DNA of 64,000 nt from Verrucomicrobia bacterium IMCC26134 (lineage in GTDB: Bacteria; Verrucomicrobiota; Verrucomicrobiia; Opitutales; Opitutaceae), in assembly GCA_000972765.1 (NCBI GenBank), contig CP011265.1:1054001-1118000 (forward strand). Reading direction: 5' to 3'. The notes below the pieces were generated by a model. The model was given only the letters and a program-made list of their open reading frames with translations, did no database searches and was not told the DNA's origin. Shown piece by piece: positions 1 through 64,000 of this stretch (its first letter is position 1; each line of letters opens with the position of its first letter). A program made the translations under genes and the position numbers.

Positions 1-825
1 GGTTACACGCGACTGTTTCCCGGCCGCGCCTATCCTCCGGAGAGGCACCCTGACGACCATCAGTTCGACTGGGAGCGCGGGCGCATCCTGCAAAGTTTTC
101 AGATCGTTTTTATCTCGGAGGGTGCAGGCGTGATGGAATCAGGTCGGCCCGGCGCGCCGCTTCGGGTTGAGGGGGGCGCGGTGTTTGTTCTCTTTCCTGG
201 CGTGTGGCACCGTTACGCTCCCGCGCCGGAGATCGGCTGGACGGAACACTGGATCGAGTGCCGTGGCCGGGCGTTCGACCAGGCATTGGCGGAAGGCTTG
301 GTTTCGCCCGCCCGACCACTGATCGCGCCGTCCGACCCGGCGGAGATCGCGCAGCTATTCGCCCGCCTGCACGTCCTCGCTGGTCGGCCGGCGGGTATCG
401 TTCGCGATTCGGCGGCGACGCTCGCGCTTCATTTGTTAAGCCGCCTATGCGAGACGGCGGCGCGATCCGACGGCGGCAAGGCTAGCGTGGCCGAGCGTCT
501 GGAGCGTGCGCGCGGGTTCCTCATGGAGGAGTGTGCCAAGCCCTTCGATGCCCGAGCGGCGGCGGCGGCGGCGGGTTTAGGCGGCTCGCACTTTCGCCAG
601 GCATTTCGTCGGGAATGCGGCATAGGTCCGCGGGCGTTTCATGCCGAGGCGCGGTTGCGCAGGGCGGCTGACCTGCTGGCCAACACGGATCTATCGGCGA
701 AAGAGATCGCGGAGATGCTGGGGTTTTCGTCCGCGTTTCATTTTTCCAACGCCTTCAAGCGCGCGCGCGGCGTGGCTCCCACTTTGTGGCGGGATGCCGA
801 GGCCTCGCGGCGTGCAGGCGAGTGA
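1..825 (+). CDS. AraC-family transcriptional regulator (5' end cut by window edge)
   Basis: The reading frame is open at base 1, so the start codon lies outside the window; 274 residues are visible. The N-terminal part looks like the cupin-type effector-binding half of AraC regulators (a stretch with FPGVWHRYAP is typical of the sugar-sensing barrel). The last roughly 100 residues form the double helix-turn-helix domain: a first helix pair around AAAAGLGGSHFRQAF and a second around SAKEIAEMLGFSSAFHFSNAFKR, with the usual xFSNxFKRxxGxxP signature. Such proteins activate neighbouring catabolic genes on binding a small molecule. No target is visible because the next gene is a convergent RNA helicase. 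The ligand cannot be told from sequence. Confidence 0.9.
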   Translation, partial: GYTRLFPGRAYPPERHPDDHQFDWERGRILQSFQIVFISEGAGVMESGRPGAPLRVEGGAVFVLFPGVWHRYAPAPEIGWTEHWIECRGRAFDQALAEGLVSPARPLIAPSDPAEIAQLFARLHVLAGRPAGIVRDSAATLALHLLSRLCETAARSDGGKASVAERLERARGFLMEECAKPFDARAAAAAAGLGGSHFRQAFRRECGIGPRAFHAEARLRRAADLLANTDLSAKEIAEMLGFSSAFHFSNAFKRARGVAPTLWRDAEASRRAGE

Positions 826-837
826 ACCGGCGCTGGA

Positions 838-2277
838 TCAGCGGCGACCGCTGCTGCGGGTCTGCCAGTGTGCGCCGGGGCGGCCTTTTTGGACGAGGGG
901 ATCGGGCACGCGGTCTTTGTTGTGCTGCTGGCCGCCGCTACCCTTGCCGCCGGTCGTGCCGGGCAGCGGTGCGCGGGGCTCGTTGTGGTCGGCGCGGCGG
1001 GGCGGCGAAGAGGGCCGCGGAGCGCCGTGGGCTGCAAAGCGTCCGCCGCCTTGCGGCGCGGGACCTGGGCCACGGCTCGGACCGCGTCCGCCTCCGCCGA
1101 AGCGGGGGCGGCGGTTCTCGTCCTCGGTGCCGGGTGCGGGAGCGGCGACCTTGGCTTTGTAGTCAAAGCCTTCGAGGTAGAGTTGCGGGATCTTGGCGTT
1201 GATAAATTTCTCGATTGCGCGGACTTCGCCGGTCTGGTCGGGCGAGACGAGGGTGAAGGCGTCGCCCTCCGCGGCGGCGCGACCGGTGCGGCCGATGCGA
1301 TGCACGTAGTCGTCGGGCGTGCCGGGGATGTCGTAGTTGATGACGTGGGTGACGCCCTGGACGTCGAGGCCGCGCGCTGCGATGTCGGTGGCTACCATGA
1401 CCTCGTAGCGGCCCTCTTTGAAGCCGGTGAGGGCGTCCTTGCGCTGGCCCTGGCTGCGGTTGCCGTGGAGGACGGCAACGGAGTGCTTCTCGGCCTTGAG
1501 TTTCTTGGCGATTTTGTCGGCGCCGTGCTTGGTGCGGGTGAAGACGATGACGCTGTGGAAATCGGTCTTCTCTAGCAACGCCAGCAGCAGGGTGAACTTG
1601 AGGTGCATCGGCACCGGATAGATGGCGTGGGTGACGCTCTCGTTGACCGAGCGCTGACGACCGATGCTGATGCGGGCGGGGTCTTTGAGGGCGAAGCGGG
1701 CGACGGCCTCGATCTCAGGCGGCACGGTGGCCGAGAAGAACAGGGTCTGCCGGACCTTCGGGCACATCGCCACGATCTTTTTGACGTCGTTGATAAAACC
1801 CATGTCCAGCATGCGGTCCACTTCGTCGAGGACGAGGATCTCGATCTTGTCGAGGCGCACTTCGCGCTCGTTGAGGAAGTCCATCAAGCGGCCCACGGTG
1901 GCGACGACGATGTCGGCGCCGGCGCGAATGTCGGAGCGTTGTTTGCCATAGCCGACGCCGCCGTGGAGCAGGGCGCGACGGGAGTCGGTGAACTTGCCGA
2001 ACTCCATGAACGCCTCGTCCACCTGGGCGGCCAGTTCACGGGTGGGCTCCAGCACGAGCACGCGGGGGCCGCCGGCTTTATGGGGGCCGAGGCGATTGAG
2101 AATCGGCAGCGCGAAGGCGGCGGTTTTACCGGTGCCGGTCTGGGCGGAGGCAATGAGATCGCGGCCGGAGAGGACGACGGGAATGGCCTGCTCCTGAACG
2201 GGTGAAGGCGTGGTGTAACCCTTGGCCTCGATGGCGCGGAGGAGGCTGGTATGAAGACCGAGTTTTGTGAAAGGCAT
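838..2277 (-). CDS. DEAD-box ATP-dependent RNA helicase, RhlE-like
   Basis: 479 residues from ATG at 2277; a TTG two codons upstream is a less likely start. All helicase-core motifs are present: Q-motif region, motif I AQTGTGKT (45-52), PTRELA, motif II DEVD (151-154), SAT (182-184) and HRIGRTGR. Motif II reads DEVD instead of the name-giving DEAD, a conservative change that keeps the catalytic Asp-Glu. After the core (about residue 375) comes a basic Gly/Arg/Pro-rich tail with RGG-like patches, a common non-specific RNA-binding extension in RhlE-type enzymes. Likely role is RNA remodelling in ribosome assembly or mRNA decay in the cytoplasm. It is divergent from the fused sugar kinase gene next door, about 100 bases apart. 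Confidence 0.93.
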   Translation of the reverse strand: MPFTKLGLHTSLLRAIEAKGYTTPSPVQEQAIPVVLSGRDLIASAQTGTGKTAAFALPILNRLGPHKAGGPRVLVLEPTRELAAQVDEAFMEFGKFTDSRRALLHGGVGYGKQRSDIRAGADIVVATVGRLMDFLNEREVRLDKIEILVLDEVDRMLDMGFINDVKKIVAMCPKVRQTLFFSATVPPEIEAVARFALKDPARISIGRQRSVNESVTHAIYPVPMHLKFTLLLALLEKTDFHSVIVFTRTKHGADKIAKKLKAEKHSVAVLHGNRSQGQRKDALTGFKEGRYEVMVATDIAARGLDVQGVTHVINYDIPGTPDDYVHRIGRTGRAAAEGDAFTLVSPDQTGEVRAIEKFINAKIPQLYLEGFDYKAKVAAPAPGTEDENRRPRFGGGGRGPSRGPGPAPQGGGRFAAHGAPRPSSPPRRADHNEPRAPLPGTTGGKGSGGQQHNKDRVPDPLVQKGRPGAHWQTRSSGRR

Positions 2278-2360
2278 GGGCAATTGCCAAGTAGCTGGAC
2301 GCTAAACGCGAGGGGAAAAACCCAGGCGGGGGTCGTGTATTCGGCTCGACGCAAGCCCGC

Positions 2361-2375
2361 CGACGTTAAACGTCG
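2361..2375. promoter_or_regulatory. Short inverted repeat just upstream of the fused kinase start
   Basis: Perfect 6-base arms CGACGT and ACGTCG separated by TAA, ending four bases before the ATG at 2380. It could be an operator or a small RNA hairpin over the ribosome-binding region, which otherwise lacks a clear Shine-Dalgarno. Chance occurrence is quite possible. Confidence 0.25.
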
Positions 2376-2379
2376 GGCC

Positions 2380-3507
2380 ATGATTCGCGTCTTTGTCTCA
2401 GGTTGCTACGATATCGTCCACGCCGGCCACGTGCAGTTTTTCCGTGAAGCGCGGGCCTTGGGCGATCATCTCACGGTGAGTTTCGCATCGAGCGAAGTGC
2501 TGTGGATTCATAAGCAGCGGCGCAGTTCCCTGCCCGACGACCACAAGCAGGCGCTCATCGCCGCGCTCGGTTGCGTGGATGACGTCGTGGTGGGGTGCGG
2601 CACCGATGAGGGAATCGACTTCCGAGAACATTTTTTGCGCATCCGCCCGCAGATCCTTGCTGTCACCGAGGACGATAAATACTCGCCGCTTAAGAAAGCC
2701 CTCTGCGCCGAGGTGGGTGCCGAGTATGTCGTTCTACCAAAGACTCCCCCGCAGTTTGCTCCCATCTCGACCAGTGAGATCGTGCGTTGGATCAAAGCCC
2801 CGGCGGTCGCGCCCCTGAGGGTGGATTTTGGCGGTGGCTGGCTGGATGTGCCTCGTTTTGCTCGTCCAGGCACCTATGTGGTGAACTGTGCAATCTCGCC
2901 GACGGTTTCGTTGCGAAGCTGGACTTATGAGCGTAACGCCGGCCTTGGCGGCAGCGGTGCATGGGCGCTGCTGAATGGTAAAAACGGCGTCAGTGCCGAG
3001 CTCGATCTTGGGGTGGGTTGGCAGGATCCCGCCGTGGTGGTGGAGACGGGGCTCTGTGTGTGGCGAAGTGGGGCCCGCCCTGATCTGGAGGTGAAGACAT
3101 CGGGTGATTTTCTGCGCGGATGCATGGCGATTTACTGGACCGGATCCACTCACGATACACCGGGTAACGTGGACAACCTGCGTGACTTCGACGCCATAGC
3201 CCGGGCCGGCGCACTCGCCCGCGAAGCGGTCTGGGCCAATGATCTCAGCAAGCTCGCCGAAGCGGTGCGGGTTTCCTATTCCATGCAGATAGGAGAAAAA
3301 ATGGACCCGCTGCCCGGAGATCCGGCTGCCGGCCCGGCCGGCAGCGCTGCACTCGGCGGAGTATCGCCTTTGGCATGGAAATACTGCGGCGGCGGCCATG
3401 GCGGCTACGCGCTTTATTTGTGTAAAGACGCCGCTGATCGTGATCTTTTGTGCGCCCAGTCCGGGTTCCGGGCCATAGAGCCTTACGTCGCTTTGGCGGG
3501 TATCTGA
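2380..3507 (+). CDS. Cytidylyltransferase-like / GHMP kinase fusion protein
   Basis: 375 residues from ATG 2380; an in-frame upstream ATG at 2251 would add 43 non-conserved residues overlapping the divergent helicase. Residues 1-137 are a nucleotidyltransferase domain of the cytidylyltransferase fold: nucleotide-binding HAGH (14-17) and a C-terminal ISTSEIV (129-135) matching the ISSTxIR motif. Residues 144-352 resemble GHMP kinases of the HddA/fucokinase type: APLRVDFGGGWLDVP (144-158), a modified phosphate loop GLGGSGAWA (188-196) and the C-terminal glycine motif CGGGHGGYA (336-344). The kinase part is short, about 210 residues against 300 or more in typical members. The pairing of a sugar kinase with a nucleotidyltransferase suggests successive phosphorylation and activation of a sugar, as in HldE (which uses an unrelated PfkB kinase) or plant FKGP. 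The substrate is unknown. Confidence 0.75.
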   Translation: MIRVFVSGCYDIVHAGHVQFFREARALGDHLTVSFASSEVLWIHKQRRSSLPDDHKQALIAALGCVDDVVVGCGTDEGIDFREHFLRIRPQILAVTEDDKYSPLKKALCAEVGAEYVVLPKTPPQFAPISTSEIVRWIKAPAVAPLRVDFGGGWLDVPRFARPGTYVVNCAISPTVSLRSWTYERNAGLGGSGAWALLNGKNGVSAELDLGVGWQDPAVVVETGLCVWRSGARPDLEVKTSGDFLRGCMAIYWTGSTHDTPGNVDNLRDFDAIARAGALAREAVWANDLSKLAEAVRVSYSMQIGEKMDPLPGDPAAGPAGSAALGGVSPLAWKYCGGGHGGYALYLCKDAADRDLLCAQSGFRAIEPYVALAGI

Positions 3508-3563
3508 GCCTCGGACGTTTTTTGTTCTCTGCTTTATGCTTCGACGCAGACACTCTTTGCGTC

Positions 3564-5546
3564 ATGGAAAAACGTCCCTTTAAAGATTTGGGCCTCTCGC
3601 CCGATGTTCTCAAGGCCATCGACAAGATGGGCTTTGAGGAAGCCTCGCCGATTCAAACTGCGGTCATCCCGTTGCTGCTCGAGGGCCGCGACGTCGTCGG
3701 CCAGTCAGCCACCGGATCGGGTAAAACCGTCGCATTCGGCGTTCCCGCCGTCGAAGCAATCGACCCCGCCATCCGAAAGCCCCAGGCCCTTATTCTCTGC
3801 CCGACCCGCGAGCTCGCCGTGCAAGTCGCCGAGGAAATTGGTAAACTCGCCTACTTTAAAAAAGGGGTGCGCGAAGTGCCCATCTACGGCGGCCAGAGCT
3901 ACGAGCGCCAGTTCCGCGCCCTCGAAGCCGGAGCGCAGATCGTGATCGGCACGCCCGGTCGCGTGATGGATCACATGGAGCGCGGCACCCTGCCGCTCGA
4001 CGCCCTCAAGCTCGTCGCCCTCGACGAAGCCGATCGCATGTTGGACATGGGTTTCCGTGACGACATCGAGCGCATCCTCGCAGCCACCCCGGCCGGCCGC
4101 CAGTTGCTGTTTTTCTCGGCCACGATGCCGCCGCCGATCAAGCAGCTCATCCAGCGCTACGCCAAGGACCCGGCCTGGGTGAAGATCGAGGCCCTCGCGC
4201 AAAACGCGCCGCAGGTTGAGCAGGTTTACTTCGAGGTGGACCGCCGCTCGAAGATCGAGGCACTCACCCGCCTGATCGATATCAACGATTTTCGCTTCGG
4301 TATCGTGTTCTGCGCGACCAAGCTGATGGTGGACGACCTCGCCGAGCACCTTGGCTCGCGCGGCTACTCGGTGGACCGCCTGCACGGCGACATCACCCAG
4401 GCGAACCGCAACAAGGTCATGGACAAGTTCCGCCGCCGTGGCTTCGAGTTCCTGATCGCCACCGACGTCGCCGCCCGCGGCCTCGATGTGGACGATCTCG
4501 AGGTGGTTTTCAACTACGACCTGCCCAACGATTCCGAGGACTACACCCACCGCGTCGGCCGCACCGGTCGTGCGGGGCGCAAGGGCAAAGCCTTTACCTT
4601 CGTCTCGGGCCGCGAGGTTTACGGTCTGCAGAACATGATCCGTTTCGCGAAGCTGAAGATCCGCCGCGAAAACATTCCCTCTCTCGATCAAGTCGAAGAA
4701 GCCCGCGAAAACGTGTTTTTCGAGCGCCTGCGCGCCACCCTTGATGCCGGGATGTTCCGCAAGCAGGACCGCATGATCGACCGCTTGCTCGAGCAGGGAT
4801 ACCCGAGCACCGATATCGCCTCCGCGCTGATCCATCTCATGAACGGTGGCGCGGCCGGCGATCCGTCTGCGAGCGGCGAGAGTGCGGCGGCGGCCCGTCC
4901 TTACGATGACGAGAGCGGTCCGGCACCCGCGCTGCCTGCGCCGCCCGCGATCAGTGTCGCTCCGGTTCCGGCCCTTGCCCCCGCCCCCAAGCCCGCAGCC
5001 AAGGCTGCTTTGAAGTCCGCGCTGCCACCCGGCTACGTCGCGCCATCAGCCAGGCCGGCATCGGACGAAGCGCCGGCGGTGTCCACGTTCAAGCCCGCGA
5101 TCAAGCCCGCCGCCAAGGCTGAGGGCTGGAAGGCCGCTCCATTCGCCAAAACCAAGGTTGCTGCGCCCAAGTCCGATCCTCGTCCCGGCGAAGTCGGCGC
5201 CGACACTCCGCGCGAGGGCGATGACGAAGCGGTTCGTCCGTCCAAACAAAAATACGAGCGCGCCGCCCGCACCGGACGCGAGCCCGGCTTCACCACGATT
5301 TATCTGAACGTTGGCCGCAAGAACCTCGTCACCCCGGCTGACATCGTCGGCAAGGTGGCGGGTGTCACCCGGTTGCCGTCCTCGGTGGTGGGTGCAATGG
5401 ACATCCATCAGCGCCACACGTTGGTGGATGTGAGCAGCGCCAACGCCGAACTAATCGTGACCAAGATGAGTGGCATTCGACTCAAAAATATCGCGCTTGC
5501 ACCTGCCTTGGCCACCGACGCGCACCGCGCCGAACCTCGGGATTGA
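3564..5546 (+). CDS. DEAD-box RNA helicase with C-terminal DbpA RNA-binding domain
   Basis: 660 residues from ATG 3564; the frame extends upstream to 3450 but that part overlaps the previous gene and is not helicase-like. Motif I SATGSGKT (48-55), PTRELA (80-85), DEAD (154-157), SAT and HRVGRTGR are all intact. A low-complexity Ala/Pro/Lys linker (about 430-570) leads to a C-terminal domain of about 70 residues starting near [17 protein letters not shown], which has the hallmarks of the DbpA/CsdA-type RNA-binding domain. Enzymes of this layout act in ribosome biogenesis or cold-shock RNA unwinding. It is transcribed in the same direction as the kinase fusion, 56 bases downstream of it, and closed by the strong terminator at 5571. 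Confidence 0.94.
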
Positions 5547-5570
5547 TAATCATCCGGCGTTGCCTCGGGG

Positions 5571-5601
5571 AAAGCCCGCCCTTCAACGGGCGGGCTTTTT
5601 T
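5571..5601 (+). terminator. Rho-independent terminator after the helicase
   Basis: Perfect 11-base stem (AAAGCCCGCCC with GGGCGGGCTTT), six-base loop, followed by T residues. It sits 25 bases after the helicase stop codon. Confidence 0.9.
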
Positions 5602-5652
5602 ACGCCGTTTCACAGACGTCACGGGGACCCTTCTTGACAGAGAAGCCGTCGA

Positions 5653-5669
5653 GCCCTAGCGGGTAGGGC
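5653..5669 (+). promoter_or_regulatory. Hairpin overlapping the ribosome-binding region of the HNH gene
   Basis: Arms GCCCTA and TAGGGC with loop GCGGG, ending five bases before the ATG at 5675. A consensus TTGACA box lies at 5634-5639, but no good -10 element follows. The hairpin covers the only G-rich stretch that could serve as Shine-Dalgarno, so it may restrict translation. Inference from position only. Confidence 0.35.
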
Positions 5670-5674
5670 CCAAC

Positions 5675-6292
5675 ATGGAGTTCGTTCTCGATCAGCCGGT
5701 GTTGGTGTTAAATCGCCTGTGGCAGGCGGTGAATGTCATTTGCGCGAAACGCGCCTTTGCCCTGCTTTCGCGAGGCCACGCCTCGGTCATTCACCACCAT
5801 GTCGATGACTTTCGGGTTTTCTCGTTCATGGACTGGATGGACTTTTCCCGCGCGAACCCTCCGCTGGAGCAGATCGATGCGGTGCGCACGCCGCGCACGA
5901 CCATCCGTATGCCGCGTGTCATTTTACTGACCTTTTTCGACAAGCTGCCGAGCAAGGAACTAAAGCTTACGCGCGGTAATGTCTTCGCCCGCGACAAGGA
6001 CCTTTGTCAGTATTGCGGCAAGACCTTCCCCCGCGAAGAATTGAATCTCGACCACGTTATTCCGCGTGATCGCGGCGGCAAAACGACGTGGGAGAACATC
6101 GTTTGCTCTTGTATCAAGTGCAATTCGCGCAAGTCCAACCGTCTGCCGCACGAGGCGCACATGCGCCTCATCTGCAAGCCGGTCCGCCCTAAGTGGCGAC
6201 CAGTGATCTCGCTCGTGCTTAATACCCAGCAGCGTGAACGTTGGAAGGACTTCCTCGACCTCGCCTACTGGAATGTGGAGCTGGAAGACTGA
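5675..6292 (+). CDS. HNH endonuclease family protein
   Basis: 205 residues. The C-terminal half carries a zinc-binding HNH module: CQYC (C111, C114), LNLDHVIPRDRGG with Asp126-His127, Asn141 and a second pair C146/C149. The first 90 residues (starting with the conserved-looking LVLNRLWQAVN) are an N-terminal extension seen in a widespread group of bacterial stand-alone HNH proteins often located near housekeeping genes. No toxin, restriction or phage genes are nearby, so the biological role is unclear; DNA repair or a domesticated homing-type nuclease are both possible. Confidence 0.88.
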   Translation: MEFVLDQPVLVLNRLWQAVNVICAKRAFALLSRGHASVIHHHVDDFRVFSFMDWMDFSRANPPLEQIDAVRTPRTTIRMPRVILLTFFDKLPSKELKLTRGNVFARDKDLCQYCGKTFPREELNLDHVIPRDRGGKTTWENIVCSCIKCNSRKSNRLPHEAHMRLICKPVRPKWRPVISLVLNTQQRERWKDFLDLAYWNVELED

Positions 6293-6413
6293 GGCGTTAC
6301 GAGGTCCTCGTCGGTGGGGCGCTTGGCAGTTCCTTCCCGCGGGTAGTTTGGCCGCGGCTCGGAACTATACTATTCTGAACGCGCGCCTCCGGCGGATGAG
6401 TTTCTCATGATCG

Positions 6414-7220
6414 CTAGGGCGTCTCGGTCAGGACGCTGTAGAATATCCGGTTAAGAATCGTTGCGTTGTCCGTAAAGGTGAGACTGGAGCCGCTGACTTG
6501 AGAGGTGGCGCCGCTCACCGGCGCCCAGAATCCGGGGCCAAGGTCGGTGCAGCTCCATAGAGTCTGGGACGCGCCGCTGTTCTGTGCCACGGTGAGGCTG
6601 AAGCCGGTGCCGCTCGTCCCGAAAGCGGTGACGGCTGGCTTGGTCGCCGTGGCGTAGGTGGTGACCGTGCCGCTGCTTGTGCCGGCGGGGAGGCCGTTGG
6701 TCACGACTTTGGTCCAGCTGGTGTAGTTTGGGATTTCTCCGAGCATGGTGCCGGAGAAGGCGGGCCAGCCACCGTTGGCGCACGGGGCGGTGTTGGCGCC
6801 GCCAAGGTGCCATTTTCCAAAATGTTTGAGTTGGTAGCCCAAGTCGCTGTTGGCGGCGAAGGCGTCGGGCAGAGTGAATTCGGAGGCCTTGAGTGCATTG
6901 CCGGCTGCGGCGGAGAAGACATTACCCGTGCCGGTGCGTAGGCCATAGCGGCCGGTGAGAATGCAGGAACGGGTGGGCGAACAAACAGGGTAGGCGTAGG
7001 CGTTGGTAAACCGCACACCGGCGGCGGCGAGGGTGGCTATCTGCGGGGTCGGGGAGACGCTGGCCCCCTGGCTCATGTTATAGAGCGGACTGGCGTCGGT
7101 GCCGTAGTCGTCTGCGATGATCAGCAGAATGTTGTTCGTGGAGGCAGCACGGGTCGTAGTGACGGCAAGACACCCCAAAGTTATGACTCCGACAACGACA
7201 AGCAGTCGTTTATAAGCCAT
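6414..7220 (-). pseudogene. Sulfatase with internal deletion (N-terminal catalytic part joined to C-terminal sandwich domain)
   Basis: An open frame of 268 residues from ATG 7220 (an ATG ten codons further upstream also exists). It starts with a signal peptide (MAYKRLLVVVGVITLGCLAV, cut near TRA-A). Next come sulfatase N-terminal motifs: metal-binding ADDYG (36-40), the formylglycine site CSPTR (Cys80) with GRYGLRTG, and FGKWHLGG (134-141). At about residue 191 (near 6650) the protein jumps to a C-terminal module of roughly 70 residues (FSLT...LWSCTDLG...FTD...RIFYSV) that resembles the beta-sandwich tail of exported verrucomicrobial enzymes. The second half of the sulfatase fold, with the remaining metal and substrate residues, is absent (full enzymes have 450 or more residues). 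Most likely an in-frame deletion derivative without activity. A functional short protein cannot be excluded because the frame is intact. Confidence 0.7.
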
Positions 7221-7418
7221 TCGTTTTAACGTTCCTAAACGTGCGGGCATGGGATGGGGCGCAACTATTTTGTAAGGGTAACTCTATCGAACGGGGACGA
7301 GAAGCCGACTATTCAGGTTACATCCACATTTGCGTGTAGAACAAGCAAGAGGGCAGGCTGCTACTGAGGGGGGATGAACTTTTACCTCCGGAAAAACGGC
7401 TGCCTCAGTGAGGGCGGA

Positions 7419-8924
7419 CTACCGCGTAGTTTCCAGCTCCGACCAGCGGACGGTGAGGATCCAAATCGCACAAAAAGTAGTTAGAATCGCCGGATTGTAG
7501 AGCGGGAAATCCATCCAAGAATGCGCCATGATCAGGCCGAGTCCGAGCACGATCAGGATATAGGCCGGTTGGCTCAGGCCGCCCAAGCGGCAAAGACGCC
7601 ATACCAGCCAACCGAGCGCGCATAAAGGCAGGGCGAAGCCGATTATACCGAGCTCTGCGAGCGCCTGGGCGTAGTCGTTGTGGGCGTGGTCCCAGAATAG
7701 CACGTGATCCTTACCGGAGCGGAATATATTCGGGTAGTGCTGCTGTTTTTCGGTGAAAGCATGACGGAAGCTGCCCGCGCCCCATCCGGTCATGGGCTTG
7801 TCTTTGAAGAGGTCCATCGTCGCGTTGCGCGCGCTGATGCGGAAATCGATGTATTCGCTGGTAGCCGGATTGAAGAGTGTGCCCAGTTCGGTCAGGTTTT
7901 TACCCAAATTAAGGTAGGTGGCGCCCAGTCCCATGAAGGCAAACGATACGACGGCAACGATGATGGAGACGGTGCGGTTTCCTTCTTTTTCACCTCCGTA
8001 GATACGCCATAGTCCAAACAGGATCGTTCCAACCACCACATAGACGAGGAGCAGGATCAGCGCGGCGCGCGAGTTACTGACACACACCAGCATGCCGGTG
8101 ATGATGGCGGCAATAGCATAGACAGGAGCGGGACTGCTCCGGACCAAGCGGCGCTGGCTGCGAATCATGTGCCAAGCCATCAGCCCTACAGCGACGAAGG
8201 TGATGAGATTGAAATAGGCGCCGCCATGATTTTCGTAGACGAAGGTGGCTACGGGATGCGCAACCGGCACCTTGATGAACCACAGGATTTTCGATGTATG
8301 GCTGACTTGTTGGAGAATTCCCAAGATGGCGAGCACAGTGCCGTTGAATACCAGGGCACCCAGCACACTCATGACTGCGGTGCGTCGACTCAGTCCGGTC
8401 CAGAGCGCGCACCCGAGCAACCAGATCGAGGCGTATACCGAGAGCATGCGCCAGGCATTCATTTTGCCCACGGGGGCTTCCACGCTGGTGGGCAGCCACG
8501 TGATGTGATCCCGGCTTTGCAGCCACCAGGCGCTTCCGTCAGTCATGCGGGTCCAGGCGGGATTCAAGGCCTGGGTGAGCACATATCCGACGAAAACCAA
8601 ACCGATCCAAAAAACAGGGAAACGAATCAATCTCAGGATGGGGTTAATGCGAAAAGGGCCCTCCGGTGAGTATTCGTTTTCATACTGTCTCGGCAGCAGG
8701 GAGAGAACAAAACTGACCAGGGCGAATCCCAGGATAGTAAACTGAGACCAGACATCTCGGGTGCCGATGGCCCAAGGCAGAAAGGAAAGGTGGATGACCG
8801 CGACGATGATGAGGGCGCGTTCTTTCGGGTGAATGGGAACCGGAACGCGTTGTTCGCCGCGAAACGACTGCAAGAGGGCTGCCGCTTGGTTGGGCGGGGT
8901 GGCGGGTGACAGAGGGGGGCGCAC
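7419..8924 (-). CDS. O-antigen ligase / Wzy-type polymerase family membrane protein
   Basis: About 501 residues if a GTG at 8924 is the start; the frame runs further upstream into dxs (to 9176) with non-homologous, proline-rich sequence, so the start is uncertain. It has about ten or more hydrophobic segments, a large periplasmic loop, and the Wzy_C signatures: NSRAALILLL and, after the loop, HAHNDYAQALAELG. These are typical of enzymes that ligate or polymerise lipid-linked polysaccharide at the periplasmic face. It follows dxs on the same strand, starting about 20 bases after its stop or overlapping it, so co-transcription is likely. Ligase and polymerase activities cannot be separated by sequence. 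Confidence 0.82.
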   Translation of the reverse strand: MRPPLSPATPPNQAAALLQSFRGEQRVPVPIHPKERALIIVAVIHLSFLPWAIGTRDVWSQFTILGFALVSFVLSLLPRQYENEYSPEGPFRINPILRLIRFPVFWIGLVFVGYVLTQALNPAWTRMTDGSAWWLQSRDHITWLPTSVEAPVGKMNAWRMLSVYASIWLLGCALWTGLSRRTAVMSVLGALVFNGTVLAILGILQQVSHTSKILWFIKVPVAHPVATFVYENHGGAYFNLITFVAVGLMAWHMIRSQRRLVRSSPAPVYAIAAIITGMLVCVSNSRAALILLLVYVVVGTILFGLWRIYGGEKEGNRTVSIIVAVVSFAFMGLGATYLNLGKNLTELGTLFNPATSEYIDFRISARNATMDLFKDKPMTGWGAGSFRHAFTEKQQHYPNIFRSGKDHVLFWDHAHNDYAQALAELGIIGFALPLCALGWLVWRLCRLGGLSQPAYILIVLGLGLIMAHSWMDFPLYNPAILTTFCAIWILTVRWSELETTR

Positions 8925-8943
8925 GGGCGAGTTCGGTGGTTGA

Positions 8944-10929
8944 TTAGACAGCGCAGGCTTGGACCGGAGTTTTACTGGAGGAGGCCCCATGGGCGCTGGG
9001 GGGCGTGGGGCCGAGGCGATTCCGGATGCGGGCGAGCATGCCGGCGGGTGACAGGCCGTTTGCCTCGCGCAAGGAGGCTTGATTGGTGCCGTGCCCGATG
9101 AAGACGTCGGGCCAGCCGAGCCGTTCGACGGGCACATCCATCCCGGCAGCGGAAAGGGTTTCCAGCACGGCTCCACCGAAACCGCCTGTGATCACGTGGT
9201 CCTCGATCGTAACGATGAGGCGTGCCTGGCTGGCATGGCGCAGCAGGAGTTCCCGGTCGATCGGTTTTACAAAACGCGCGTCGATGACTCCGACCTCGAG
9301 TCCGTCCTGCTTGGAGAGGGTCTCGGCGAGTGCGAGTGCGTCGGCGACCATCGGGCCGAGCGCCCATATCACGACCTCGGATCCAGGGCGGACAACCATC
9401 GCCTGTCCCAGGGGCAGAAGCCCGCGCGCGTTCTTGGCGGCTGCTCCGGTGACAGCGCCGCGGGGGTAGCGAATAAAAGCGGGGCCGTCGTAGGCCAGTG
9501 CGGTCTGGAGCATGTCGACCAGCTCGTGCTCATTGCTCGGGGCCATGATGAGCGCGTGCGGGATGGGACGCAGGTAGGCGAGGTCAAAAACGCCGTGGTG
9601 GGTGGCGCCGTCGTTCGGTGATAGGCCGGCGCGATCCATGCAGAATACGATGGGCAGGCGCTGGAGCGCGACATCATGAATGATGGAGTCGTAGGCGCGC
9701 TGCAGGAAGGTGGAGTAGATGGCCACCACCGGTTTTATGTCCTGGGTGGCGAGGCCGGCGGCGAAGATTACCGCGTGTTCCTCAGCTATGCCGACGTCGA
9801 AAAAGCGCTGGGGCAGGGCGGCGGCGAGGTGGTTGAGTCCCGTGCCGCTCGGCATGGCGGCGGTTATGCCGACGATGCGTTTGTCCGTGCGGGCCAGGCG
9901 GACGAGTTCGTGACCGAAGACATCCTGGTAGTTCGGCGGTGAACCGGGAGCGCCACCCTTGCTCTCGCCTGTAGTGGGATCGAAGGCGCCGAGACCATGG
10001 AACTTTTCCGGATGGGCCCTGGCGGCATCCAATCCCCGGCCTTTTTCGGTAACGATGTGAAGGAGGACGGGCGTATCCGTGTCGCGCGCGAATTCCAGGT
10101 TTTTGATCAAATCATCGAGATTGTGGCCGTTGATAGGACCGATGTAGCGCAGGCCGAATTTCTCGAACAGCGAGGACTCGACGAAGAAGTCCTTTGTCTC
10201 GCGTTTCCATTTGTGCCAGAGCCGGTTCATATCCGGTCCTCCGGGCAGCCCGAGGAAGAATTGCTCGATGTCGTGGTGAACCTTGTTGTAGGTGCGGTTG
10301 GTAGAGAGTTTGGTGAGATATTTGGCGATGGCGCCGACGTTTTTGGCGATGGACCACTCGTTATCGTTCAAGATCACGACCAGACGTTTGGTGGAGGCGA
10401 CGACGTTGTTGAGGGCTTCCAAGGTGATTCCGCAGGTGAAGGCGGCGTCGCCGCAGAGGGCGACAACGTGTTCATCGGTGCCCTTGAGGTCGCGGGCGGT
10501 GGCCATGCCGAGGGCGGCGGAGAGTGCGGTGCCCGCATGTCCTGCGCCGAAGGAATCGTGTGCGCTCTCATCACGGTTGAGAAAGCCGGAGGCGCCGTCG
10601 TTCTGGCGGAGTTTGCGGAAGAATTCGCCCTGGCGGCCAGTCAGGAGCTTGTGAACATATCCCTGATGGGAGACATCGAAGACGAACTTATCCTTGGGCG
10701 TGGAGAAGACTCGATGCAGGGCGATGGTCAACTCCACGACGCCGAGGTTTGGGCCGACGTGGCCGCCGTTGCGGGCGGTGACTTCTATGAGTTCATCCCG
10801 GATCTCTTGGGCGAGTTGCGGTAGTTGCTCCAAGCAGAGCCCTTTGACGTCTTCGGGTGAGCGAATTTGGTCGAGCAAGCGAAGCGGGGAGGGAGGTGCG
10901 GAAGCCGAGGTTTCGGCGGTGGAATTCAT
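8944..10929 (-). CDS. dxs: 1-deoxy-D-xylulose-5-phosphate synthase
   Basis: 661 residues. Condenses pyruvate and glyceraldehyde 3-phosphate with thiamine diphosphate, the first step of the MEP isoprenoid route. Visible family features: GGHVGPNLGVVELT, the ThDP/magnesium motif GDAAFT...N, FGLRYIGPINGH, the catalytic Glu in GIAEEHAVIFAAGLA, YSTFLQRAYDSIIHD and DRAGLSPNDGATHHGVFD. Several motifs diverge from the common form (SHQGYVHK for GHQAYPHK, GAGHAGTALS for GTGHSSTSIS, GDAAFTCGI for GDGALTGGM), suggesting a distinct clade. It lies 29 bases after xseB, an order resembling the xseB-ispA-dxs arrangement of other bacteria but without ispA. Other MEP genes are at 41-46.6 kb. Confidence 0.92.
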   Translation of the reverse strand: MNSTAETSASAPPSPLRLLDQIRSPEDVKGLCLEQLPQLAQEIRDELIEVTARNGGHVGPNLGVVELTIALHRVFSTPKDKFVFDVSHQGYVHKLLTGRQGEFFRKLRQNDGASGFLNRDESAHDSFGAGHAGTALSAALGMATARDLKGTDEHVVALCGDAAFTCGITLEALNNVVASTKRLVVILNDNEWSIAKNVGAIAKYLTKLSTNRTYNKVHHDIEQFFLGLPGGPDMNRLWHKWKRETKDFFVESSLFEKFGLRYIGPINGHNLDDLIKNLEFARDTDTPVLLHIVTEKGRGLDAARAHPEKFHGLGAFDPTTGESKGGAPGSPPNYQDVFGHELVRLARTDKRIVGITAAMPSGTGLNHLAAALPQRFFDVGIAEEHAVIFAAGLATQDIKPVVAIYSTFLQRAYDSIIHDVALQRLPIVFCMDRAGLSPNDGATHHGVFDLAYLRPIPHALIMAPSNEHELVDMLQTALAYDGPAFIRYPRGAVTGAAAKNARGLLPLGQAMVVRPGSEVVIWALGPMVADALALAETLSKQDGLEVGVIDARFVKPIDRELLLRHASQARLIVTIEDHVITGGFGGAVLETLSAAGMDVPVERLGWPDVFIGHGTNQASLREANGLSPAGMLARIRNRLGPTPPSAHGASSSKTPVQACAV

Positions 10930-10958
10930 TTCTGGAAAGCAGGTGGAGGGAGGTCGGT

Positions 10959-11258
10959 TTAGTCTGCGCTCCGCTCATGCGGGAACGGCTCCAGCGCCAC
11001 GGACCCGTCCCTCTGGCGTTTGAGTTGCTCGATCTTGATCTCGGCCGATTTCAATCGCTGCTCACACTGGGCGAGTAACTTGGAGCCTTCCTCGAACTTT
11101 GAGAGCAAGTCGGCGAGCTGGGTGTCGCCTGATTCCATGGCGTCGACGATGGATTCGAGCCGTTTCATGGCACCCTCGAAAGTGAGTTCGGGAAGGTCGG
11201 AGGTCGAGGAGGAGGATGCTTTGGGAGCCACGGTAAAGGGAACAAGTTGAGCAGCCAA
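10959..11258 (-). CDS. xseB: Exodeoxyribonuclease VII small subunit
   Basis: 99 residues, a little longer than the usual 70-85 because of an N-terminal Ser/Ala-rich extension. The core matches XseB: LTFEGAMKRLESIVDAMESG followed by the helical SKFEEGSKLLAQCEQRLKSAE. The small subunit joins XseA to form a single-strand-specific nuclease involved in repair; xseA is not in the window. It leads the minus-strand unit xseB-dxs-O-antigen ligase. The 270-base gap to the divergent sulfite reductase gene holds both promoters but no clear motif. Confidence 0.93.
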   Translation of the reverse strand: MAAQLVPFTVAPKASSSSTSDLPELTFEGAMKRLESIVDAMESGDTQLADLLSKFEEGSKLLAQCEQRLKSAEIKIEQLKRQRDGSVALEPFPHERSAD

Positions 11259-11528
11259 CGGGGCTTTTCAATCACTCTTTGGGGGCGATACAGGGACGGG
11301 CGGCAAATACATGAAGGTCGACAGCGGTAATTCATCGGTTTCTCCGACTTGTGTCGTGAATCTCATACGCTCGTGTAATTAAAAACGGATAGAAGCTGGC
11401 ACGACCTCTTGAATCATTGGCATCTCACTCAACTTACTAAGAATAAGATTTGCCGCTCGCGCGAAACCGCTCACTTTGACTTGTTTCGACCCTTCCCTTT
11501 CGTTCCGTCACGTTTTCGACTCATCACC

Positions 11529-13289
11529 ATGATCTCCGACTCCGCCGCTCCCAAGCCTCTCGCCGCCAACGAGGGTATCAAGACTGCCTCGCGCCACTTG
11601 CGCGGCAATTTGAAATCGGAATTTGCCGACACTTCCACCGCCGTCGTATCTGCCGATAGCGAGCAACTCATCAAGTTTCACGGCACTTATCAGCAGGACG
11701 ACCGCGACCAGCGCATCGCGCTGAAGAAAGCCGGCAAGGACAAGGCCTACTCCTTCATGCTTCGTGTCCGCCTCCCCGCAGGGAAAGCGACCGCCGCCCA
11801 GTGGCTGGTGCTCGACCAGCTCGCCACCGACCTCTGCAGCCCCGCCCTGCGCCTGACCACCCGCCAGACCTTCCAGTTCCACGGTGTCCTCAAGGGCAAC
11901 ATGAAGCCTCTCATCCAGGGCATGCACAAGGTCCTCCTCGACGCCATCGCCGCCTGCGGCGACGTGAACCGCAACGTCATGGCCCCCGTCAACCCCGAGC
12001 AGTCCCCGGTGTTGGAACAAGTTTACCAGGATGCGAAGGGTTGGTCTGAATACGCCCTGCCCAAGACCCGCGCCTACCACGAGATATGGCTCGACGAGGA
12101 GCTCGTCGCCGGCGGCGAACCCGAGGTCGAGACCATGTATGGGGCCACCTATCTGCCGCGCAAATTCAAGACCGGTTTCGCTGTCCCGCCCTCCAACGAC
12201 GTGGACGTCTATTCGCAGGACCTCGGCTTCATCGCCATCATTGAGGGCGGCAAGCTGCTCGGCTACAACGTCACCGTCGGCGGCGGCCTCGGCATGAGCC
12301 ATGGCAATGACGAAACGTTCCCGCGCCTCGCCGACTCGCTCGGCTTCATCACCCGCGATCTGGTTAACAAGATCGGCGACGCCGTCCTCACCACCCAGCG
12401 CGACCACGGCGACCGCACCAACCGCAAACACGCCCGCCTCAAATACACCATCGCCGACCGTGGCATCGAGTGGTTCAAGGCCGAGGTCGAGAATCGCAGC
12501 GGCGTCACCTTCGCGCCCGCCAAGCCCGTCACCTTCACCACCATTCAGGACCCGCACGGCTGGCACCAAAACGCCGACGGCACCTGGTTCTTCGGCCTCC
12601 ATCTGCTCTCCGGTCGCATCAAGGACGTCGCCGGCTGGCCCATGAAAACCGCCCTGCGCGAGGTCGCCGCCGCGCTCGACGGCACCGCCGCCGACTTCCG
12701 CCTCACGCCTTCTCAAAACGTCACCCTCTCCGGCCTCAGCGCCGCGCAAAAATCCGTCGTTGATGCCATCCTCGTCAAACATGGCCTCGACCGTGAGCAC
12801 ATCGGCTCCGGCCTGCGCCTCAACGCGCTCTCCTGTGTCGCTCTTCCTACCTGCGGCCTCGCCCTCGCCGAGAGCGAGCGCGCCCTGCCTGGCATCTTGG
12901 AAAAGTTCGAGACCGTGCTGGAGGAAGCCGGCCTGCGCGACGACGCGATCAGCCTGCGCGTGACCGGCTGCCCCAACGGCTGCGCCCGCCCTTACCTCGC
13001 CGAGATCGGCTTCGTAGGCAAAGCGCCCGGCAAATACGCCCTCTACCTCGGCGCCGCCTACAACGGCACGCGCCTCAACCGCCTCGTCTCCCCCAGCATC
13101 ACGATCGATGACGCTGTAAAACTTCTCGAACCCGTGATCAAGCGCTTCGCCAAGGAGCGCAACACAGGGGAAGGTTTCGGCGACTTCTGCGAGCGCGTGA
13201 TCCTCCCCGTCGACGCGACGTTCCATGTGGTCGGCACCGGCGGCCTCGTGCCGGCGAAGGTCGTCCCCCCCACCGGCCCCACCGCCTGA
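11529..13289 (+). CDS. Sulfite reductase hemoprotein / nitrite-sulfite reductase family
   Basis: 586 residues from ATG 11529. It has the duplicated ferredoxin-like half-domains of the siroheme reductases: LRLTTRQTFQFHG in the first half and the siroheme/4Fe-4S ligands C436-x5-C442 (CVALPTC) and C481-x3-C485 (CPNGC) in the second. The enzyme performs six-electron reduction of sulfite to sulfide in assimilatory sulfur metabolism, similar to CysI. Nitrite is a possible alternative substrate. No flavoprotein partner (CysJ) or other cys gene is adjacent. Ends at a strong bidirectional terminator. Confidence 0.9.
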   Translation: MISDSAAPKPLAANEGIKTASRHLRGNLKSEFADTSTAVVSADSEQLIKFHGTYQQDDRDQRIALKKAGKDKAYSFMLRVRLPAGKATAAQWLVLDQLATDLCSPALRLTTRQTFQFHGVLKGNMKPLIQGMHKVLLDAIAACGDVNRNVMAPVNPEQSPVLEQVYQDAKGWSEYALPKTRAYHEIWLDEELVAGGEPEVETMYGATYLPRKFKTGFAVPPSNDVDVYSQDLGFIAIIEGGKLLGYNVTVGGGLGMSHGNDETFPRLADSLGFITRDLVNKIGDAVLTTQRDHGDRTNRKHARLKYTIADRGIEWFKAEVENRSGVTFAPAKPVTFTTIQDPHGWHQNADGTWFFGLHLLSGRIKDVAGWPMKTALREVAAALDGTAADFRLTPSQNVTLSGLSAAQKSVVDAILVKHGLDREHIGSGLRLNALSCVALPTCGLALAESERALPGILEKFETVLEEAGLRDDAISLRVTGCPNGCARPYLAEIGFVGKAPGKYALYLGAAYNGTRLNRLVSPSITIDDAVKLLEPVIKRFAKERNTGEGFGDFCERVILPVDATFHVVGTGGLVPAKVVPPTGPTA

Positions 13290-13312
13290 GCGAGCGCTCG
13301 TTACTGGCTCAC

Positions 13313-13350
13313 AAAAAGGCCGCCCGGATTATTCCGGGCGGCCTTTTTAT
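13313..13350. terminator. Bidirectional intrinsic terminator between the sulfite reductase gene and ychF
   Basis: Stem GGCCGCCCGGA / TCCGGGCGGCC with a four-base loop, flanked by A-run on the left and T-run on the right, so it can stop transcription in both directions. The two convergent genes end on either side. Confidence 0.9.
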
Positions 13351-13413
13351 TTCCAAGTAGCGTAAGCGCAGCGGGCGTTCGTCCGCTTTTGGCCCGCTGT
13401 CCAAGACCGGCGC

Positions 13414-14514
13414 TCAGGCGCCCGTCTTGAAGAGCGCCACGTCGCCGTCGCGGAAGACGTATTCTTTGCCCTCGAGGCGATACTTGCCGGCGTCGCGCGC
13501 GGCCGCAGTGCTGCCGAGGCGAACGAGGTCCTCATAAGAGACGATTTCCGCCTTGATGAAGCTCTTTTCAAAATCGGTGTGGATGACGCCGGCGGCCTGC
13601 GGGGCCTTCCAGCCCTTTTTGATCGTCCAACAGCGCACTTCTTTTTCACCGGCGGTGAAGTAGGTCTGCAAACCGAGCAGCGAATAACTGCCGCGGATGA
13701 GGTTCGACACGCCGGAATCGGTCACGCCGAGATCTTTTAAAAACTCTTTCGCTTCCTCGGGAGAGAGGTCGATGAGTTCGGCCTCGATGCGGGCGCTGAT
13801 CGGCACGTAGGCGGCGTCGTGGTGGGCTTTCACGAAGGCAGCCACTTTTTGCACGAAGGGATTGGCCTCGGCGTTGGCGAGATCGCTTTCGGCGACGTTG
13901 CAGGCGTAGAGAACGGGCTTGGCGGAAAGGAGCTGGAAGAACTGGAGCAGCTTCTTCTCGTCGTCCGAACACTCGAGGATGTTGGCGGGCTTGTTCTGGT
14001 TGAGATGCGGCACGAGTTTCTCGAGCAGCGCGAACTCGGCCTGTGCATCCTTGTCGCCGGACTTGGCAAGCTTTTGGGTCTTGTTCATCCGCTTCTCGAC
14101 CGCTTCGAGGTCGGCGAGGATGAGCTCGGTGACGATCACCTCGATGTCGCGCACGGGATCCACGCTGCCCATGGTGTGGATAACGTCGGGGTCCTCGAAG
14201 CAGCGCACGACGTGGACGATGGCGTCGGTTTCGCGGATGTTGGCGAGAAACTGGTTGCCGAGGCCTTCGCCCTTGCTGGCGCCGGCGACGAGGCCGGCGA
14301 TATCGACGAACTCGATGGCGGCGGGGATGACGACCTTGGTTTTGGCTATGTCCTTGAGGACGTAGGCGCGATCATCAGGCACCACGACGACCCCCACGTT
14401 GGGGTCGATGGTGCAGAACGGATAGTTCGCGGCCTCGGCCTTGCGGGAGCGAGTGAGGGCGTTGAAGAGAGTGGACTTACCAACGTTGGGGAGACCTACG
14501 ATTCCGGCTTTCAT
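13414..14514 (-). CDS. ychF: Redox-regulated ATPase YchF (Obg-family)
   Basis: 366 residues, the usual length. The N-terminal P-loop GLPNVGKSTLFNALT, DIAGLVAGASKGEGLGNQFLANIRETDAI and the non-canonical NxxE-type nucleotide specificity region are those of YchF, which prefers ATP to GTP. The C-terminal TGS-like domain (TYFTAGEKEVRCWTI... GVIHTDFEKSFIKAE) is intact. A universally conserved translation-associated factor binding ribosomes. Single gene transcribed towards the sulfite reductase gene. Confidence 0.97.
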   Translation of the reverse strand: MKAGIVGLPNVGKSTLFNALTRSRKAEAANYPFCTIDPNVGVVVVPDDRAYVLKDIAKTKVVIPAAIEFVDIAGLVAGASKGEGLGNQFLANIRETDAIVHVVRCFEDPDVIHTMGSVDPVRDIEVIVTELILADLEAVEKRMNKTQKLAKSGDKDAQAEFALLEKLVPHLNQNKPANILECSDDEKKLLQFFQLLSAKPVLYACNVAESDLANAEANPFVQKVAAFVKAHHDAAYVPISARIEAELIDLSPEEAKEFLKDLGVTDSGVSNLIRGSYSLLGLQTYFTAGEKEVRCWTIKKGWKAPQAAGVIHTDFEKSFIKAEIVSYEDLVRLGSTAAARDAGKYRLEGKEYVFRDGDVALFKTGA

Positions 14515-14645
14515 AAGGGTTGAACGTCGCCGCGTGGCGGGGGCAGGGTCAAGGATTGTCTCGCAGCCGAAGCTTTTCCTGGCACTAATAGTAATAATAA
14601 TCCTGCATTCGTGGCCTAAAGCGTTTTTTGCCGCTCAATGGTTGC

Positions 14646-14674
14646 TTGACAAGACGCCGGATGCGCCGTGTTTT
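14646..14674 (+). promoter_or_regulatory. Candidate sigma-70 promoter for rpsP
   Basis: A perfect TTGACA at 14646-14651, a 17-base spacer and a weak -10 hexamer TGTTTT at 14669-14674, about 44 bases before the rpsP start. The -35 match is exact but the -10 matches the consensus at only three positions. Confidence 0.35.
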
Positions 14675-14717
14675 CACACCTTTTCCAAATCACACAGCCC
14701 TCGTCCCATCACCTTAC

Positions 14718-14981
14718 ATGGCCCTTAAAATCCGCCTCTCCCGCATCGGTTCCACTCATAATCCGATCTATCACGTAGTGATCGCCGAAGCCCGTTCACG
14801 TCGTGACGGCGCCGCCACCGAGGTGCTCGGCACCTTCAATCCCCGTGCCAAGAAGGACGCCCTGACCCTTGATCTGGCCCGCGCCGACTACTGGCTCTCC
14901 AAAGGTGCCAAGCCCACCGATACCGCTCATAGCTTGATCAAGAACGCTCGCAAGGCCGCCGCCGCTGCGCCCGCCGCCTGA
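14718..14981 (+). CDS. rpsP: 30S ribosomal protein S16
   Basis: 87 residues from ATG 14718. Opens with the highly conserved MALKIRLSRIGS and contains YHVVIAEARSRRDG and LGTFNP, which define S16. The Ala-rich C-terminus is a usual extension. First gene of the rpsP-trmD-rplS group; rimM, which normally follows, is missing and a terminator hairpin occupies the gap instead. Confidence 0.97.
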   Translation: MALKIRLSRIGSTHNPIYHVVIAEARSRRDGAATEVLGTFNPRAKKDALTLDLARADYWLSKGAKPTDTAHSLIKNARKAAAAAPAA

Positions 14982-15010
14982 GTCTAGTTTAAGCCTACAG
15001 CTCTTTTTCG

Positions 15011-15039
15011 CGCCCCGGATTTATCATCCGGGGCGTTTT
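15011..15039 (+). terminator. Intercistronic terminator/attenuator between rpsP and trmD
   Basis: Perfect 10-base stem CGCCCCGGAT / ATCCGGGGCG, five-base loop TTATC, then TTTT. It ends 12 bases before the trmD start, so trmD and rplS would be expressed below S16 or need read-through or another promoter. Confidence 0.8.
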
Positions 15040-15050
15040 CGTATCTACCC

Positions 15051-15725
15051 ATGCCGCTCCAGATCGATGTCCTGACTCTTTTTCCGAGGATGCTAGAGGG
15101 CTTCCTCGCCGAAAGTATGCTCGGCAAAGCCATTGAGGCGAATTTGCTGGGCGTCGCCGTGCATGACCTTCGCGTCTGGTGCACGGACAAGCACCGCACT
15201 GCCGACGACCGACCTTTTGGTGGTGGCGCTGGTATGGTGATGAAGCCGGAGCCGGTGGTTGCCGCCATCGAACAACTCCAGACTCCCGGTTGCCGTCGCA
15301 TTTATCTGACACCTGACGGCACGCCCTTCTCGGAAAAAATAGCCCGCGATCTGTCCACCGAGCGTCATTTGATTTTCCTGAGCGGTCACTACGAGGGCAT
15401 CGATCAACGCATTCGCGACACCGTAATCGACCAGGAAATCAGCATCGGAGACTATGTGCTCACCAACGGCACTTTACCCGCTGCCGTGGTCATTGACGCG
15501 CTCGCCCGATTTATCCCCGGCGTATTGGGTGAGGAAAAGTCGTTGACACACGAATCTTTCACCGGTCGATTTCTCGACTTTCCTCAATACACGCGTCCCG
15601 CCGAATTCCGGGGCATGTCAGTGCCAAAAGTCTTACTTTCTGGCAACCATGCCGAAATCGAAAAATGGCGGGCTGCGCGAAGTGAAGAAAAAACCCGCCT
15701 CGTCCGACCCGATTTACTCGAATAA
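15051..15725 (+). CDS. trmD: tRNA (guanine-N1-)-methyltransferase
   Basis: 224 residues, normal for TrmD, which methylates G37 next to the anticodon using S-adenosylmethionine. The trefoil-knot SAM site is visible: [30 protein letters not shown] and [14 protein letters not shown]. rplS begins 14 bases downstream, so the two are almost certainly co-transcribed. Confidence 0.96.
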
Positions 15726-15738
15726 CACACCACCCGCC

Positions 15739-16122
15739 ATGAGCCATCCGATCATCAAAGAGATCACTTCCGTCCAGCTGCGCACCGTTCCGTCCTTCAA
15801 GGTCGGCGACGGCGTGAAGGTCCACACCAAGGTCCGCGAAGGTGACAAAGAGCGCACCCAGCTTTTTGCTGGTATCGTCATCGCCCGTAAGGGCCACGGC
15901 ATCCACGAGACCTTCACCGTCCGTCGCATCAGCTACGGCGAGGGCGTGGAGCGCGTATTCCCCGTCAACTCCCCGAACATCGAGAAGATCGAGATCGATC
16001 GCGAGTCCCAGAACGTCCGCGCCCGTCTCTACTATCTCCGCGACCTCAAGGGCAAAGCCGCCATGCAGGTCAAGGCCAAGCGCTTCGAGCGCGCTGTCGC
16101 CGCTCCGGCCGCCACCGCCTAA
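15739..16122 (+). CDS. rplS: 50S ribosomal protein L19
   Basis: 127 residues from ATG 15739. The core [42 protein letters not shown] and RAKLYYLR-like [15 protein letters not shown] are diagnostic of L19. The Ala-rich C-terminal tail is an extension. It ends before a strong terminator. Confidence 0.97.
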
Positions 16123-16160
16123 GCTTTGCTCCTCTTCAGTCGCCCTCGATGCGACTCCAC

Positions 16161-16191
16161 AAAAACCCGGAATTCATTTCCGGGTTTTTTT
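16161..16191 (+). terminator. Intrinsic terminator after rplS
   Basis: Stem AAAACCCGGAA with TTCCGGGTTTT, loop TTCAT, and a run of T; it closes the trmD-rplS transcript. Confidence 0.88.
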
Positions 16192-16363
16192 GTGTCCGTA
16201 TCAAATCGCACAATCCCGCTCCATAAATCGTCCGCGTCCTTGCCTGAGAGTTTTTTCATAGGCTTTGGGCTTCCCCCGTCGGGCCCGTCGTTTCTAACTG
16301 CTCCTTTCGACTTTCCCCGTCGTTCCGCGTAAACGTTAGCATCACCCTTCATTATCTACTCAT

Positions 16364-18349
16364 ATGGCTCTTAACTTCTCCCTCCTTGCCGTCGCTGCCA
16401 ATCAGGCCCGTGGTCTCGCCATGGATGCCGTGCATAAGTGCAGCTCCGGCCATCTCGGCCTTCCGCTCGGAGCCGCCGAGGTAGGCGCCGCCCTCTACGG
16501 TGGCGCGCTCTCACACTGCCCCAGCGCACCGCGCTGGCTGAACCGCGACCGCTTCGTGCTCTCCGCCGGCCACGGCTCCATGTTCATCTATTCATGGCTC
16601 CATCTCAGCGGCTACGACCTCTCGCTCGACGAGGTGAAGAACTTCCGCCAGCTTCACTCGAAGACTCCCGGCCATCCCGAGTTCCATGAGACTCCCGGCG
16701 TCGAGTGCACCACCGGTCCTCTCGGTCAGGGTATCGCCAACGCGGTCGGCTTCGCTGTGTCCGGCAAGATGGCCGCCGCACGCTTCAACACCGCCGAACA
16801 CACCATTTTCGACAGCCACGTCATCGCACTCGCTGGCGATGGTTGCATGCAGGAAGGCGTCGCCCTCGAGGCCATCTCCTTCGCCGCCCACCAGAAGCTC
16901 GATAACCTCATCCTCATTTTCGACTCCAACGACGTCACCCTCGACGCCATGGCCAACAAGTCGCAGGACGACGACTTCGTGAAGCGCTTCAAGGCCCTCG
17001 GCTGGAACGTCCAGCTCGTCAACGGCCACGATATCGAGGCCGTCGCCCGCGCTATTGCCAAGGCCAAGAAAGCCGTTGGCGCGCCCAACCTCATCATCTC
17101 CAAGACCACCATCGCCAAGGGAATCCCCGAGGTCGCCGGCACCGCGAAGGGCCACGGTGAGGGCGGAGCCAAGTTCATCGACGCCGCCCGCGCCGGTCTC
17201 GGCCTACCCGCCGACCAGCACTTTTACGTCAGCCCCGAGGTCCGCGAGCTCTTCGACGGCCTCAAGAAAAAGTCCGAGCGCACTTACAAAAAGTGGAAAA
17301 AGACCTGCATCGAGTGGGCCGCCGCAAATCCCGACAAGGCTGCCCTCCTTGAGAGCCGTTCCGCAGTCGTCACCGCCGAGGAGCTTTCCACCGTTATTCC
17401 GGCCTTTGCCGCCGACGTGAAGCTGGCATCCCGCGCCGCTGGTCAGCAGGTCCTCCAACCGCTCTCCGCCAAGCTCCCTCTTCTGATCGGTGGCAGCGCC
17501 GACCTCTACGGTTCAACGCTCAACTACATCGCCTCCGACAAGGACTTCGAGCCCGCCAACCTCACCGGCCGCAACGTCCGCTTCGGCATCCGCGAGCACG
17601 CCATGGCCTCCATCGCCAACGGTCTCGCCTACGACGGTATTTTCAAGCCCTCCGTCGCCACCTTCCTGGTGTTTGCCGACTATTCCCGCCCCGCCATGCG
17701 CATCGCCGCGCTGGCCAAACTCCCCGTCACTTACATCTACACCCACGATTCCGTCGGGGTCGGTGAGGACGGCCCCACCCATCAACCGGTCGAGACCATC
17801 TCCGGTCTGCGTGTCATCCCCGGTCTTGATGTCATCCGCCCCGGCGACCCTGAGGAGACTGCCGGTGCATTCGCCGCCGCTCTCAGCCGCAATGATGGCC
17901 CAACGCTCCTCGCGCTCTCGCGCCAGGCCATGCCCATCCTTAACGAGATTCCCGTCGAGGTCCGTCGCTCCGGCGTGCAATACGGCGGCTACGTCGCCAT
18001 CCGCGAGACCGCGGAGCTCACCCACATCCTGCTAGCCACCGGTTCAGAGCTTTCGCTCGCCGTCGCCGCCGCGAAGGTGCTCGGCGCGGGCGTGCGCGTC
18101 GTCTCCATGCCAAGCTTCGAGCGTTTCAAGCGCCAGAGCGCAGGCTACCGCGAGAGCGTGCTGCCCGCAGCCTGCCGTAAGCGTGTCGCCATCGAGGCGG
18201 GCGTCACCGGTCTCTGGTATCAGTTCACCGGTCTCGATGGTAAAGTCATCGGCATCGACCGTTTCGGTATCAGCGCCCCGGGTGGCACGGTCATGAAGGA
18301 ACTCGGCATCACGACCGATGCCGTCGTATCCGCCGCACAGAGCCTCTGA
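16364..18349 (+). CDS. tkt: Transketolase
   Basis: 661 residues, standard length. ThDP- and Mg-dependent two-carbon transfer in the non-oxidative pentose phosphate pathway. Markers: [36 protein letters not shown], the ThDP motif [14 protein letters not shown]...N and the C-terminal [18 protein letters not shown]. Single gene, flanked by terminators on both sides. The 241-base leader holds a TGCCTGAGAG string but no complete TPP riboswitch. Confidence 0.96.
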
Positions 18350-18380
18350 GGTTTATAAAGCCTTTACCGCTCAAAGCATC

Positions 18381-18409
18381 AGGGCGGACCCGATCGGGTC
18401 CGCCCTTTT
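18381..18409. terminator. Intrinsic terminator between tkt and the GspB-like gene
   Basis: Perfect palindrome with 11-base arms (AGGGCGGACCC / GGGTCCGCCCT) around GATC, then a T-run. The convergent minus-strand gene ends 35 bases away and may share it, although the A-run needed for the reverse direction is absent. Confidence 0.88.
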
Positions 18410-18443
18410 TTTCGACCGTTAAGGTCACCTGCCGGCACGCAGT

Positions 18444-19106
18444 TCAGAGAGGTTTTTTGTAGGTGCCACCCGTGGCATCGGTAAATACGAGCAGGCCGGG
18501 GAGCACTTCGCTGAGGCGAAGCCCAAGCTCTCGATTCACCATGTCGTTTATTCGGTAAATTTTTTCGTTCATCAGCACTCGCGCTTCGAACCCTAGGCCG
18601 CGCACGCCTGTGATGCGGAGGCTATCGAGCACCGCATAAACCCGGGCTTCTTGAGTGATCGTTACGCCGACGACCGGATCAGGGGTAGGGCTGGGCGGAG
18701 GGGCGGGCGGAGCCACGTAAGCAGGCAAACTGACAGCGGGCTCAGGTGAAGGAACGGGCGCCGGTTGCACGGGAGTTGGCCTCGCCACCGGTGCCGTTGC
18801 AGTGACGGCGGGAGATGCTTCCGGCTTCGGTGGGGGGATGGCTTGGGCTGACGAGGCGGGGGAGGTGGTTGCGGGCTGCAGCGCCGGGTTTAAGAAAAAG
18901 AAAAAGATTGCCGCCGCTACACCCGCGCCGAGGAAAAGAAGGCCGAGCCCCAGCCAAGGGAAGGTCTTTGAGCCACGATGGCTGGCGTTGCGCATGTCGG
19001 TCGGGACAGCAGCCGTGGCGCTGCGGCTGGCGGCCGATGCGGTAGGCGTGGCTTCGAGGTTGCGCTGCCGCTGGGCTTTTTTCAGGGCTTCGTTGATGAG
19101 GCTCAT
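18444..19106 (-). CDS. GspB-like inner-membrane protein
   Basis: 220 residues from ATG 19106. The N-terminus MSLINEALKKAQRQR is the conserved cytoplasmic peptide of GspB-type secretion proteins. A membrane helix follows (about residues 50-72, GLLFLGAGVAAAIFFFFL), then a long Pro/Ala-rich periplasmic spacer, then a compact C-terminal domain (VYAVLDSLRITGV...INDMVNRELGLRLSEV) resembling the secretin-pilot/PilP-like fold. In type II secretion, GspB works with the ATPase GspA/ExeA to insert the secretin through peptidoglycan. It lies 28 bases downstream of just such an ATPase gene. No secretin or other T2SS gene is in the window. Confidence 0.72.
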   Translation of the reverse strand: MSLINEALKKAQRQRNLEATPTASAASRSATAAVPTDMRNASHRGSKTFPWLGLGLLFLGAGVAAAIFFFFLNPALQPATTSPASSAQAIPPPKPEASPAVTATAPVARPTPVQPAPVPSPEPAVSLPAYVAPPAPPPSPTPDPVVGVTITQEARVYAVLDSLRITGVRGLGFEARVLMNEKIYRINDMVNRELGLRLSEVLPGLLVFTDATGGTYKKPL

Positions 19107-19134
19107 GGCTTCGTCGGAAATTGATCGCAGGAGC

Positions 19135-19953
19135 TCATTCGGTGAGTTTCCTAAGGTCTTTGATGGCCCGGCGAACGTCCCACCAAGAGACTTCATCGGA
19201 TTCACGGATAAAGGCGGCAAGCAGCGCTTTGTCGCAGAGATTGTTTACGATGCGCGGGATTCCTTTGCTGTAGCCGAAAACTGCCCGCAAGGCCCACTTG
19301 GTAAAATAGGGCCGGCCTTGGCTGCCGGAGCGGGTTAGGCGGTGCTGCACGTAGTGGGTGAGGTCTGTTCGAGTCAGCTGGTCCAGCTCGTAATGGACAA
19401 GCACACGTTGGCGGAGCTGGCGCAGCTCCGGGCGTTTCAAAATGTCTTTAAGCTCGGGCTGCCCCATGAGGAGGATTTGCAGCAGCTTTTGTTTATCGGT
19501 CTCGAGATTGGAGAGCAGGCGGATCTGTTCGAGCACGTCGAAGGAAAGATTCTGCGCCTCGTCGATGATGAGCAGGATTTCGCGGCCTCGTTCGATGCGA
19601 TCCAGTAGCACACGATTTATTTGGCCTATCAGGTCCGGTTGTTCGTGGTGCTGGGGCGTCTCGCCGAGTTCGGTGAGGATGGCGCGAAGCATTTGCGTCT
19701 CGTTGACGCTGGGGTTGAGGATGAGGGCGGTGTCGAAGCGGCCGTCCTTTTCAAGGTCATTGAGGAAGTGACGGCAGAGGGTGGTTTTGCCGCAGCCGAC
19801 CTCGCCGATGAGCACGATGAAGCCTTTTTTCTCGAATACGCCGAATTTCAAATGCTGCAGCGCCTCCTGATGAGTGGGGCTCAGGTAGAGAAACTTGGGA
19901 TCGGGGGTGATGTGAAAAGGCAGTTCCGCGAGGCCGTAGAAACTCTGATACAT
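19135..19953 (-). CDS. ExeA/GspA-like AAA ATPase
   Basis: 272 residues: only the AAA+ ATPase module, without the C-terminal membrane and peptidoglycan-binding parts of full-length ExeA (about 550 residues). Starts with the family signature FYGLAELPFHITPDPKFLYLS. Walker A is GEVGCGKT (50-57), Walker B LLIIDEAQN near 127-135, and a sensor region LLMGQPEL follows. Paired with the GspB-like protein; the duo may power secretin or pilus assembly or a cell-envelope function. First gene of a two-gene minus-strand operon. Confidence 0.85.
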   Translation of the reverse strand: MYQSFYGLAELPFHITPDPKFLYLSPTHQEALQHLKFGVFEKKGFIVLIGEVGCGKTTLCRHFLNDLEKDGRFDTALILNPSVNETQMLRAILTELGETPQHHEQPDLIGQINRVLLDRIERGREILLIIDEAQNLSFDVLEQIRLLSNLETDKQKLLQILLMGQPELKDILKRPELRQLRQRVLVHYELDQLTRTDLTHYVQHRLTRSGSQGRPYFTKWALRAVFGYSKGIPRIVNNLCDKALLAAFIRESDEVSWWDVRRAIKDLRKLTE

Positions 19954-20068
19954 GACCTTAATCGGTTAACGGGCGGGGCGGTTCAAGGCACGCCAAATCA
20001 AAGGCGCGATTTTTTTTGGGCGTGATTTACATGCGCCTTCGTATTTGTCACACCGAGGACATCCGACC

Positions 20069-20356
20069 ATGCCCACTTGGCTTCATCGTTTCATTTTGCT
20101 GGTATCCGCCCTCGCCTGTTTGGGGGTGCTCGGACTGCTTGGCGCGGTTCTTATCCAGACACGGGCGGAGTATGCGCAAGTTCAGCAGGTCGAGGCGGAG
20201 GCACGCCAGCGTCTCGCTGAAATGCAGGCCCGCCTTGCCGAGCAGGAGGTCGTTTTGGATCGGCTGCGCAACGACCCGGCCTACGTGGAGCGCGTTATTC
20301 GCAGTCGCCTCGGCTACGCCAAGCCCGAGGAGTTCGTCTTCCGCTTTTCGGATTAA
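20069..20356 (+). CDS. FtsB/DivIC-like septum formation protein
   Basis: 95 residues from ATG 20069, which has GAGG about ten bases upstream; a TTG at 20045 in the same frame is less likely. One N-terminal membrane helix (residues 7-29) is followed by a coiled coil of about 45 residues rich in Glu/Gln/Arg and then the short motif DPAYVERVIRSRLGYAKPEEF, typical of the FtsB/DivIC family that stabilises the FtsL-FtsQ division complex. Divergent from the ExeA-like gene. Confidence 0.85.
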   Translation: MPTWLHRFILLVSALACLGVLGLLGAVLIQTRAEYAQVQQVEAEARQRLAEMQARLAEQEVVLDRLRNDPAYVERVIRSRLGYAKPEEFVFRFSD

Positions 20357-20437
20357 GGCGCCTGTTTTAAACGCAGTTCAAGAATGGCGTTGATCGTTGA
20401 TGGCGAGGTGCTTTTCAATCGCCCTTCATTTTTCAAC

Positions 20438-21862
20438 ATGACCACGCATCCCGTTATCGAAGCTTTTCAAAACGCCGGACAAGGCCACGTTTTCGCCTTT
20501 TTCGACCAACTTAACCCTTCGCAGCAGCAAGACTTGCTCACCGACGCCTCAGAGATTGATCTCGCCGAGGTTGCCGAGCTTAACCGCACGCTCGTTCAGA
20601 AGCAGGGCGGGGCCGCAGGCGTGGATCTTTCCGACCTCGCTCCCGCACCTTACGAGTCTCTTCCAAAGAACGGTGGCGACGCCTCCGCCTGGTCCGCCGC
20701 CAAGCAGACCGGCGAGGCCGCCCTGCGAGCCGGTCGAGTGGCGGCTTTTGTGGTCGCGGGCGGTCAGGGCACGCGCCTTGGCTACGACGGCCCCAAAGGC
20801 ACTTATCCGGTCACGCCGGTGCTAAAGAAAAGCCTCTTTCACGTATTCGCAGATAAACTACGCGCGGCCGGCGTTCGTTATGGACGTCCCCTGCACTGGT
20901 TTATCATGACGAGTGACGTTAACTATGCCGCGACGACCGCCTTTTTCCGCGAGCACGCCTTCTTTGGCCTGGCCGAGACGCACGTCCACTTTTTCAAGCA
21001 GGGTCGCATGCCGGCAGTTGGCTTCGACGGCAAAATCCTGCTCGAGCACAAACACCGCATCGCCATGTCGCCCGACGGTCACGGCGGTTCGCTTCGCGCC
21101 CTGCACCGTAGCGGAGCGCTCGACCTTATGGCCAACGAAGGCATCGACATGATGAGCTACTTCCAGGTGGATAATCCGCTGGTGCGTTTTATCGATCCGA
21201 CCTTCATCGGCTGGCATCTGATCCGCCGCTCCGAAATGAGCAGCAAGATGATTCCCAAGGCCTACGCCGGTGAAAAAGTCGGCCATTTTTGTTCCCAGCG
21301 CGGCCAGACCGTGGTGGTGGAATACTCCGACCTCCCCAAGGCCTATCAGGACGAGGTCGATCCCGCCACAGGCCGCCTCCGTTACATCGCCGGCAGCATC
21401 GCCATCCATCTGCTCGACGCCGCTTTTATCCGGCGCATGGCCACCGGTGCGGACGCACTGCCTTTCCATCGCGCGGATAAAAAGATCCCCTGTCTCGACG
21501 CCGCCGGAAACGCGGTGAAACCCGATAAACCCAACGGCGTGAAGTTTGAACTCTTTGTCTTTGACGCGCTACCTTTCGCGAAGAACCCCGTCGTCATCGA
21601 GACTGACCGGGCTGATGATTTCTCGCCGGTAAAAAATGCCGAAGGCGTCGATTCGCCCAAGAGCTGCGCGGAGGACCAGGTGCGCCAGTTCACCCGCTGG
21701 GCCAACGCCCACGGTGCCGCCGTCCCGGTGGACGCCACCGGGCTGCCGCCCTTCACTTTCGAGGTATCGCCCCTCTTCGGTTACGACGAGGATAGCTTTG
21801 CCTCCGCCTGGAATTCCCAGACACCCAAGCCCGCTATTTCCGCCGGCGACGTGCTTTCCTGA
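20438..21862 (+). CDS. UDPGP-family UDP-sugar pyrophosphorylase (UDP-GlcNAc pyrophosphorylase-like)
   Basis: 474 residues from ATG 20438; an upstream in-frame ATG at 20384 adds 18 poorly conserved residues. The nucleotide-binding loop GGQGTRLGYDGPKG (108-121) is characteristic of the eukaryote-like UAP/UGP family (UDPGP), unrelated in detail to bacterial GalU or GlmU. KQGRMPAVGFDGKILL, DGHGGSLRAL, YFQVDNPLVRF and the C-terminal NGVKFELFVFDALPFA also fit UAP. It probably makes UDP-GlcNAc or a related UDP-sugar from UTP and a sugar-1-phosphate. A phosphohexomutase gene follows 26 bases downstream and would supply the sugar-1-phosphate. Confidence 0.88.
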   Translation: MTTHPVIEAFQNAGQGHVFAFFDQLNPSQQQDLLTDASEIDLAEVAELNRTLVQKQGGAAGVDLSDLAPAPYESLPKNGGDASAWSAAKQTGEAALRAGRVAAFVVAGGQGTRLGYDGPKGTYPVTPVLKKSLFHVFADKLRAAGVRYGRPLHWFIMTSDVNYAATTAFFREHAFFGLAETHVHFFKQGRMPAVGFDGKILLEHKHRIAMSPDGHGGSLRALHRSGALDLMANEGIDMMSYFQVDNPLVRFIDPTFIGWHLIRRSEMSSKMIPKAYAGEKVGHFCSQRGQTVVVEYSDLPKAYQDEVDPATGRLRYIAGSIAIHLLDAAFIRRMATGADALPFHRADKKIPCLDAAGNAVKPDKPNGVKFELFVFDALPFAKNPVVIETDRADDFSPVKNAEGVDSPKSCAEDQVRQFTRWANAHGAAVPVDATGLPPFTFEVSPLFGYDEDSFASAWNSQTPKPAISAGDVLS

Positions 21863-21888
21863 ATCCAAACCATCCCGTTCAATCTCCC

Positions 21889-23850
21889 ATGAGCCTCCTC
21901 GCCTACCTTCAAGCCGCCGGCGCCGCCGGGCAGCTCCTTCCCTCCACGTTAAATAACATGGAGACCTGGCTTGCCGCCGGCCTGCCCAGCTGGGCAAGCT
22001 CCAGCCTCGAAGAACTCGTGGCCAAGCAGGCTTGGGGCGAGCTCAACGACCGCTTTTACCGCGACCTCGAATTCGGGACCGGAGGCATGCGCGGCCGGAC
22101 CATCGGGACGGTTTCCACCGCTGCCGAGCAAGGCAAGGTCGGTCCGCTGGGCACGCCCGAGCACGCCGCCATCGGCAGCAACATCCTCAACGACTACACT
22201 CTCGTTCGCGCTACCATAGGCCTCTTTCGCCATACCGCCGCCTATCTCTCGGCCAAGGGCGACCCTCGTCTGCCCGCGTTGGTAATCGCGCACGACGTCC
22301 GTCACTTCTCGCGCCACTTCTGTGAACTCGCCGCCTCCACCTGGTCACGCCTCGGCGGTCAGGCCTATATCTTCACCGGCCCGCGCTCCACGCCGCAGCT
22401 GAGCTTCACCGTGCGCTGGCTCGGTGCCCACGCCGGCGTGGTCATCACCGCCAGCCACAATCCCCCGCACGACAACGGGTTTAAGGCCTACTTCGACGAT
22501 GGCGCGCAGGTCGTGGCGCCACACGACAAGGGCATCGTCACCGAAGTCGGCAAGGTTCCGCTCGGCGAACTACCCGCCTACCTCGTCAAGGAGCTGGCCC
22601 GGGTTGTCACCCTTGGCGCATCCGCCGACGAAGCCTACCGTGCCGCCGCCGCCACGGCGGTTATTGATCGCTCGGTCTTCGCATCAGCAAAACTCAAGGT
22701 TGCCTTCACCTCCATCCATGGCGTGGGCAACATCATGTCTGTGCCGCTTCTTAAAGAGGCGGGCGTTGAGCTGCATGAGGAGCCTGCGCAGGCAGTGCAC
22801 GACCCGCGTTTCCCCACCGTCAAGTCACCCAACCCGGAGAACGCCGACGCGCTTTCGCTCGCAATCAAGCTGGCCGAGGAAAAGGGACTCGATCTCGTCA
22901 TGGCCACCGACCCCGATTGCGACCGCATGGGCGCCGCGGTGCGGGGCAGGGACGGCAAGATGCACCTCATCACCGGCAACCAGATCGGTGCCCTGATGAC
23001 CGAGTATCGTCTTTCCCGATATAAGGAGCTCGGCGTCATTCCCAAGGCCGGTTCCGATCGTGTCGCGCTGGTGAAGACCTTCGTGACCACCGCACTGCAG
23101 GATGAGATCGCGCGCAGCCACGGCGTGAAGGTCGTCAACACCCTCACCGGCTTCAAGTGGATCGCCGGCAAGATCCGTGGCTATGAGGACAAGCTCAAGA
23201 CCGGCTACCTCTCCAAGCACGGCGTCGCCATTGACTACAACGCCACGCCCTTCGCCAGCCGCGCGAAGCTCTTGCAGGAGTTTTCCACCTTCTACGCATT
23301 CGGCTGCGAAGAGAGCTACGGTTATCTCGCGAACGATCTGGTGCGCGACAAGGACGGCAACTCCGCCTGCCTCATGCTGGCCGAGGTCTGCGCCTATGTG
23401 AAGAGCCGCGGACTCACGATTCCCGAGTATCTCGACGAGATCTACCTGCGCACGAGCTACTATCTCGAAGGCGTGGTGAATCTCTACTACGAGGGCGCGA
23501 GTGGAGCCGCCAAGATCAAGCGCATCATAGACGGCTATCGCACTAACCCGCCGTCCGCCTTCGGCGAAGTAGCGGTGACCAAGTTCGAGGACTTCGGCCG
23601 CATGGATATTCGCGACGCAGACGGCGAACTGGTGCCCAAGCAGGACCTTTACGTGGTGACGCTGGCCAACGGTTACACTTTCGCCGCCCGCGGTTCCGGC
23701 ACGGAGCCGAAGATGAAATTTTACGTTTTCGCCAAGGCATCGGTGAAGACCGCCGCCGAACTGCCCGCCGTGAAGGCGGCGGTTAAGGTCGAACTCGACC
23801 GCGTCAAAGCCCTTATCGAAGCCGATGCCCAGAAGCGCGCAGAAATATAA
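21889..23850 (+). CDS. Phospho-sugar mutase (phosphoglucomutase/phosphomannomutase family)
   Basis: 653 residues; longer than PgmB/ManB types and typical of the large bacterial phospho-sugar mutases (PGM2-like). The phosphoserine loop is TASHNPPHDNGFK with Ser189, the metal site DPDCD (341-345), the sugar-binding FGCEESYGYL and the phosphate-binding RGSGTEPKMKFY at the C-terminus are all intact. Converts hexose 6-phosphate to 1-phosphate. Same operon as the upstream UDP-sugar pyrophosphorylase, which consumes the product for nucleotide-sugar synthesis. Confidence 0.93.
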   Translation: MSLLAYLQAAGAAGQLLPSTLNNMETWLAAGLPSWASSSLEELVAKQAWGELNDRFYRDLEFGTGGMRGRTIGTVSTAAEQGKVGPLGTPEHAAIGSNILNDYTLVRATIGLFRHTAAYLSAKGDPRLPALVIAHDVRHFSRHFCELAASTWSRLGGQAYIFTGPRSTPQLSFTVRWLGAHAGVVITASHNPPHDNGFKAYFDDGAQVVAPHDKGIVTEVGKVPLGELPAYLVKELARVVTLGASADEAYRAAAATAVIDRSVFASAKLKVAFTSIHGVGNIMSVPLLKEAGVELHEEPAQAVHDPRFPTVKSPNPENADALSLAIKLAEEKGLDLVMATDPDCDRMGAAVRGRDGKMHLITGNQIGALMTEYRLSRYKELGVIPKAGSDRVALVKTFVTTALQDEIARSHGVKVVNTLTGFKWIAGKIRGYEDKLKTGYLSKHGVAIDYNATPFASRAKLLQEFSTFYAFGCEESYGYLANDLVRDKDGNSACLMLAEVCAYVKSRGLTIPEYLDEIYLRTSYYLEGVVNLYYEGASGAAKIKRIIDGYRTNPPSAFGEVAVTKFEDFGRMDIRDADGELVPKQDLYVVTLANGYTFAARGSGTEPKMKFYVFAKASVKTAAELPAVKAAVKVELDRVKALIEADAQKRAEI

Positions 23851-23901
23851 TTTGCGTTTTACTGGTCTGCTTATCCGTTGAGGTGAATCCCTCGGCGAAT
23901 C

Positions 23902-24297
23902 GTGAAAACCATTTTTAGAATCACAGTGTGGCTGCTGCTGGCCCTTTGGCTACCCGCGACAAATCACTGTGATCTTGAGGTGGTTGATATAGCAGGCTTG
24001 AGCGATTGTGACCATTGTCCGCCGGCTTGCACCACTGCTTGCGAAAGCGACACGTGCTCAATCATCGGAGGTGTTGCCTATCCTCGCAACTTGGCTGCTC
24101 GGCAAGTCTCCAAGCCTCTCGTTACGATTGAAACTGGCGAATTTTGTTTTTTCGGTCTGTTTACATTTCTTCCAGAACCTGAATTGGCGCCAGCGCTTCT
24201 CGTAGGCGATCATCCGGAGCTTCAGGCGATGCAGCGGACATGGTCGTTTGAACGCCGTGCCTCGGCGCCAGCGTGCGCTCCTAATACCGTGGCTTGA
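23902..24297 (+). CDS. Small exported Cys-rich protein heading the metal-efflux operon
   Basis: 131 residues from a GTG at 23902. An N-terminal hydrophobic segment (residues 4-19) acts as signal peptide or anchor; it is followed by a cluster of potential metal ligands: H22, C23, C36, H38, C39, C43, C47 and C52. The rest has no recognisable domain. It lies just upstream of the outer-membrane factor, adaptor and RND pump genes in the same direction, so a role in metal sensing or delivery in the periplasm is a reasonable inference. No family assignment can be made by eye. Confidence 0.65.
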   Translation: MKTIFRITVWLLLALWLPATNHCDLEVVDIAGLSDCDHCPPACTTACESDTCSIIGGVAYPRNLAARQVSKPLVTIETGEFCFFGLFTFLPEPELAPALLVGDHPELQAMQRTWSFERRASAPACAPNTVA

Positions 24298-24408
24298 CCC
24301 GACCCTGCGCGGTCGGGCTGTTTCCGGTTTGATACCCGTGCGTCGCTGCCTGCGCGCGTCGGGTGTTGTTTTATCATTACCTCCACATCTCAGCGTTGTT
24401 CATTCGTC

Positions 24409-25698
24409 ATGTCTTCTGGCTCAATCCTACGCTCATCCGCAGCCTTGCTAGGCTGTTCACTTATTTTCCACGGTGTCGCGCACTCTGCCGAGGGTAACCC
24501 TTCGTCCTTTTCCTTGGTCGAGGCGCTGCGCCGCGCCGAAGCAGGGAATCCGGCCCTGCACGCGCAGGCCTATGCGACCCGCTCTACCGACGCACTGATT
24601 GCGCAGGCGGGAGCACGGCCCAATCCGGCACTCAGCATCGCACTGGAAAACTTCGCCGGCTCGGGAGCGTTTCGCGGCTTCGACGGGGTCGAGACCACAG
24701 TGCAGCTCGGTCAGGTTTTCGAACGAGGGGGGAAACGTGCTAAGCGTGTCGCAGTGGCCCGCAGCGGGCGAGAAATCGCGTCGCAGGAGTTCGCCGTTCG
24801 AAGGGCCGAGCTGCTCGCCGCCGCCGCCGCCGCTTATGTCGATGTTCTCACGGCCAACTCGCGCACCGAACAAACAGCCCGCTCGCTTGCGCTGGCTCGC
24901 GAAACCGCCGGTGTCATTTCAACTCATGTCCAGGCCGCTTCCACCTCAAGCGTGGAGTCCGCCCGCGCCCGCGCCGCGCTTGCCACCGCTCGCGCTGAGC
25001 ATACCCGCGCCGAGTCCACTCGCGCCCAGACTTACGCATCCCTCGCCGCGACCTGGGGCGGCCCGCCGGACGATTTGCCGAGACTGCCTGGCCTCCCGCA
25101 AGTCCCCGGCGCGTTGCCCGACCGCGAAGCCCTGCTCGCTCAACTTTCCTCTCATCCCCGCAACGAACTCCATCAGGCGACTATCGACGCTCGTCGAGCG
25201 GAATTGCAGTTGGCGCGATCCACATCCGCGCAAGATGTGACGGTGGCTGGCGGCCTGCGCTCGCTTCGGGCCAGCGGAGACGCCGCCTTTGTCGCCGGCG
25301 TTTCCGTGCCGATCGCATTTCGCAATCAAAACGAAGGCGCGATTCGCTCCGCACGCGAGACGCTTGCTGGAGCCGAGCAATCCACCCGCGCCCTCGACGC
25401 CGAGTTGCGCGCCGCCTTCAGCGCCGCCTGGGAGGCCTTGCTTCTCGCCCACACCGTCGCCCGTGATCTGCGGGCCGATGCGCTACCTGCCATGGAAGAG
25501 GCTCTCGTGATCGTTCGACGAGCGCACACCCAGGGCGAGGCATCGCTCCTCGATGTGCTCGACGCCCATCGTGCCCTAAACTGGCTCAACCGCGATGTTC
25601 TCGAAGCCGAAGCCGCGTTCGCCGCCGCGCTCGTGCGCCTCGATTCCCTCACTGATCCAACCTTCCCGCTCACCTCTGCATTCCTTTCGCGCCGATGA
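24409..25698 (+). CDS. TolC-family outer-membrane efflux protein (CzcC-like)
   Basis: 429 residues with a signal peptide (LGCSLIFHGVAHSAEG). Two repeats of the outer-membrane efflux protein fold are apparent: first LRRAEAGNPALHAQAYATRS with long Ala/Arg-rich helices and VETTVQLGQVFERGGKR, and second HRALNWLNRDVLEAEAAFAAALVRLD near the end. Forms the trimeric outer-membrane channel of an RND efflux system. It overlaps the adaptor gene by four bases (ATGA), showing translational coupling. Confidence 0.88.
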   Translation: MSSGSILRSSAALLGCSLIFHGVAHSAEGNPSSFSLVEALRRAEAGNPALHAQAYATRSTDALIAQAGARPNPALSIALENFAGSGAFRGFDGVETTVQLGQVFERGGKRAKRVAVARSGREIASQEFAVRRAELLAAAAAAYVDVLTANSRTEQTARSLALARETAGVISTHVQAASTSSVESARARAALATARAEHTRAESTRAQTYASLAATWGGPPDDLPRLPGLPQVPGALPDREALLAQLSSHPRNELHQATIDARRAELQLARSTSAQDVTVAGGLRSLRASGDAAFVAGVSVPIAFRNQNEGAIRSARETLAGAEQSTRALDAELRAAFSAAWEALLLAHTVARDLRADALPAMEEALVIVRRAHTQGEASLLDVLDAHRALNWLNRDVLEAEAAFAAALVRLDSLTDPTFPLTSAFLSRR

Positions 25699-26840
25699 AA
25701 CCATCCGCCTTTACCGCCGCTCTTCTGCTTTCGGCTTCCCTTCACGCAAGCTCACTCCCTGCGTCCGATGCCGCCGCCGCCCGCCGCAACAACACCGTCG
25801 TCCTCGATCAGATGGGGGTGAAAAACCTCCGCATCCAGACCGTTGTCGTCGAACCGGTCGATTTTGAGGAAACTGTTTTCGCCCTCGGACGTATCGAGGT
25901 CTATCCGGGAAACCGCGCCGTTGTCAGCAGTCGCATCGCCGGACGCGCGGTATTCGTTTTAATCAAGAATGATCATGCAGTGAACAAGGGCGACCTCGCC
26001 TTAGTGGTCGAGAGCCGCCAGGCTGGAGATCCGCCGCCGAGCGTCGAGTTGACTGCGTCGATTTCCGGCCTAGTCAGCGCCGTGAATGTGGTGCCCGGCC
26101 AACCGGTTGATCCCGATAAACCGCTCGCAGAGATTGTTGACCTCGCGAAGGTCTATGCCGTCGCCCGCGTGCCTGAGCAGCTTGCCGGGCGTTTGCAGCG
26201 CGGCCAGCGCGCACACATAGCTGTCGCCGCGGTCTCGGGCAAAGTTTTCCCAGCAGAGCTCGAACATCTCGGTGTTTTCGCCGATTCGAAAAACGGCACA
26301 ATTGAGGCCGCATTTCGTGTCGCTAATCCCGAGCTTACCCTGCGACCCGGGATGCGCGCCGAATTCTCCATTGTGATCTCAAAACGCTCACAAGTCACCA
26401 GCGTGCCGCGCAGTGCGCTACAAGGCACTCCCAGTAATCGCTACGTTTATGTGAAGGACTTTGATCTCCCGAACGCGTTTGTGAAAACCGCCGTCGTCAC
26501 CGGTCAGAGCAATGACCGCTTCGTCGAGATCATCAGCGGCCTGCTGCCCACCGACGAAGTCGTCACCCAGGGTGCCTACTCGCTTGCCTTCGCCGGCGGC
26601 GGCACCCTCTCACTCAAGGAGGCGCTGGATGCCGCGCATGGCCACGAACACAACGCGGACGGTTCCGAGCTTACCGCCGCGTCCAAGGCTGCCGCCGCTG
26701 ACTCGACCGCACACGGTCACGATCACGGCGACCACGCCGACGCACACCCTCACGATCTCAAGTGGAAGGTCCTCACCGGCGTATTCTTCGTGGCCTTCCT
26801 CATTGCACTTTTCGCCAATAAACCAGCCGCAAATGCTTAA
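25695..26840 (+). CDS. RND efflux periplasmic adaptor (CzcB/HlyD family) with His-rich C-terminal tail and membrane helix
   Basis: 381 residues: signal peptide (to about residue 20), then the barrel-sandwich and beta-barrel domains of membrane-fusion proteins (GRIEVYPGNRAVVSSRIAGRA, SVELTASISGLVSAVNVVPG, TLRPGMRAEFSI, LLPTDEVVTQGAYSL). Unlike standard adaptors it continues with a His/Asp-rich stretch (about 315-353, with HGHEH, HGHDHGDH and HPHD) and then a hydrophobic helix (about 357-374). The tail looks like a metal-collecting loop anchored in the membrane. Translationally coupled to the genes on both sides (4- and 8-base overlaps). Confidence 0.88.
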   Translation: MKPSAFTAALLLSASLHASSLPASDAAAARRNNTVVLDQMGVKNLRIQTVVVEPVDFEETVFALGRIEVYPGNRAVVSSRIAGRAVFVLIKNDHAVNKGDLALVVESRQAGDPPPSVELTASISGLVSAVNVVPGQPVDPDKPLAEIVDLAKVYAVARVPEQLAGRLQRGQRAHIAVAAVSGKVFPAELEHLGVFADSKNGTIEAAFRVANPELTLRPGMRAEFSIVISKRSQVTSVPRSALQGTPSNRYVYVKDFDLPNAFVKTAVVTGQSNDRFVEIISGLLPTDEVVTQGAYSLAFAGGGTLSLKEALDAAHGHEHNADGSELTAASKAAAADSTAHGHDHGDHADAHPHDLKWKVLTGVFFVAFLIALFANKPAANA

Positions 26841-29800
26841 CCGTCTCATCCAGTGGTCGCTCGCGCATCGGGCCATTGTCATCGCTTTGTCCTTGGTCGT
26901 GCTCGCGCTGGGCCTGCGCTCGGGCTTTGGACTGCCGGTTGAGGTCTTGCCCGACCTCACCAAGCCCACCGTCATCATCCTCACCGAGGCGCCCGGACTC
27001 GCGCCCGAAGAGGTCGAGACGCGCGTTACGCAACCGCTCGAAAGCGCCCTGATGGGTGTTGCCGGGCTTACCCGTCTGCGCACGAACTCCGATGTCGCGC
27101 TGTCTCTCGTTTACGCTGAATTCGAATGGGATACCGATATCTACAAGGCGCGTATGCTGGTGCAGGAGCGGTTGCAAACCGCCCGCGAACAACTGCCACA
27201 CGGTGTGCAGCCGTTTATGACGCCCGTCGCCTCGCTCATGGGTGAGATTCTGCTCGTCGGCGTTCGTTCCACCGTGCCGGAGGGCAAGCCCGGTTATATG
27301 CCGCCCAGCGATGTGCGAACCCTTGCCGATTGGACGATCAAGCGTCGCCTGCAAAGTATCTCGGGAATCGCCGAGATACTCAACATGGGGGGCGGCGTGA
27401 AACAGATCGAAGTCCAACCCGACCCTTATCGGATGCAGGCCCACGATGTGTGCTTCGCCGAGCTTGAAACCGCCGTGGCCCATGCCGCCAGCACTACCAC
27501 TGGAGGGTTTATCAACACCGGTCCGACCGAGACCATGGTGCGTAACCTCGCCATGACGACCGATCTCGACGAACTCGCCCGCACCGTCATAAAATCCGTG
27601 AAAGACCGCCCCGTTACCGTCGCCGATGTCGCCGCCGTCACGTGGGGTATAGAGCCGATGCGCGGCGACGCCACGGTGAGCCAGTCCCCCGAGAAAACGC
27701 CTACCTATGGCGTCATCATGTCCATCACCAAGTCGCCTGGTTTCGATACCCGAGCCCTGACCGAACAGATCAAAAACGCCCTCGCCGAACTCCAGCCTGG
27801 GCTGCCCTCCGGAGTCGAGACTGTGCCCCTGTTTCAGCAAAAGGACTTCATCGACCATGCTATCGGCAATCTCGCGGAGGCTCTCCGTGACGGTGCCATC
27901 ATGGTGACCATTGTCTTGCTCCTCTTCCTGCTCAATGTGCGCACCACCTTGATCACGCTCACGGCCATTCCCATGAGTTTCGCCATCACGCTGCTCGTGT
28001 TTCAATACTTTGGAATCTCGGTGAATTCGATGACGCTAGGTGGACTCGCCGTGGCGATTGGCATGGTGGTGGACGATGCCATCGTGGACGTGGAAAATGT
28101 TTTCCGTCGTCTCCGTGAAAACGCCGCGCACGCCGCGCCGCGCTCTCGCCTCGCGGTCATCGCCGCCGCTTCCGGCGAGGTGCGCAGCTCGATTTTCTAC
28201 GCCACAGTTTTGATCGTCCTGGTTTTCCTGCCACTACTCGGGCTGAGCGGCGTTGAGGGAAAGCTCTTCGCTCCCGTCGCCATTGCTACCATGGTCAGCA
28301 TGGCCGCTTCTTTCGTCGTATCTCTTACGCTGATACCAGTGCTCTGCTCGTTCTTCTTAAATCCAAAGGCGGGGCAGGCGCACGCCGATGGTTGGCTCGT
28401 CACGCGATTGCAGCGAATCCTCCGTGTTACATCGCTCCGCGTCGGGCTTGATCATCCCTTGCCGGTGCTCGTCATTGTCGCGGCCGGAATGGTAGCCGCT
28501 TTCATGATCTATCCGCAAATGGGGAAGGACTTCCTGCCTGCCTTCAAGGAGGAGACCGCGCTCATCGCCGTGACGTCTGCTCCTGGCACCTCGCTGGAGG
28601 AGATGAATCGCATCTCCGACGTGATCGAGATGCAGATACTTTCCGTGCCCGAGGTGCGCAAGGTCGGTCGCCGCCTGGGGCGGGCCGAGCGTGGGGACCA
28701 TGTTGTGCCTGTTTCTACGGCCGAGTTCGACGTGGATTTCCGCGACTCCTCCGCAGCGGTTGCGGCGGGCGGACCGCCGCCCCGGACAAGGGCGGATGTC
28801 CTCGCTGACCTGAAAAGCCGCCTCAAAACCGTGCCCGGCACGTTTTCTGTCGTCGGCGGTCCGCTCGCCGACCGCATCGGACACATGCTCAGCGGTGTCT
28901 CCGCGCCGTTGGCGATCAAGGTTTTCGGGCCCGATCTGGGGATCCTTTGTCGGATCGGCACGGAGGTGCAGGCCGTGGCTAAAACTATTCCGGGATTGGC
29001 GGATGCGAAACTCGATCAACAGGCTTCGATCCCGCAGCTCCGCATCGAGGTCGATCGCGCCCGTGCCACCGCCTACGGTGTCACTCCCGGTGCGCTCAAT
29101 GATCAGCTCGGCGCGCTCATCGGAGGTAAGGAGATCGCGGAGCTGCGCGATGGTCTGCGAGCCATTAATCTCGTCCTCCGCCTCCCGCTTGCGTGGCGCG
29201 ACAGTCCCGAACGCATCGCCCAGCTTCCGGTTGAAACCGGAAACATGCACCGCGTCCCGCTCTCCGCTGTCGCTGCCGTGCGCGAGGCCAGCGGTCCGAA
29301 CGTGATCTTCCGCGAGAATAGCCAGCGCCGATTCACGATCGCGATCAAGCCGACCGCCCGTGACGTCGGCGTATTGGTGGAACGTCTACAGACTGAGATG
29401 AAGGCGAAGGTGCCGCTGCCCGAGGGCTATTTCATTACTTACGAAGGCGAGTTTCGGGCGCAGCGGGAAGCAACCCAACGTATCCTGCTCTTCAGCGCGT
29501 TGGTTTTCGTGGTCATTATTTTCCTGCTTCAAGGGTATTTCCAGAGCTTGGTGCTAGCATTGCAAGTTATGCTAAACATACCTCTGGCTTTGGTCGGTGG
29601 TCTGGTTTTCACTTGGCTCAAACTCGACAACATCAGCATCGCCACGCTGGTCGGGTTCATCGCGGTGGGCGGTGTGGCGGCGCGCAACGGCATCATGATG
29701 CTTTCGCACTACCTGCATCTCATGAAACACGAAGGCGAAGGATTCAGTCGGGCGATGGTAATTCGCGGCACGCAGGAACGCATGGTCCCGGTGCTGATGA

Positions 29801-30012
29801 CTGCGCTTGCCGCCGGCATGGCCTTGATCCCGCTGGTGCTCGCGGGAGATCAACCGGGCAAGGAAATCCTCCATCCGGTCGCGGTCGTGATCGTGGGTGG
29901 TCTAATCTCTTCCACGTTGCTCGATTTCCTCGTTACTCCGCTCGTCTTCTTCCGCTTCGGTCGTAAAGCGGCAGAGCGCGCATTGGCGCGCGGCGCGGCG
30001 GCGGCACAATGA
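26833..30012 (+). CDS. Heavy-metal efflux RND permease (CzcA/CusA family)
   Basis: 1059 residues from ATG 26833, overlapping the adaptor stop. Has the RND architecture of 12 membrane helices and two large periplasmic loops. Opens with a helix ending in GLPVEVLPDLTKPTVIILTEAPG, contains the TM4 segment GGLAVAIGMVVDDAIVDVENV (paired Asp for proton relay, then VEN) and the late GFIAVGGVAARNGIMMLSHY. The exporter draws metal ions from the periplasm and expels them with the adaptor and TolC-like partner. TM4 resembles CusA more than CzcA, but the ion (monovalent copper/silver or divalent zinc/cobalt/cadmium) cannot be decided from sequence. Confidence 0.92.
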   Translation: MLNRLIQWSLAHRAIVIALSLVVLALGLRSGFGLPVEVLPDLTKPTVIILTEAPGLAPEEVETRVTQPLESALMGVAGLTRLRTNSDVALSLVYAEFEWDTDIYKARMLVQERLQTAREQLPHGVQPFMTPVASLMGEILLVGVRSTVPEGKPGYMPPSDVRTLADWTIKRRLQSISGIAEILNMGGGVKQIEVQPDPYRMQAHDVCFAELETAVAHAASTTTGGFINTGPTETMVRNLAMTTDLDELARTVIKSVKDRPVTVADVAAVTWGIEPMRGDATVSQSPEKTPTYGVIMSITKSPGFDTRALTEQIKNALAELQPGLPSGVETVPLFQQKDFIDHAIGNLAEALRDGAIMVTIVLLLFLLNVRTTLITLTAIPMSFAITLLVFQYFGISVNSMTLGGLAVAIGMVVDDAIVDVENVFRRLRENAAHAAPRSRLAVIAAASGEVRSSIFYATVLIVLVFLPLLGLSGVEGKLFAPVAIATMVSMAASFVVSLTLIPVLCSFFLNPKAGQAHADGWLVTRLQRILRVTSLRVGLDHPLPVLVIVAAGMVAAFMIYPQMGKDFLPAFKEETALIAVTSAPGTSLEEMNRISDVIEMQILSVPEVRKVGRRLGRAERGDHVVPVSTAEFDVDFRDSSAAVAAGGPPPRTRADVLADLKSRLKTVPGTFSVVGGPLADRIGHMLSGVSAPLAIKVFGPDLGILCRIGTEVQAVAKTIPGLADAKLDQQASIPQLRIEVDRARATAYGVTPGALNDQLGALIGGKEIAELRDGLRAINLVLRLPLAWRDSPERIAQLPVETGNMHRVPLSAVAAVREASGPNVIFRENSQRRFTIAIKPTARDVGVLVERLQTEMKAKVPLPEGYFITYEGEFRAQREATQRILLFSALVFVVIIFLLQGYFQSLVLALQVMLNIPLALVGGLVFTWLKLDNISIATLVGFIAVGGVAARNGIMMLSHYLHLMKHEGEGFSRAMVIRGTQERMVPVLMTALAAGMALIPLVLAGDQPGKEILHPVAVVIVGGLISSTLLDFLVTPLVFFRFGRKAAERALARGAAAAQ

Positions 30013-30063
30013 GACTGCACTTTTTCTCGATCCGAAATATTAACTCAAACCGTATAAAAAATC

Positions 30064-30513
30064 ATGAAATCCATCGTCCGGCGTCTGTTCACGTTTTTAA
30101 CGGTCGCCTCCGCTCTCACGCTCAACGTCGCTACCGCCCATGAGAAAAACGTCGCCGGACCCAACGGCGGTCGTCTGATCACTGAAGTCGAGCCCCGCGC
30201 CGAGTTCTTCGTTACCGCCGAAGGCAAGGTGCAGATCACCTTCATCGGCGAGGACGGTAAAGCGGTTGCGCCCGCTGGACAGATTGTGATCGTCACAGCT
30301 GGAGAACGCTCGGCTCCAACCAGACTTACGTTCAACCAAGTTGGCGGTGTGTTGCTCTCGGAGGGAACCCTGCCGAATGGAAACAGCTTTCCCGCCGTGG
30401 TGCAGATCAAGGCCACGCCGGAGGCGAAAGCGGTGGCGGCACGTTTCAACGTGAACCTATCGATCTGCTCCGGCTGCTCAAAGCCGGAATACGCCTGCAC
30501 CTGCGGGCACTAA
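30064..30513 (+). CDS. Small periplasmic protein with C-terminal Cys/His cluster
   Basis: 149 residues with a clear signal peptide (MKSIVRRLFTFLTVASALTL, cut near ATA). The mature part begins with His26 and a GPNGGRL motif and ends with a tight ligand cluster: C135, C138, C145, C147 and H149 as the last residue. The middle is predicted beta-rich. It follows the RND pump by 51 bases on the same strand and is probably the last gene of the efflux operon, suggesting a periplasmic metal chaperone or sensor. No named family recognised. Confidence 0.72.
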   Translation: MKSIVRRLFTFLTVASALTLNVATAHEKNVAGPNGGRLITEVEPRAEFFVTAEGKVQITFIGEDGKAVAPAGQIVIVTAGERSAPTRLTFNQVGGVLLSEGTLPNGNSFPAVVQIKATPEAKAVAARFNVNLSICSGCSKPEYACTCGH

Positions 30514-30526
30514 TCCCAGTTCGCAG

Positions 30527-31216
30527 TTATTCTCCGAGTTGGTCTAGCGCCGCGCGGGCGGCGGCCTCCTCGGCGTTCTTTTTGGAAGTGCCGCGGCCCT
30601 CGCCGACGAGGCGGTCGAGGAGGAAGACCTTGGACGAGTATTCCTTGGCGTGGTCGGCGCCGGCGGAATGCGTGCTTTCGTAACGCAGGGCGGCGTTGCC
30701 GTGCAGCGGTTGCACGCGTTCCTGCAAGCGACCCTTGGGGTTGTCGAGCTCTAGGCCGGTGGCGAGGTAGGTCTCAAGCGGGCCGTATATGGCGAGCAAC
30801 CGCGTGCGAGTGATTTCAGGGCCGGCGTCGAGGTAGAGCGCGCCGATCAGCGCCTCTAAGGCGTCCTCGCGGTTTGAGGACCGGGCGCGCCCGCCGGTGC
30901 TGTCCTCGCTCGCGCCTAGACGCAGCGCGGCGTCTAGGCCGATGCTGGCAGCTAGGGCCGCGAGGGTGCGGCCGTTGGCCAGCACGGAGCGGCGCCGGCT
31001 GAGAGGGCCCTCGGGCTCGGTGGGGTAGAGTGCGTAGAGCGCCTCGGTGAGCACGAGTTGGAGCACGGCGTCGCCGAGAAATTCGAGCCGCTGGTTGCTC
31101 GGGCCGGACTCGGGGTGCTCGTTGGTGTAGGACGGATGGGCGAGGGCCTCGGCCAGCAACTCGGGCCGCTTGAAGACGTGACCGAGACGGGTTTGGAGAT
31201 CGGCGAGAGGATCCAT
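30527..31216 (-). CDS. rnc: Ribonuclease III
   Basis: 229 residues from ATG 31216. The signature NQRLEFLGDAVLQLVL with catalytic Glu/Asp, a second acidic site (EDALEALIGALYLD) and a C-terminal double-stranded RNA-binding domain (KGRLQERVQ... KNAEEAAARAALDQL) are all visible. Cleaves structured RNA in rRNA maturation and regulation. It is the last gene of the minus-strand run parA, two ABC-2 permeases, rnc, and converges with the efflux operon with only 13 bases between. Confidence 0.95.
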   Translation of the reverse strand: MDPLADLQTRLGHVFKRPELLAEALAHPSYTNEHPESGPSNQRLEFLGDAVLQLVLTEALYALYPTEPEGPLSRRRSVLANGRTLAALAASIGLDAALRLGASEDSTGGRARSSNREDALEALIGALYLDAGPEITRTRLLAIYGPLETYLATGLELDNPKGRLQERVQPLHGNAALRYESTHSAGADHAKEYSSKVFLLDRLVGEGRGTSKKNAEEAAARAALDQLGE

Positions 31217-31245
31217 TATCGATGCGGCTCGGTGCGGCGGGGGGC

Positions 31246-32040
31246 TCAGGACGACGCGCTGGCGTAACGTTTGAGGCCACGCTTGAAGACGCTTACGGCG
31301 ATAAAAAGCCAGAGCAAGGCGCTGCCTAATAACCATGCGAAGAGGGTGGGTTTGAAGCCGTGGAGGAGGGCTCGCGCGGGCACGTTGCTCACGACGACAG
31401 CAGGCAGGATCCACACGAAAACGACGTTGGCCACGCCTTTGAATACTTCGCGCGGCAGGCGTGAGAACTCGGTGAGGGTGAAGTAACCACCTTCGAGTCC
31501 CTGGCTTCCAATGGTCCAGAAGGTGAGCGAGGCCGTGAGTAGGAGGACAGAGTAGTGGATGGCCAGACCGCAGAGCACGGCCAGAACGTAGAGGGCGATA
31601 TCGCTCAGGCCCGGTTGCAGGCCTAGTTCGTGCACGGCGTAGATGACGAGTCCACCGGCGACGATGACGTTGGACATGCTGTCCAGGTCGAACTTGCGGG
31701 TGGAGACCATGAATAGCGGGTTGCCGGGCTGGGCCAGAAAGAAGTCGAAGGTTCCGCTGCGGATATTGCGCCCCATTTCGAAGAGATTGCTCCAGAAAAA
31801 GCCCATCAGCAAGCGCTGCGTCAGCATGGAAGTGCCGAGAAGCAGCAGCATCTGGGGACGCGTCCAGCCGCCGATTTCCGAGGTGTGGCTATAGATCACC
31901 GACACCATGAGCAAGTTTACCGCCATCCAGAACAGCTCGACCAGTGCCCACATGATGAAGTCGAAGCGGAACATGAGGGCACGCACCGCCGAGTAGCGGA
32001 TGCAGGCCAGCCAGAGGCGAATGTAACCGATCAAGGGCAT
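31246..32040 (-). CDS. ABC-2 family transporter permease (first of a pair)
   Basis: 264 residues from ATG 32040. About six membrane helices and the conserved GFFWSNLFEMGRNIRSGTFDFFLAQPGNPLF region, typical of the ABC2_membrane_6 group of permeases that occur in pairs with one ATPase. Family members have been linked to export of unknown substrates; no function is assigned here. Its partner permease is 22 bases upstream; no ATP-binding protein gene is adjacent. Confidence 0.85.
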   Translation of the reverse strand: MPLIGYIRLWLACIRYSAVRALMFRFDFIMWALVELFWMAVNLLMVSVIYSHTSEIGGWTRPQMLLLLGTSMLTQRLLMGFFWSNLFEMGRNIRSGTFDFFLAQPGNPLFMVSTRKFDLDSMSNVIVAGGLVIYAVHELGLQPGLSDIALYVLAVLCGLAIHYSVLLLTASLTFWTIGSQGLEGGYFTLTEFSRLPREVFKGVANVVFVWILPAVVVSNVPARALLHGFKPTLFAWLLGSALLWLFIAVSVFKRGLKRYASASS

Positions 32041-32062
32041 GGTGTGGTAAGTCGGGTGGAGT

Positions 32063-32869
32063 TTAGCCGCCGACGGCGGTGTGGCGGCGCAGGCCGCGCG
32101 TCCAGAGAAGGCGGCCAATACCGTAGAGTATGCCCAGCCAGACAAGTTGCACGAGCAGGCCCTCGGTGGCCTGGGTTTGGTCGAGCCGTCCCGTCAAAAT
32201 GGCGGTGGGGAAATACATCTGGTAATAGTAGGGCAGAAACTGGGAGAGGCGGAAAGCCCAGCCTGGCAGGAGGTCGAGCGGGAACATCTGGCCTCCGAGC
32301 ACGGTTTCAATGGCAAGGGAGAGGATGATGAACGACTGTATTTCGAGGAACCAGAAGGCGAGCAGGCCGAAAATGTAGGCGATGGAGAACTGGATAAGCG
32401 CCGACAGCAGCAGTGCGGGTGCGCCGTAAAGCAGTCGCCATGGATCGGAGGGTAGGGATAGCGTGTCAGAGAAAAGCGGATACGCCAGCATAATGGGCAG
32501 CAGGGCGAGCGCGCCGGTGACGAGGCGAGCGGAGAAGAACAGCGTCAGCCGGTAGGAGTAGTAATCGATGGGTTTGAGCAGGAACTGATTGATCATCCCG
32601 TTGCGGATATCCTCGCCGATCTGGTAGTCCTCGTTTTGCGCGCTGATAAAAAACTGAATCACCAGCATCGCCAGGAAGTAGGTCAGCGTCTGGGCGAGGT
32701 TGAAGCCGCCGATGTCGGTTTGCCCACGATAGGCGGCACCCCAGAGGATGAAAACGAAGGACAGATGGACCAGCGAGAACGCCGAGCGCGCAGCGAAGTT
32801 CCACCGGTAAACGAGGCTGCTTTGCAGGCCAGTCAGAAAAACATAGCGGTATTTGGCGAGGACAGACAC
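32063..32869 (-). CDS. ABC-2 family transporter permease (second of a pair)
   Basis: 268 residues. Six predicted helices; the short motif GEDIRNGMINQFLLKPIDYYSYRL is the equivalent of the GRNIRSGTFDFFL stretch in its neighbour, showing that the two are distant paralogues forming a heterodimeric membrane channel. It lies 48 bases after parA and 22 bases before the next permease gene, consistent with one transcript. Confidence 0.85.
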   Translation of the reverse strand: MSVLAKYRYVFLTGLQSSLVYRWNFAARSAFSLVHLSFVFILWGAAYRGQTDIGGFNLAQTLTYFLAMLVIQFFISAQNEDYQIGEDIRNGMINQFLLKPIDYYSYRLTLFFSARLVTGALALLPIMLAYPLFSDTLSLPSDPWRLLYGAPALLLSALIQFSIAYIFGLLAFWFLEIQSFIILSLAIETVLGGQMFPLDLLPGWAFRLSQFLPYYYQMYFPTAILTGRLDQTQATEGLLVQLVWLGILYGIGRLLWTRGLRRHTAVGG

Positions 32870-32917
32870 GATAAGAGACGTTGAACGGCTTTGAGAACAG
32901 TGGTGCTTTCTAGCGAA

Positions 32918-33700
32918 CTACTTGGTGCCCAGACCGAAGCGTTCGATGACTTCCTTGGCGAGGTGGCGGTAGGCGGTGCTGCCAGGGGAGGCGGGGTCGT
33001 AGGCGAAGATGGTTTTACCGAAGCTGGGCGCTTCGCTGAGGCGCACCGTGCGGGGGATAACGGTCTTAAATATCTGTTCGGGTAGATGTTTTTTTACCTC
33101 TTCGACGACCTGTCGGGAGAGGTTGGTGCGCATGTCGAACATGGTCATGACAACGCCGCCAAGGGCGAGTTCGGGGTTCACTGCGTTTTTGATGCGGTCG
33201 AGGTTGCGCAGGATCTGGCCCAGGCCTTCGAGGGCCATGTATTCGCACTGGAGCGCGATGAGGAGGTGGTCGGCGGCGGAGAGACTGTTCATCGAAAGCA
33301 TGCCCATGGAAGGCGGGCAATCGATGATGATGGCGCGATACTGGCCTGAGGCACGCACGGGGGCGAGGGCGGCGCGGAGGCGGCCGAGGTAGTTCTCGGT
33401 GCCGGCGAGTTCGATCTCGAGGGCGCCGAGATCTTCTTCGCTGGGGATGAGGGAGAGGCGCTCGGTGGAAGTGGGGGTGATCATTTCCAAGGCGGTGCCT
33501 TCGCCGCGGAGGGGGCCGTAGAGGGAGCGGCCATCCTGTTTCTCGACGCCGATGGCGCTGGTGGCGTTTGCCTGGGGGTCGAGATCGACGAGCAGGGTGG
33601 GGATTTTCTTCTCGGCGAGAGCCGCGGCTAGGTTGACGGCGGTGGTGGTCTTGCCGACGCCGCCTTTTTGATTCGCTATGGTAAATACGGTGCAGGCCAT
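32918..33700 (-). CDS. ParA/Soj-family ATPase
   Basis: 260 residues from ATG 33700. Deviant Walker A KGGVGKTT (12-19), LLVDLDPQANAT, and IIDCPPSMGMLSMNSL mark the chromosomal ParA/Soj class, without the N-terminal DNA-binding extension of plasmid type Ia. Normally paired with parB; here no ParB gene follows, and two ABC-2 permeases lie downstream. It may be the chromosomal segregation ATPase with parB elsewhere, or a Soj-like protein positioning another cargo. Confidence 0.9.
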   Translation of the reverse strand: MACTVFTIANQKGGVGKTTTAVNLAAALAEKKIPTLLVDLDPQANATSAIGVEKQDGRSLYGPLRGEGTALEMITPTSTERLSLIPSEEDLGALEIELAGTENYLGRLRAALAPVRASGQYRAIIIDCPPSMGMLSMNSLSAADHLLIALQCEYMALEGLGQILRNLDRIKNAVNPELALGGVVMTMFDMRTNLSRQVVEEVKKHLPEQIFKTVIPRTVRLSEAPSFGKTIFAYDPASPGSTAYRHLAKEVIERFGLGTK

Positions 33701-33803
33701 GGTGGTTGAATTAACCGGGCCGGGCTGCAGGGCGTCGAGAGCGAAGTGCCGACAATGCAAGGACAGTGCCAGCTGGATTTGATGCGATGGGCCTATGAAA
33801 TAG

Positions 33804-33830
33804 AAAACCGCCGTCCGAGGAGGACGACGG
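33804..33830 (-). terminator. Terminator for the tRNA-Cys transcript
   Basis: On the minus strand a CCGTCGTCC / GGACGGCGG stem (one A-C mismatch) with five-base loop, followed by TTTT, ten bases beyond the CCA end of the tRNA. Confidence 0.7.
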
Positions 33831-33839
33831 TCAATAAAT

Positions 33840-33913
33840 TGGAGGCGCGAGCCGGAATCGAACCGGCGGTAGAGCTTTTGCAGAGCTCGGCCTTACCACT
33901 TGGCGATCGCGCC
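33840..33913 (-). tRNA. tRNA-Cys (anticodon GCA)
   Basis: 74 bases including an encoded CCA end. Acceptor stem GGCGCGA / TCGCGCC, discriminator T, D-arm with GTGGTAAGGC, anticodon stem GAGCT/AGCTC with loop CTGCAAA (anticodon GCA), and T-arm GCCGG TTCGAAT CCGGC. All stems pair fully. Followed by its own terminator, upstream of parA. Confidence 0.95.
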
Positions 33914-34060
33914 GTCTAATTAACGGGAGCGGAAACTTGCTAGCGCGTGACGGGCGGCGCAAGTCTTGAGTTGCGATTAGTATCAATCAAGTTGATGACC
34001 GCTTTCTTTCATCGAGTGCTATCATGCGCCAAGAATAGTTGAAGCCTTGGCACCAGCGTT

Positions 34061-34109
34061 CTAGTGATTATTAAGTTAGCTAGTTTGCATCGTAGCAAAG
34101 TCTCACTAG
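34061..34109 (+). promoter_or_regulatory. Foldable leader upstream of the exported redoxin
   Basis: Outer arms CTAGTGA (34061-34067) and TCACTAG (34103-34109) enclose an inner stem TTTGC/GCAAA with loop ATCGTA (34084-34099). The structure ends 21 bases before the ATG, leaving AGGAA partly at its edge. It could be an RNA regulatory element, or simply an operator; no known riboswitch class is recognised. Confidence 0.3.
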
Positions 34110-34130
34110 GAATCCCTTAAACTATCTACT

Positions 34131-34751
34131 ATGAAATCCACTCTCATTTCTCGTGTTTTCCGTTCCGTTTTTATCGCCGCGTCGTTTTTTGTCACCGGTG
34201 TGCTTGGTGCGGCCATGGTTGGTCAGCCCGCGCCTGCGTTCACTCTGATTGATCTGAATGGTAAGACGCTCAGCCTGGCCGACTTTAAGGGGAAGGTCGT
34301 CGTCTTGGAGTGGACTAATCCCGAGTGTCCTTTTGTTAAAAAACACTACGACAAGAGTGGCAATATGCCTGCCACGCAAAAGTCAGCCGTTGCCGATGGT
34401 GTGATATGGCTCTCGATTAACTCCTCCGCTGCCGGAAAAGAGGGCGACTATGATGTGGCTGCCGCCAAGCTCTGGCTCGCCGCCGAGAAGTCAGCTGCCA
34501 CTGCCTACTTACGCGATATTGATGGCAAGGTCGGCCATTTATACGGTGCGAAAACAACCCCGCATCTGTTCGTGATCAATGAGGAGGGTGTGCTCGTTTA
34601 TGCGGGCGCGATTGATAGCATTCGATCCGCCAACCCGTCTGATATCGCCAAGGCGGAGAATTACGTGAGTTCGGCCCTCGCCGCCATCAAGGCCGGCAAG
34701 CCAGTGGAGAAGGCTAACACACAGCCTTACGGTTGCAGTGTGAAATACTAA
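34131..34751 (+). CDS. Exported thioredoxin-fold protein (AhpC/TSA-Redoxin family)
   Basis: 206 residues with a signal peptide (hydrophobic 11-27, cleavage near LGA-A). The mature part is a redoxin fold: GQPAPAFTLIDLNGKTLSLADFKGKVVVLEW, then NPECPFVKKHY with a single Cys66 where thioredoxins have CxxC, and TTPHLFVINEEGVLVYAGAID with the cis-Pro. A C-terminal Cys occurs in the last residues (GCSVKY). It may be a periplasmic peroxiredoxin-like or thiol-reducing protein. Single gene converging with dapF. Confidence 0.85.
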   Translation: MKSTLISRVFRSVFIAASFFVTGVLGAAMVGQPAPAFTLIDLNGKTLSLADFKGKVVVLEWTNPECPFVKKHYDKSGNMPATQKSAVADGVIWLSINSSAAGKEGDYDVAAAKLWLAAEKSAATAYLRDIDGKVGHLYGAKTTPHLFVINEEGVLVYAGAIDSIRSANPSDIAKAENYVSSALAAIKAGKPVEKANTQPYGCSVKY

Positions 34752-34767
34752 ACCATTGCAGGTCTGC

Positions 34768-35619
34768 TCAGGTTTTCACCTTGAAGAGCTCCGGGTTCAT
34801 CACGCCTTCGGCGACTTTGTTAACGGTGCCAGTCATTCGGATGCCGTAATCGGGTGAGATAATGATCCCGATCTGGCCTCCTGGCATATGAACCGTCACG
34901 TCACCATCAACCAAGCCGAGCTTGTGCGCCACGGCGGCGGCGGCGCTGGAACTGCTGCCTGATGCCAGGGTATAGCCCGCGCCGCGCTCCCAGATTTCGA
35001 TGCGGATGTTGGCGCGATCAATCACCTGAAGGAATTGAACGTTGGTTTTGCGGGGGAAGTTAGGGTGCGTCTCCAGGTGCGGACCGTATTGGTGGGCGAG
35101 TTCGGCGGAAACCTTGGGCAAGGGGAGGACACAGTGTGGATTTCCGATGGTCGCGGAGCAGTAGATGAAAGTGCGGTCGAGCACGGTGATTTGCTCGTTG
35201 ATGACCTCGCGTTCGGGGCCGATGTGAGGGATTTTTGTGCTGGTGAAGCTCACCTTGCCCATTTCGACGGTGATCAGCGCACCGCCAAATTTTATTTCCG
35301 ACTCAACCACGCCTCCGGGCGTCTCGATGGTAAACACGGAACTGGTGGCGAGTTTTGCGTCCCAAAGGTAGCGGGAAAAAATACGCAGTCCATTACCGGA
35401 TTTTTCTGCTTCGGAGCCGTCGGGGTTAAAGATACGCAAACCGAATTGGGCTTTCGTCGTGGGTAGCGGGCCCCAGAGGATACCGTCGGAGCCTACGCCG
35501 AAGTTGCGGTGGCAAATGACGCGAATCTGATCGATTGAGGGCTCGGTCCAACCGGGGAAGTCGGCGGGGTTCATGACGATGTAGTCGTTGCCGAGGGCGT
35601 GGTATTTATAGAATTTCAT
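34768..35619 (-). CDS. Diaminopimelate epimerase-family protein lacking both catalytic cysteines
   Basis: 283 residues from ATG 35619, full length for DapF with both half-domains. Opening KYHALGNDYIVM, FNPDGSEAEKSGNGLRIF and GAGYTLASGSSSSAAAA align with DapF motifs, but the two active-site cysteines (Cys73 and Cys217 in well-studied DapF) are Ser74 (codon at 35398-35400) and Ser220 (codon TCA at 34960-34962). DapF uses the thiol pair to racemise LL- to meso-diaminopimelate. Either this is a Ser-type subfamily with altered activity or a different isomerase-fold function. No other lysine/DAP gene is adjacent. Confidence 0.8.
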   Translation of the reverse strand: MKFYKYHALGNDYIVMNPADFPGWTEPSIDQIRVICHRNFGVGSDGILWGPLPTTKAQFGLRIFNPDGSEAEKSGNGLRIFSRYLWDAKLATSSVFTIETPGGVVESEIKFGGALITVEMGKVSFTSTKIPHIGPEREVINEQITVLDRTFIYCSATIGNPHCVLPLPKVSAELAHQYGPHLETHPNFPRKTNVQFLQVIDRANIRIEIWERGAGYTLASGSSSSAAAAVAHKLGLVDGDVTVHMPGGQIGIIISPDYGIRMTGTVNKVAEGVMNPELFKVKT

Positions 35620-35743
35620 GGGCGCTGTTCGGTGGGAAAGGGTTACTGACTCAATGGTTGAAGGTCGCGGACGCACGCAAAAAGCGTCGATTCTGCAGGG
35701 GGGAGGGTGCTCTAATCTCCGGAAGCACGGGCGGACTGACGAT

Positions 35744-36973
35744 CTATCTCTCGGATTTATCCAGAATTCGGGCACTCGCTTTCTCGAGCTCGAGTCCGCT
35801 CGACGTATCACGCCGCCACTCTTCGAGTTCTTTTTTCCAAGCCGTTTGTTTGTTTTTATCCATCGCCAACCACAGACGACCCAGAGACCCGGCGGCATTG
35901 CGGTAAAAGGGATGTATTTGGTGAAAGGTCGACGCCAGCAGGTTGATCCTGTCGTCGCGCTGCTTTCTTACCTCCGTGTCTTGCCGGTGGTCCCATTCCG
36001 TTGTCAGATCCACCGCGATGTCCGTTTTCTGTGTGGCATCGTGCAATGACGATCGGGTTAGCTGTCCCAGCCACAAGCGCGATTCGGCTGGCTCCATTAC
36101 CGGCACGATTTTTACGCGGACAAGATTGGCGCAACCTGTTTGCCAGGCGAGCTCCAGTTCTTGATTTCCAACTCGCCCCAATCGGTTTTCATAATTCCGG
36201 GTGATTGATTTCAGGGCGTCTGCTCCCGCCAGAACCTCACTGAGAAAAACTCTCCATCCGCCAGAACGAGCGCCTTCGGTTTGTAACCAGAGCCAAACAG
36301 CGTAAGCCGCAGCTGCTGCAGGCGCAGGATCTTGAGGACTCAAGATGGCATGCAAAGGCGGCATGTGGGGCAAGCCCTTCACTTCTTGCTGCCATGCGTC
36401 GGACAGGGCCGGTTGGCGGCGGATCAATACCGCCTCCGCTGCCCCGATGGACAGCCAGGCTGGCACAGTAATTTTATCGAGCGCCGTCGCTTTGAATACC
36501 GCTTGGCGGTGAAGTGCTGCGTCCGCAAGGGCGCGGAGCAACCGGCGCTGTTCCGTCAGTCCTTCCGGCTCTTCGATTGTGCGCGCTCTAATCCAGAGGC
36601 TGACCACGCCTGCCGCCTCGGTCGTGACTCTCCAGGAAGGGGAGCCGGAAGGCCAGGTTTCCGCCGGAGCGAGTCGCACGGTTATGCCGACCGGCCAACG
36701 TTCCGGAAGTCCAAGCTGATTCTGCCATACCGGCCAGACCTGCTCGGCCAGTGAACCGAGTTGGGCGCCCTCTGGACCGGCCATTGCCGCCACCTCAAAA
36801 CGACCGCTTTCCATCCCGTAAAAAGAAAGTGTGCGACCGGGCTCCTTGATCGCTCCTAATTCGGTCTGAGCATTTAAAATATGAGGCGTTAGCGACGCCA
36901 TCACCGCGCAAGCTAAGAGCGCGAAGCTATTCAAAAAAAACGCACCAGTCCGCCCTTCACCTACGAAGATCAC
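35744..36973 (-). CDS. Exported protein of unknown function, possibly a degenerate MA-clan peptidase
   Basis: 409 residues. A hydrophobic N-terminus (about 11-33) with AQT cleavage site indicates export. I do not recognise the family with certainty. Around 148-180 the pattern ALADAALHR ... PAWLSIGAAEAV is reminiscent of the HExxH ... PxWLxEGxAE arrangement of gluzincin peptidases, but the His-Glu-His zinc ligands are missing. The C-terminal 150 residues are rich in charged helices. It overlaps the upstream gene by four bases (ATGA), so the two are translationally coupled and probably act together in the envelope. Confidence 0.6.
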   Translation of the reverse strand: MIFVGEGRTGAFFLNSFALLACAVMASLTPHILNAQTELGAIKEPGRTLSFYGMESGRFEVAAMAGPEGAQLGSLAEQVWPVWQNQLGLPERWPVGITVRLAPAETWPSGSPSWRVTTEAAGVVSLWIRARTIEEPEGLTEQRRLLRALADAALHRQAVFKATALDKITVPAWLSIGAAEAVLIRRQPALSDAWQQEVKGLPHMPPLHAILSPQDPAPAAAAAYAVWLWLQTEGARSGGWRVFLSEVLAGADALKSITRNYENRLGRVGNQELELAWQTGCANLVRVKIVPVMEPAESRLWLGQLTRSSLHDATQKTDIAVDLTTEWDHRQDTEVRKQRDDRINLLASTFHQIHPFYRNAAGSLGRLWLAMDKNKQTAWKKELEEWRRDTSSGLELEKASARILDKSER

Positions 36974-37632
36974 GGAAGTTTTACCACGACTGAACCTTCT
37001 GACATATTGATCGAGGTCGCATCCGCGAGAACTTTGGTGGCTTCCGGTGTATTCATTCCGACCGCGCCAAATTTACCCATTAACATGGAATTCAACAGCG
37101 GGAACTTATGGGTTGGAAGACCGCCGAAATAAACCTCCGTGGGGATGAAGCTCCATCCGTTGGCTCCTTTGGTGAAGCTGCCTTTGGCTTCGATTACCAA
37201 TTTGCATACACCACCAAGCACGATCAGGTCATTGACTGTGCCGACTTGAAGTTGGTCGCCTTCTACGCGGAAATTGGGGATGCCGGCGAGCAGGGCGAAA
37301 GAGGGTGCTGCACCTTTCTCAAGTTCAACCTTCTTAAAGGTATTTGCAGCCCATGCGTTTAAGTCTGCGTCAGAGAAAGCGATTTCACCGGATTTTTGGT
37401 CTCCGATACGTTTTAATTTCGTTTTCCACTTTGTTCCTGACGCGGATGCGTCCGGTCCCTCGACATAGTAGCGTGTCCCCTTTACGGCTTCTTTTGGCAA
37501 GGCTCGGACCACTTCCACCGGTCTCATAATCATGTGGGTGATAGCAAGTAACACTCCGAGCGAAATGCTCAGGCTGATGCCTAGTAAAATTTCGAAAACA
37601 CTTGGGCTTTTAGGTTCTACTTTGGTGGCCAT
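36970..37632 (-). CDS. Membrane-anchored protein of unknown function
   Basis: 220 residues. One N-terminal membrane helix (about 13-37, LLGISLSISLGVLLAITHMI) anchors a periplasmic domain with several beta strands: GTRYYVEGPD, SGEIAFSDADLNAWAANTF, GIPNFRVEGDQLQVGTV and a C-terminal EGSVVVKLP. The SDADLNAWA part resembles lipid- or sterol-desaturase-associated envelope proteins only loosely, and I assign no family. First gene of a coupled pair with the exported protein downstream. Confidence 0.65.
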   Translation of the reverse strand: MATKVEPKSPSVFEILLGISLSISLGVLLAITHMIMRPVEVVRALPKEAVKGTRYYVEGPDASASGTKWKTKLKRIGDQKSGEIAFSDADLNAWAANTFKKVELEKGAAPSFALLAGIPNFRVEGDQLQVGTVNDLIVLGGVCKLVIEAKGSFTKGANGWSFIPTEVYFGGLPTHKFPLLNSMLMGKFGAVGMNTPEATKVLADATSINMSEGSVVVKLP

Positions 37633-37920
37633 GATTGTGGGATCTTATACTGCGTCGAACCATGACATCGCCGCAAGCCTGCGCTCACTCCTTTGATTCG
37701 TTCCTTTTCAGCTGTTGGCATCCGAGGACTGTCATGGCTTGTGGCGACTACGGAAAGACCAGATATGACAGGCCAGCAAACCACCAAACTGTCTCCCCAG
37801 CTAAGAATGATTTCCGACATCCAGCTAAACCGGCGGGTAATTAAGAGGAGACGTTTGCAAACGAATTTACCCGCAGCCATTGCAGCATTTCATAGTTGTA
37901 TGAACAGTATCAACGCGCCG

Positions 37921-38856
37921 ATGGACTTCACGACCAAACTAAACTCACTCCTTGTCCGGATCGAATCTTCGATCGATACCCTCGTCCCTGCTTTGCAGGC
38001 AGATACGCCCGCCGGCCCGTTCCGCATCCACGAGGCCATGCGATACAGTCTTCGTGCGGGTGGAAAGCGGCTCCGGCCTATGCTTGTCCTGGGTGCCGCG
38101 GAGCTAGGTGCTCGCAGTGGAGTATCAGATCAGACGGCCCGCATGGTGCTGGAGGCCTTGCCGGCCGCCGTCGCACTTGAGTGCGTCCATACATATTCAC
38201 TTATCCATGACGACTTGCCTTGCATGGACGACGACGATCTTAGGCGTGGTCGCGCCACCTGCCACCGTGCGTTCGATGAGGCCACGGCATTGCTCGCGGG
38301 TGATGCGCTGCTCGCCCAGGCTTTCGTAATACTTGCGACTTCTTATGCCGGGCGTCCGATGCTCGCTGCCGCGCTTTTGCGTGTGCTCGCTGACACCGCC
38401 TCAGGTCTACGACTCGTAGGGGGGCAGATGCAGGATTTGCTCGCCGAACGTGCCGCCGGCACTTCTTTCGCCGCAAATGCCTCCGATCTTGATTTCATTC
38501 ATCTTAATAAGACCGCAGCCATGATCGAGGCCAGCCTCGTGTGTGGCGGTCTGGTGGGTGGTCTCGCCTCTGTCGAACTGGATATCTTGAGAAGCGCAGG
38601 ACGCAGCCTGGGCCTCGCTTTCCAAATTGTGGACGATGTGCTCGACGCCACCACTGATACCGCGACCTTGGGCAAAACCGCCGGTAAGGATGCCCGAGCA
38701 GGCAAGGCCACCTATGTGAGTATGCATGGTATCGACACCGCCCGTCGTCTTGCCCACGAAAAAACCGAGGAAACACTCGCGGCCATTCGCTCTTTGCCTG
38801 GCGATACAAGGTTTCTGCTGGATCTCGCGGCCGGAATGCTGGTGCGTAGAAATTAG
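37921..38856 (+). CDS. Polyprenyl (farnesyl/geranylgeranyl) diphosphate synthase
   Basis: 311 residues from ATG 37921; an in-frame ATG at 37900 is equally possible and the frame stays open to 37693. First Asp-rich motif DDLPCMDDDD (97-106) with the two-residue insertion of bacterial short-chain synthases, GGKRLRPML (48-56), and the second Asp-rich motif QIVDDVLD. The C-terminal GKTAGKDARAGKATYVS is the usual IspA ending. Condenses IPP with allylic diphosphates, using the products of the MEP genes elsewhere in the window. Transcribed divergently from the unknown membrane pair. Confidence 0.92.
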   Translation: MDFTTKLNSLLVRIESSIDTLVPALQADTPAGPFRIHEAMRYSLRAGGKRLRPMLVLGAAELGARSGVSDQTARMVLEALPAAVALECVHTYSLIHDDLPCMDDDDLRRGRATCHRAFDEATALLAGDALLAQAFVILATSYAGRPMLAAALLRVLADTASGLRLVGGQMQDLLAERAAGTSFAANASDLDFIHLNKTAAMIEASLVCGGLVGGLASVELDILRSAGRSLGLAFQIVDDVLDATTDTATLGKTAGKDARAGKATYVSMHGIDTARRLAHEKTEETLAAIRSLPGDTRFLLDLAAGMLVRRN

Positions 38857-38925
38857 ATTACTCGGGTGGAATATATTTTACACCCTCGTTTGCTAAGAGA
38901 CTAATATCGATATTCTCAATTTATC

Positions 38926-39066
38926 GTGAACCCGCTTTGGCTACTACTCATACCGGCTGCTTTGATTGCTTACGTGCTCTGGGCGGGGCGTCGCCATATC
39001 TGCATACGCCGTCGCGATTGCTGCGGCAAGGGATGTGGCTGCTTGTTTCCCGCTAATCGTGACTGA
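38926..39066 (+). CDS. 46-residue Cys-rich membrane miniprotein
   Basis: A short frame from GTG 38926 to TGA 39066. It encodes one membrane helix (about 3-20, rich in Leu/Ala) ending in aromatic-basic residues, then a cytoplasmic or periplasmic tail with five cysteines: C26 and the cluster CCGKGCGC (32-39). The layout, one helix plus a Cys-rich tail, resembles FeoB-associated and similar small metal/redox membrane proteins, but no feo genes are near. The coding sense is supported by the meaningful hydrophobic-to-Cys pattern, not by any start signal. It lies 69 bases downstream of the prenyl synthase. Confidence 0.5.
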   Translation: MNPLWLLLIPAALIAYVLWAGRRHICIRRRDCCGKGCGCLFPANRD

Positions 39067-39109
39067 AGCGGCTTGATGCGCCGATCGCGTATTGCAGCAG
39101 GATGCTTAT

Positions 39110-40882
39110 TTACGCCTTTAATCGGTCAGCCGAGAATCGTTCGCAGAGGGCATTAATATCTTTGGGTGAACTCATCGCCATCGCCATCTGTGCTAGTTTT
39201 TTGGCGTCACTCATCGTCATGTTTCGCAGGATGTGTTTTGCTGCCGGCAGCAGTGGTGGTGTCATACTGAGTTCGTCTACGCCGAGACCGAAAAGCAGCG
39301 GCGTGTAGAGCGGGTCACCTGCCATTTCGCCGCAAACACTGACTTTGATTTTGGCACGGTGCGCCTCAACCACCACATGACGAAGCGTGCGTAGAACGGC
39401 CGGGTGAGTGGGTTCGTAGAGGTGGGCGATGCGGTCGTTGACCCGGTCGATGGCGATCAGGTATTGGATGAGGTCGTTTGTTCCGATACTAAAAAAATCA
39501 CAGTCTCGCGCCAGCAGATCGGCGGTCATGGCCGCGCTCGGGATTTCGATCATGCTCCCGACCTTGAGCTCCTTGTTGAAGGCGATGCCCTTTTGGGACA
39601 GCTCGGCTTTGCACTCCGCCAGAATCTCGTTTGCCCTGCCTAGTTCTTCGCGGCCGCTGATCATGGGATACATCAACTGGATGTTTCCGTGTGCGCTTGC
39701 ACGAAGGATGGCACGGAGTTGGACCTTGAACAGCTCTGTTTGATCGAGGCAGAAGCGTATGGCGCGATAGCCGAGGAACGGGTTGTTCTCCTTCGGGAAA
39801 AGGTGCGCCTGTGACTGGGCGGGTTTATCGCCACCAAGATCAAGGGAACGCACAACCACAGGCGAGGGCGCGAGTTGCTCAGCGAGCGTGCGGTAGGCTG
39901 TGTATTGCGATTCTTCGGACGGCGCTTCCGGCGAATTGAGGTAAAGGAATTCCGTGCGGAACAGGCCTACGCCGTCGGCATGGTAGTTTTTCACCAGTTC
40001 CACTTCATCTACTTTTTCAATGTTTGCCCGCAGGGTCAATTTTACGCCGTCGAGGGTTATCGCCGGCAGACTGTTGGCCTCGAAGAGTCTTTGTTCGTAG
40101 CTCTGCTTCTGGCGCTGGATCTGGCCGTAGCGAATGAGGGTGGATTCACTCGGATTCAATATGACCACGCCTTCGTAGCCGTCCACCAGAACCCAGTCCC
40201 CGGCTTGCACTTTCGTGGTAAAGTCACGCACGCCGACGACGGCGGGTATTTTCATTGAGCGCGCCACGATTACCGCATGACTGGTCTTGCTGCCCGAATC
40301 AGTCACCATACCCAGTGCTTGGGAACTGTCTATGCCGGCGGCGTCGGAAGGGGATATGTCGTTCGCCACAACTATACGTTTTTCCACCAGCTTGCTCAGG
40401 GTCTGATTGGTGCGACCGAGCAGGTTGGCGAGGACGCGTTGCGCCACGTCCCGTATATCACCGCCGCGCTCGCGAAGATATTCATCGTCGATCTCCTCAA
40501 AGGCCTTGATGTATCGTTGCGCGATACGGTTGAAGCACGTCTCTACGTTGGTCCGTGTTTTCTCAAGCTCTCTCACGGTTTCAGTGATCAGCGCCTGGTC
40601 TTCCAGCACCAGCAAATGTGCGTCGAAAATACGGGCTTCTTCCGCGCCGAGGTTTTTTTCCACTTCGGCCATGATCTTCTGGATCTGCTGCCGGGTCACC
40701 ATGAGGGCTTGCTCGAAGCGTGCTATTTCTCCAGCAACCTTATTTTTTTCCACTTGGAAAACAGGAACCTCCACATCGCTCTGAATGTAGACGAAGATCT
40801 GGCCATACGATATGCCTTGCGAGGCAGATATGCCGCGCACGCTGAGTTCTGGTTTCTGCCGCTGGTCTTCTTCGTTTATCAC
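39110..40882 (-). CDS. ptsI: Phosphoenolpyruvate-protein phosphotransferase (PTS enzyme I)
   Basis: 590 residues. The swivelling-His domain has SGSKTSHAVIVAR with the phosphorylated His202, and the PEP-binding barrel carries VGLFRTEFLYLN, SLDLGGDKPAQ and GTNDLIQYLIAIDR. Enzyme I takes phosphate from PEP and hands it to HPr. No HPr (ptsH), EII or HPr kinase gene is adjacent; the 176 bases upstream are non-coding. In organisms of this type it often serves regulation rather than sugar uptake. Convergent with the miniprotein gene. Confidence 0.95.
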   Translation of the reverse strand: MINEEDQRQKPELSVRGISASQGISYGQIFVYIQSDVEVPVFQVEKNKVAGEIARFEQALMVTRQQIQKIMAEVEKNLGAEEARIFDAHLLVLEDQALITETVRELEKTRTNVETCFNRIAQRYIKAFEEIDDEYLRERGGDIRDVAQRVLANLLGRTNQTLSKLVEKRIVVANDISPSDAAGIDSSQALGMVTDSGSKTSHAVIVARSMKIPAVVGVRDFTTKVQAGDWVLVDGYEGVVILNPSESTLIRYGQIQRQKQSYEQRLFEANSLPAITLDGVKLTLRANIEKVDEVELVKNYHADGVGLFRTEFLYLNSPEAPSEESQYTAYRTLAEQLAPSPVVVRSLDLGGDKPAQSQAHLFPKENNPFLGYRAIRFCLDQTELFKVQLRAILRASAHGNIQLMYPMISGREELGRANEILAECKAELSQKGIAFNKELKVGSMIEIPSAAMTADLLARDCDFFSIGTNDLIQYLIAIDRVNDRIAHLYEPTHPAVLRTLRHVVVEAHRAKIKVSVCGEMAGDPLYTPLLFGLGVDELSMTPPLLPAAKHILRNMTMSDAKKLAQMAMAMSSPKDINALCERFSADRLKA

Positions 40883-41058
40883 GGAGCTTTGGGAAGTCCC
40901 TTGGATCGATCTATGAGAGCGTCTTGGGGGGTATTTACTATGACGCAGCGGGCGTTGCGTTGGGTCAATCCGTTTTACAGTATCTTACTGAGTATCTTTT
41001 AATTGTTTCTGGTGGTCGCGGCGTCATGCGATGGTCAAGTCCAACGTATCTATGCCTT

Positions 41059-41952
41059 TTATGAGGCAAGGGTTGTGAGCTGGATGAACGCCCCGTTACC
41101 CCAGCCCTCTTGGATGGTTGCTGTAACGGCAAGCATGTCTGTGTCCGGCATAAGCCAGGCAAAACATGCGCTGCCGCTGCCGCTCATTCGTGCATTCAGG
41201 CCGTGGCGTTCACGCAGCCAGTCCACTAGGACTGGCAGGGCGGGCCATTTGGCAAAGACGGGTCTTTCCAATGTATTCCCCCGGAGCTGCTCGGGTCCTG
41301 CTGATTCGCAGGCCAGCCATTTTGCGAGCGCGGATTCCTCCGTCGCGGCGTCGGAATACCAATCCGGTCGATTTGCCAGTGCATGAAACGCCCATGCCGT
41401 CTCCACGCCGAAGGCTGGTTTAAAGATCAAAATCCGCCTCCCGCGCAACTTTTCCGCCGCCGCCGCAGGCAAAGGGGTAAGGTGCTCGCCACGACCTCGC
41501 ATGATCAATGGCCCATCGTGCAGAAATAGCGGGCAATCCGAGCCCAGCCCTGCCGCCAGCTCCAACCGTTCCTCGTTATTCAGACGGTGCTCCGAGAGTG
41601 TCTCCATCGCTTTCAGCGCCGCCACTGCATTGCTGCTCCCGCCGCCCAGGCCGGCCCCGATGGGAATTCGTTTAACCAATGTAAACTGCACCGCCCGCCG
41701 CCAACCTGTCGCCGCGGCGAAAGCCTCTGCTGCGCGCAATACCAGATTGCTGCCGTCCAGTGGCACTCCAGGGGCATCGCATGTCAGCGTCGTCGAGCCG
41801 TCGAACGAGGGCGCCAGTCTGGCGTTTAACTCATCGCCAAACGCCACCGGAGATACGAGGGAGATTAAATCGTGAAATCCGTCCGAACGCCGACCGGTGA
41901 TCGCCAACGTGAGATTGATTTTGGCGGGACTGGCTACGACGACGATGGACAC
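41059..41952 (-). CDS. ispE: 4-(cytidine 5'-diphospho)-2-C-methyl-D-erythritol kinase
   Basis: 297 residues. GHMP kinase with the IspE features: N-terminal PAKINLTLAITGRRSDGFHDL, the phosphate loop PIGAGLGGGSSNAVAAL and the C-terminal ARMSGSGSACFAW. Phosphorylates CDP-ME in the MEP route. The gene stands 176 bases from ptsI on the same strand and is a few kb from ispD and ispF. Confidence 0.95.
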   Translation of the reverse strand: MSIVVVASPAKINLTLAITGRRSDGFHDLISLVSPVAFGDELNARLAPSFDGSTTLTCDAPGVPLDGSNLVLRAAEAFAAATGWRRAVQFTLVKRIPIGAGLGGGSSNAVAALKAMETLSEHRLNNEERLELAAGLGSDCPLFLHDGPLIMRGRGEHLTPLPAAAAEKLRGRRILIFKPAFGVETAWAFHALANRPDWYSDAATEESALAKWLACESAGPEQLRGNTLERPVFAKWPALPVLVDWLRERHGLNARMSGSGSACFAWLMPDTDMLAVTATIQEGWGNGAFIQLTTLAS

Positions 41953-42010
41953 GCGTCCATCTCACCGCAGCCAGCGGACGCATTCAAAACCAAAATCACC
42001 GCATATCTTC

Positions 42011-43054
42011 TCAGGAATACTGTGCCGGTAATGCCCGACCTGCCTTGGCGCTTTGAGCTGCGAGGTCTAGAATATGGATGGGACGTCGCGCCCATTGCCC
42101 AGTGATGATTAGCGCATCACCCTTGGTCAGGTGTGCCGCTATATTCTCGTAGAACTTGTGCCCCTCTGACTTTGGGTGCGGCCCGCGTTCGGTGACGAAA
42201 TTACCCTCTCCTTTTCCCGTAACTGTTTCCGAGCAAGGCCATTCGATCAGGTGGGTCGCCTTTGTGCCGACGATCTTCATAAACCCGCGTTCCGGCGCGG
42301 CATCCAGGTGTGTGATCAAAAGATTGATCCTTTGGCCGCTCGCAAAACGCACTGTTGCCTGAGCCTCATCTTCGTTCGAGTCTGCGCCCCATTTTGAATC
42401 GGGCTGTCCTGCCCAATACCCGTTCCATGCGTAGCCGCTGACCTCGGTTACGGGTGCAGTGATGAGTTGTAGCGAGTATTCGAGGAGGTGCACGCCCCAG
42501 TCATAGAGAACTCCGCCAGAAATGCTGCGCGAGCTGCGCCACCAATCACCAGGCCGGTTGTGCGAGCCCATGCGCAAATCAATCCGCACAATATCGCCCA
42601 GCGCGCCCGACTTGAAAAGCTCGTTGGCGCGTAAAATCCATCCGTCCCAATGACGGTTGTGATAAGTGCTCACCACCACTCCCGCCGCGTCTGCTGCCGC
42701 GATCATTGCATCGCACTCGGCGGTGGTTACCGCCATCGGCTTTTCGAGCACGCAATGCCTCCCGGCGGCGGCTATTTGCAAGCCGAGTGCCGCATGAGTA
42801 TTGTGCGGGGTGATGACCGTGACCAGTTCGACCGTCGATTTGGCCAGCAACTCGTCCACTGAGCCGTAGGTCTCGATGCCGGGAAAGTCCTCTCGCGCCA
42901 CGGCGAGCCGGGCTGGGTCGATTTCGACCACCGCAGTCGGGGTCATGCCGGCGGACTGCATCTCTTTGAGGTGCTGGCGGCCCATGTTAAATGCGCCGCC
43001 GTAACCGACCACACCGACGGTGATCGCAGCAGGGTTTGAGTAGTTTTTTTTCAT
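42011..43054 (-). CDS. Gfo/Idh/MocA-family oxidoreductase
   Basis: 347 residues from ATG 43054. N-terminal Rossmann fold (TVGVVGYGGAFNMG), ELVTVITPHNTHAA and the conserved EKPMAVT with the catalytic-region Lys. The C-terminal domain contains GGVLYDWGVHLLEYSL, where a His often contacts the sugar. Likely an NAD(P)-dependent sugar or inositol dehydrogenase. It is encoded 53 bases after a ThuA-like gene, and an AraC regulator is divergent from the pair: a small carbohydrate-use module. Confidence 0.9.
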   Translation of the reverse strand: MKKNYSNPAAITVGVVGYGGAFNMGRQHLKEMQSAGMTPTAVVEIDPARLAVAREDFPGIETYGSVDELLAKSTVELVTVITPHNTHAALGLQIAAAGRHCVLEKPMAVTTAECDAMIAAADAAGVVVSTYHNRHWDGWILRANELFKSGALGDIVRIDLRMGSHNRPGDWWRSSRSISGGVLYDWGVHLLEYSLQLITAPVTEVSGYAWNGYWAGQPDSKWGADSNEDEAQATVRFASGQRINLLITHLDAAPERGFMKIVGTKATHLIEWPCSETVTGKGEGNFVTERGPHPKSEGHKFYENIAAHLTKGDALIITGQWARRPIHILDLAAQSAKAGRALPAQYS

Positions 43055-43107
43055 GGAGTGTAGAGCGTAACTGGTAACTGAAATTTGAACGCGCAGCCGA
43101 TTGGTCC

Positions 43108-43749
43108 TCAAATGAGGCCCGCCGTCCATAGGCAGCCTTGCACTGTGAGTCGGCGCGCCTCGGCATAGTGGGTGAACTCATCGGGGTGATGTCCTAGCGC
43201 GTTGTAGAAAACACGCCCTTTTCCCCAGCTTTTTGTCCAAGCCACGGGCATCTTGATCGTCTGCCCTTCGTGTGTGTAGGCGGTATCGGCCAGCACCTCA
43301 ACCGCCGGGTCCATCATCATGTAATATTGCTCCGATTTATAGGCGAACGATGCCGGCAGTCCTGCCGTGATGGGATGTGCTTCACGGATGATCCGAACCG
43401 TGTAGTCTCCGACGTGCGGATGCCCGACAAAATGGCCGCCTACCATCCACTCGTAATCGAGCCGGCCGCGGAACGCGTCCCCCATGCCTCCATGCACTCC
43501 CGCCAGGCCAACGCCTGCGCGCACCGCTCCGTTCAACCCTCGTTCTTGCTCCGGCGTAAGTTGCCCCATCGTCCAGCAAGGGAAAATGAACGCATAGCTC
43601 GTCAACAACGCCTGATCAGCCAAGCTGTCCAAGGACTTCACAACCTCACACGTCAATCCATGAGCCGCCAGCTCACCGACGAAAATTTGAACGATCTTTT
43701 CAGGTTGGTGACCCTCCCACCCGCCGCAGACAAACAGTGCTTTTTTCAT
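43108..43749 (-). CDS. ThuA-domain protein
   Basis: 213 residues from ATG 43749. The class I glutamine amidotransferase-like fold of ThuA (trehalose utilisation) is recognisable: KKALFVCGGWEGHQPEKIV, the central GVGLAGVHGGMGDAFRG and GKGRVFYNALGHHPDEF. ThuA proteins occur beside Gfo/Idh enzymes in disaccharide catabolism; a 3-keto-sugar step has been discussed for the related system. Co-directional with the oxidoreductase gene, sharing the regulatory gap with the AraC gene. Confidence 0.88.
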   Translation of the reverse strand: MKKALFVCGGWEGHQPEKIVQIFVGELAAHGLTCEVVKSLDSLADQALLTSYAFIFPCWTMGQLTPEQERGLNGAVRAGVGLAGVHGGMGDAFRGRLDYEWMVGGHFVGHPHVGDYTVRIIREAHPITAGLPASFAYKSEQYYMMMDPAVEVLADTAYTHEGQTIKMPVAWTKSWGKGRVFYNALGHHPDEFTHYAEARRLTVQGCLWTAGLI

Positions 43750-43802
43750 GGAATAATAGGGGAGTGGTAACATCCTAACGAATAAACCGCCTGATTTGAA
43801 AT

Positions 43803-43812
43803 AGACGCGTCT
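43803..43812. promoter_or_regulatory. Palindrome in the thuA/araC divergent gap
   Basis: The 10-base perfect palindrome AGACGCGTCT lies ten bases before the AraC start in a 72-base divergent gap. A regulator site is plausible, though such short palindromes arise by chance about once per kilobase. Confidence 0.25.
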
Positions 43813-43821
43813 GCCAAATAC

Positions 43822-44667
43822 ATGGACTTTCCGACCAAACACTGGACTGCCTTCGCGCGACGGCACCCGTCGGCTTTTCCAGTGGTTAACACCAAGTATA
43901 TCGCCAACAAGGATCACTGGGTGCGCACCGCCTTCGCGACCTGCAACTTCTCCTTTGTGCTGCGCGGGCAAGGCGAGTTGCATCGTTTGGGTGAAATCTG
44001 CCCTGTAATCGCGCCTTGTGTGATCACCCAATGGCCCGGCGAGTATGTCGAATACGGGCCCCTTCGTTCCCCTGCGGGCACTTGGGATGAGCTGTATATT
44101 ACTTATGCCGCGGAGACCAAATCCCACTTCGAGGCAGCCCAACTCATCGAGGTCAATCGTCCCGTTTGGCCCATCCGGGATCTCGCTGCGGTTCGCATGC
44201 AGGCCGCCGCCTTGAGCCAGCTTGCCCAAGCCGACGAACCCGAGTCCGTGGTAGATCGGGTGGATCGCACATGCGAGCGACTCATTCTTGAAAGCTGGCT
44301 TGCGCCCATTCGCCGCCCGGCGCCCAAAGGCGAGGCCGCGACCGTTCAAGCGATCATGGACGAAATCCGCGCGCGCATCGCCGAACCTGCATTTCGTCCC
44401 GAGGCCTTGGCCGCCCGTCACGGTTGGTCAGTCTCCACCTTTCGACGGCGTTGGGATGAGGTCATGCCGGAGAGCCCCTCGCGAACACTGCAAGGCCTCC
44501 GCATGCAGGCCGCCTGCCGTCTGCTCGTCGAGTCCACGCTCCCTGTTCACGAGATCGCCACCCAAGCCGGCTACTCCGACGAATTTTATTTCTCACGCCG
44601 TTTCCGGATAGAACAGGGGATGCCGCCTCGAGAATACCGCCGCGCCTACTTGTTGCGGCGCGCTTGA
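43822..44667 (+). CDS. AraC-family transcriptional regulator
   Basis: 281 residues. N-terminal cupin-like effector domain (FSFVLRGQGELHRLG...WPGEYVEYG) and a C-terminal AraC DNA-binding domain with both helix-turn-helix units: ALAARHGWSVSTFRRRWDE and HEIATQAGYSDEFYFSRRFR followed by GMPPREYR. Divergently transcribed from thuA and the Gfo/Idh gene 72 bases away, so it very probably controls them. Effector unknown. Confidence 0.92.
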   Translation: MDFPTKHWTAFARRHPSAFPVVNTKYIANKDHWVRTAFATCNFSFVLRGQGELHRLGEICPVIAPCVITQWPGEYVEYGPLRSPAGTWDELYITYAAETKSHFEAAQLIEVNRPVWPIRDLAAVRMQAAALSQLAQADEPESVVDRVDRTCERLILESWLAPIRRPAPKGEAATVQAIMDEIRARIAEPAFRPEALAARHGWSVSTFRRRWDEVMPESPSRTLQGLRMQAACRLLVESTLPVHEIATQAGYSDEFYFSRRFRIEQGMPPREYRRAYLLRRA

Positions 44668-44708
44668 TTTTTCTTCCGCTCCGCCTCTTACGTGCAAACA
44701 CTCCCGAA

Positions 44709-45407
44709 ATGTCCTGCGATCTTATCCTCGCTCTAGATGTTCCCACTCGTGAAGAGGCCGCTCCGTTGCTCCGCCAGCTTCGAGGCGAGCTCCGCTGGGT
44801 CAAAATCGGCCTGCAAATGTTTACCGCTTACGGCCCAGACTATGTGCGTGCCGTCGCCGACGAGGGATTCAATGTTTTTCTCGATCTTAAACTTCACGAT
44901 ATTCCCAACACCGTCGCCAAAGCTGTCGAGTCCCTCGCGCCTCTGCCCATTGGCATGTTGACCCTGCACACCGGCGGCGGGCGCGAGATGATGACCGCCG
45001 CCCTCAAGGCCCAGCAAATCACCCGCCCCGACCTGCTCCTGCTTGGCGTGACCGTGCTCACCTCGATGGACGCCACCGAACTGGCCAACATCGGTGTGGG
45101 CGGCACCCCTGAAATGCAGGTTGCCCGTTTGGGGAGCCTCGCCGTCTCTGCCGGCATGAAAGGACTGGTCTGCTCCCCGCTCGAGGTGCAGATGCTACGC
45201 CGTCTTCTGCCCGCCGACGTCCAGCTCGTCACTCCCGGCATCCGTCCCGCCGGTGAAGCTGGCGGCGATGATCAAAAACGTGTCCTATCGCCCGCCGAGG
45301 CTGCTCGCGCTGGCTCCAGTTTCATCGTCGTCGGTCGTCCCATTCTTAAGGCAAAAGATCCCGCCGCCGCCACCCGGGCCATCCTTGCGGACCTTGCCTC
45401 CGCTTGA
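44709..45407 (+). CDS. pyrF: Orotidine 5'-phosphate decarboxylase
   Basis: 232 residues from ATG 44709. Starts LILALDVPTREEA and holds the catalytic DLKLHDIPNTV (Lys-Asp-x-x-x-Asp-type tetrad) and the C-terminal phosphate-binding VGRPILKAKDPAAATR. Last step of UMP synthesis. It precedes ispD by 31 bases and ispF follows, so the three are probably one operon. Confidence 0.96.
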   Translation: MSCDLILALDVPTREEAAPLLRQLRGELRWVKIGLQMFTAYGPDYVRAVADEGFNVFLDLKLHDIPNTVAKAVESLAPLPIGMLTLHTGGGREMMTAALKAQQITRPDLLLLGVTVLTSMDATELANIGVGGTPEMQVARLGSLAVSAGMKGLVCSPLEVQMLRRLLPADVQLVTPGIRPAGEAGGDDQKRVLSPAEAARAGSSFIVVGRPILKAKDPAAATRAILADLASA

Positions 45408-45438
45408 TTCATTCTGTTTCAGAACCCCACTACCAATC

Positions 45439-46119
45439 ATGTCCCGCACCGCAGCCATTCTCCTCGCCGCCGGCAGCGGTCGCCGTATGCAGGGCGCCGT
45501 TGCCGACAAGATACTTGCTCCACTCGCCGAGCGTCCGGTTTTCGCTCACAGCGTCGCTGCTTTTCTGGCAAGTGGAGTCGCAGATTACTATGTCATAGTC
45601 GTGCGCGATCAGGCGCAATCCATCGCCCTCTCGGCCTACGCTCCTACACCCGCCCAGTTTGTGGTCGGAGGTAAAGAACGGCAGGACTCGGTTCAAAACG
45701 CACTGGCGGTTCTTCCTGCTGATATCGCATACGTTTTTATTCACGACTGTGCCCGACCGCTTATCCAGGCGGAGCAGCTTGCCGCCCTGCACAAAATTGT
45801 GCGCAAGGAAAACGCAGTGGTTCTGGCCCACCGCGTCACGGACACCGTGAAAAAACACGCCGACACCGGCCTGCTCAAAAACCTCGACCGCGACAGGCTT
45901 TGGGCAATGGAGACTCCTCAGGTATTTGCGCGCGGGCTTATCGACGAGGCCTATGCCAAGGTCGCCAAGAAAAAGCTGCGCATCACCGACGATGCTTCAG
46001 CGGTTGAGCTTTTGAAGCATCCCGTCGCCCTGCTCGAAAACGCCCATCCCAACCCTAAGCTCACCAACCCCGCCGACCTCGCCTACGCCGAGTTCCTTCT
46101 CGCTCATCCTTCCGCCTGA
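45439..46119 (+). CDS. ispD: 2-C-methyl-D-erythritol 4-phosphate cytidylyltransferase
   Basis: 226 residues from ATG 45439. Nucleotide-binding AAILLAAGSGRRMQ...K, VVGGKERQDSVQNAL, IHDCARPLI and RVTDTVKK are the IspD hallmarks. Converts MEP and CTP to CDP-ME. ispF is 49 bases downstream, the classic ispDF pairing. Confidence 0.96.
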   Translation: MSRTAAILLAAGSGRRMQGAVADKILAPLAERPVFAHSVAAFLASGVADYYVIVVRDQAQSIALSAYAPTPAQFVVGGKERQDSVQNALAVLPADIAYVFIHDCARPLIQAEQLAALHKIVRKENAVVLAHRVTDTVKKHADTGLLKNLDRDRLWAMETPQVFARGLIDEAYAKVAKKKLRITDDASAVELLKHPVALLENAHPNPKLTNPADLAYAEFLLAHPSA

Positions 46120-46168
46120 GTCCGGTTAACTCGGATATACGGTTTTTCGGGTAAACCACTTCACCTCA

Positions 46169-46651
46169 ATGAATCTTCGAATCGGCCACGGCTATGATAT
46201 CCACCGCACCGCGCCCGACCGTCTTATGGTTCTCGGCGGAGTGCATTTCGCCGACTGCGACTTTGGCCTCGAAGGCCACTCTGATGCCGACGCCCTTACC
46301 CACGCGATTTGCGACGCCTTGCTCGGTGCCGCCGCGTTGCCTGATATCGGCCATTTTTTTCCGAACACGGATCCGGCTTATAAGGATATTAATTCCCAGA
46401 TTCTACTCCAGCTCACCGCCGCCGCGCTGCGGGAGCGAGGCCTCGAGATCATCAACTTCGATGCGACACTCATTGCCGAACGTCCGAAAATATCGCCTCG
46501 TCTCTCCGAGATGCGAGCCAACCTGGCTGCCAGCGCCGGCATTTCCATTGACCAAGTCGGGCTAAAGGCGACGACCAATGAAGGCGTCGATGAGATTGGA
46601 CGGGGCCTTGCTATCGCCGCGCATGCGGTTGCGTTGGTAGTGCGTTTGTAA
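46169..46651 (+). CDS. ispF: 2-C-methyl-D-erythritol 2,4-cyclodiphosphate synthase
   Basis: 160 residues, standard length. Metal-binding GHGYDIHR (Asp and His), EGHSDADALTHAICDALLGA and the C-terminal KATTNEGVDEIGRGLAIAAHA are all conserved. Forms MEcPP from CDP-ME2P. Last gene of pyrF-ispD-ispF; the 190 bases that follow hold no gene I can see. Confidence 0.97.
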   Translation: MNLRIGHGYDIHRTAPDRLMVLGGVHFADCDFGLEGHSDADALTHAICDALLGAAALPDIGHFFPNTDPAYKDINSQILLQLTAAALRERGLEIINFDATLIAERPKISPRLSEMRANLAASAGISIDQVGLKATTNEGVDEIGRGLAIAAHAVALVVRL

Positions 46652-46842
46652 GCCAGCGTTAGCCTTGCTCAGGGAGGGATGAGGACGCACGCAGTCTTCG
46701 GACTTTGGCGGTTTAGACTGCCAGCCAGGTCACGCTCCGCGCCTTGTAGTCTTAAGGAGCCCAGTCGGTCTCAGTGGCAGGCTCGATGTGCAACTGCCGC
46801 AACAACCCGTTTCGTTGGCTGGTCCGTAGGCTCGCGTCTGGA

Positions 46843-49710
46843 TTACCTCGCCGCCTTTGACCATTTCACGAGGGCGCGTCCGGTCAGGCTGCTCACCTCG
46901 GCTTCGATGCCTTTGCGCGGGCCGGCGTAGATTAATTCACCGCCGGCCGTGCCGCCGCCGGGGCCGAGGTCGATCAACCAATCGGCGAGGTCGATGACGT
47001 CGAGGTTGTGCTCAATCACGATGAGGGTGTTGCCCGCGTCGCGCAGCTTGAAGAGCAGGTTCATCAGGTGTTGGATGTCGACCCAGTGCAGGCCGGTCGT
47101 CGGTTCGTCGAGGATGTAGAGCGTGCGGCCCTGCTGGCGCTTGCTGAGTTCGAGGGAAAGCTTGAGCCGCTGGGCTTCGCCGCCGGAGAGCGTGGTGGCG
47201 GACTGTCCGAGCGCGAGGTAGCCGAGGCCGACCGCCGAGAGTGTCTCCAGTTTATCCATGATCTTGGGAATGTTTTTAAACAGTCCAGTCGCCTCCCTCA
47301 CGGTCATGCCCAGCACATCGGAGATGGATTTACCGTGGAAAAGGATCTCCAGCGTCTCGCGGTTGAAACGCCGCCCTACGCAGCTCGGACAGGGTGCATA
47401 GGCGTCGGCCATGAATTGCATGTCGAGCTTGATCAAGCCGTCGCCGGCGCAGCGTTCGCAGCGGCCGCCGCGGACGTTGAAGGAGAAACGGCTCGCGGTG
47501 TAGCCTCTCACTTTGGCCAGCGGCACCATGGCGAAAAGGTCGCGCAGCGGATCCATCAGACCGACGTAGGTCGCGGGATTGGAGCGCGGTGAGCGGCCGA
47601 TTGGTGATTGGTCCACCTGCACGAGGCGCTCGAATGCCTCTAGGTTCTCGATGTGGCGGTGTTTGCCGGGAATGGATTTGGCGCCGTTGAGTTTTCGCGC
47701 GGCAGCGGAGGCAAGCACGTCGTTGACCAGAGTGCTTTTCCCTGAGCCGGAAACGCCCGTGACGCAGGTGAGCAGACCGACGGGGAAACGCGCGTCCACG
47801 TCTCGCAGGTTGTTCTCTCGGGCGGCGCGCACGGTTACGAACTCGCCGTCGCCTTTCTTGGTCTTGGCGTCTTTGGTCACGCGCTGGGTCCGGGCGAGGT
47901 AGGGTCCGGTGCGCGAGGCCTTGGCGGGGAGCTTCATCAACTGCGCAGGGGTGCCCTGGAACAGGAGCCGGCCGCCCTCCGCGCCTGCCTCGGGGCCGAG
48001 CTCGATGATCTCGTCGGCCAGGCGCATGGTGTCCTCGTCGTGCTCGACCACGACGACGGTGTTACCGCGGTCGCGTAATTCCGAGAGAGTGGCGAGGAGT
48101 TTTTCGTTGTCCGCCGGGTGCAGACCGATGCTGGGCTCGTCAAGCACGTAGATGACGCCCATCAGGCCCATGCCGAGCTGGGAGGCGAGGCGCACGCGCT
48201 GGGATTCGCCGCCGGAGAGGGTGTCGTATTCCCGGTCGAGGGTCAGGTAGCCGAGGCCGGTTTCGAGCAGGAAACGCAGGCGTTGCTCTATACCGGCGAC
48301 GATCTCGCGCACGGCCTCGTTACCAGTGGTGGCGGCGGCGAGTTCGGTCGCGAGCGCGTGGGCGGCGGTGACATCCTGGGCGAAGAAATCCGCGACGGAG
48401 CGGCTGGCAACCTTCACCGCCATGCTGCGGGCGTTTAGGCGTCCGCCGCGGCAGGTCGGGCAACCGCCGCTCACCATGAAGGTGGTGAGGCGGGCGCGGA
48501 AACCGTCGCTGTCGGTGTTGCGGAAACTCTCTTCCAAGTCGGCGATGACGCCATCGAAGGTCGCGGCCTTGGCCTCGCGCATGCGGCGCAATTTGAAGGC
48601 GAACTGGCGCTCGCCCGCGCCGAAGAGGATTGCCTTGCGCGTAGACTCGGCCAGCTCGCCCCACGGGGTGTCGGGGTCGAAAGGCAATTGCTCGGCGAGC
48701 TGTTTAAGCAGGGCGTTGTGTTTGATGATGAGGTTTTTCCCGCCGATGCGCCAGGGCTTGAGCGCGCCCTCGCGGACTGATTTTTCGGGATCGGCCACGA
48801 TGAGTTCGGGGACGAAGCGCAGCTTGCGGCCGATGCCATCGCAATCGGGGCAGGCGCCCTCGCGGTTGTTGAAAGAAAAGTGCTTCGGCGTGAGTTTTTC
48901 GAAGACGTCGCCGCAAACCTCGCAGGCGAGGGATTGGGACAGCGTGACTTCGCGCCAAGCGTCGGCCGCCGCGTCTGATTTCTGGGCGAGCACTATCGCA
49001 CGGTCGCCGCCTTCGCGGAAGGCAAGCTCGAGCGAATCTGCGATCCGGGAACGCTGGTCGGCGACGGCCACGAGGCGGTCCACGATCACGTCAACCGCCA
49101 GTTCGCGCGTGCCCTGGCCGGAGGGGACTAGGTTTGGGTCGTCGAGGTTTTTGACCGCGCCATCGATGCGCACGCGCTGGAAGCCGCGCTGGCGCAGCCG
49201 GGGCAACTCGTCGCGTAGCACGCTGGCGCGGGCCTTGAGCACGGGAGCGAGGAGCATGATGCGTTCGCCGGCGCAGGCGGTGAGCACGTGCTGGACGTTG
49301 TCGTCGAGTGAGCGTTGCAGGACGCCGCCGCCGTCGTTCGGACAACGTTGCTCGCCGTGAAGTGCCCAGAGCAGGCGGGCGTAGTCGGCGATTTCTGTGA
49401 CGGTGGCGATGGTCGAGCGCGGTGACCCGTTGCCTGTGCGTTGCTCGATAGCAAGGACGGGAGACAGGCCGTGGATGAAGTCCACCTCGGGGCGCTTGAG
49501 CTGCTCCAGGACCTGCCGTGCCTGGGTGGAGAGCGACTCCATGTATTTGCGGTAGCCCTCGGCGTAGAGGGTGTCAAAGGCGAGCGAGGATTTGCCCGAG
49601 CCGCTGGGGCCGGTGATGACGGTGAGTTTACCGCGCGCGATCTTCACCTCCAGGTTCTGAAGGTTGTGCTCGCGGGCTCCTTTGATGTGTATGTGCGTCG
49701 CCGGCTGCAT
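46843..49710 (-). CDS. uvrA: Excinuclease ABC subunit A
   Basis: 955 residues from ATG 49710. Two ABC ATPase modules: Walker [10 protein letters not shown] (34-42) and GVSGSGKST in the second half, each with its LSGGE signature ([13 protein letters not shown] and [12 protein letters not shown]). Zinc-finger cysteines are present in CEVCG...CPDCDG and in [16 protein letters not shown] ... CPSCVG. Recognises DNA damage with UvrB in nucleotide excision repair. No LexA box noticed in the 98-base upstream gap. Single gene, divergent from the AI-2E family permease. Confidence 0.95.
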
Positions 49711-49808
49711 GGGATGAGTCCACACCTTACGCATCCGGGGCTGCAAGCAACACCCCATTCCTAACAATCGCCTCGCTCATCGGCCCGTTGCTCGCCTAGT
49801 TGTTGGTC

Positions 49809-51002
49809 ATGGCCGAAGAATCATCCTCCGCATCCGCGCCCGCGTCACCCGCGCCATTGCTCACACGGCTCCAGTCGCGCATCATCGGTTTCGCGCTCAC
49901 ATTTCTCGCCCTGGCCGTCTCCGGCTATCTGATCGTGAAGTTGATCGCGGGCGCAGTGGATCTGCTTGCTTTGTTTTCCGGCGTGCTCTGGCCGCTTATC
50001 ACCGCCGGCATCATGGCGCTTGTGCTTATGCCGGTGGTAGAGTTGCTTCAAACTCGGTTTAAACTGCGCCGCGTCTTTGCCGTGGTCGTGATCTACGGTG
50101 CCTTCGTGCTTGTCGCGGCTGGGCTGCTTTTCACCATTCTTCCGCCGGTCATCAAGCAGTTGCTGGATTTCATCGCGAGTGTGCCCGGGGTCTGGAAAAA
50201 CGCTTACGCCTACACCCAGGAGCATTACCCGCAATGGTCCGAACTGGTCTCCCGCTACCTCGCCAACCCGAAGGTTAAGGAGATCGTGGAAAAACTTTCG
50301 AATGAGGCGAGTGGCATGGCGCTCATGTCCGTCACCTCGCTGAAGACAGCCGGGCTCGGCGCGCTGACGGTCTTCGGTTTCTTTACCAGCCTGGCGATTA
50401 TCCCCATCTATCTGTTTTTCTTCCTGCTCTCCAGCGGAGACCCCACGCGGCATCTTGGCGATCAGTTGCCGTTCCTTCGGACGACCATCCGCGACGACTT
50501 GGTTTTCTTGGTGCGGGAGTTTATCGCCATCGTGGTATCGTTTTTCCGCGGCCAGCTCATCATCGGATTGATCATGGGTGTGCTGCTAGCCGTCGGCTTT
50601 ACCATTGGCGGGTTGAAATTCGGGCTGTTTATCGGGCTTATGCTCGGAGTGCTCAACATCGTGCCTTATCTCGGCACCATTCTTGGCCTCAGCGTTGCGC
50701 TGCCTCTGGCGTTTTTCCAGCCCGAGGGCGGGCTTAATCTCGTGCTGGTCGTTGTCGGTGTCTTTGTTGCCGTGCAGTGTGTCGAGGGCTGGTATCTCAC
50801 ACCCAAGATTATGGGTAGCCGCACCGGCCTTCACCCGGTCACCATCATCGTCGCGATCTTTTTCTGGGGCACTGCGCTAGGCGGCATACTGGGCATGATC
50901 CTAGCCATACCGCTCACCGCTTTTTTCGTCACCGCTTGGCGTTTGCTCAAGCGCAAATACCTCAGCGCTCTATCCGAGCATTCAACCCATACAGGTTCAT
51001 GA
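49809..51002 (+). CDS. AI-2E family (PerM-like) transporter
   Basis: 397 residues from ATG 49809. About eight hydrophobic segments with the typical order: paired N-terminal helices, a helical soluble insertion (residues 100-170), and the conserved C-terminal block GLKFGLFIGLMLGVLNIVPYLGTILG followed by QCVEGWYLTPKIMGSRTGLHPVT. Members include AI-2 exporters and Na/H antiporters, so substrate is undefined. Ends in an ATGA overlap with the DoxX-like gene. Confidence 0.9.
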   Translation: MAEESSSASAPASPAPLLTRLQSRIIGFALTFLALAVSGYLIVKLIAGAVDLLALFSGVLWPLITAGIMALVLMPVVELLQTRFKLRRVFAVVVIYGAFVLVAAGLLFTILPPVIKQLLDFIASVPGVWKNAYAYTQEHYPQWSELVSRYLANPKVKEIVEKLSNEASGMALMSVTSLKTAGLGALTVFGFFTSLAIIPIYLFFFLLSSGDPTRHLGDQLPFLRTTIRDDLVFLVREFIAIVVSFFRGQLIIGLIMGVLLAVGFTIGGLKFGLFIGLMLGVLNIVPYLGTILGLSVALPLAFFQPEGGLNLVLVVVGVFVAVQCVEGWYLTPKIMGSRTGLHPVTIIVAIFFWGTALGGILGMILAIPLTAFFVTAWRLLKRKYLSALSEHSTHTGS

Positions 51003-51409
51003 ACATGCGTTGGCGATTTCTTGATCGATGGCATGATGCCGGTCTGCTGATCCTTCGAGTGGGTGTAGGTGCGGCTTTCGTAGGCATCCACGGTTACCCA
51101 TTGCTGTCGGAGGGACGCGTCGGCTGGCTGCGCGTGGGAGCGGCGGTGAAATCTTTCGGCCTCAATGATGGCTATGTCTGGTGGGGTATCGCAGCGATGA
51201 TTTCGATGCTTCTAGGTGGTGGGTGCCTCATCCTTGGGCTTTGCCAGCGTCCTGCCTCTTTGACTCTCTTTTCCACTATGTTTGTGGCGGCCTACTGGCG
51301 TTTTCAAACTTCGAGCCTTGATGCCGCCGCGTATCCAGCGGTGATGGCGGTCGTCTGCCTGAGTCTGTTTATCCTTGGACCGGGCAAAAACGCGTTGGAT
51401 AAAGTTTGA
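50999..51409 (+). CDS. DoxX-like membrane protein
   Basis: 136 residues starting within the stop of the upstream transporter gene (ATGA). Four hydrophobic helices and the DoxX-type opening LLILRVGVGAAFVGIHGYPLL suggest a quinone/thiosulfate oxidoreductase-like small membrane protein. The function of such stand-alone members is generally unknown; coupling to the transporter is inferred from the overlap. Confidence 0.75.
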   Translation: MNMRWRFLDRWHDAGLLILRVGVGAAFVGIHGYPLLSEGRVGWLRVGAAVKSFGLNDGYVWWGIAAMISMLLGGGCLILGLCQRPASLTLFSTMFVAAYWRFQTSSLDAAAYPAVMAVVCLSLFILGPGKNALDKV

Positions 51410-51448
51410 GCTCCACCCTTTCCGGCCTTCCGCCAACTCACTGATAAC

Positions 51449-52456
51449 GTGGCATGGGATATCCAGTATCCACGCGGCAGCCTCTATTTGCCGCAACTTG
51501 ATTGGTGGCTCGATGCACATCGTCCGGTGGCGCGTTCCTTTGTCTCGCATGCGCACTTCGATCATTTGGCCAGGCATCGGGAAGTTTTGCTAACGTCTGG
51601 CACCGCCGCACTCATGCGGGCTCGCCTGCCGGACCGCAAGGGGCACAGGGTCGAGCGCCTGCTCCCCTTCGGCGTCACAGCCTCTTTATCCACCGATCAT
51701 CCTGAGGTTGCGGTCACATTGTATCCCGCCGGTCACATTCTCGGCTCGGCTATGATATTGCTGGAACATCCTGAACACGGTCGTTTGCTCTACACCGGCG
51801 ATTTCAAGCTGCGTCCCGGGCTGTCTGCCGAGCTTTGTGAAACGCCTCGCGCCGATCTGGTCATCATGGAGACAACTTACGGTCGTCCTGGCTACGCGCT
51901 TCCGCCTACCGAAGCTGTATTCGCCAATGTAATTTCATTTTGCCGAAGTGCCATTGCCGATGGTGCCACGCCCATCCTGCTTGGTTACAGCCTGGGCAAG
52001 AGTCAGGAAATCCTTTGCGCTCTGGCCGGTGCCTCTCTGCCGGTAATGCTGCATCCTCAAATCCTGAAACTCACCCAAGTTCACGAGCAGCTTGGCTTGG
52101 TATTCCCAGCCTATGCACCTTTTAATCCCGCGGCTTGCGCCGGTCATGTTGTGCTTTGCCCGCCGCAAGCGGCTCGATCTCCTACCATCCGGCAAATTTC
52201 CCGGCGGCGCACCGCTGCCCTCACGGGTTGGGCCCTCGATTCGGGGGCGCGTTTCCGCTATCAATGTGACGAAGTTTTTCCGCTATCCGACCATGCTGAT
52301 TACCCCGATTTATTACGTTTCGTCGAGCTGACCAGGGCTCGGCGAGTGCTCACGCTCCACGGGTTCGCGGCCGATTTTGCACGTGATCTCCGGTGCCGCG
52401 GACTCGATGCCTTGGCCCTGGGTGAGGATAATCAGCTCGAGTTTCCGTTATCGTAA
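51449..52456 (+). CDS. Metallo-beta-lactamase-fold exonuclease (DNA-ligase-associated type)
   Basis: 335 residues from GTG 51449. The zinc motif SHAHFDH (33-39), YPAGHILGSAM, YTGDFKLRPG, ETTYG and FPLSDHADYPDLL match the MBL-fold nucleases related to CPSF-73/RNase J. The Beta-CASP insertion is small, and the overall shape (about 330 residues, LGYSLGKSQEIL) fits the putative exonuclease often encoded with an ATP-dependent DNA ligase and a DEXH helicase. Neither partner is within the window. DNA or RNA substrate cannot be decided. Confidence 0.82.
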   Translation: MAWDIQYPRGSLYLPQLDWWLDAHRPVARSFVSHAHFDHLARHREVLLTSGTAALMRARLPDRKGHRVERLLPFGVTASLSTDHPEVAVTLYPAGHILGSAMILLEHPEHGRLLYTGDFKLRPGLSAELCETPRADLVIMETTYGRPGYALPPTEAVFANVISFCRSAIADGATPILLGYSLGKSQEILCALAGASLPVMLHPQILKLTQVHEQLGLVFPAYAPFNPAACAGHVVLCPPQAARSPTIRQISRRRTAALTGWALDSGARFRYQCDEVFPLSDHADYPDLLRFVELTRARRVLTLHGFAADFARDLRCRGLDALALGEDNQLEFPLS

Positions 52457-52553
52457 GCGTCGGCTTTTCGGTGAATCACGCGCGGTGTCTGGTGGTTTTC
52501 GACCCTCAACGGTTCTCCTCGCATTGGCGTGCATTTTCCATTCGTTGTTCTTG

Positions 52554-53432
52554 ATGCTTGCGGTCCGACTCCTCCCGCTGGGCCTTGTCCTTCTTCTGGC
52601 TCTGCAGCTTTCCGCTCAAGCGAAAGAGAATGATTTGGTTTCGCCTGCGATCGCGACCGCTTCACCCGGTCTGATCCTTGGGGTGGGGGAGCGAATGATC
52701 TTTCAGGCGAGCTGGAAGTTTTTTTCCCGGGCAGGACGCATAAACGTCTTTGCGGACGACCAGGCCGCTGATGGCGAAAAGCCAGTGCTCCCGGTCACCC
52801 GCACCCCGCCGCGCCGCATCCGAGTGGATGTTTGCAGCGATGGCGTCATCGCCTGTTTGTATAAATACCATGCTGCGGGGGAGAGTTTCTTCGACCCGGT
52901 TACCGGCCAAATGCTTTACGCCAAATATCAGAGCAACACTGGCAGCAAGCGGGAGGACCGTAGCATTACCTTTGATTTGGAAAAGCGTCTCGCCCACTAC
53001 CGCGACAGTCTAGTTCCCAAGCGTGATGCCGACATCCCTCTGCCTCTTGGCGATCCACTCGATCTGATAACCTGCCTCGTCACCGCCCGCCGATGGAATC
53101 TCCAGCCCGGTGATACGCGCGACATCGTGGTGCTCGCCGATAAACGCTTCTACCCGCTTCGGTTGCGCGCCTTGCGCCGTGAATCCATCAAAGCCCCACT
53201 TGGCTCGTTTGATTCCCTGCTCGTCGTGCCCGAGCCGATCGGGCCGGCGACCGGGATGTTTCGGAAAGGCGGAGCCATGCGTATCTGGATCGAAGATACG
53301 CCGCGCGCCCTGCCTTTGCGTGTCGAGGTAAAGGTCCCGTTCGGCACCGTTACAGCCGACTTGGTGGAGTATCAGCCTCCGCTCGCCCTAGCTGAAACGG
53401 CTGCGGGAGCGACCTTGCGCGCTGGGGATTAG
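52554..53432 (+). CDS. DUF3108 domain-containing exported protein
   Basis: 292 residues from ATG 52554, beginning with a clear signal peptide (LLPLGLVLLLALQLSAQA). The frame is open further upstream but that part overlaps the nuclease. GERMIFQASWKFFSRAGRINVF and the regular beta-strand alternation up to PFGTVTADLVEY match DUF3108, a periplasmic beta-barrel-like domain of unknown function. Stop codon TAG. It follows the nuclease gene by about 100 bases. Confidence 0.75.
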   Translation: MLAVRLLPLGLVLLLALQLSAQAKENDLVSPAIATASPGLILGVGERMIFQASWKFFSRAGRINVFADDQAADGEKPVLPVTRTPPRRIRVDVCSDGVIACLYKYHAAGESFFDPVTGQMLYAKYQSNTGSKREDRSITFDLEKRLAHYRDSLVPKRDADIPLPLGDPLDLITCLVTARRWNLQPGDTRDIVVLADKRFYPLRLRALRRESIKAPLGSFDSLLVVPEPIGPATGMFRKGGAMRIWIEDTPRALPLRVEVKVPFGTVTADLVEYQPPLALAETAAGATLRAGD

Positions 53433-53478
53433 CTATTAAACCCAACTCTGTATCGTTGAGCGAATATTACCCCAATTT

Positions 53479-55155
53479 ATGAAGGAAAAAATGTGCCAGA
53501 GCGTATTGCCAACTCCCCGCGTGGGGAAATTTTTATCTGTGCTGGCCGCGACTTGCGGACTCGCGCTGGCCGGTCAGGCCCGAGACTTTAATGTGCGTGA
53601 CTTCGGGGCCGTGGGCGACGGGCGCGGTGTGGATTCGCCGGCTATCCAGCGCGCGATCGAGGCGGCGTCCGGTGCCGGTGGTGGCACCGTGGTTTTCCCG
53701 GCTGGCGACTACCTCTCCTTTTCTCTGCAACTGCGCAGCCATGTGAGCTTGCGGCTCGACCCTGGCTCCGTCTTGCGGGCCGCGACGCCGGGCCGCGATG
53801 CCGGCGCCTACGATGATCCCGAACCCAATGCCTGGGATATGTATCAGGACTTCGGGCACAGCCACTGGCACAATAGCCTCATCTGGGGCGTCGAGGTGGA
53901 GGATATTTCCATCACCGGCCCTGGCCGTATCGAAGGCACCGGCCTGACGCGTCGCGGTCCCGGCCCTCGCCGGAAGGAAAAGGCAGGCGATACGCCCACC
54001 ACGTTAAAGGACGCCTCCGCCGCCGCACGCGCGGTCGATCCCGAGGGCAAGGATATCGGCAAGGACGAGTTCCTTGCCATGGCCGGCGAGGGTAATAAGG
54101 CCATCGCGCTCAAACTCTGCCGCAACATTACTCTGCGGGACTTTACAATTCTGAAGGGCGGTCACTTCGCTTTGCTCGCCACCGGTGTGGACGATCTGGT
54201 GATTGAGCGTGTCACGGTGGACTCCCAGCGGGATGGTTTTGACATAGACGCCTGCCGTCGGGTTCGTATCGCCGATTGCGCGGTCAATACCCCCAGCGAC
54301 GACGCTATCGTCCTAAAAAGCTCCTTCGCGCTCGGTTATCTCCGCCCTACCGAAAACGTCGAGATTTTGAATTGTCGGGTCAGTGGTTTCGATCTTGGCA
54401 CTTTGCTCGACGGCACGCGCGGGCGCACCCAGGAGCTGGCGCCTGACCTCGATCGCGTCACCGGTCGCATCAAGTTCGGCACCGAGTCCAACGGGGGCTT
54501 TCGTAACGTCACGATCAAGGATTGCACCTTTGAGCGTTGTCGCGGCATCGCCTTGGAAACGGTCGATGGGGGCGTGCTCGAAGACGTGAATATCAGTGAT
54601 ATCACGATGCGCGATATTACGACCGCCCCGATTTTTCTGAGAGTGGGAATGCGGTTGCGCGGACCGGAAGGAGCAGCGATCGCCGGTATGCGCCGCATTC
54701 GTCTTAGCAACATCACGGTCTATAATGCCGACCCTCACTACTCGTCGATCCTGGCTGGGCTGCCCGGGCACGAGATAGAGGATGTGACGCTGGAAAACAT
54801 TCGCGTTCTGGCGGCGGGCGGCGGGACGGCCGAGCAGGCAGCGCGTAAACTGCCTGAAAACGAGTTGGCTTATCCAGAACCCTCCATGTTCGGTGTGACG
54901 CCGTGTTACGGTCTGTATGTCCGGCACGTCAAAGGACTGCGCGTGCATAATGTGAGTTTCGGCTTGATGCAACCGGACGCCCGTCCTGCGGTCATTGCCG
55001 AGCAAGCGAGCGACCTTCTCTTTGACGGTGTAGCGGGCTGGCGGAACGATGGGGGTTCTGACTTTGTTTTCAACGCGACCCGCTCGGTCGAAATTCGAGA
55101 CTGCCTAGGCCGGGAGGATCGCCGTCTAGAAACGGTCGATCACTTTGAGTTTTAA
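53479..55155 (+). CDS. Exported GH28-type pectinase/polygalacturonase-like protein
   Basis: 558 residues from ATG 53479, with another ATG at 53491; a signal peptide ends near AGQA. The opening FNVRDFGAVGDGRGVDSPAIQRAIEAA and GGTVVFPAGDYLSF are the pectate-lyase-3/GH28 entry to a right-handed beta-helix. Catalytic-region residues of GH28 can be seen: RDGFDID, PSDDAIVLKS with paired Asp274-Asp275, and RIKFGTESNG. The GHG segment of true polygalacturonases is not obvious, so the substrate could be another uronate-containing polymer. Degrades plant or algal polysaccharide outside the cell. Confidence 0.82.
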   Translation: MKEKMCQSVLPTPRVGKFLSVLAATCGLALAGQARDFNVRDFGAVGDGRGVDSPAIQRAIEAASGAGGGTVVFPAGDYLSFSLQLRSHVSLRLDPGSVLRAATPGRDAGAYDDPEPNAWDMYQDFGHSHWHNSLIWGVEVEDISITGPGRIEGTGLTRRGPGPRRKEKAGDTPTTLKDASAAARAVDPEGKDIGKDEFLAMAGEGNKAIALKLCRNITLRDFTILKGGHFALLATGVDDLVIERVTVDSQRDGFDIDACRRVRIADCAVNTPSDDAIVLKSSFALGYLRPTENVEILNCRVSGFDLGTLLDGTRGRTQELAPDLDRVTGRIKFGTESNGGFRNVTIKDCTFERCRGIALETVDGGVLEDVNISDITMRDITTAPIFLRVGMRLRGPEGAAIAGMRRIRLSNITVYNADPHYSSILAGLPGHEIEDVTLENIRVLAAGGGTAEQAARKLPENELAYPEPSMFGVTPCYGLYVRHVKGLRVHNVSFGLMQPDARPAVIAEQASDLLFDGVAGWRNDGGSDFVFNATRSVEIRDCLGREDRRLETVDHFEF

Positions 55156-55197
55156 CGCTGCTTCCGCTTTGAGCGGCGAAGTGTGCATTTAAGCCCC

Positions 55198-55551
55198 TTA
55201 ATTCAAGTAGCTGATGGTGCGCGATCCAGCGATTCCAGACGCAGACAATGGTTGGCCGAGAGTGAAGTTTTCGCTGTAGGATTCATTAGCCACGGTGTGC
55301 AGCACCTTGATGTATTGCGTGGTTTCCTGTCCGATCAGGATTGAAGAAGCTACCGCGGTGATCCCGTGCTCCATATAATATTGTTCGGCCGCGCCTGCGA
55401 GTTGACGAAGGTTGTTCATCACGGCCTTATCCACTGAGCTCGCACGCACCCTTTGGAAGGCAGGAATAGCCAAGGCAGCCAGCAAACCGACGATCACGAC
55501 GACGACCATGATTTCTACGAGGGTAAATCCGGAGGTATTACGACGATTCAT
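55198..55551 (-). CDS. Type IV pilin / pseudopilin-like protein
   Basis: 117 residues. Prepilin leader ending in Gly8 followed by FTLVEIMVVVVIVGLLAALA with the conserved Glu at mature position 5. The C-terminal domain is short and beta-rich with no disulfide cysteines. Processed by a prepilin peptidase; could be a type II secretion pseudopilin or minor pilin. No pilus or secretion genes adjoin. The upstream region is strikingly AT-rich with an inverted repeat. Confidence 0.88.
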   Translation of the reverse strand: MNRRNTSGFTLVEIMVVVVIVGLLAALAIPAFQRVRASSVDKAVMNNLRQLAGAAEQYYMEHGITAVASSILIGQETTQYIKVLHTVANESYSENFTLGQPLSASGIAGSRTISYLN

Positions 55552-55566
55552 ATTATAATTGTCTTT

Positions 55567-55579
55567 TCTGAAATTCAGA
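55567..55579. promoter_or_regulatory. Inverted repeat TCTGAA-A-TTCAGA upstream of the pilin gene
   Basis: Perfect 6-1-6 inverted repeat, 15 bases before the pilin start codon (on the minus strand), within an AT-rich stretch (55552-55680). The one-base spacer favours a protein-binding operator over a hairpin. Confidence 0.35.
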
Positions 55580-55750
55580 GAGTCAAAACGATATTCCCTG
55601 ATTGTAGTAGGGATTAATTACTAAGAGTATTTTCTATAGTATAGTGAATCAAAATGTTATGTTATAATTATTATGGGTCGTCGTAGAGAAAGCCTGTATT
55701 GGCTGTTGAACTGAAGCATACCTGCACGGCAGAAGTTGCCATAGTGCTTT

Positions 55751-56500
55751 TTAGAAAGCGGGATTTAGGCCCAGTGCGGTGACGGCTTTTATCAGGCAGT
55801 GGAGTAAAACAGAGGGTGCGTGCGTGTTTTGAGCACCATGGTTTTCGACTCCGTTGGACGCGCCTTTGATGGCGAGGAAGTTCAGGCCCGGTTTCTCTGG
55901 TATGAGTCGGCACAGGGCATAGAATTGACCCACTTCCATATCGACCAGATCGACGCTCGCCGAGAGGCGCTCAAACTCTTTCCGTAGGCAGGGCAGGCGA
56001 TGGCGGTAGTCACCGGGCTTGGTGGCGGGGGAGAACCCGTAATAAAAATCCGACGAGACGATCGAAGCGGTGGGCGTGGTCAGCGGTTCCGGCCAGCAGG
56101 GCTTTAGTGGTTGATCGGGGATTTCGCGATCCAGTCCGGTGCCGGAAAGTGAAGCCTCCGCGATGGGGAAGGCAGTGCCGAGCGGCACCTGGCCTTGGCT
56201 GAGCCGGCCGGCGGTCCCGACGAGCACCATACGTTCGACCTTACCCACGCTCAGTAATTCATAGAGCAGCGGTTCCAGCGCGCCGGTTCCGATGGGGGCG
56301 AGAATCACGGTGACGTCAGGCAGCGTCCATAGGGTGTAGGAACGGAATTCGGAGGCCGGCTTTGCGACGGGCAAGCCGGCGGACAGGCAGGCCACCACGA
56401 AAGTCGCTTTGTTCTCGCCGCAACACAGGATTACCGCCGGACGGATGTAGTCTGGGACGATTTGCGCGTTGGGACTGGGCTCGGGTGAATGTGTTGTCAT
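55751..56500 (-). CDS. Nucleoside phosphorylase-superfamily protein
   Basis: 249 residues. Fits the PNP/UDP phosphorylase fold: PIGTGALEPLLYEL, MVLVGTAGRLSQGQVPLGT (the usual VGTAGGL-like turn), VDLVDMEVGQFYALC with the ribose-binding Met-Glu, and NFLAIKGASNGV. Likely hydrolase or phosphorylase of purine-type nucleosides or of futalosine/MTA. Specificity is not visible. Single gene, facing the pilin gene. Confidence 0.78.
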   Translation of the reverse strand: MTTHSPEPSPNAQIVPDYIRPAVILCCGENKATFVVACLSAGLPVAKPASEFRSYTLWTLPDVTVILAPIGTGALEPLLYELLSVGKVERMVLVGTAGRLSQGQVPLGTAFPIAEASLSGTGLDREIPDQPLKPCWPEPLTTPTASIVSSDFYYGFSPATKPGDYRHRLPCLRKEFERLSASVDLVDMEVGQFYALCRLIPEKPGLNFLAIKGASNGVENHGAQNTHAPSVLLHCLIKAVTALGLNPAF

Positions 56501-56720
56501 GGCATGGGCGGCAAGCTGGGCGGTAGAAGGCAGGAATGGGACTAAAACGACGGCATAGTCGAATCGCTTAATGACGGTAATCAGATCCTTGGTAAATAAA
56601 GTCGTGTGTCAGCGCTGCTCCATCTTCGAATGCAAAGCATTCCACCCGTTCCTGCCGCCTGCGAATAATCTAGAGTTCGAATCGCGTGTCTGCGGGACGC
56701 GACAGAAATCCGGATTTGGC

Positions 56721-57835
56721 TCAGTTAGAAGGCGCTGCCAGTTCGTAGCCGTAGTCGCCCATCGGGACTAACCAATTGCCGTCGTCAGAGCGCTCCACAT
56801 TTTCCAGGTTAAACCCGACGGCGAAACTCCAGACCGAGGGTGTGGTGCCCCCGGTAGATAAGAGCGCGTCGAGCAAGCGGCGCCAGTTTGAGGAAAGCAG
56901 ATGACGGTCCACGACTCGAAGTTGGTTCGGCGTCGAGCTGGAGGGAATTAATTCATTGGCGATGAGTTTGCAGGCATCGGTGGGACGCAAAGCGGCGGAT
57001 TTCGTTTTCACTACGTAGAACATCGTGCATGCATCGGCCGTTACCGCTCCGTTCTCGGATAGGGTGGAATCGGCGATTTGAAACGCATCCCTGCCTTCGA
57101 TGGCGCTGACCTGGACCTTGCCCGTGGTGCGGGTGTAGGCGAGGAAACCGGCGCGAGTGAGCTAGGTAACGCCCTAGAGTGAACTGGGCAGGTCGACGAG
57201 TTTGCGGGCGGCGGGCAAACGCAGACTGGCTATGAGATGTGGACCGGAAGGTGTGCCAAGGTCGATAACCTGCAGCCCACGGAGCTGGTTGAAGAAATAC
57301 GCGGTGGCGCCGGAGATTTTCCAGATATCCGTTTGGGCCTGCTCCTCGGCGGTGAGGGAGGTGGCATCGTCAAGCTGGGCGGCATTTGATACGAGGGATA
57401 CCATTTGATTGAGATTGGCGCTCGTTAGTTTCTGGCTGGGCGTGAAAGAGCGTTTACCGCGATAAAGCACCGTCTGGAATTTAGTGCGGGATACGTTCTC
57501 GATGGTGACATTGATGCGGAAGGAGGTCCCACGATTCACAATCGCAAGTTGAGCGAAAGAAGTCCGGGTAAAGCGGCGCGGGTTTCGAGGTCGCGCCACT
57601 GGCCTCTGGGCTCGCGGATTTGCAGTGTGCCTAGGACCGAATCGGCCGGAAGAATGACCTAGCCGATCTAACGATCAGGCGTAAGATTCAGCGGCAAGTT
57701 GACAGTGGTAGCCGTGAGTCCAAAGACCAGCGATAAAAAGAGGCATAACCACAGGGTCAGACGTCGACCGGTTGAGATGCAGATCGAAGGTGACGGATAG
57801 GGGTATGGGAAGAATTTATAGCCAAAATGGCTCAC
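56721..57835 (-). pseudogene. Decayed gene for an exported protein with LVIVD-like repeat (four in-frame TAG codons and a frameshift)
   Basis: Reading the minus strand from about 57835 (possible GTG) gives a basic-hydrophobic signal-like segment (GRRLTLWLCLFLSLVFGLTA), then coding-like sequence interrupted by TAG at 57668-57670 and 57659-57661. It continues as VILPADSVLGTLQIREPRGQW until a frame change between about 57540 and 57590. The next frame is open (FRINVTIENVSRTKFQTVLYRG...), includes LQVIDLGTPSGPHLIASLRLP resembling an LVIVD-type beta-propeller repeat, then meets TAG at 57174-57176 and 57162-57164. It continues in the same frame (AFLAYTRT-like text, then FYVVKTKSAALR) to a final stop at 56721. 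TAG also serves as a normal stop in neighbouring genes, so recoding is unlikely. Confidence 0.75.
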
Positions 57836-58009
57836 CCGCGGTCAACCTTGGAACGGGGCTAATTTGGTTTGAAACGTTAATGGCACGACCGTGTGGCGTG
57901 CCTCCGCTTTGCGGTTTAGTCCGGTTCTTGGCAGTGAAACGAATTGGGTCGATAACTTGAATCGGGAGTAAGGTGAATAGGAGCTTAACGATACCCACGC
58001 AGCGCTAAG

Positions 58010-59296
58010 CTAGAGTCCCGAAATGGCAGTCGTGATGACTTCGCAGGCGCGTTCGATAGCGGGGCCTTCGTGGGCGGTGCTGAGGAACCAGGCTTCGTAA
58101 GCGCTCGGCGGCAGATACACCCCGCCGTCGAGACAGGCGCGGAAGAAGCGTCCGAAGAGTTTTGCGTCGGATGCCAGCGCGTCAGGCATATTGCGCACGG
58201 GGCTGGGATTGAAGAAGAGGCTGAGCATGGAGCCGCACTGCGGGGTTTGCAGTGGCAGGCCCTTCGCGGCGGCGGCGGCGGCGGCGGCGGCGCAGACTTG
58301 GCGGCCGAGGGCGTCGAGCCGGGCGTAGGGGTTGACCTCGTCGAGCAGGCGGAGCTGGGCGATGCCGGCGGCGAGGGCGAGCGGGTTACCCGACAGCGTG
58401 CCCGCCTGGTAAACAGGGCCGAGCGGGGCGAGGTAATCCATGATCTCGGCGCGTCCGCCGAAGGCCCCGACGGGCAGGCCGCCGCCGATGATTTTACCGA
58501 GGCAGGTGAGGTCGGGAACGATGTTCTCCAGCTCCTGCACACCGCCGCGGGCGAGGCGGAAGCCGGTCATGACTTCGTCAAAAATGAGCACGGTGCCGGC
58601 GCGGGCGGTGGCAGCGCGGACGTGCTGGAGGTAGCCTGGCTCGGCGCGGATAAAACCGACGTTGCCGATGTAGGGCTCCAGGATGACGGCGGCGATTTGG
58701 CCGGGGTTGGCGTCGAAGGCGGCGTCGAAGGCGGCGGTATCGTTGTAAGGCAGGACCACGGTCTCGCGGGCGAAGGCAGCAGGCACGCCTGCGCTGTCGG
58801 GGTGCCCATGCGTGAGCGCGCCGGAGCCGGCGGACACGAGCAGGGAATCCGAGTGCCCATGGTAGCAGCCGGCGAACTTGATGATCTTGTCGCGCTTGGT
58901 GAAGCCGCGGGCGAGGCGGATGGCGGACATGGTGGCCTCGGTGCCGCTGGAGCACATCCGGACCTTCTGGATGGAGGGGAAGAAGGAGATGATGAGCTCG
59001 GCCATTTCGACCTCATAAGGGTTGGGCGTTCCGAAAGAGGTGCCGCGTTCGAGGGCGTCGGCGATGGCGGCCTTGATGCGGGGGTGGTTGTGCCCGTGGA
59101 TGGCGGGACCCCAGGTGCAGACAAAGTCGATGAGTTCCCGACCGTCCACGGTGGTGAGCGTGGCCCCCTGCGCGGAGCGGGTGAAAAATGGCGCGCCTCC
59201 GACTGAGCGGAAGGCACGGACCGGAGAGTTGACCCCGCCCGGAATGAGTTGCTGGGCGCGGGCGAAGAGTTGTTCGGAGGAAGAAGGAGAAGACAT
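58010..59296 (-). CDS. hemL: Glutamate-1-semialdehyde 2,1-aminomutase
   Basis: 428 residues, standard. PLP enzyme of C5-route tetrapyrrole synthesis producing 5-aminolevulinate. [54 protein letters not shown] and the PLP lysine K268 in [17 protein letters not shown] are all intact. A polyalanine tract ([11 protein letters not shown], encoded by a GCC/GGC triplet run at about 58266-58293) is unusual. Next gene upstream is nadE on the same strand, 29 bases away. Confidence 0.97.
58266..58293. repeat. GCG triplet run inside hemL
   Basis: About nine tandem GGC/GCC triplets encode alanines in HemL. Triplet slippage would change alanine number without breaking frame. Confidence 0.75.
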
Positions 59297-59325
59297 GACG
59301 GATTCTAGTGGTTACGGAAGGTAGA

Positions 59326-60984
59326 TTAGCCGACGTATTTTTGGACGATGGGGATGCGGCGGCCTACGCCAAAGGCCAGTGGGGTGATCTTTAAACCGGG
59401 CGCGGATTGCTTCCGTTTGTATTCATTCAAGTCCACTTTTCGGCAGATGTCGTTGACCGTAGCGGGATCAAAACCCTGAGCCACGAGCTCCGCGCGGGCG
59501 TGGCCGGCTTCGATGTAGCCGGTGAGCAGGGTGTCCAAGACATCGTAGGGCGGGAGGCTGTCCTGATCGGTCTGGCCGGGGCGGAGTTCGGCGCTCGGGG
59601 GTTTCTCCAGGGTGTTGCGCGGGATGATCTCGGAGTCGCGATTTATCCAACGGCAGAGGTCGTAAACCTGGGTTTTATAGAGGTCGCTGATCACCGCCAG
59701 GCCGCCGCACATGTCGCCGTAGAGTGTGCAGTAGCCCACGGCGACCTCGCTCTTGTTTCCGGTCGTGAGGAGCAGGGCGCCGAATTTATTGGAGAGAGCC
59801 ATCATGATGACACCGCGGGTGCGGGCTTGCAGGTTCTCCTCGGTGACGTCGGCGGCGCGGCCGGCGAAGATCGGGCCGAGGGCGCGCTCGGTGGCTGCGA
59901 CGGAATCGGCTATGGCGATGGTTTCGAAACGGATGCCGAGGTTGGCGGCGAGCCCGCGGGCGTCGTCCTTTGAGTGCTCGCTGGAAATGGCGGATGGCAA
60001 CGAAACGCCGATCACGTTTTCCGCTCCGAAAGCGGCGACGGCCAGCTCGGCGACGAGGGCGGAGTCGATGCCGCCGGAGAGGGCGACGAGTGCGCGCTTA
60101 AAGCCGCTCTTTCCGGCGTAGTCGCGCAGACCGAGCATGAGGGCGGCGTGGATGTCGGCGAGGTCCGGCTGGCGGAAGGTCGGGGCGAGGTCCGGCTTCG
60201 CGGGCGGAGCGGAGGGGGAAGTGGGCACGGCGACGACCCGGCACTCCTCGGTGAAGGCGGCGAGGCCGGCGGTGATCGTGCCATCGTAGGAGGCCACGAC
60301 GGAGCGGCCGTCGAAGACGAGCTCGTCGTTGCCACCGACGGCGTTGCAATAAATCACCGGCGCGCGGAGCTGGCGGGCGGCGTCGATGACGAGTTGTTCG
60401 CGGAGCGCGCCCTTGCCATGGTGCCACGGGCTGGCGGAGAGGTTCACCATCAGATCCACGCCTTGGGCGGCGAGAAGGGCGACGGGGTCGATGCGGTGCA
60501 GGCGGCGCTCGCCAAGGGCGGGGTTGGTCCAGATATCTTCGCAGATGGTGACGCCGATGCGGCGGCCGGCGTGGGTGATAATGAGAGGGGCGTCGGCGGG
60601 CTCGAAGTAGCGATCCTCGTCGAACACATCGTAGGTCGGGAGGAGGCACTTGCGGGCGACGTGTTGCACCCGGCCGTGGAGGCAGAAGGCGGCGGCGTTG
60701 AAACAACGGCGTCCGGTGTCGGCGGGGTTCGCAGTAATGGTGCCCAGAAGCAGTGGGACATCCCCTACGACGGCTGCGATCGCGGCGGTGGCTGCCTCGG
60801 TATCGGCCACGAAGCGGCGGCGGAAAAGCAGGTCGCGCGGCGGGTAGCCGCAGACGGCTAGCTCCGGCGTGACAACGAGCTCGGCGCGGGCGGCGACGAG
60901 CTCGCGGTAAGCGGCGATAAGGCGGGCGGTGTTGCCGGCGAGATCGCCGACGGTGGGATTTAACTGAGCGATACCGATACGCAT
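59326..60984 (-). CDS. nadE: Glutamine-dependent NAD(+) synthetase
   Basis: 552 residues with two domains: an N-terminal nitrilase-type glutaminase having the Glu41-Lys112-Cys148 triad ([28 protein letters not shown]) and a C-terminal synthetase with the PP-loop SGGIDS (303-308). Amidates nicotinate adenine dinucleotide with ATP and glutamine. Upstream on the same strand of hemL with 29 bases between; divergent from maf. Confidence 0.96.
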
Positions 60985-61064
60985 GGGCGGAGGTTGTGTT
61001 GCTTAGGTTGGCCCTCGTCCTGCGGGTGACAACTCGTTTGGATAGCTTCTCCTTCTACCTGATT

Positions 61065-61646
61065 ATGCCCGCCAACGCCCGCCTTATCCTTGCTTCCGCC
61101 TCTCCTCGACGTCGTGAACTACTTGCCGAGTTGGGTGTGGATTTCGACGTGGTTGTGGCCCAGGTGACCGAGCACGAAGACCCGCAACTCGACCCTAGGG
61201 TGATGGTGGCGCGCAACTCGGCGCTAAAAGCGGACTGGGTGGCGGCGCGGCATCCTGACCTTTGGGTGCTGGGCGCGGACACGACTGTGTTCATCGACGG
61301 GCATGCCTTGAACAAGCCGACTGATCTCGATGAGGCTCGGGCGATGCTCCGCCGTTTGAGCGGGAGCACGCACACGGTTTTTACCGGCGTGGCGCTGCGC
61401 CACGCGACGAGCGGAATAGGTGAAGACCTCGGCGTGGCGACGGAGGTAAGGTTTCGCGTCTATAACGATGCCGTGATCGAAACCTATCTCTCGCGCGTGC
61501 ATGTGCTCGACAAGGCCGGCGCCTACGCGATCCAGGAGAGCGGCGAATTGTTGGTGGCGCAGCGGAGCGGCTCGCTTTCCAATGTCGTCGGCCTGCCTCA
61601 GGAAGAAGTGAGAGAACTTTTGACCCGACACGGTGTCCTCCGCTGA
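61065..61646 (+). CDS. maf: Maf-family nucleoside triphosphate pyrophosphatase
   Basis: 193 residues from ATG 61065; the frame extends upstream to 60996 into the shared promoter. LILASASPRRRELLAELGV, VLGADTTVFIDGHALNKP and the DKAGAYAIQESGELLV region match Maf. Hydrolyses non-canonical or dTTP/UTP nucleotides and affects septation. The TonB-like gene starts 15 bases after its stop, so they are probably co-transcribed. Confidence 0.95.
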   Translation: MPANARLILASASPRRRELLAELGVDFDVVVAQVTEHEDPQLDPRVMVARNSALKADWVAARHPDLWVLGADTTVFIDGHALNKPTDLDEARAMLRRLSGSTHTVFTGVALRHATSGIGEDLGVATEVRFRVYNDAVIETYLSRVHVLDKAGAYAIQESGELLVAQRSGSLSNVVGLPQEEVRELLTRHGVLR

Positions 61647-61661
61647 CTGCGCCGCACACTC

Positions 61662-62822
61662 ATGCCGATGACATCCACCGCTCCCTCGCCCCGCCGCCCC
61701 GTCCGGCCGAGGAGGCACCATGCTCTGGCCGAGCGCTCACCGGCCTGGCGGGCGGGTGTGGTCGGCACGGTGATCGCCCACCTTTTGCTCGCGCTTCTGG
61801 CCTTCTGGCTGCCGAAAAACTATTTCTTGCCAGACACCCCGACGTTGAACGACGAGGCCTCGCGCAGTTTTCAAATCGAATTGAGCGAGGCTCTGGCTAA
61901 GCCGCCTGTCGCCGCCAAACCGGACCTTACGCCGCCAAAGTTTGTCGAGGTAAACCCTGCCGCGCCCGAAAACATGCCTGACGAAACGCTCAACGTAGGC
62001 GCGCAAAACCAGCAAGTCGCCCAACCTCTGGCCTCGCCGGAGACGAAGAGTGACGCGCCAAAAATCGACGGAAAGCCCGATGAAAATACGACTGCGATCG
62101 TGAGCGGCCAGTTGGAGGAGAAGTCGACTTCGACGACGGTCGATTTTCCGCCTGTGTTCACCCCTTCCCAGCCCGAGCCCTTTATCACTGAGCCGAGTCA
62201 GACACCGGCAAAGCCAGCCCTCGAGTCGATACCCCTGCCCGGCACCGAGGAGTTGCTTGGCAAAGCGGACGGCAGCACGGGCAGCACGGTGACAAATCTG
62301 CCGGGAAACCCCACGGAAAAACCGGGTCCGCGTGTCGAGGGCAAGCCCGATGGCCAGGCCGCCGGTAAAGGGTATTTCGCGGGGACGCCGCGGATTGAGC
62401 GTGATCGACCGCAGACTCGGCCAAGTCTCGCGACCCGCGCGGTGAACGCCCGCACGACCGAGACCATCTTTAATGATCAAGGCACGAAGAATGTCGGCGC
62501 GCTCGCCTACGACGCGAAGTGGAGCGCATACGGCGAATACATCCAGCGCCTCATCGACGCGGTGCAGGCGCAGTGGGAGCGGTTGATCATTCGCAGCCCC
62601 GTATATCCCACTCGCGGCACTATTGTGCGCGTGACATTCAAGATCAGCTCTACGGGCAACATCTCGGAGATCGTAAAGGTTGAGAGCCCCCGGGAAAAAA
62701 CCGCCGAATATCTCTGCATCAGCGCAATCACTGAACGCGCACCCTACGGAGAATGGAGCGAAGATATGATCGCGCTGCTCGGAAAGGAGCAGGAAATGAC
62801 CTTTCGCTTCTTTTACCAATGA
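61662..62822 (+). CDS. TonB/TolA-like cell-envelope protein
   Basis: 386 residues. One membrane helix near the N-terminus (about 32-50, GVVGTVIAHLLLALLAFWL), a long Pro/Lys-rich periplasmic linker and a compact C-terminal domain of about 90 residues (YIQRLIDAVQAQWERLI ... YPTRGTIVRVTFKISSTGNIS... FRFFYQ) that has the strand-helix pattern of TonB/TolA C-terminal domains. Would transmit inner-membrane energy to an outer-membrane receptor. No exbB/exbD or receptor is adjacent. Stop overlaps the RluA-type gene start (ATGA). Confidence 0.72.
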   Translation: MPMTSTAPSPRRPVRPRRHHALAERSPAWRAGVVGTVIAHLLLALLAFWLPKNYFLPDTPTLNDEASRSFQIELSEALAKPPVAAKPDLTPPKFVEVNPAAPENMPDETLNVGAQNQQVAQPLASPETKSDAPKIDGKPDENTTAIVSGQLEEKSTSTTVDFPPVFTPSQPEPFITEPSQTPAKPALESIPLPGTEELLGKADGSTGSTVTNLPGNPTEKPGPRVEGKPDGQAAGKGYFAGTPRIERDRPQTRPSLATRAVNARTTETIFNDQGTKNVGALAYDAKWSAYGEYIQRLIDAVQAQWERLIIRSPVYPTRGTIVRVTFKISSTGNISEIVKVESPREKTAEYLCISAITERAPYGEWSEDMIALLGKEQEMTFRFFYQ

Positions 62823-63649
62823 GCACTTCTCCACGCAGTTCACGCCCCGCCGCCGCATCGGCCCTTAAACCAGCAACCAAAGCGGTAGCCAAAACATCGG
62901 ACGCGACCGATGCCGACGATTTTCCACTTGGCGAAGGCGTGGAAGTGCTCGCGCGCGGCGCGGGCGGCCTCATCGCTTTCAACAAACCCGCCGGCATGCT
63001 TTCGCATCCCAATATGCGTAGCGAGCAACCGCGCTCCTTGCTCACCTGCGACTACTTGATTGAAGGAGAATTTTTCCGCTGGACCGCTCCCACCGGAGGC
63101 GAACGTCGGCTTTATTTGCTCAACCGCCTTGATTCGCACACCTCAGGCGTCATTCTTGGTGTCACCGACTCTGCTCTGGCCCAGCGCATCCGGGCGCTTT
63201 TTCGCGAAAAGCACATCACCAAAATCTACCACGCGCTCGTTTTTGGAAAACCCGCCCAAACAACCGCGATTTGGAAGGATCGCCTCGCGATTGAAAAACG
63301 AGCCGCCCAGGTGCGCACCGGCACGGGGGGCAACATCCCTGCCGAGTCGCAGATGCGTGTGTTGCGGCAACGACGCGATCCCGCCTTGTCCCTCGCTCTG
63401 ATCGAACTCACGCCGCGCACGGGTCGCAGCCACCAGTTGCGCGTGCAATGCACCCAACGCCACCTGCCCATCGTCGGCGACGCGACCTACGGCGACTTTG
63501 CCGCTAACCGCGCGCTGGCCAAAGCGACGGGATTGAAGAGACTATGCCTGCATTCGCACGAGACCCGTTTCGATTACGAGCACGGCGGTCGTGTGCATAA
63601 CTTCGTCGCCACGGCACCGACTCCGGCAGAGTTTTTAAAACTGCTTTAA
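62819..63649 (+). CDS. RluA-type pseudouridine synthase
   Basis: 276 residues from ATG 62819. The core has NKPAGMLSHP, the catalytic LNRLDSHTSGVIL with Asp, and TGRSHQLRVQ with the uridine-binding Arg. An N-terminal Ala/Ser/Lys-rich extension is not conserved. Converts a uridine in rRNA or tRNA to pseudouridine; which one is not visible. Coupled by a four-base overlap to the TonB-like gene. Confidence 0.9.
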   Translation: MSTSPRSSRPAAASALKPATKAVAKTSDATDADDFPLGEGVEVLARGAGGLIAFNKPAGMLSHPNMRSEQPRSLLTCDYLIEGEFFRWTAPTGGERRLYLLNRLDSHTSGVILGVTDSALAQRIRALFREKHITKIYHALVFGKPAQTTAIWKDRLAIEKRAAQVRTGTGGNIPAESQMRVLRQRRDPALSLALIELTPRTGRSHQLRVQCTQRHLPIVGDATYGDFAANRALAKATGLKRLCLHSHETRFDYEHGGRVHNFVATAPTPAEFLKLL

Positions 63650-63706
63650 CCGCAGGCTTCGAAATGAGGCTTGGCGACGTCGGGCGTCCGGAGTGTGGTG
63701 TCGGGC

Positions 63707-64000
63707 ATGGAAACCGTGAATTTGACGGATGCGAAGACGACGGTGGGCGAGATCAAGGCGCGCGTGCTGGCCTTCGCGCGCGAACGTGACTGGGAGCAGT
63801 TTCACGCGCCCAAGAATCTGAGCATGGCGCTCGCGGCCGAGGCAGGGGAGCTGATGGAGCATTTTTTATGGGACTCACCGGAGTCCTCACGGAGCAAGGT
63901 CGCGGAGGACCCCGCACGCCGGGCCAAGATCGAGGAGGAGCTGGCTGATGTGGTGATTTACGCTCTGGAATTTGCGAACATGACCGGCATCGACGTGGCG
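63707..64000 (+). CDS. MazG-like nucleotide pyrophosphohydrolase (3' end beyond window)
   Basis: 98 residues visible from ATG 63707; the frame is open at the last base. The pattern NLSMALAAEAGELMEHF (EExxE-like acidic helix) and KIEEELADVVIYALEFANM is the Mg-binding four-helix signature of the MazG/iMazG family, which hydrolyses nucleotides such as dCTP analogues to monophosphates. Truncated by the window edge, so total length and any downstream partner cannot be seen. Confidence 0.88.
   Translation, partial: METVNLTDAKTTVGEIKARVLAFARERDWEQFHAPKNLSMALAAEAGELMEHFLWDSPESSRSKVAEDPARRAKIEEELADVVIYALEFANMTGIDVA

Follow-up and report, generated by a model that had tools for sequence, protein, structure and literature searches.

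The window analysed here is the whole 64,000-nucleotide stretch of DNA from Verrucomicrobia bacterium IMCC26134, a genome (G000) that consists of a single 4.0-Mb contig and carries one copy of the fusion gene described below. This gene lies on the forward strand at positions 2380..3507 (ATG at 2380, stop codon at 3505-3507), and its translation is a putatively bifunctional protein of 375 aa. The aligned relatives share the start at 2380, and in nearly every one of them this first residue is Met; a longer frame, with an ATG at 2251, runs into a divergent gene for a DEAD-box RNA helicase (838..2283, reverse strand). A second RNA helicase gene, of the DeaD/DbpA type (3564..5546, forward strand), begins 56 bp past the fusion stop codon, and both helicases, identified by Pfam, are regarded as flanking genes outside the system. 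The preliminary description of this DNA suggested that the fusion might feed envelope genes in the window. The neighbours of the fusion are, by Pfam, the two helicase genes and one HNH gene, and no sign was found of linkage to the window gene for an O-antigen ligase-like Wzy_C protein (7422-8990, reverse strand), located approximately 4 kb away; this part of the description is not supported. Elsewhere in the window, a gene for a UDPGP-type uridylyltransferase adjoins one for a phosphoglucomutase/phosphomannomutase (20384-21859 and 21889-23847, both on the forward strand), and an ORF of 278 aa (6414-7250, reverse strand) matches positions 2-121 of 301 only of a sulfatase profile and is perhaps a truncated sulfatase.

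The N-terminal half of the protein (residues 1-140; 2380..2799, forward strand) is a nucleotidyltransferase domain with the nucleotide-binding motif HAGH (HxGH; residues 14-17, 2419..2430) and, in the translation, the motif ISTSEIV (residues 129-135, 2764..2784). It matches Pfam CTP_transf_like (PF01467) at 1.7e-9 and NCBIfam TIGR02199 (heptose-1-phosphate adenylyltransferase) at 1e-14; the latter score amounts to 54.6 bits where the cut-off is 181.5, which marks this half as a relative and not as that enzyme itself. In the structure model described below, this domain matched 3glv with Z 17.2 and an rmsd of 1.7 over 118 residues (VIA-align). Conservation was counted over 151 aligned rows, from which 10 incomplete or transferase-only ORFs had been removed beforehand; H14, G16, and H17 are kept in 151/151 rows, and position 131 is T in 112 and S in 39.

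The C-terminal half (residues 141-375; 2800..3504, forward strand) belongs to the GHMP kinases by fold and homology, and its profile, Foldseek, and VIA-align matches characterize it as a compact fucokinase-like domain. All of its features lie on the forward strand: kinase motif 1, PLRVDFGGGWLDVP (2812..2853), in which R147, W154, and D156 align to R592, W599, and D601 of the fucokinase FKP (5yys, residues 589-619); a short link between motif 1 and the phosphate loop (residues 174-187, 2899..2940), where FKP has residues ~620-713; the phosphate loop GLGGSGA (residues 188-194, 2941..2961), in which S192 aligns to the FKP Mg ligand Ser719; GWQDP (3016..3030), in which Q215 and D216 align to FKP Q761 and the general base D762; and kinase motif 3, KYCGGGHGGY (residues 334-343, 3379..3408), in which G339 aligns to residue 326 of Akkermansia-like proteins. 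The GHMP signature set is present, i.e., the motif 1 Arg (R147), the Mg-binding Ser (S192) in a glycine-rich loop, D216, and motif 3, all invariant in 151/151 rows; within motif 3 this applies to K334, G337, G339, G341, and G342.

Profile searches with the two halves separately gave a divided outcome; residues 1-140 matched as described above, whereas residues 141-375 on their own had no Pfam GHMP match, and the GHMP homology of this half emerged through a 26-row profile, the distant relative L112, and a structure model. Among 20 close relatives, a single one matched Pfam GHMP models (E 0.27), and these models were over cut-off in three of nine relatives scanned (L112, L121, and L114); L112 matches GHMP_kinases_C (3.1e-9), HddA (2.7e-22), and FKP (1.7e-19) directly. 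When the 26-row profile of the C-terminal half, which includes rows of the more distant cousin type introduced below, was compared with the PDB, the FKP fucokinase was the top match (6.2e-19), followed by WcbL/HddA-type kinases (2.3e-17 to 5.5e-14) and then mevalonate kinases; the same search with window-type rows only was weak (best match 4.2e-6, a mevalonate kinase; FKP at 7.3e-4), so much of the PDB-profile signal comes from the cousin rows. An AlphaFold2 model from 60 alignment rows (mean pLDDT 92.4, pTM 0.79) superseded an earlier 30-row model (pLDDT 75.8) that was poor around residues 176-221. The top Foldseek match of this model was the fucokinase part of FKP (9iip, 1.6e-11), although the TM-score was low (0.44/0.46) and the rmsd over the whole alignment was 8.1. 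In VIA-align, GHMP kinases could be superposed on residues 127-373 of the model with Z 16-21, including 9iip (Z 19.1, rmsd 3.8, 227 residues); as some mevalonate kinases and galactokinases score higher, the fold alone does not point to FKP.

According to PMC11982464, FKP holds fucose through Trp599, which stacks on C4-C6, Asp601, Thr602, which contacts the C3-OH, Gln761, and Asp762; Asp762 is the proposed base, helped by Arg592 and a metal on Ser719, and the W599A and D601A substitutions lower efficiency >3000-fold. By alignment, R592, W599, D601, Q761, D762, and S719 of FKP correspond to R147, W154, D156, Q215, D216, and S192 of the window protein; all six are invariant (151/151 rows), as are G188 and G213. 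By contrast, the counterpart of T602 (V157) is variable (of the 151 rows, 122 have V, 27 have Q, and one each has T and I), the counterparts of Ser720 (position 193) and Gly717 (position 190) are G in 119/151 and 122/151 rows, respectively, and E207, the likely counterpart of E751, is kept in 137/151 rows with a different spacing. Motif 1 of the window protein reads GGGWLD, while the aligned heptokinase-type structures (4usm, 4usk, 3k85, and 4n3o) have GGGTD or GGGSD without the Trp. As judged from these alignments, the kinase pocket points to fucose.

At 235 residues, the kinase half is shorter than every GHMP chain among the 50 structural matches listed (minimum 285), and the WcbL chain, at 345, is ~110 residues longer. 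The interval from D156 to S192 is 32 residues in 28 rows, 36 in 122, and 42 in one, as compared to 118 between the motif 1 Asp and the Mg-binding Ser in FKP (residue numbers D601 to Ser719) and ~97 in WcbL (counted on alignments). Modelling in PMC11982464 proposed adenine contacts of FKP at Asp644, Met645, Pro666, and Ile669, with Leu722 as a fifth; by sequence, the FKP stretch with the first four is missing in 151/151 family rows, and the Leu722 position lies outside this stretch. In addition, S192 and D216 are 24 residues apart in 122 rows, which represent the window type, and 42-45 apart in 29 rows, making the window type ~19 residues shorter. Because the proposed adenine-holding segment is missing, the kinase half may use no ATP, or may be no kinase. 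Adenine may be held differently, another phosphate donor may be used, or phosphorylation may have been lost. A bolder reading, in which the kinase half would take phosphate from the pyrophosphate released by the transferase half, appears highly improbable; if it were true, a single nucleotide, and not two, would be spent on activation.

A tblastn search over genome contigs confirmed 194 relatives, 80 of which were kept; 79 of these 80 locus proteins, with 360-375 aa, align over both domains, and the remaining one (L072) is cut by a contig end. From the HAGH, ISTSEIV, and GLGGSGA motifs, the preliminary description had recognized a compact GHMP kinase joined to a nucleotidyltransferase, and the analysis bears this out. 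Of 288 genomes sampled from the phylum, 147 gave a match at E 1e-10, in many cases to the N-terminal half only. Two groups of similar length have both domains: the window type (Opitutales, Akkermansia-like, and others) and the more distant cousin type in other lineages. In a tree of the 151 rows (quick method), the window protein and the Akkermansia-like proteins, at ~60% identity, both fall within one supported clade of 122 rows; several Akkermansia-like genomes, so called for their MurJ neighbour and copy pattern among other traits, carry two fusion copies. The fusion is thus conserved over many Verrucomicrobiota genomes and is not due to chance. Coverage beyond Verrucomicrobiota was slight, and the labels of MAGs that carry the fusion as Rhodothermales, Myxococcales, or Proteobacteria are possibly binning errors. 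Seven MAG loci (L001, L006, L007, L058, L073, L075, and L077) are labelled Akkermansia muciniphila, Gammaproteobacteria, Myxococcales, Rhodothermales, or Proteobacteria, and their fusion proteins group with rows labelled Opitutae or Spartobacteria, such that their labelling or binning is questionable. With the cousin L118 as query, plasmids yielded only three partial matches, all to its transferase part.

Several variant arrangements were also observed. A stand-alone nucleotidyltransferase adjoins the fusion in some Akkermansia-like genomes (L124:8150-8581, L123:159-662, and ORFs in L191, L194, L195, and L196), and ORFs in L071 (2743-3579, reverse strand) and L184 have two tandem nucleotidyltransferase domains by the family profile and no kinase; for the L071 ORF, with 279 aa, Pfam lists one domain. 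In L075 (2974-7077), an open frame of 1368 aa terminates with the fusion; the preceding 1008 aa are without a Pfam match and perhaps represent a GC-driven open frame.

Gene neighbourhoods were compared across 151 fusion loci, i.e., 120 window-type and 31 cousin-type loci, with some genomes fetched twice and 113 loci having at least 2.5 kb on both sides. In eight of the 151, the fusion and gmd share a strand and are 21-422 bp apart, and fcl is located past gmd after a further 6-441 bp. The order is fusion-gmd-fcl in an Opitutaceae locus (L052) and three cousins (L118, L166, and L167), and fcl-gmd-fusion-wecG in four Akkermansiaceae-like loci (L080, L154, L155, and L156); the linked rows fall in three separate parts of the 151-row tree (quick method). 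In L154 and L118, gmd is over the NCBIfam cut-off, and fcl matches GDP-L-fucose synthase strongly, at 472.6 and 424.5 bits, but short of the 500 bits that this model requires. The identity of wecG was checked for L154, and gene names in the remaining linked loci rest on tblastn to the L154 and L118 genes. Two further loci have gmd farther off, at 2.2 and 4.0 kb (L168, on the opposite strand and with no fcl seen, and L179, respectively). In 143/151 loci, the window included, neither gene was seen directly beside the fusion (38/151 have <2.5 kb on one side). Only adjacency was used as evidence; the mere presence of gmd was dropped, as it occurs in 47/75 carriers and in 22/22 non-carriers. The linkage to gmd and fcl suggests a GDP-fucose pool as the context of the fusion.

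A second type of linkage concerns the second-copy fusions of Akkermansia-like genomes, where in five of seven loci (L126, L161, L162, L163, and L165) a GH29 alpha-L-fucosidase gene follows an acyltransferase gene 3' of the fusion; the match in L126 is to PF01120 at 2.5e-37. The other two second-copy loci, L160 and L164, have the acyltransferase and gave no fucosidase match. Across the 100 window-type loci compared, no neighbour gene common to most was found with a simple, crude gene caller, which yields overlapping antisense frames in GC-rich DNA.

Genes of the heptose pathway were searched for in 59 genomes, 27 of them window-type carriers. The complete genome G000 has no match to GmhA, no HldA-type kinase at the family level (best PfkB-like match 3.4e-9), and no HldD at the family level, with general epimerase matches of at best 5.5e-35. 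All three are absent at the family level in 13/27 window-type carriers, G000 included. Of these 13, 10 lack any match to GmhA and three have one of at best 1.9e-13, HldA matches reach 5e-15 as compared to 1.5e-89 or better in the other 14, and HldD is never over cut-off (best 3.8e-46, versus 1.5e-103 or better in the 32 genomes over cut-off). The weak GmhA, HldA, and HldD matches are read as other isomerases, PfkB kinases, and epimerases; at E 0.001, TIGR02198 and TIGR02197 match something in every one of the 59 genomes. With a strong HldA match in 14/27 carriers and none of the three in 13/27, the fusion occurs both with and without the heptose pathway.

With regard to other fucose-type enzymes in these 59 genomes, FKP proper is over cut-off in two (G131 and G140), both non-carriers; two further non-carriers, G088 and G010, score 540 and 511 bits against the FKP model (cut-off 721), and an ordinary FKP was not found in G000. 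Outside the window, at ~1701144-1704479 of the G000 contig (C1; L146:3145-6480, reverse strand), another kinase-pyrophosphorylase fusion is encoded, a protein of 1112 aa in which an FKP-like kinase region precedes a UDPGP domain; it has the motif GGGWQD and matches NCBIfam FKP at 2.4e-18, under cut-off. A link between this gene and the compact fusion was considered and dropped, since the two adjoin in one genome only (G119; L144 = L189); in L073 the kinase-UDPGP gene is nearby on the opposite strand, and in other genomes it lies elsewhere.

Literature searches for GHMP kinase-nucleotidyltransferase or -cytidylyltransferase fusions (bifunctional; Verrucomicrobia) found nothing. The "undescribed" status that the preliminary description had considered possible for this arrangement is nevertheless not supported, as the Akkermansia protein Amuc_1591, very probably of the same family, was published in June 2026 (PMC13313206, Gut Microbes, 26 June 2026). 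In that study, D-arabinose-resistant A. muciniphila were selected, and 12/12 mutants had lesions in Amuc_1591 (V176G, G326E, and one frameshift); growth under D-arabinose was restored by L-fucose or mucin, Amuc_1591 was in one transcription unit with murJ, and it was described as a probable fucose nucleotidyltransferase with a predicted sugar-binding C-terminal domain (PMC13313206). No mention of the missing FKP segment was found in the parts of PMC13313206 consulted. Our Akkermansia-like proteins have V at 176 and G at 326, the window counterparts being V176 and G339, and a MurJ gene (PF03023, 1.5e-96) adjoins one of their loci, L157. Both residues are kept throughout the family and in either copy, so that they fit Amuc_1591 without singling it out; what indicates the first copy is the adjoining murJ gene. 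That Amuc_1591 and the window protein belong to the same family is a strong inference, drawn from the description of Amuc_1591 in the paper and not from its sequence.

Taken together, these data indicate that the window protein is probably an L-fucose-activating enzyme of the Amuc_1591 type, i.e., a compact, FKP-like analogue of FKP; a sugar-activating enzyme is most likely, and fucose, like arabinose, was already among the earlier candidates. We propose that the compact GHMP domain would phosphorylate the anomeric OH of L-fucose, with D216 as base, R147 and S192-bound Mg assisting, and W154 and D156 holding the sugar, and that the HxGH domain would then couple fucose-1-phosphate to a nucleotide to yield NDP-L-fucose for envelope glycans. 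Parts of this scheme that we infer are the identity of Amuc_1591 as the Akkermansia orthologue, catalytic activity of both halves, the order in which they act, and the phosphate donor and nucleotide that they use. The fucose reading draws on the top rank of FKP in both the PDB profile search and Foldseek, the invariant pocket, the linkage to gmd/fcl and GH29, the missing heptose pathway, and the Akkermansia genetics; weighing against it are the missing adenine segment, the variable counterparts of T602, Ser720, Gly717, and E751, the 143/151 loci without adjacent gmd/fcl, and the low TM-score. As regards the nucleotide, the solved relatives of the HxGH half bear names such as cytidylyltransferase, HldC, or LPS core protein, which would fit CTP or ATP; the product may then be CDP- or ADP-L-fucose, so that GDP-fucose would not be the only type of fucose donor. 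By analogy, this is conceivable yet doubtful.

An alternative that we consider unlikely is that the C-terminal half is a degenerate kinase which only binds fucose or fucose-1-phosphate, in which case the protein would be a nucleotidyltransferase acting on fucose-1-phosphate made elsewhere. The absence of the FKP adenine segment from every family row, the ~19 residues fewer between S192 and D216 in the window type, and the lack of a Pfam GHMP match for the window half all fit this alternative; for Amuc_1591, PMC13313206 names a fucose nucleotidyltransferase and a predicted sugar-binding C-terminal domain. However, D216, R147, S192, and motif 3 are fully invariant, and a mere binding domain would need none of these. 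Moreover, making an NDP-sugar requires a sugar-1-phosphate and the search of G000 gave no ordinary FKP, although the 1112-aa kinase-UDPGP protein could supply one.

Compared with activation of L-fucose, a fucokinase-type action on another L-galacto-configured sugar (L-galactose or D-arabinose) or another 6-deoxy sugar seems improbable. FKP itself accepts D-arabinose and L-galactose weakly (PMC11982464), the T602 counterpart is not conserved in the fusion, and D-arabinose toxicity requires Amuc_1591 (PMC13313206); on the other hand, L-fucose relieves this toxicity (PMC13313206), and some relatives show the linkage to gmd/fcl and the GH29 fucosidase. Finally, an HddA/HldE-like enzyme activating heptose-1-phosphate, with heptose among the substrates first envisaged, is scarcely credible and for the window is largely refuted already, for even though the N-terminal half scores best against TIGR02199, the C-terminal half of L112 scores best against HddA, and 14/27 carriers have a strong HldA match, G000 and 12 other carriers of the 27 have no GmhA, HldA, or HldD at the family level and motif 1 has the fucokinase Trp in place of GGGTD.

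The family is widespread in Verrucomicrobiota and probably helps to equip the cell surface with fucose, a matter of relevance to mucin feeders such as Akkermansia. The occurrence of the FKP fucose pocket in a smaller kinase domain without the proposed adenine segment also bears on the lower size limit of a functional GHMP kinase.

Among known systems, HldE and HldC (heptose-1-phosphate adenylyltransferase) share a related nucleotidyltransferase domain with the fusion, where it is N-terminal. In HldE, by contrast, the transferase stands behind a PfkB kinase, at the C-terminal end (profile positions from 343 of 475), while the kinase of the fusion is of the GHMP type and C-terminal; the pathway partners of HldE/HldC are absent from G000. 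The heptokinase HddA/WcbL is a GHMP kinase of the same branch as the C-terminal half of the fusion, but it stands alone, has GGGTD without the Trp, and places ~97 residues between the motif 1 Asp and the Mg-binding Ser, as compared to 36 in the fusion. FKP (structures 9iip, 9iit, and 5yys) has the same order as the fusion, with the transferase first and the GHMP fucokinase second (PMC11982464), which contradicts the preliminary description of this order as different, and its R592, W599, D601, Q761, D762, and S719 have invariant counterparts. What differs is the transferase fold, a sugar pyrophosphorylase with a beta-helix in FKP and an HxGH-type transferase in the fusion, as well as the length (949 versus 375 aa), the T602, S720, and E751 counterparts, which are not invariant, and the missing adenine-holding segment; because its transferase half has another fold, the fusion may work like FKP but is no FKP. 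Amuc_1591 has the same two domains, in the order given by PMC13313206, and the Akkermansia-like proteins have V176 and G326, a murJ neighbour at one locus (L157), and a place in the same 122-row clade as the window protein; the window gene differs in lying between DEAD-box helicases and not beside murJ, and in being present as one copy versus two in several Akkermansia-like genomes. The window gene is therefore very probably a member of the recently described Amuc_1591 kind and not wholly new, with the shortened kinase half as its odd feature.
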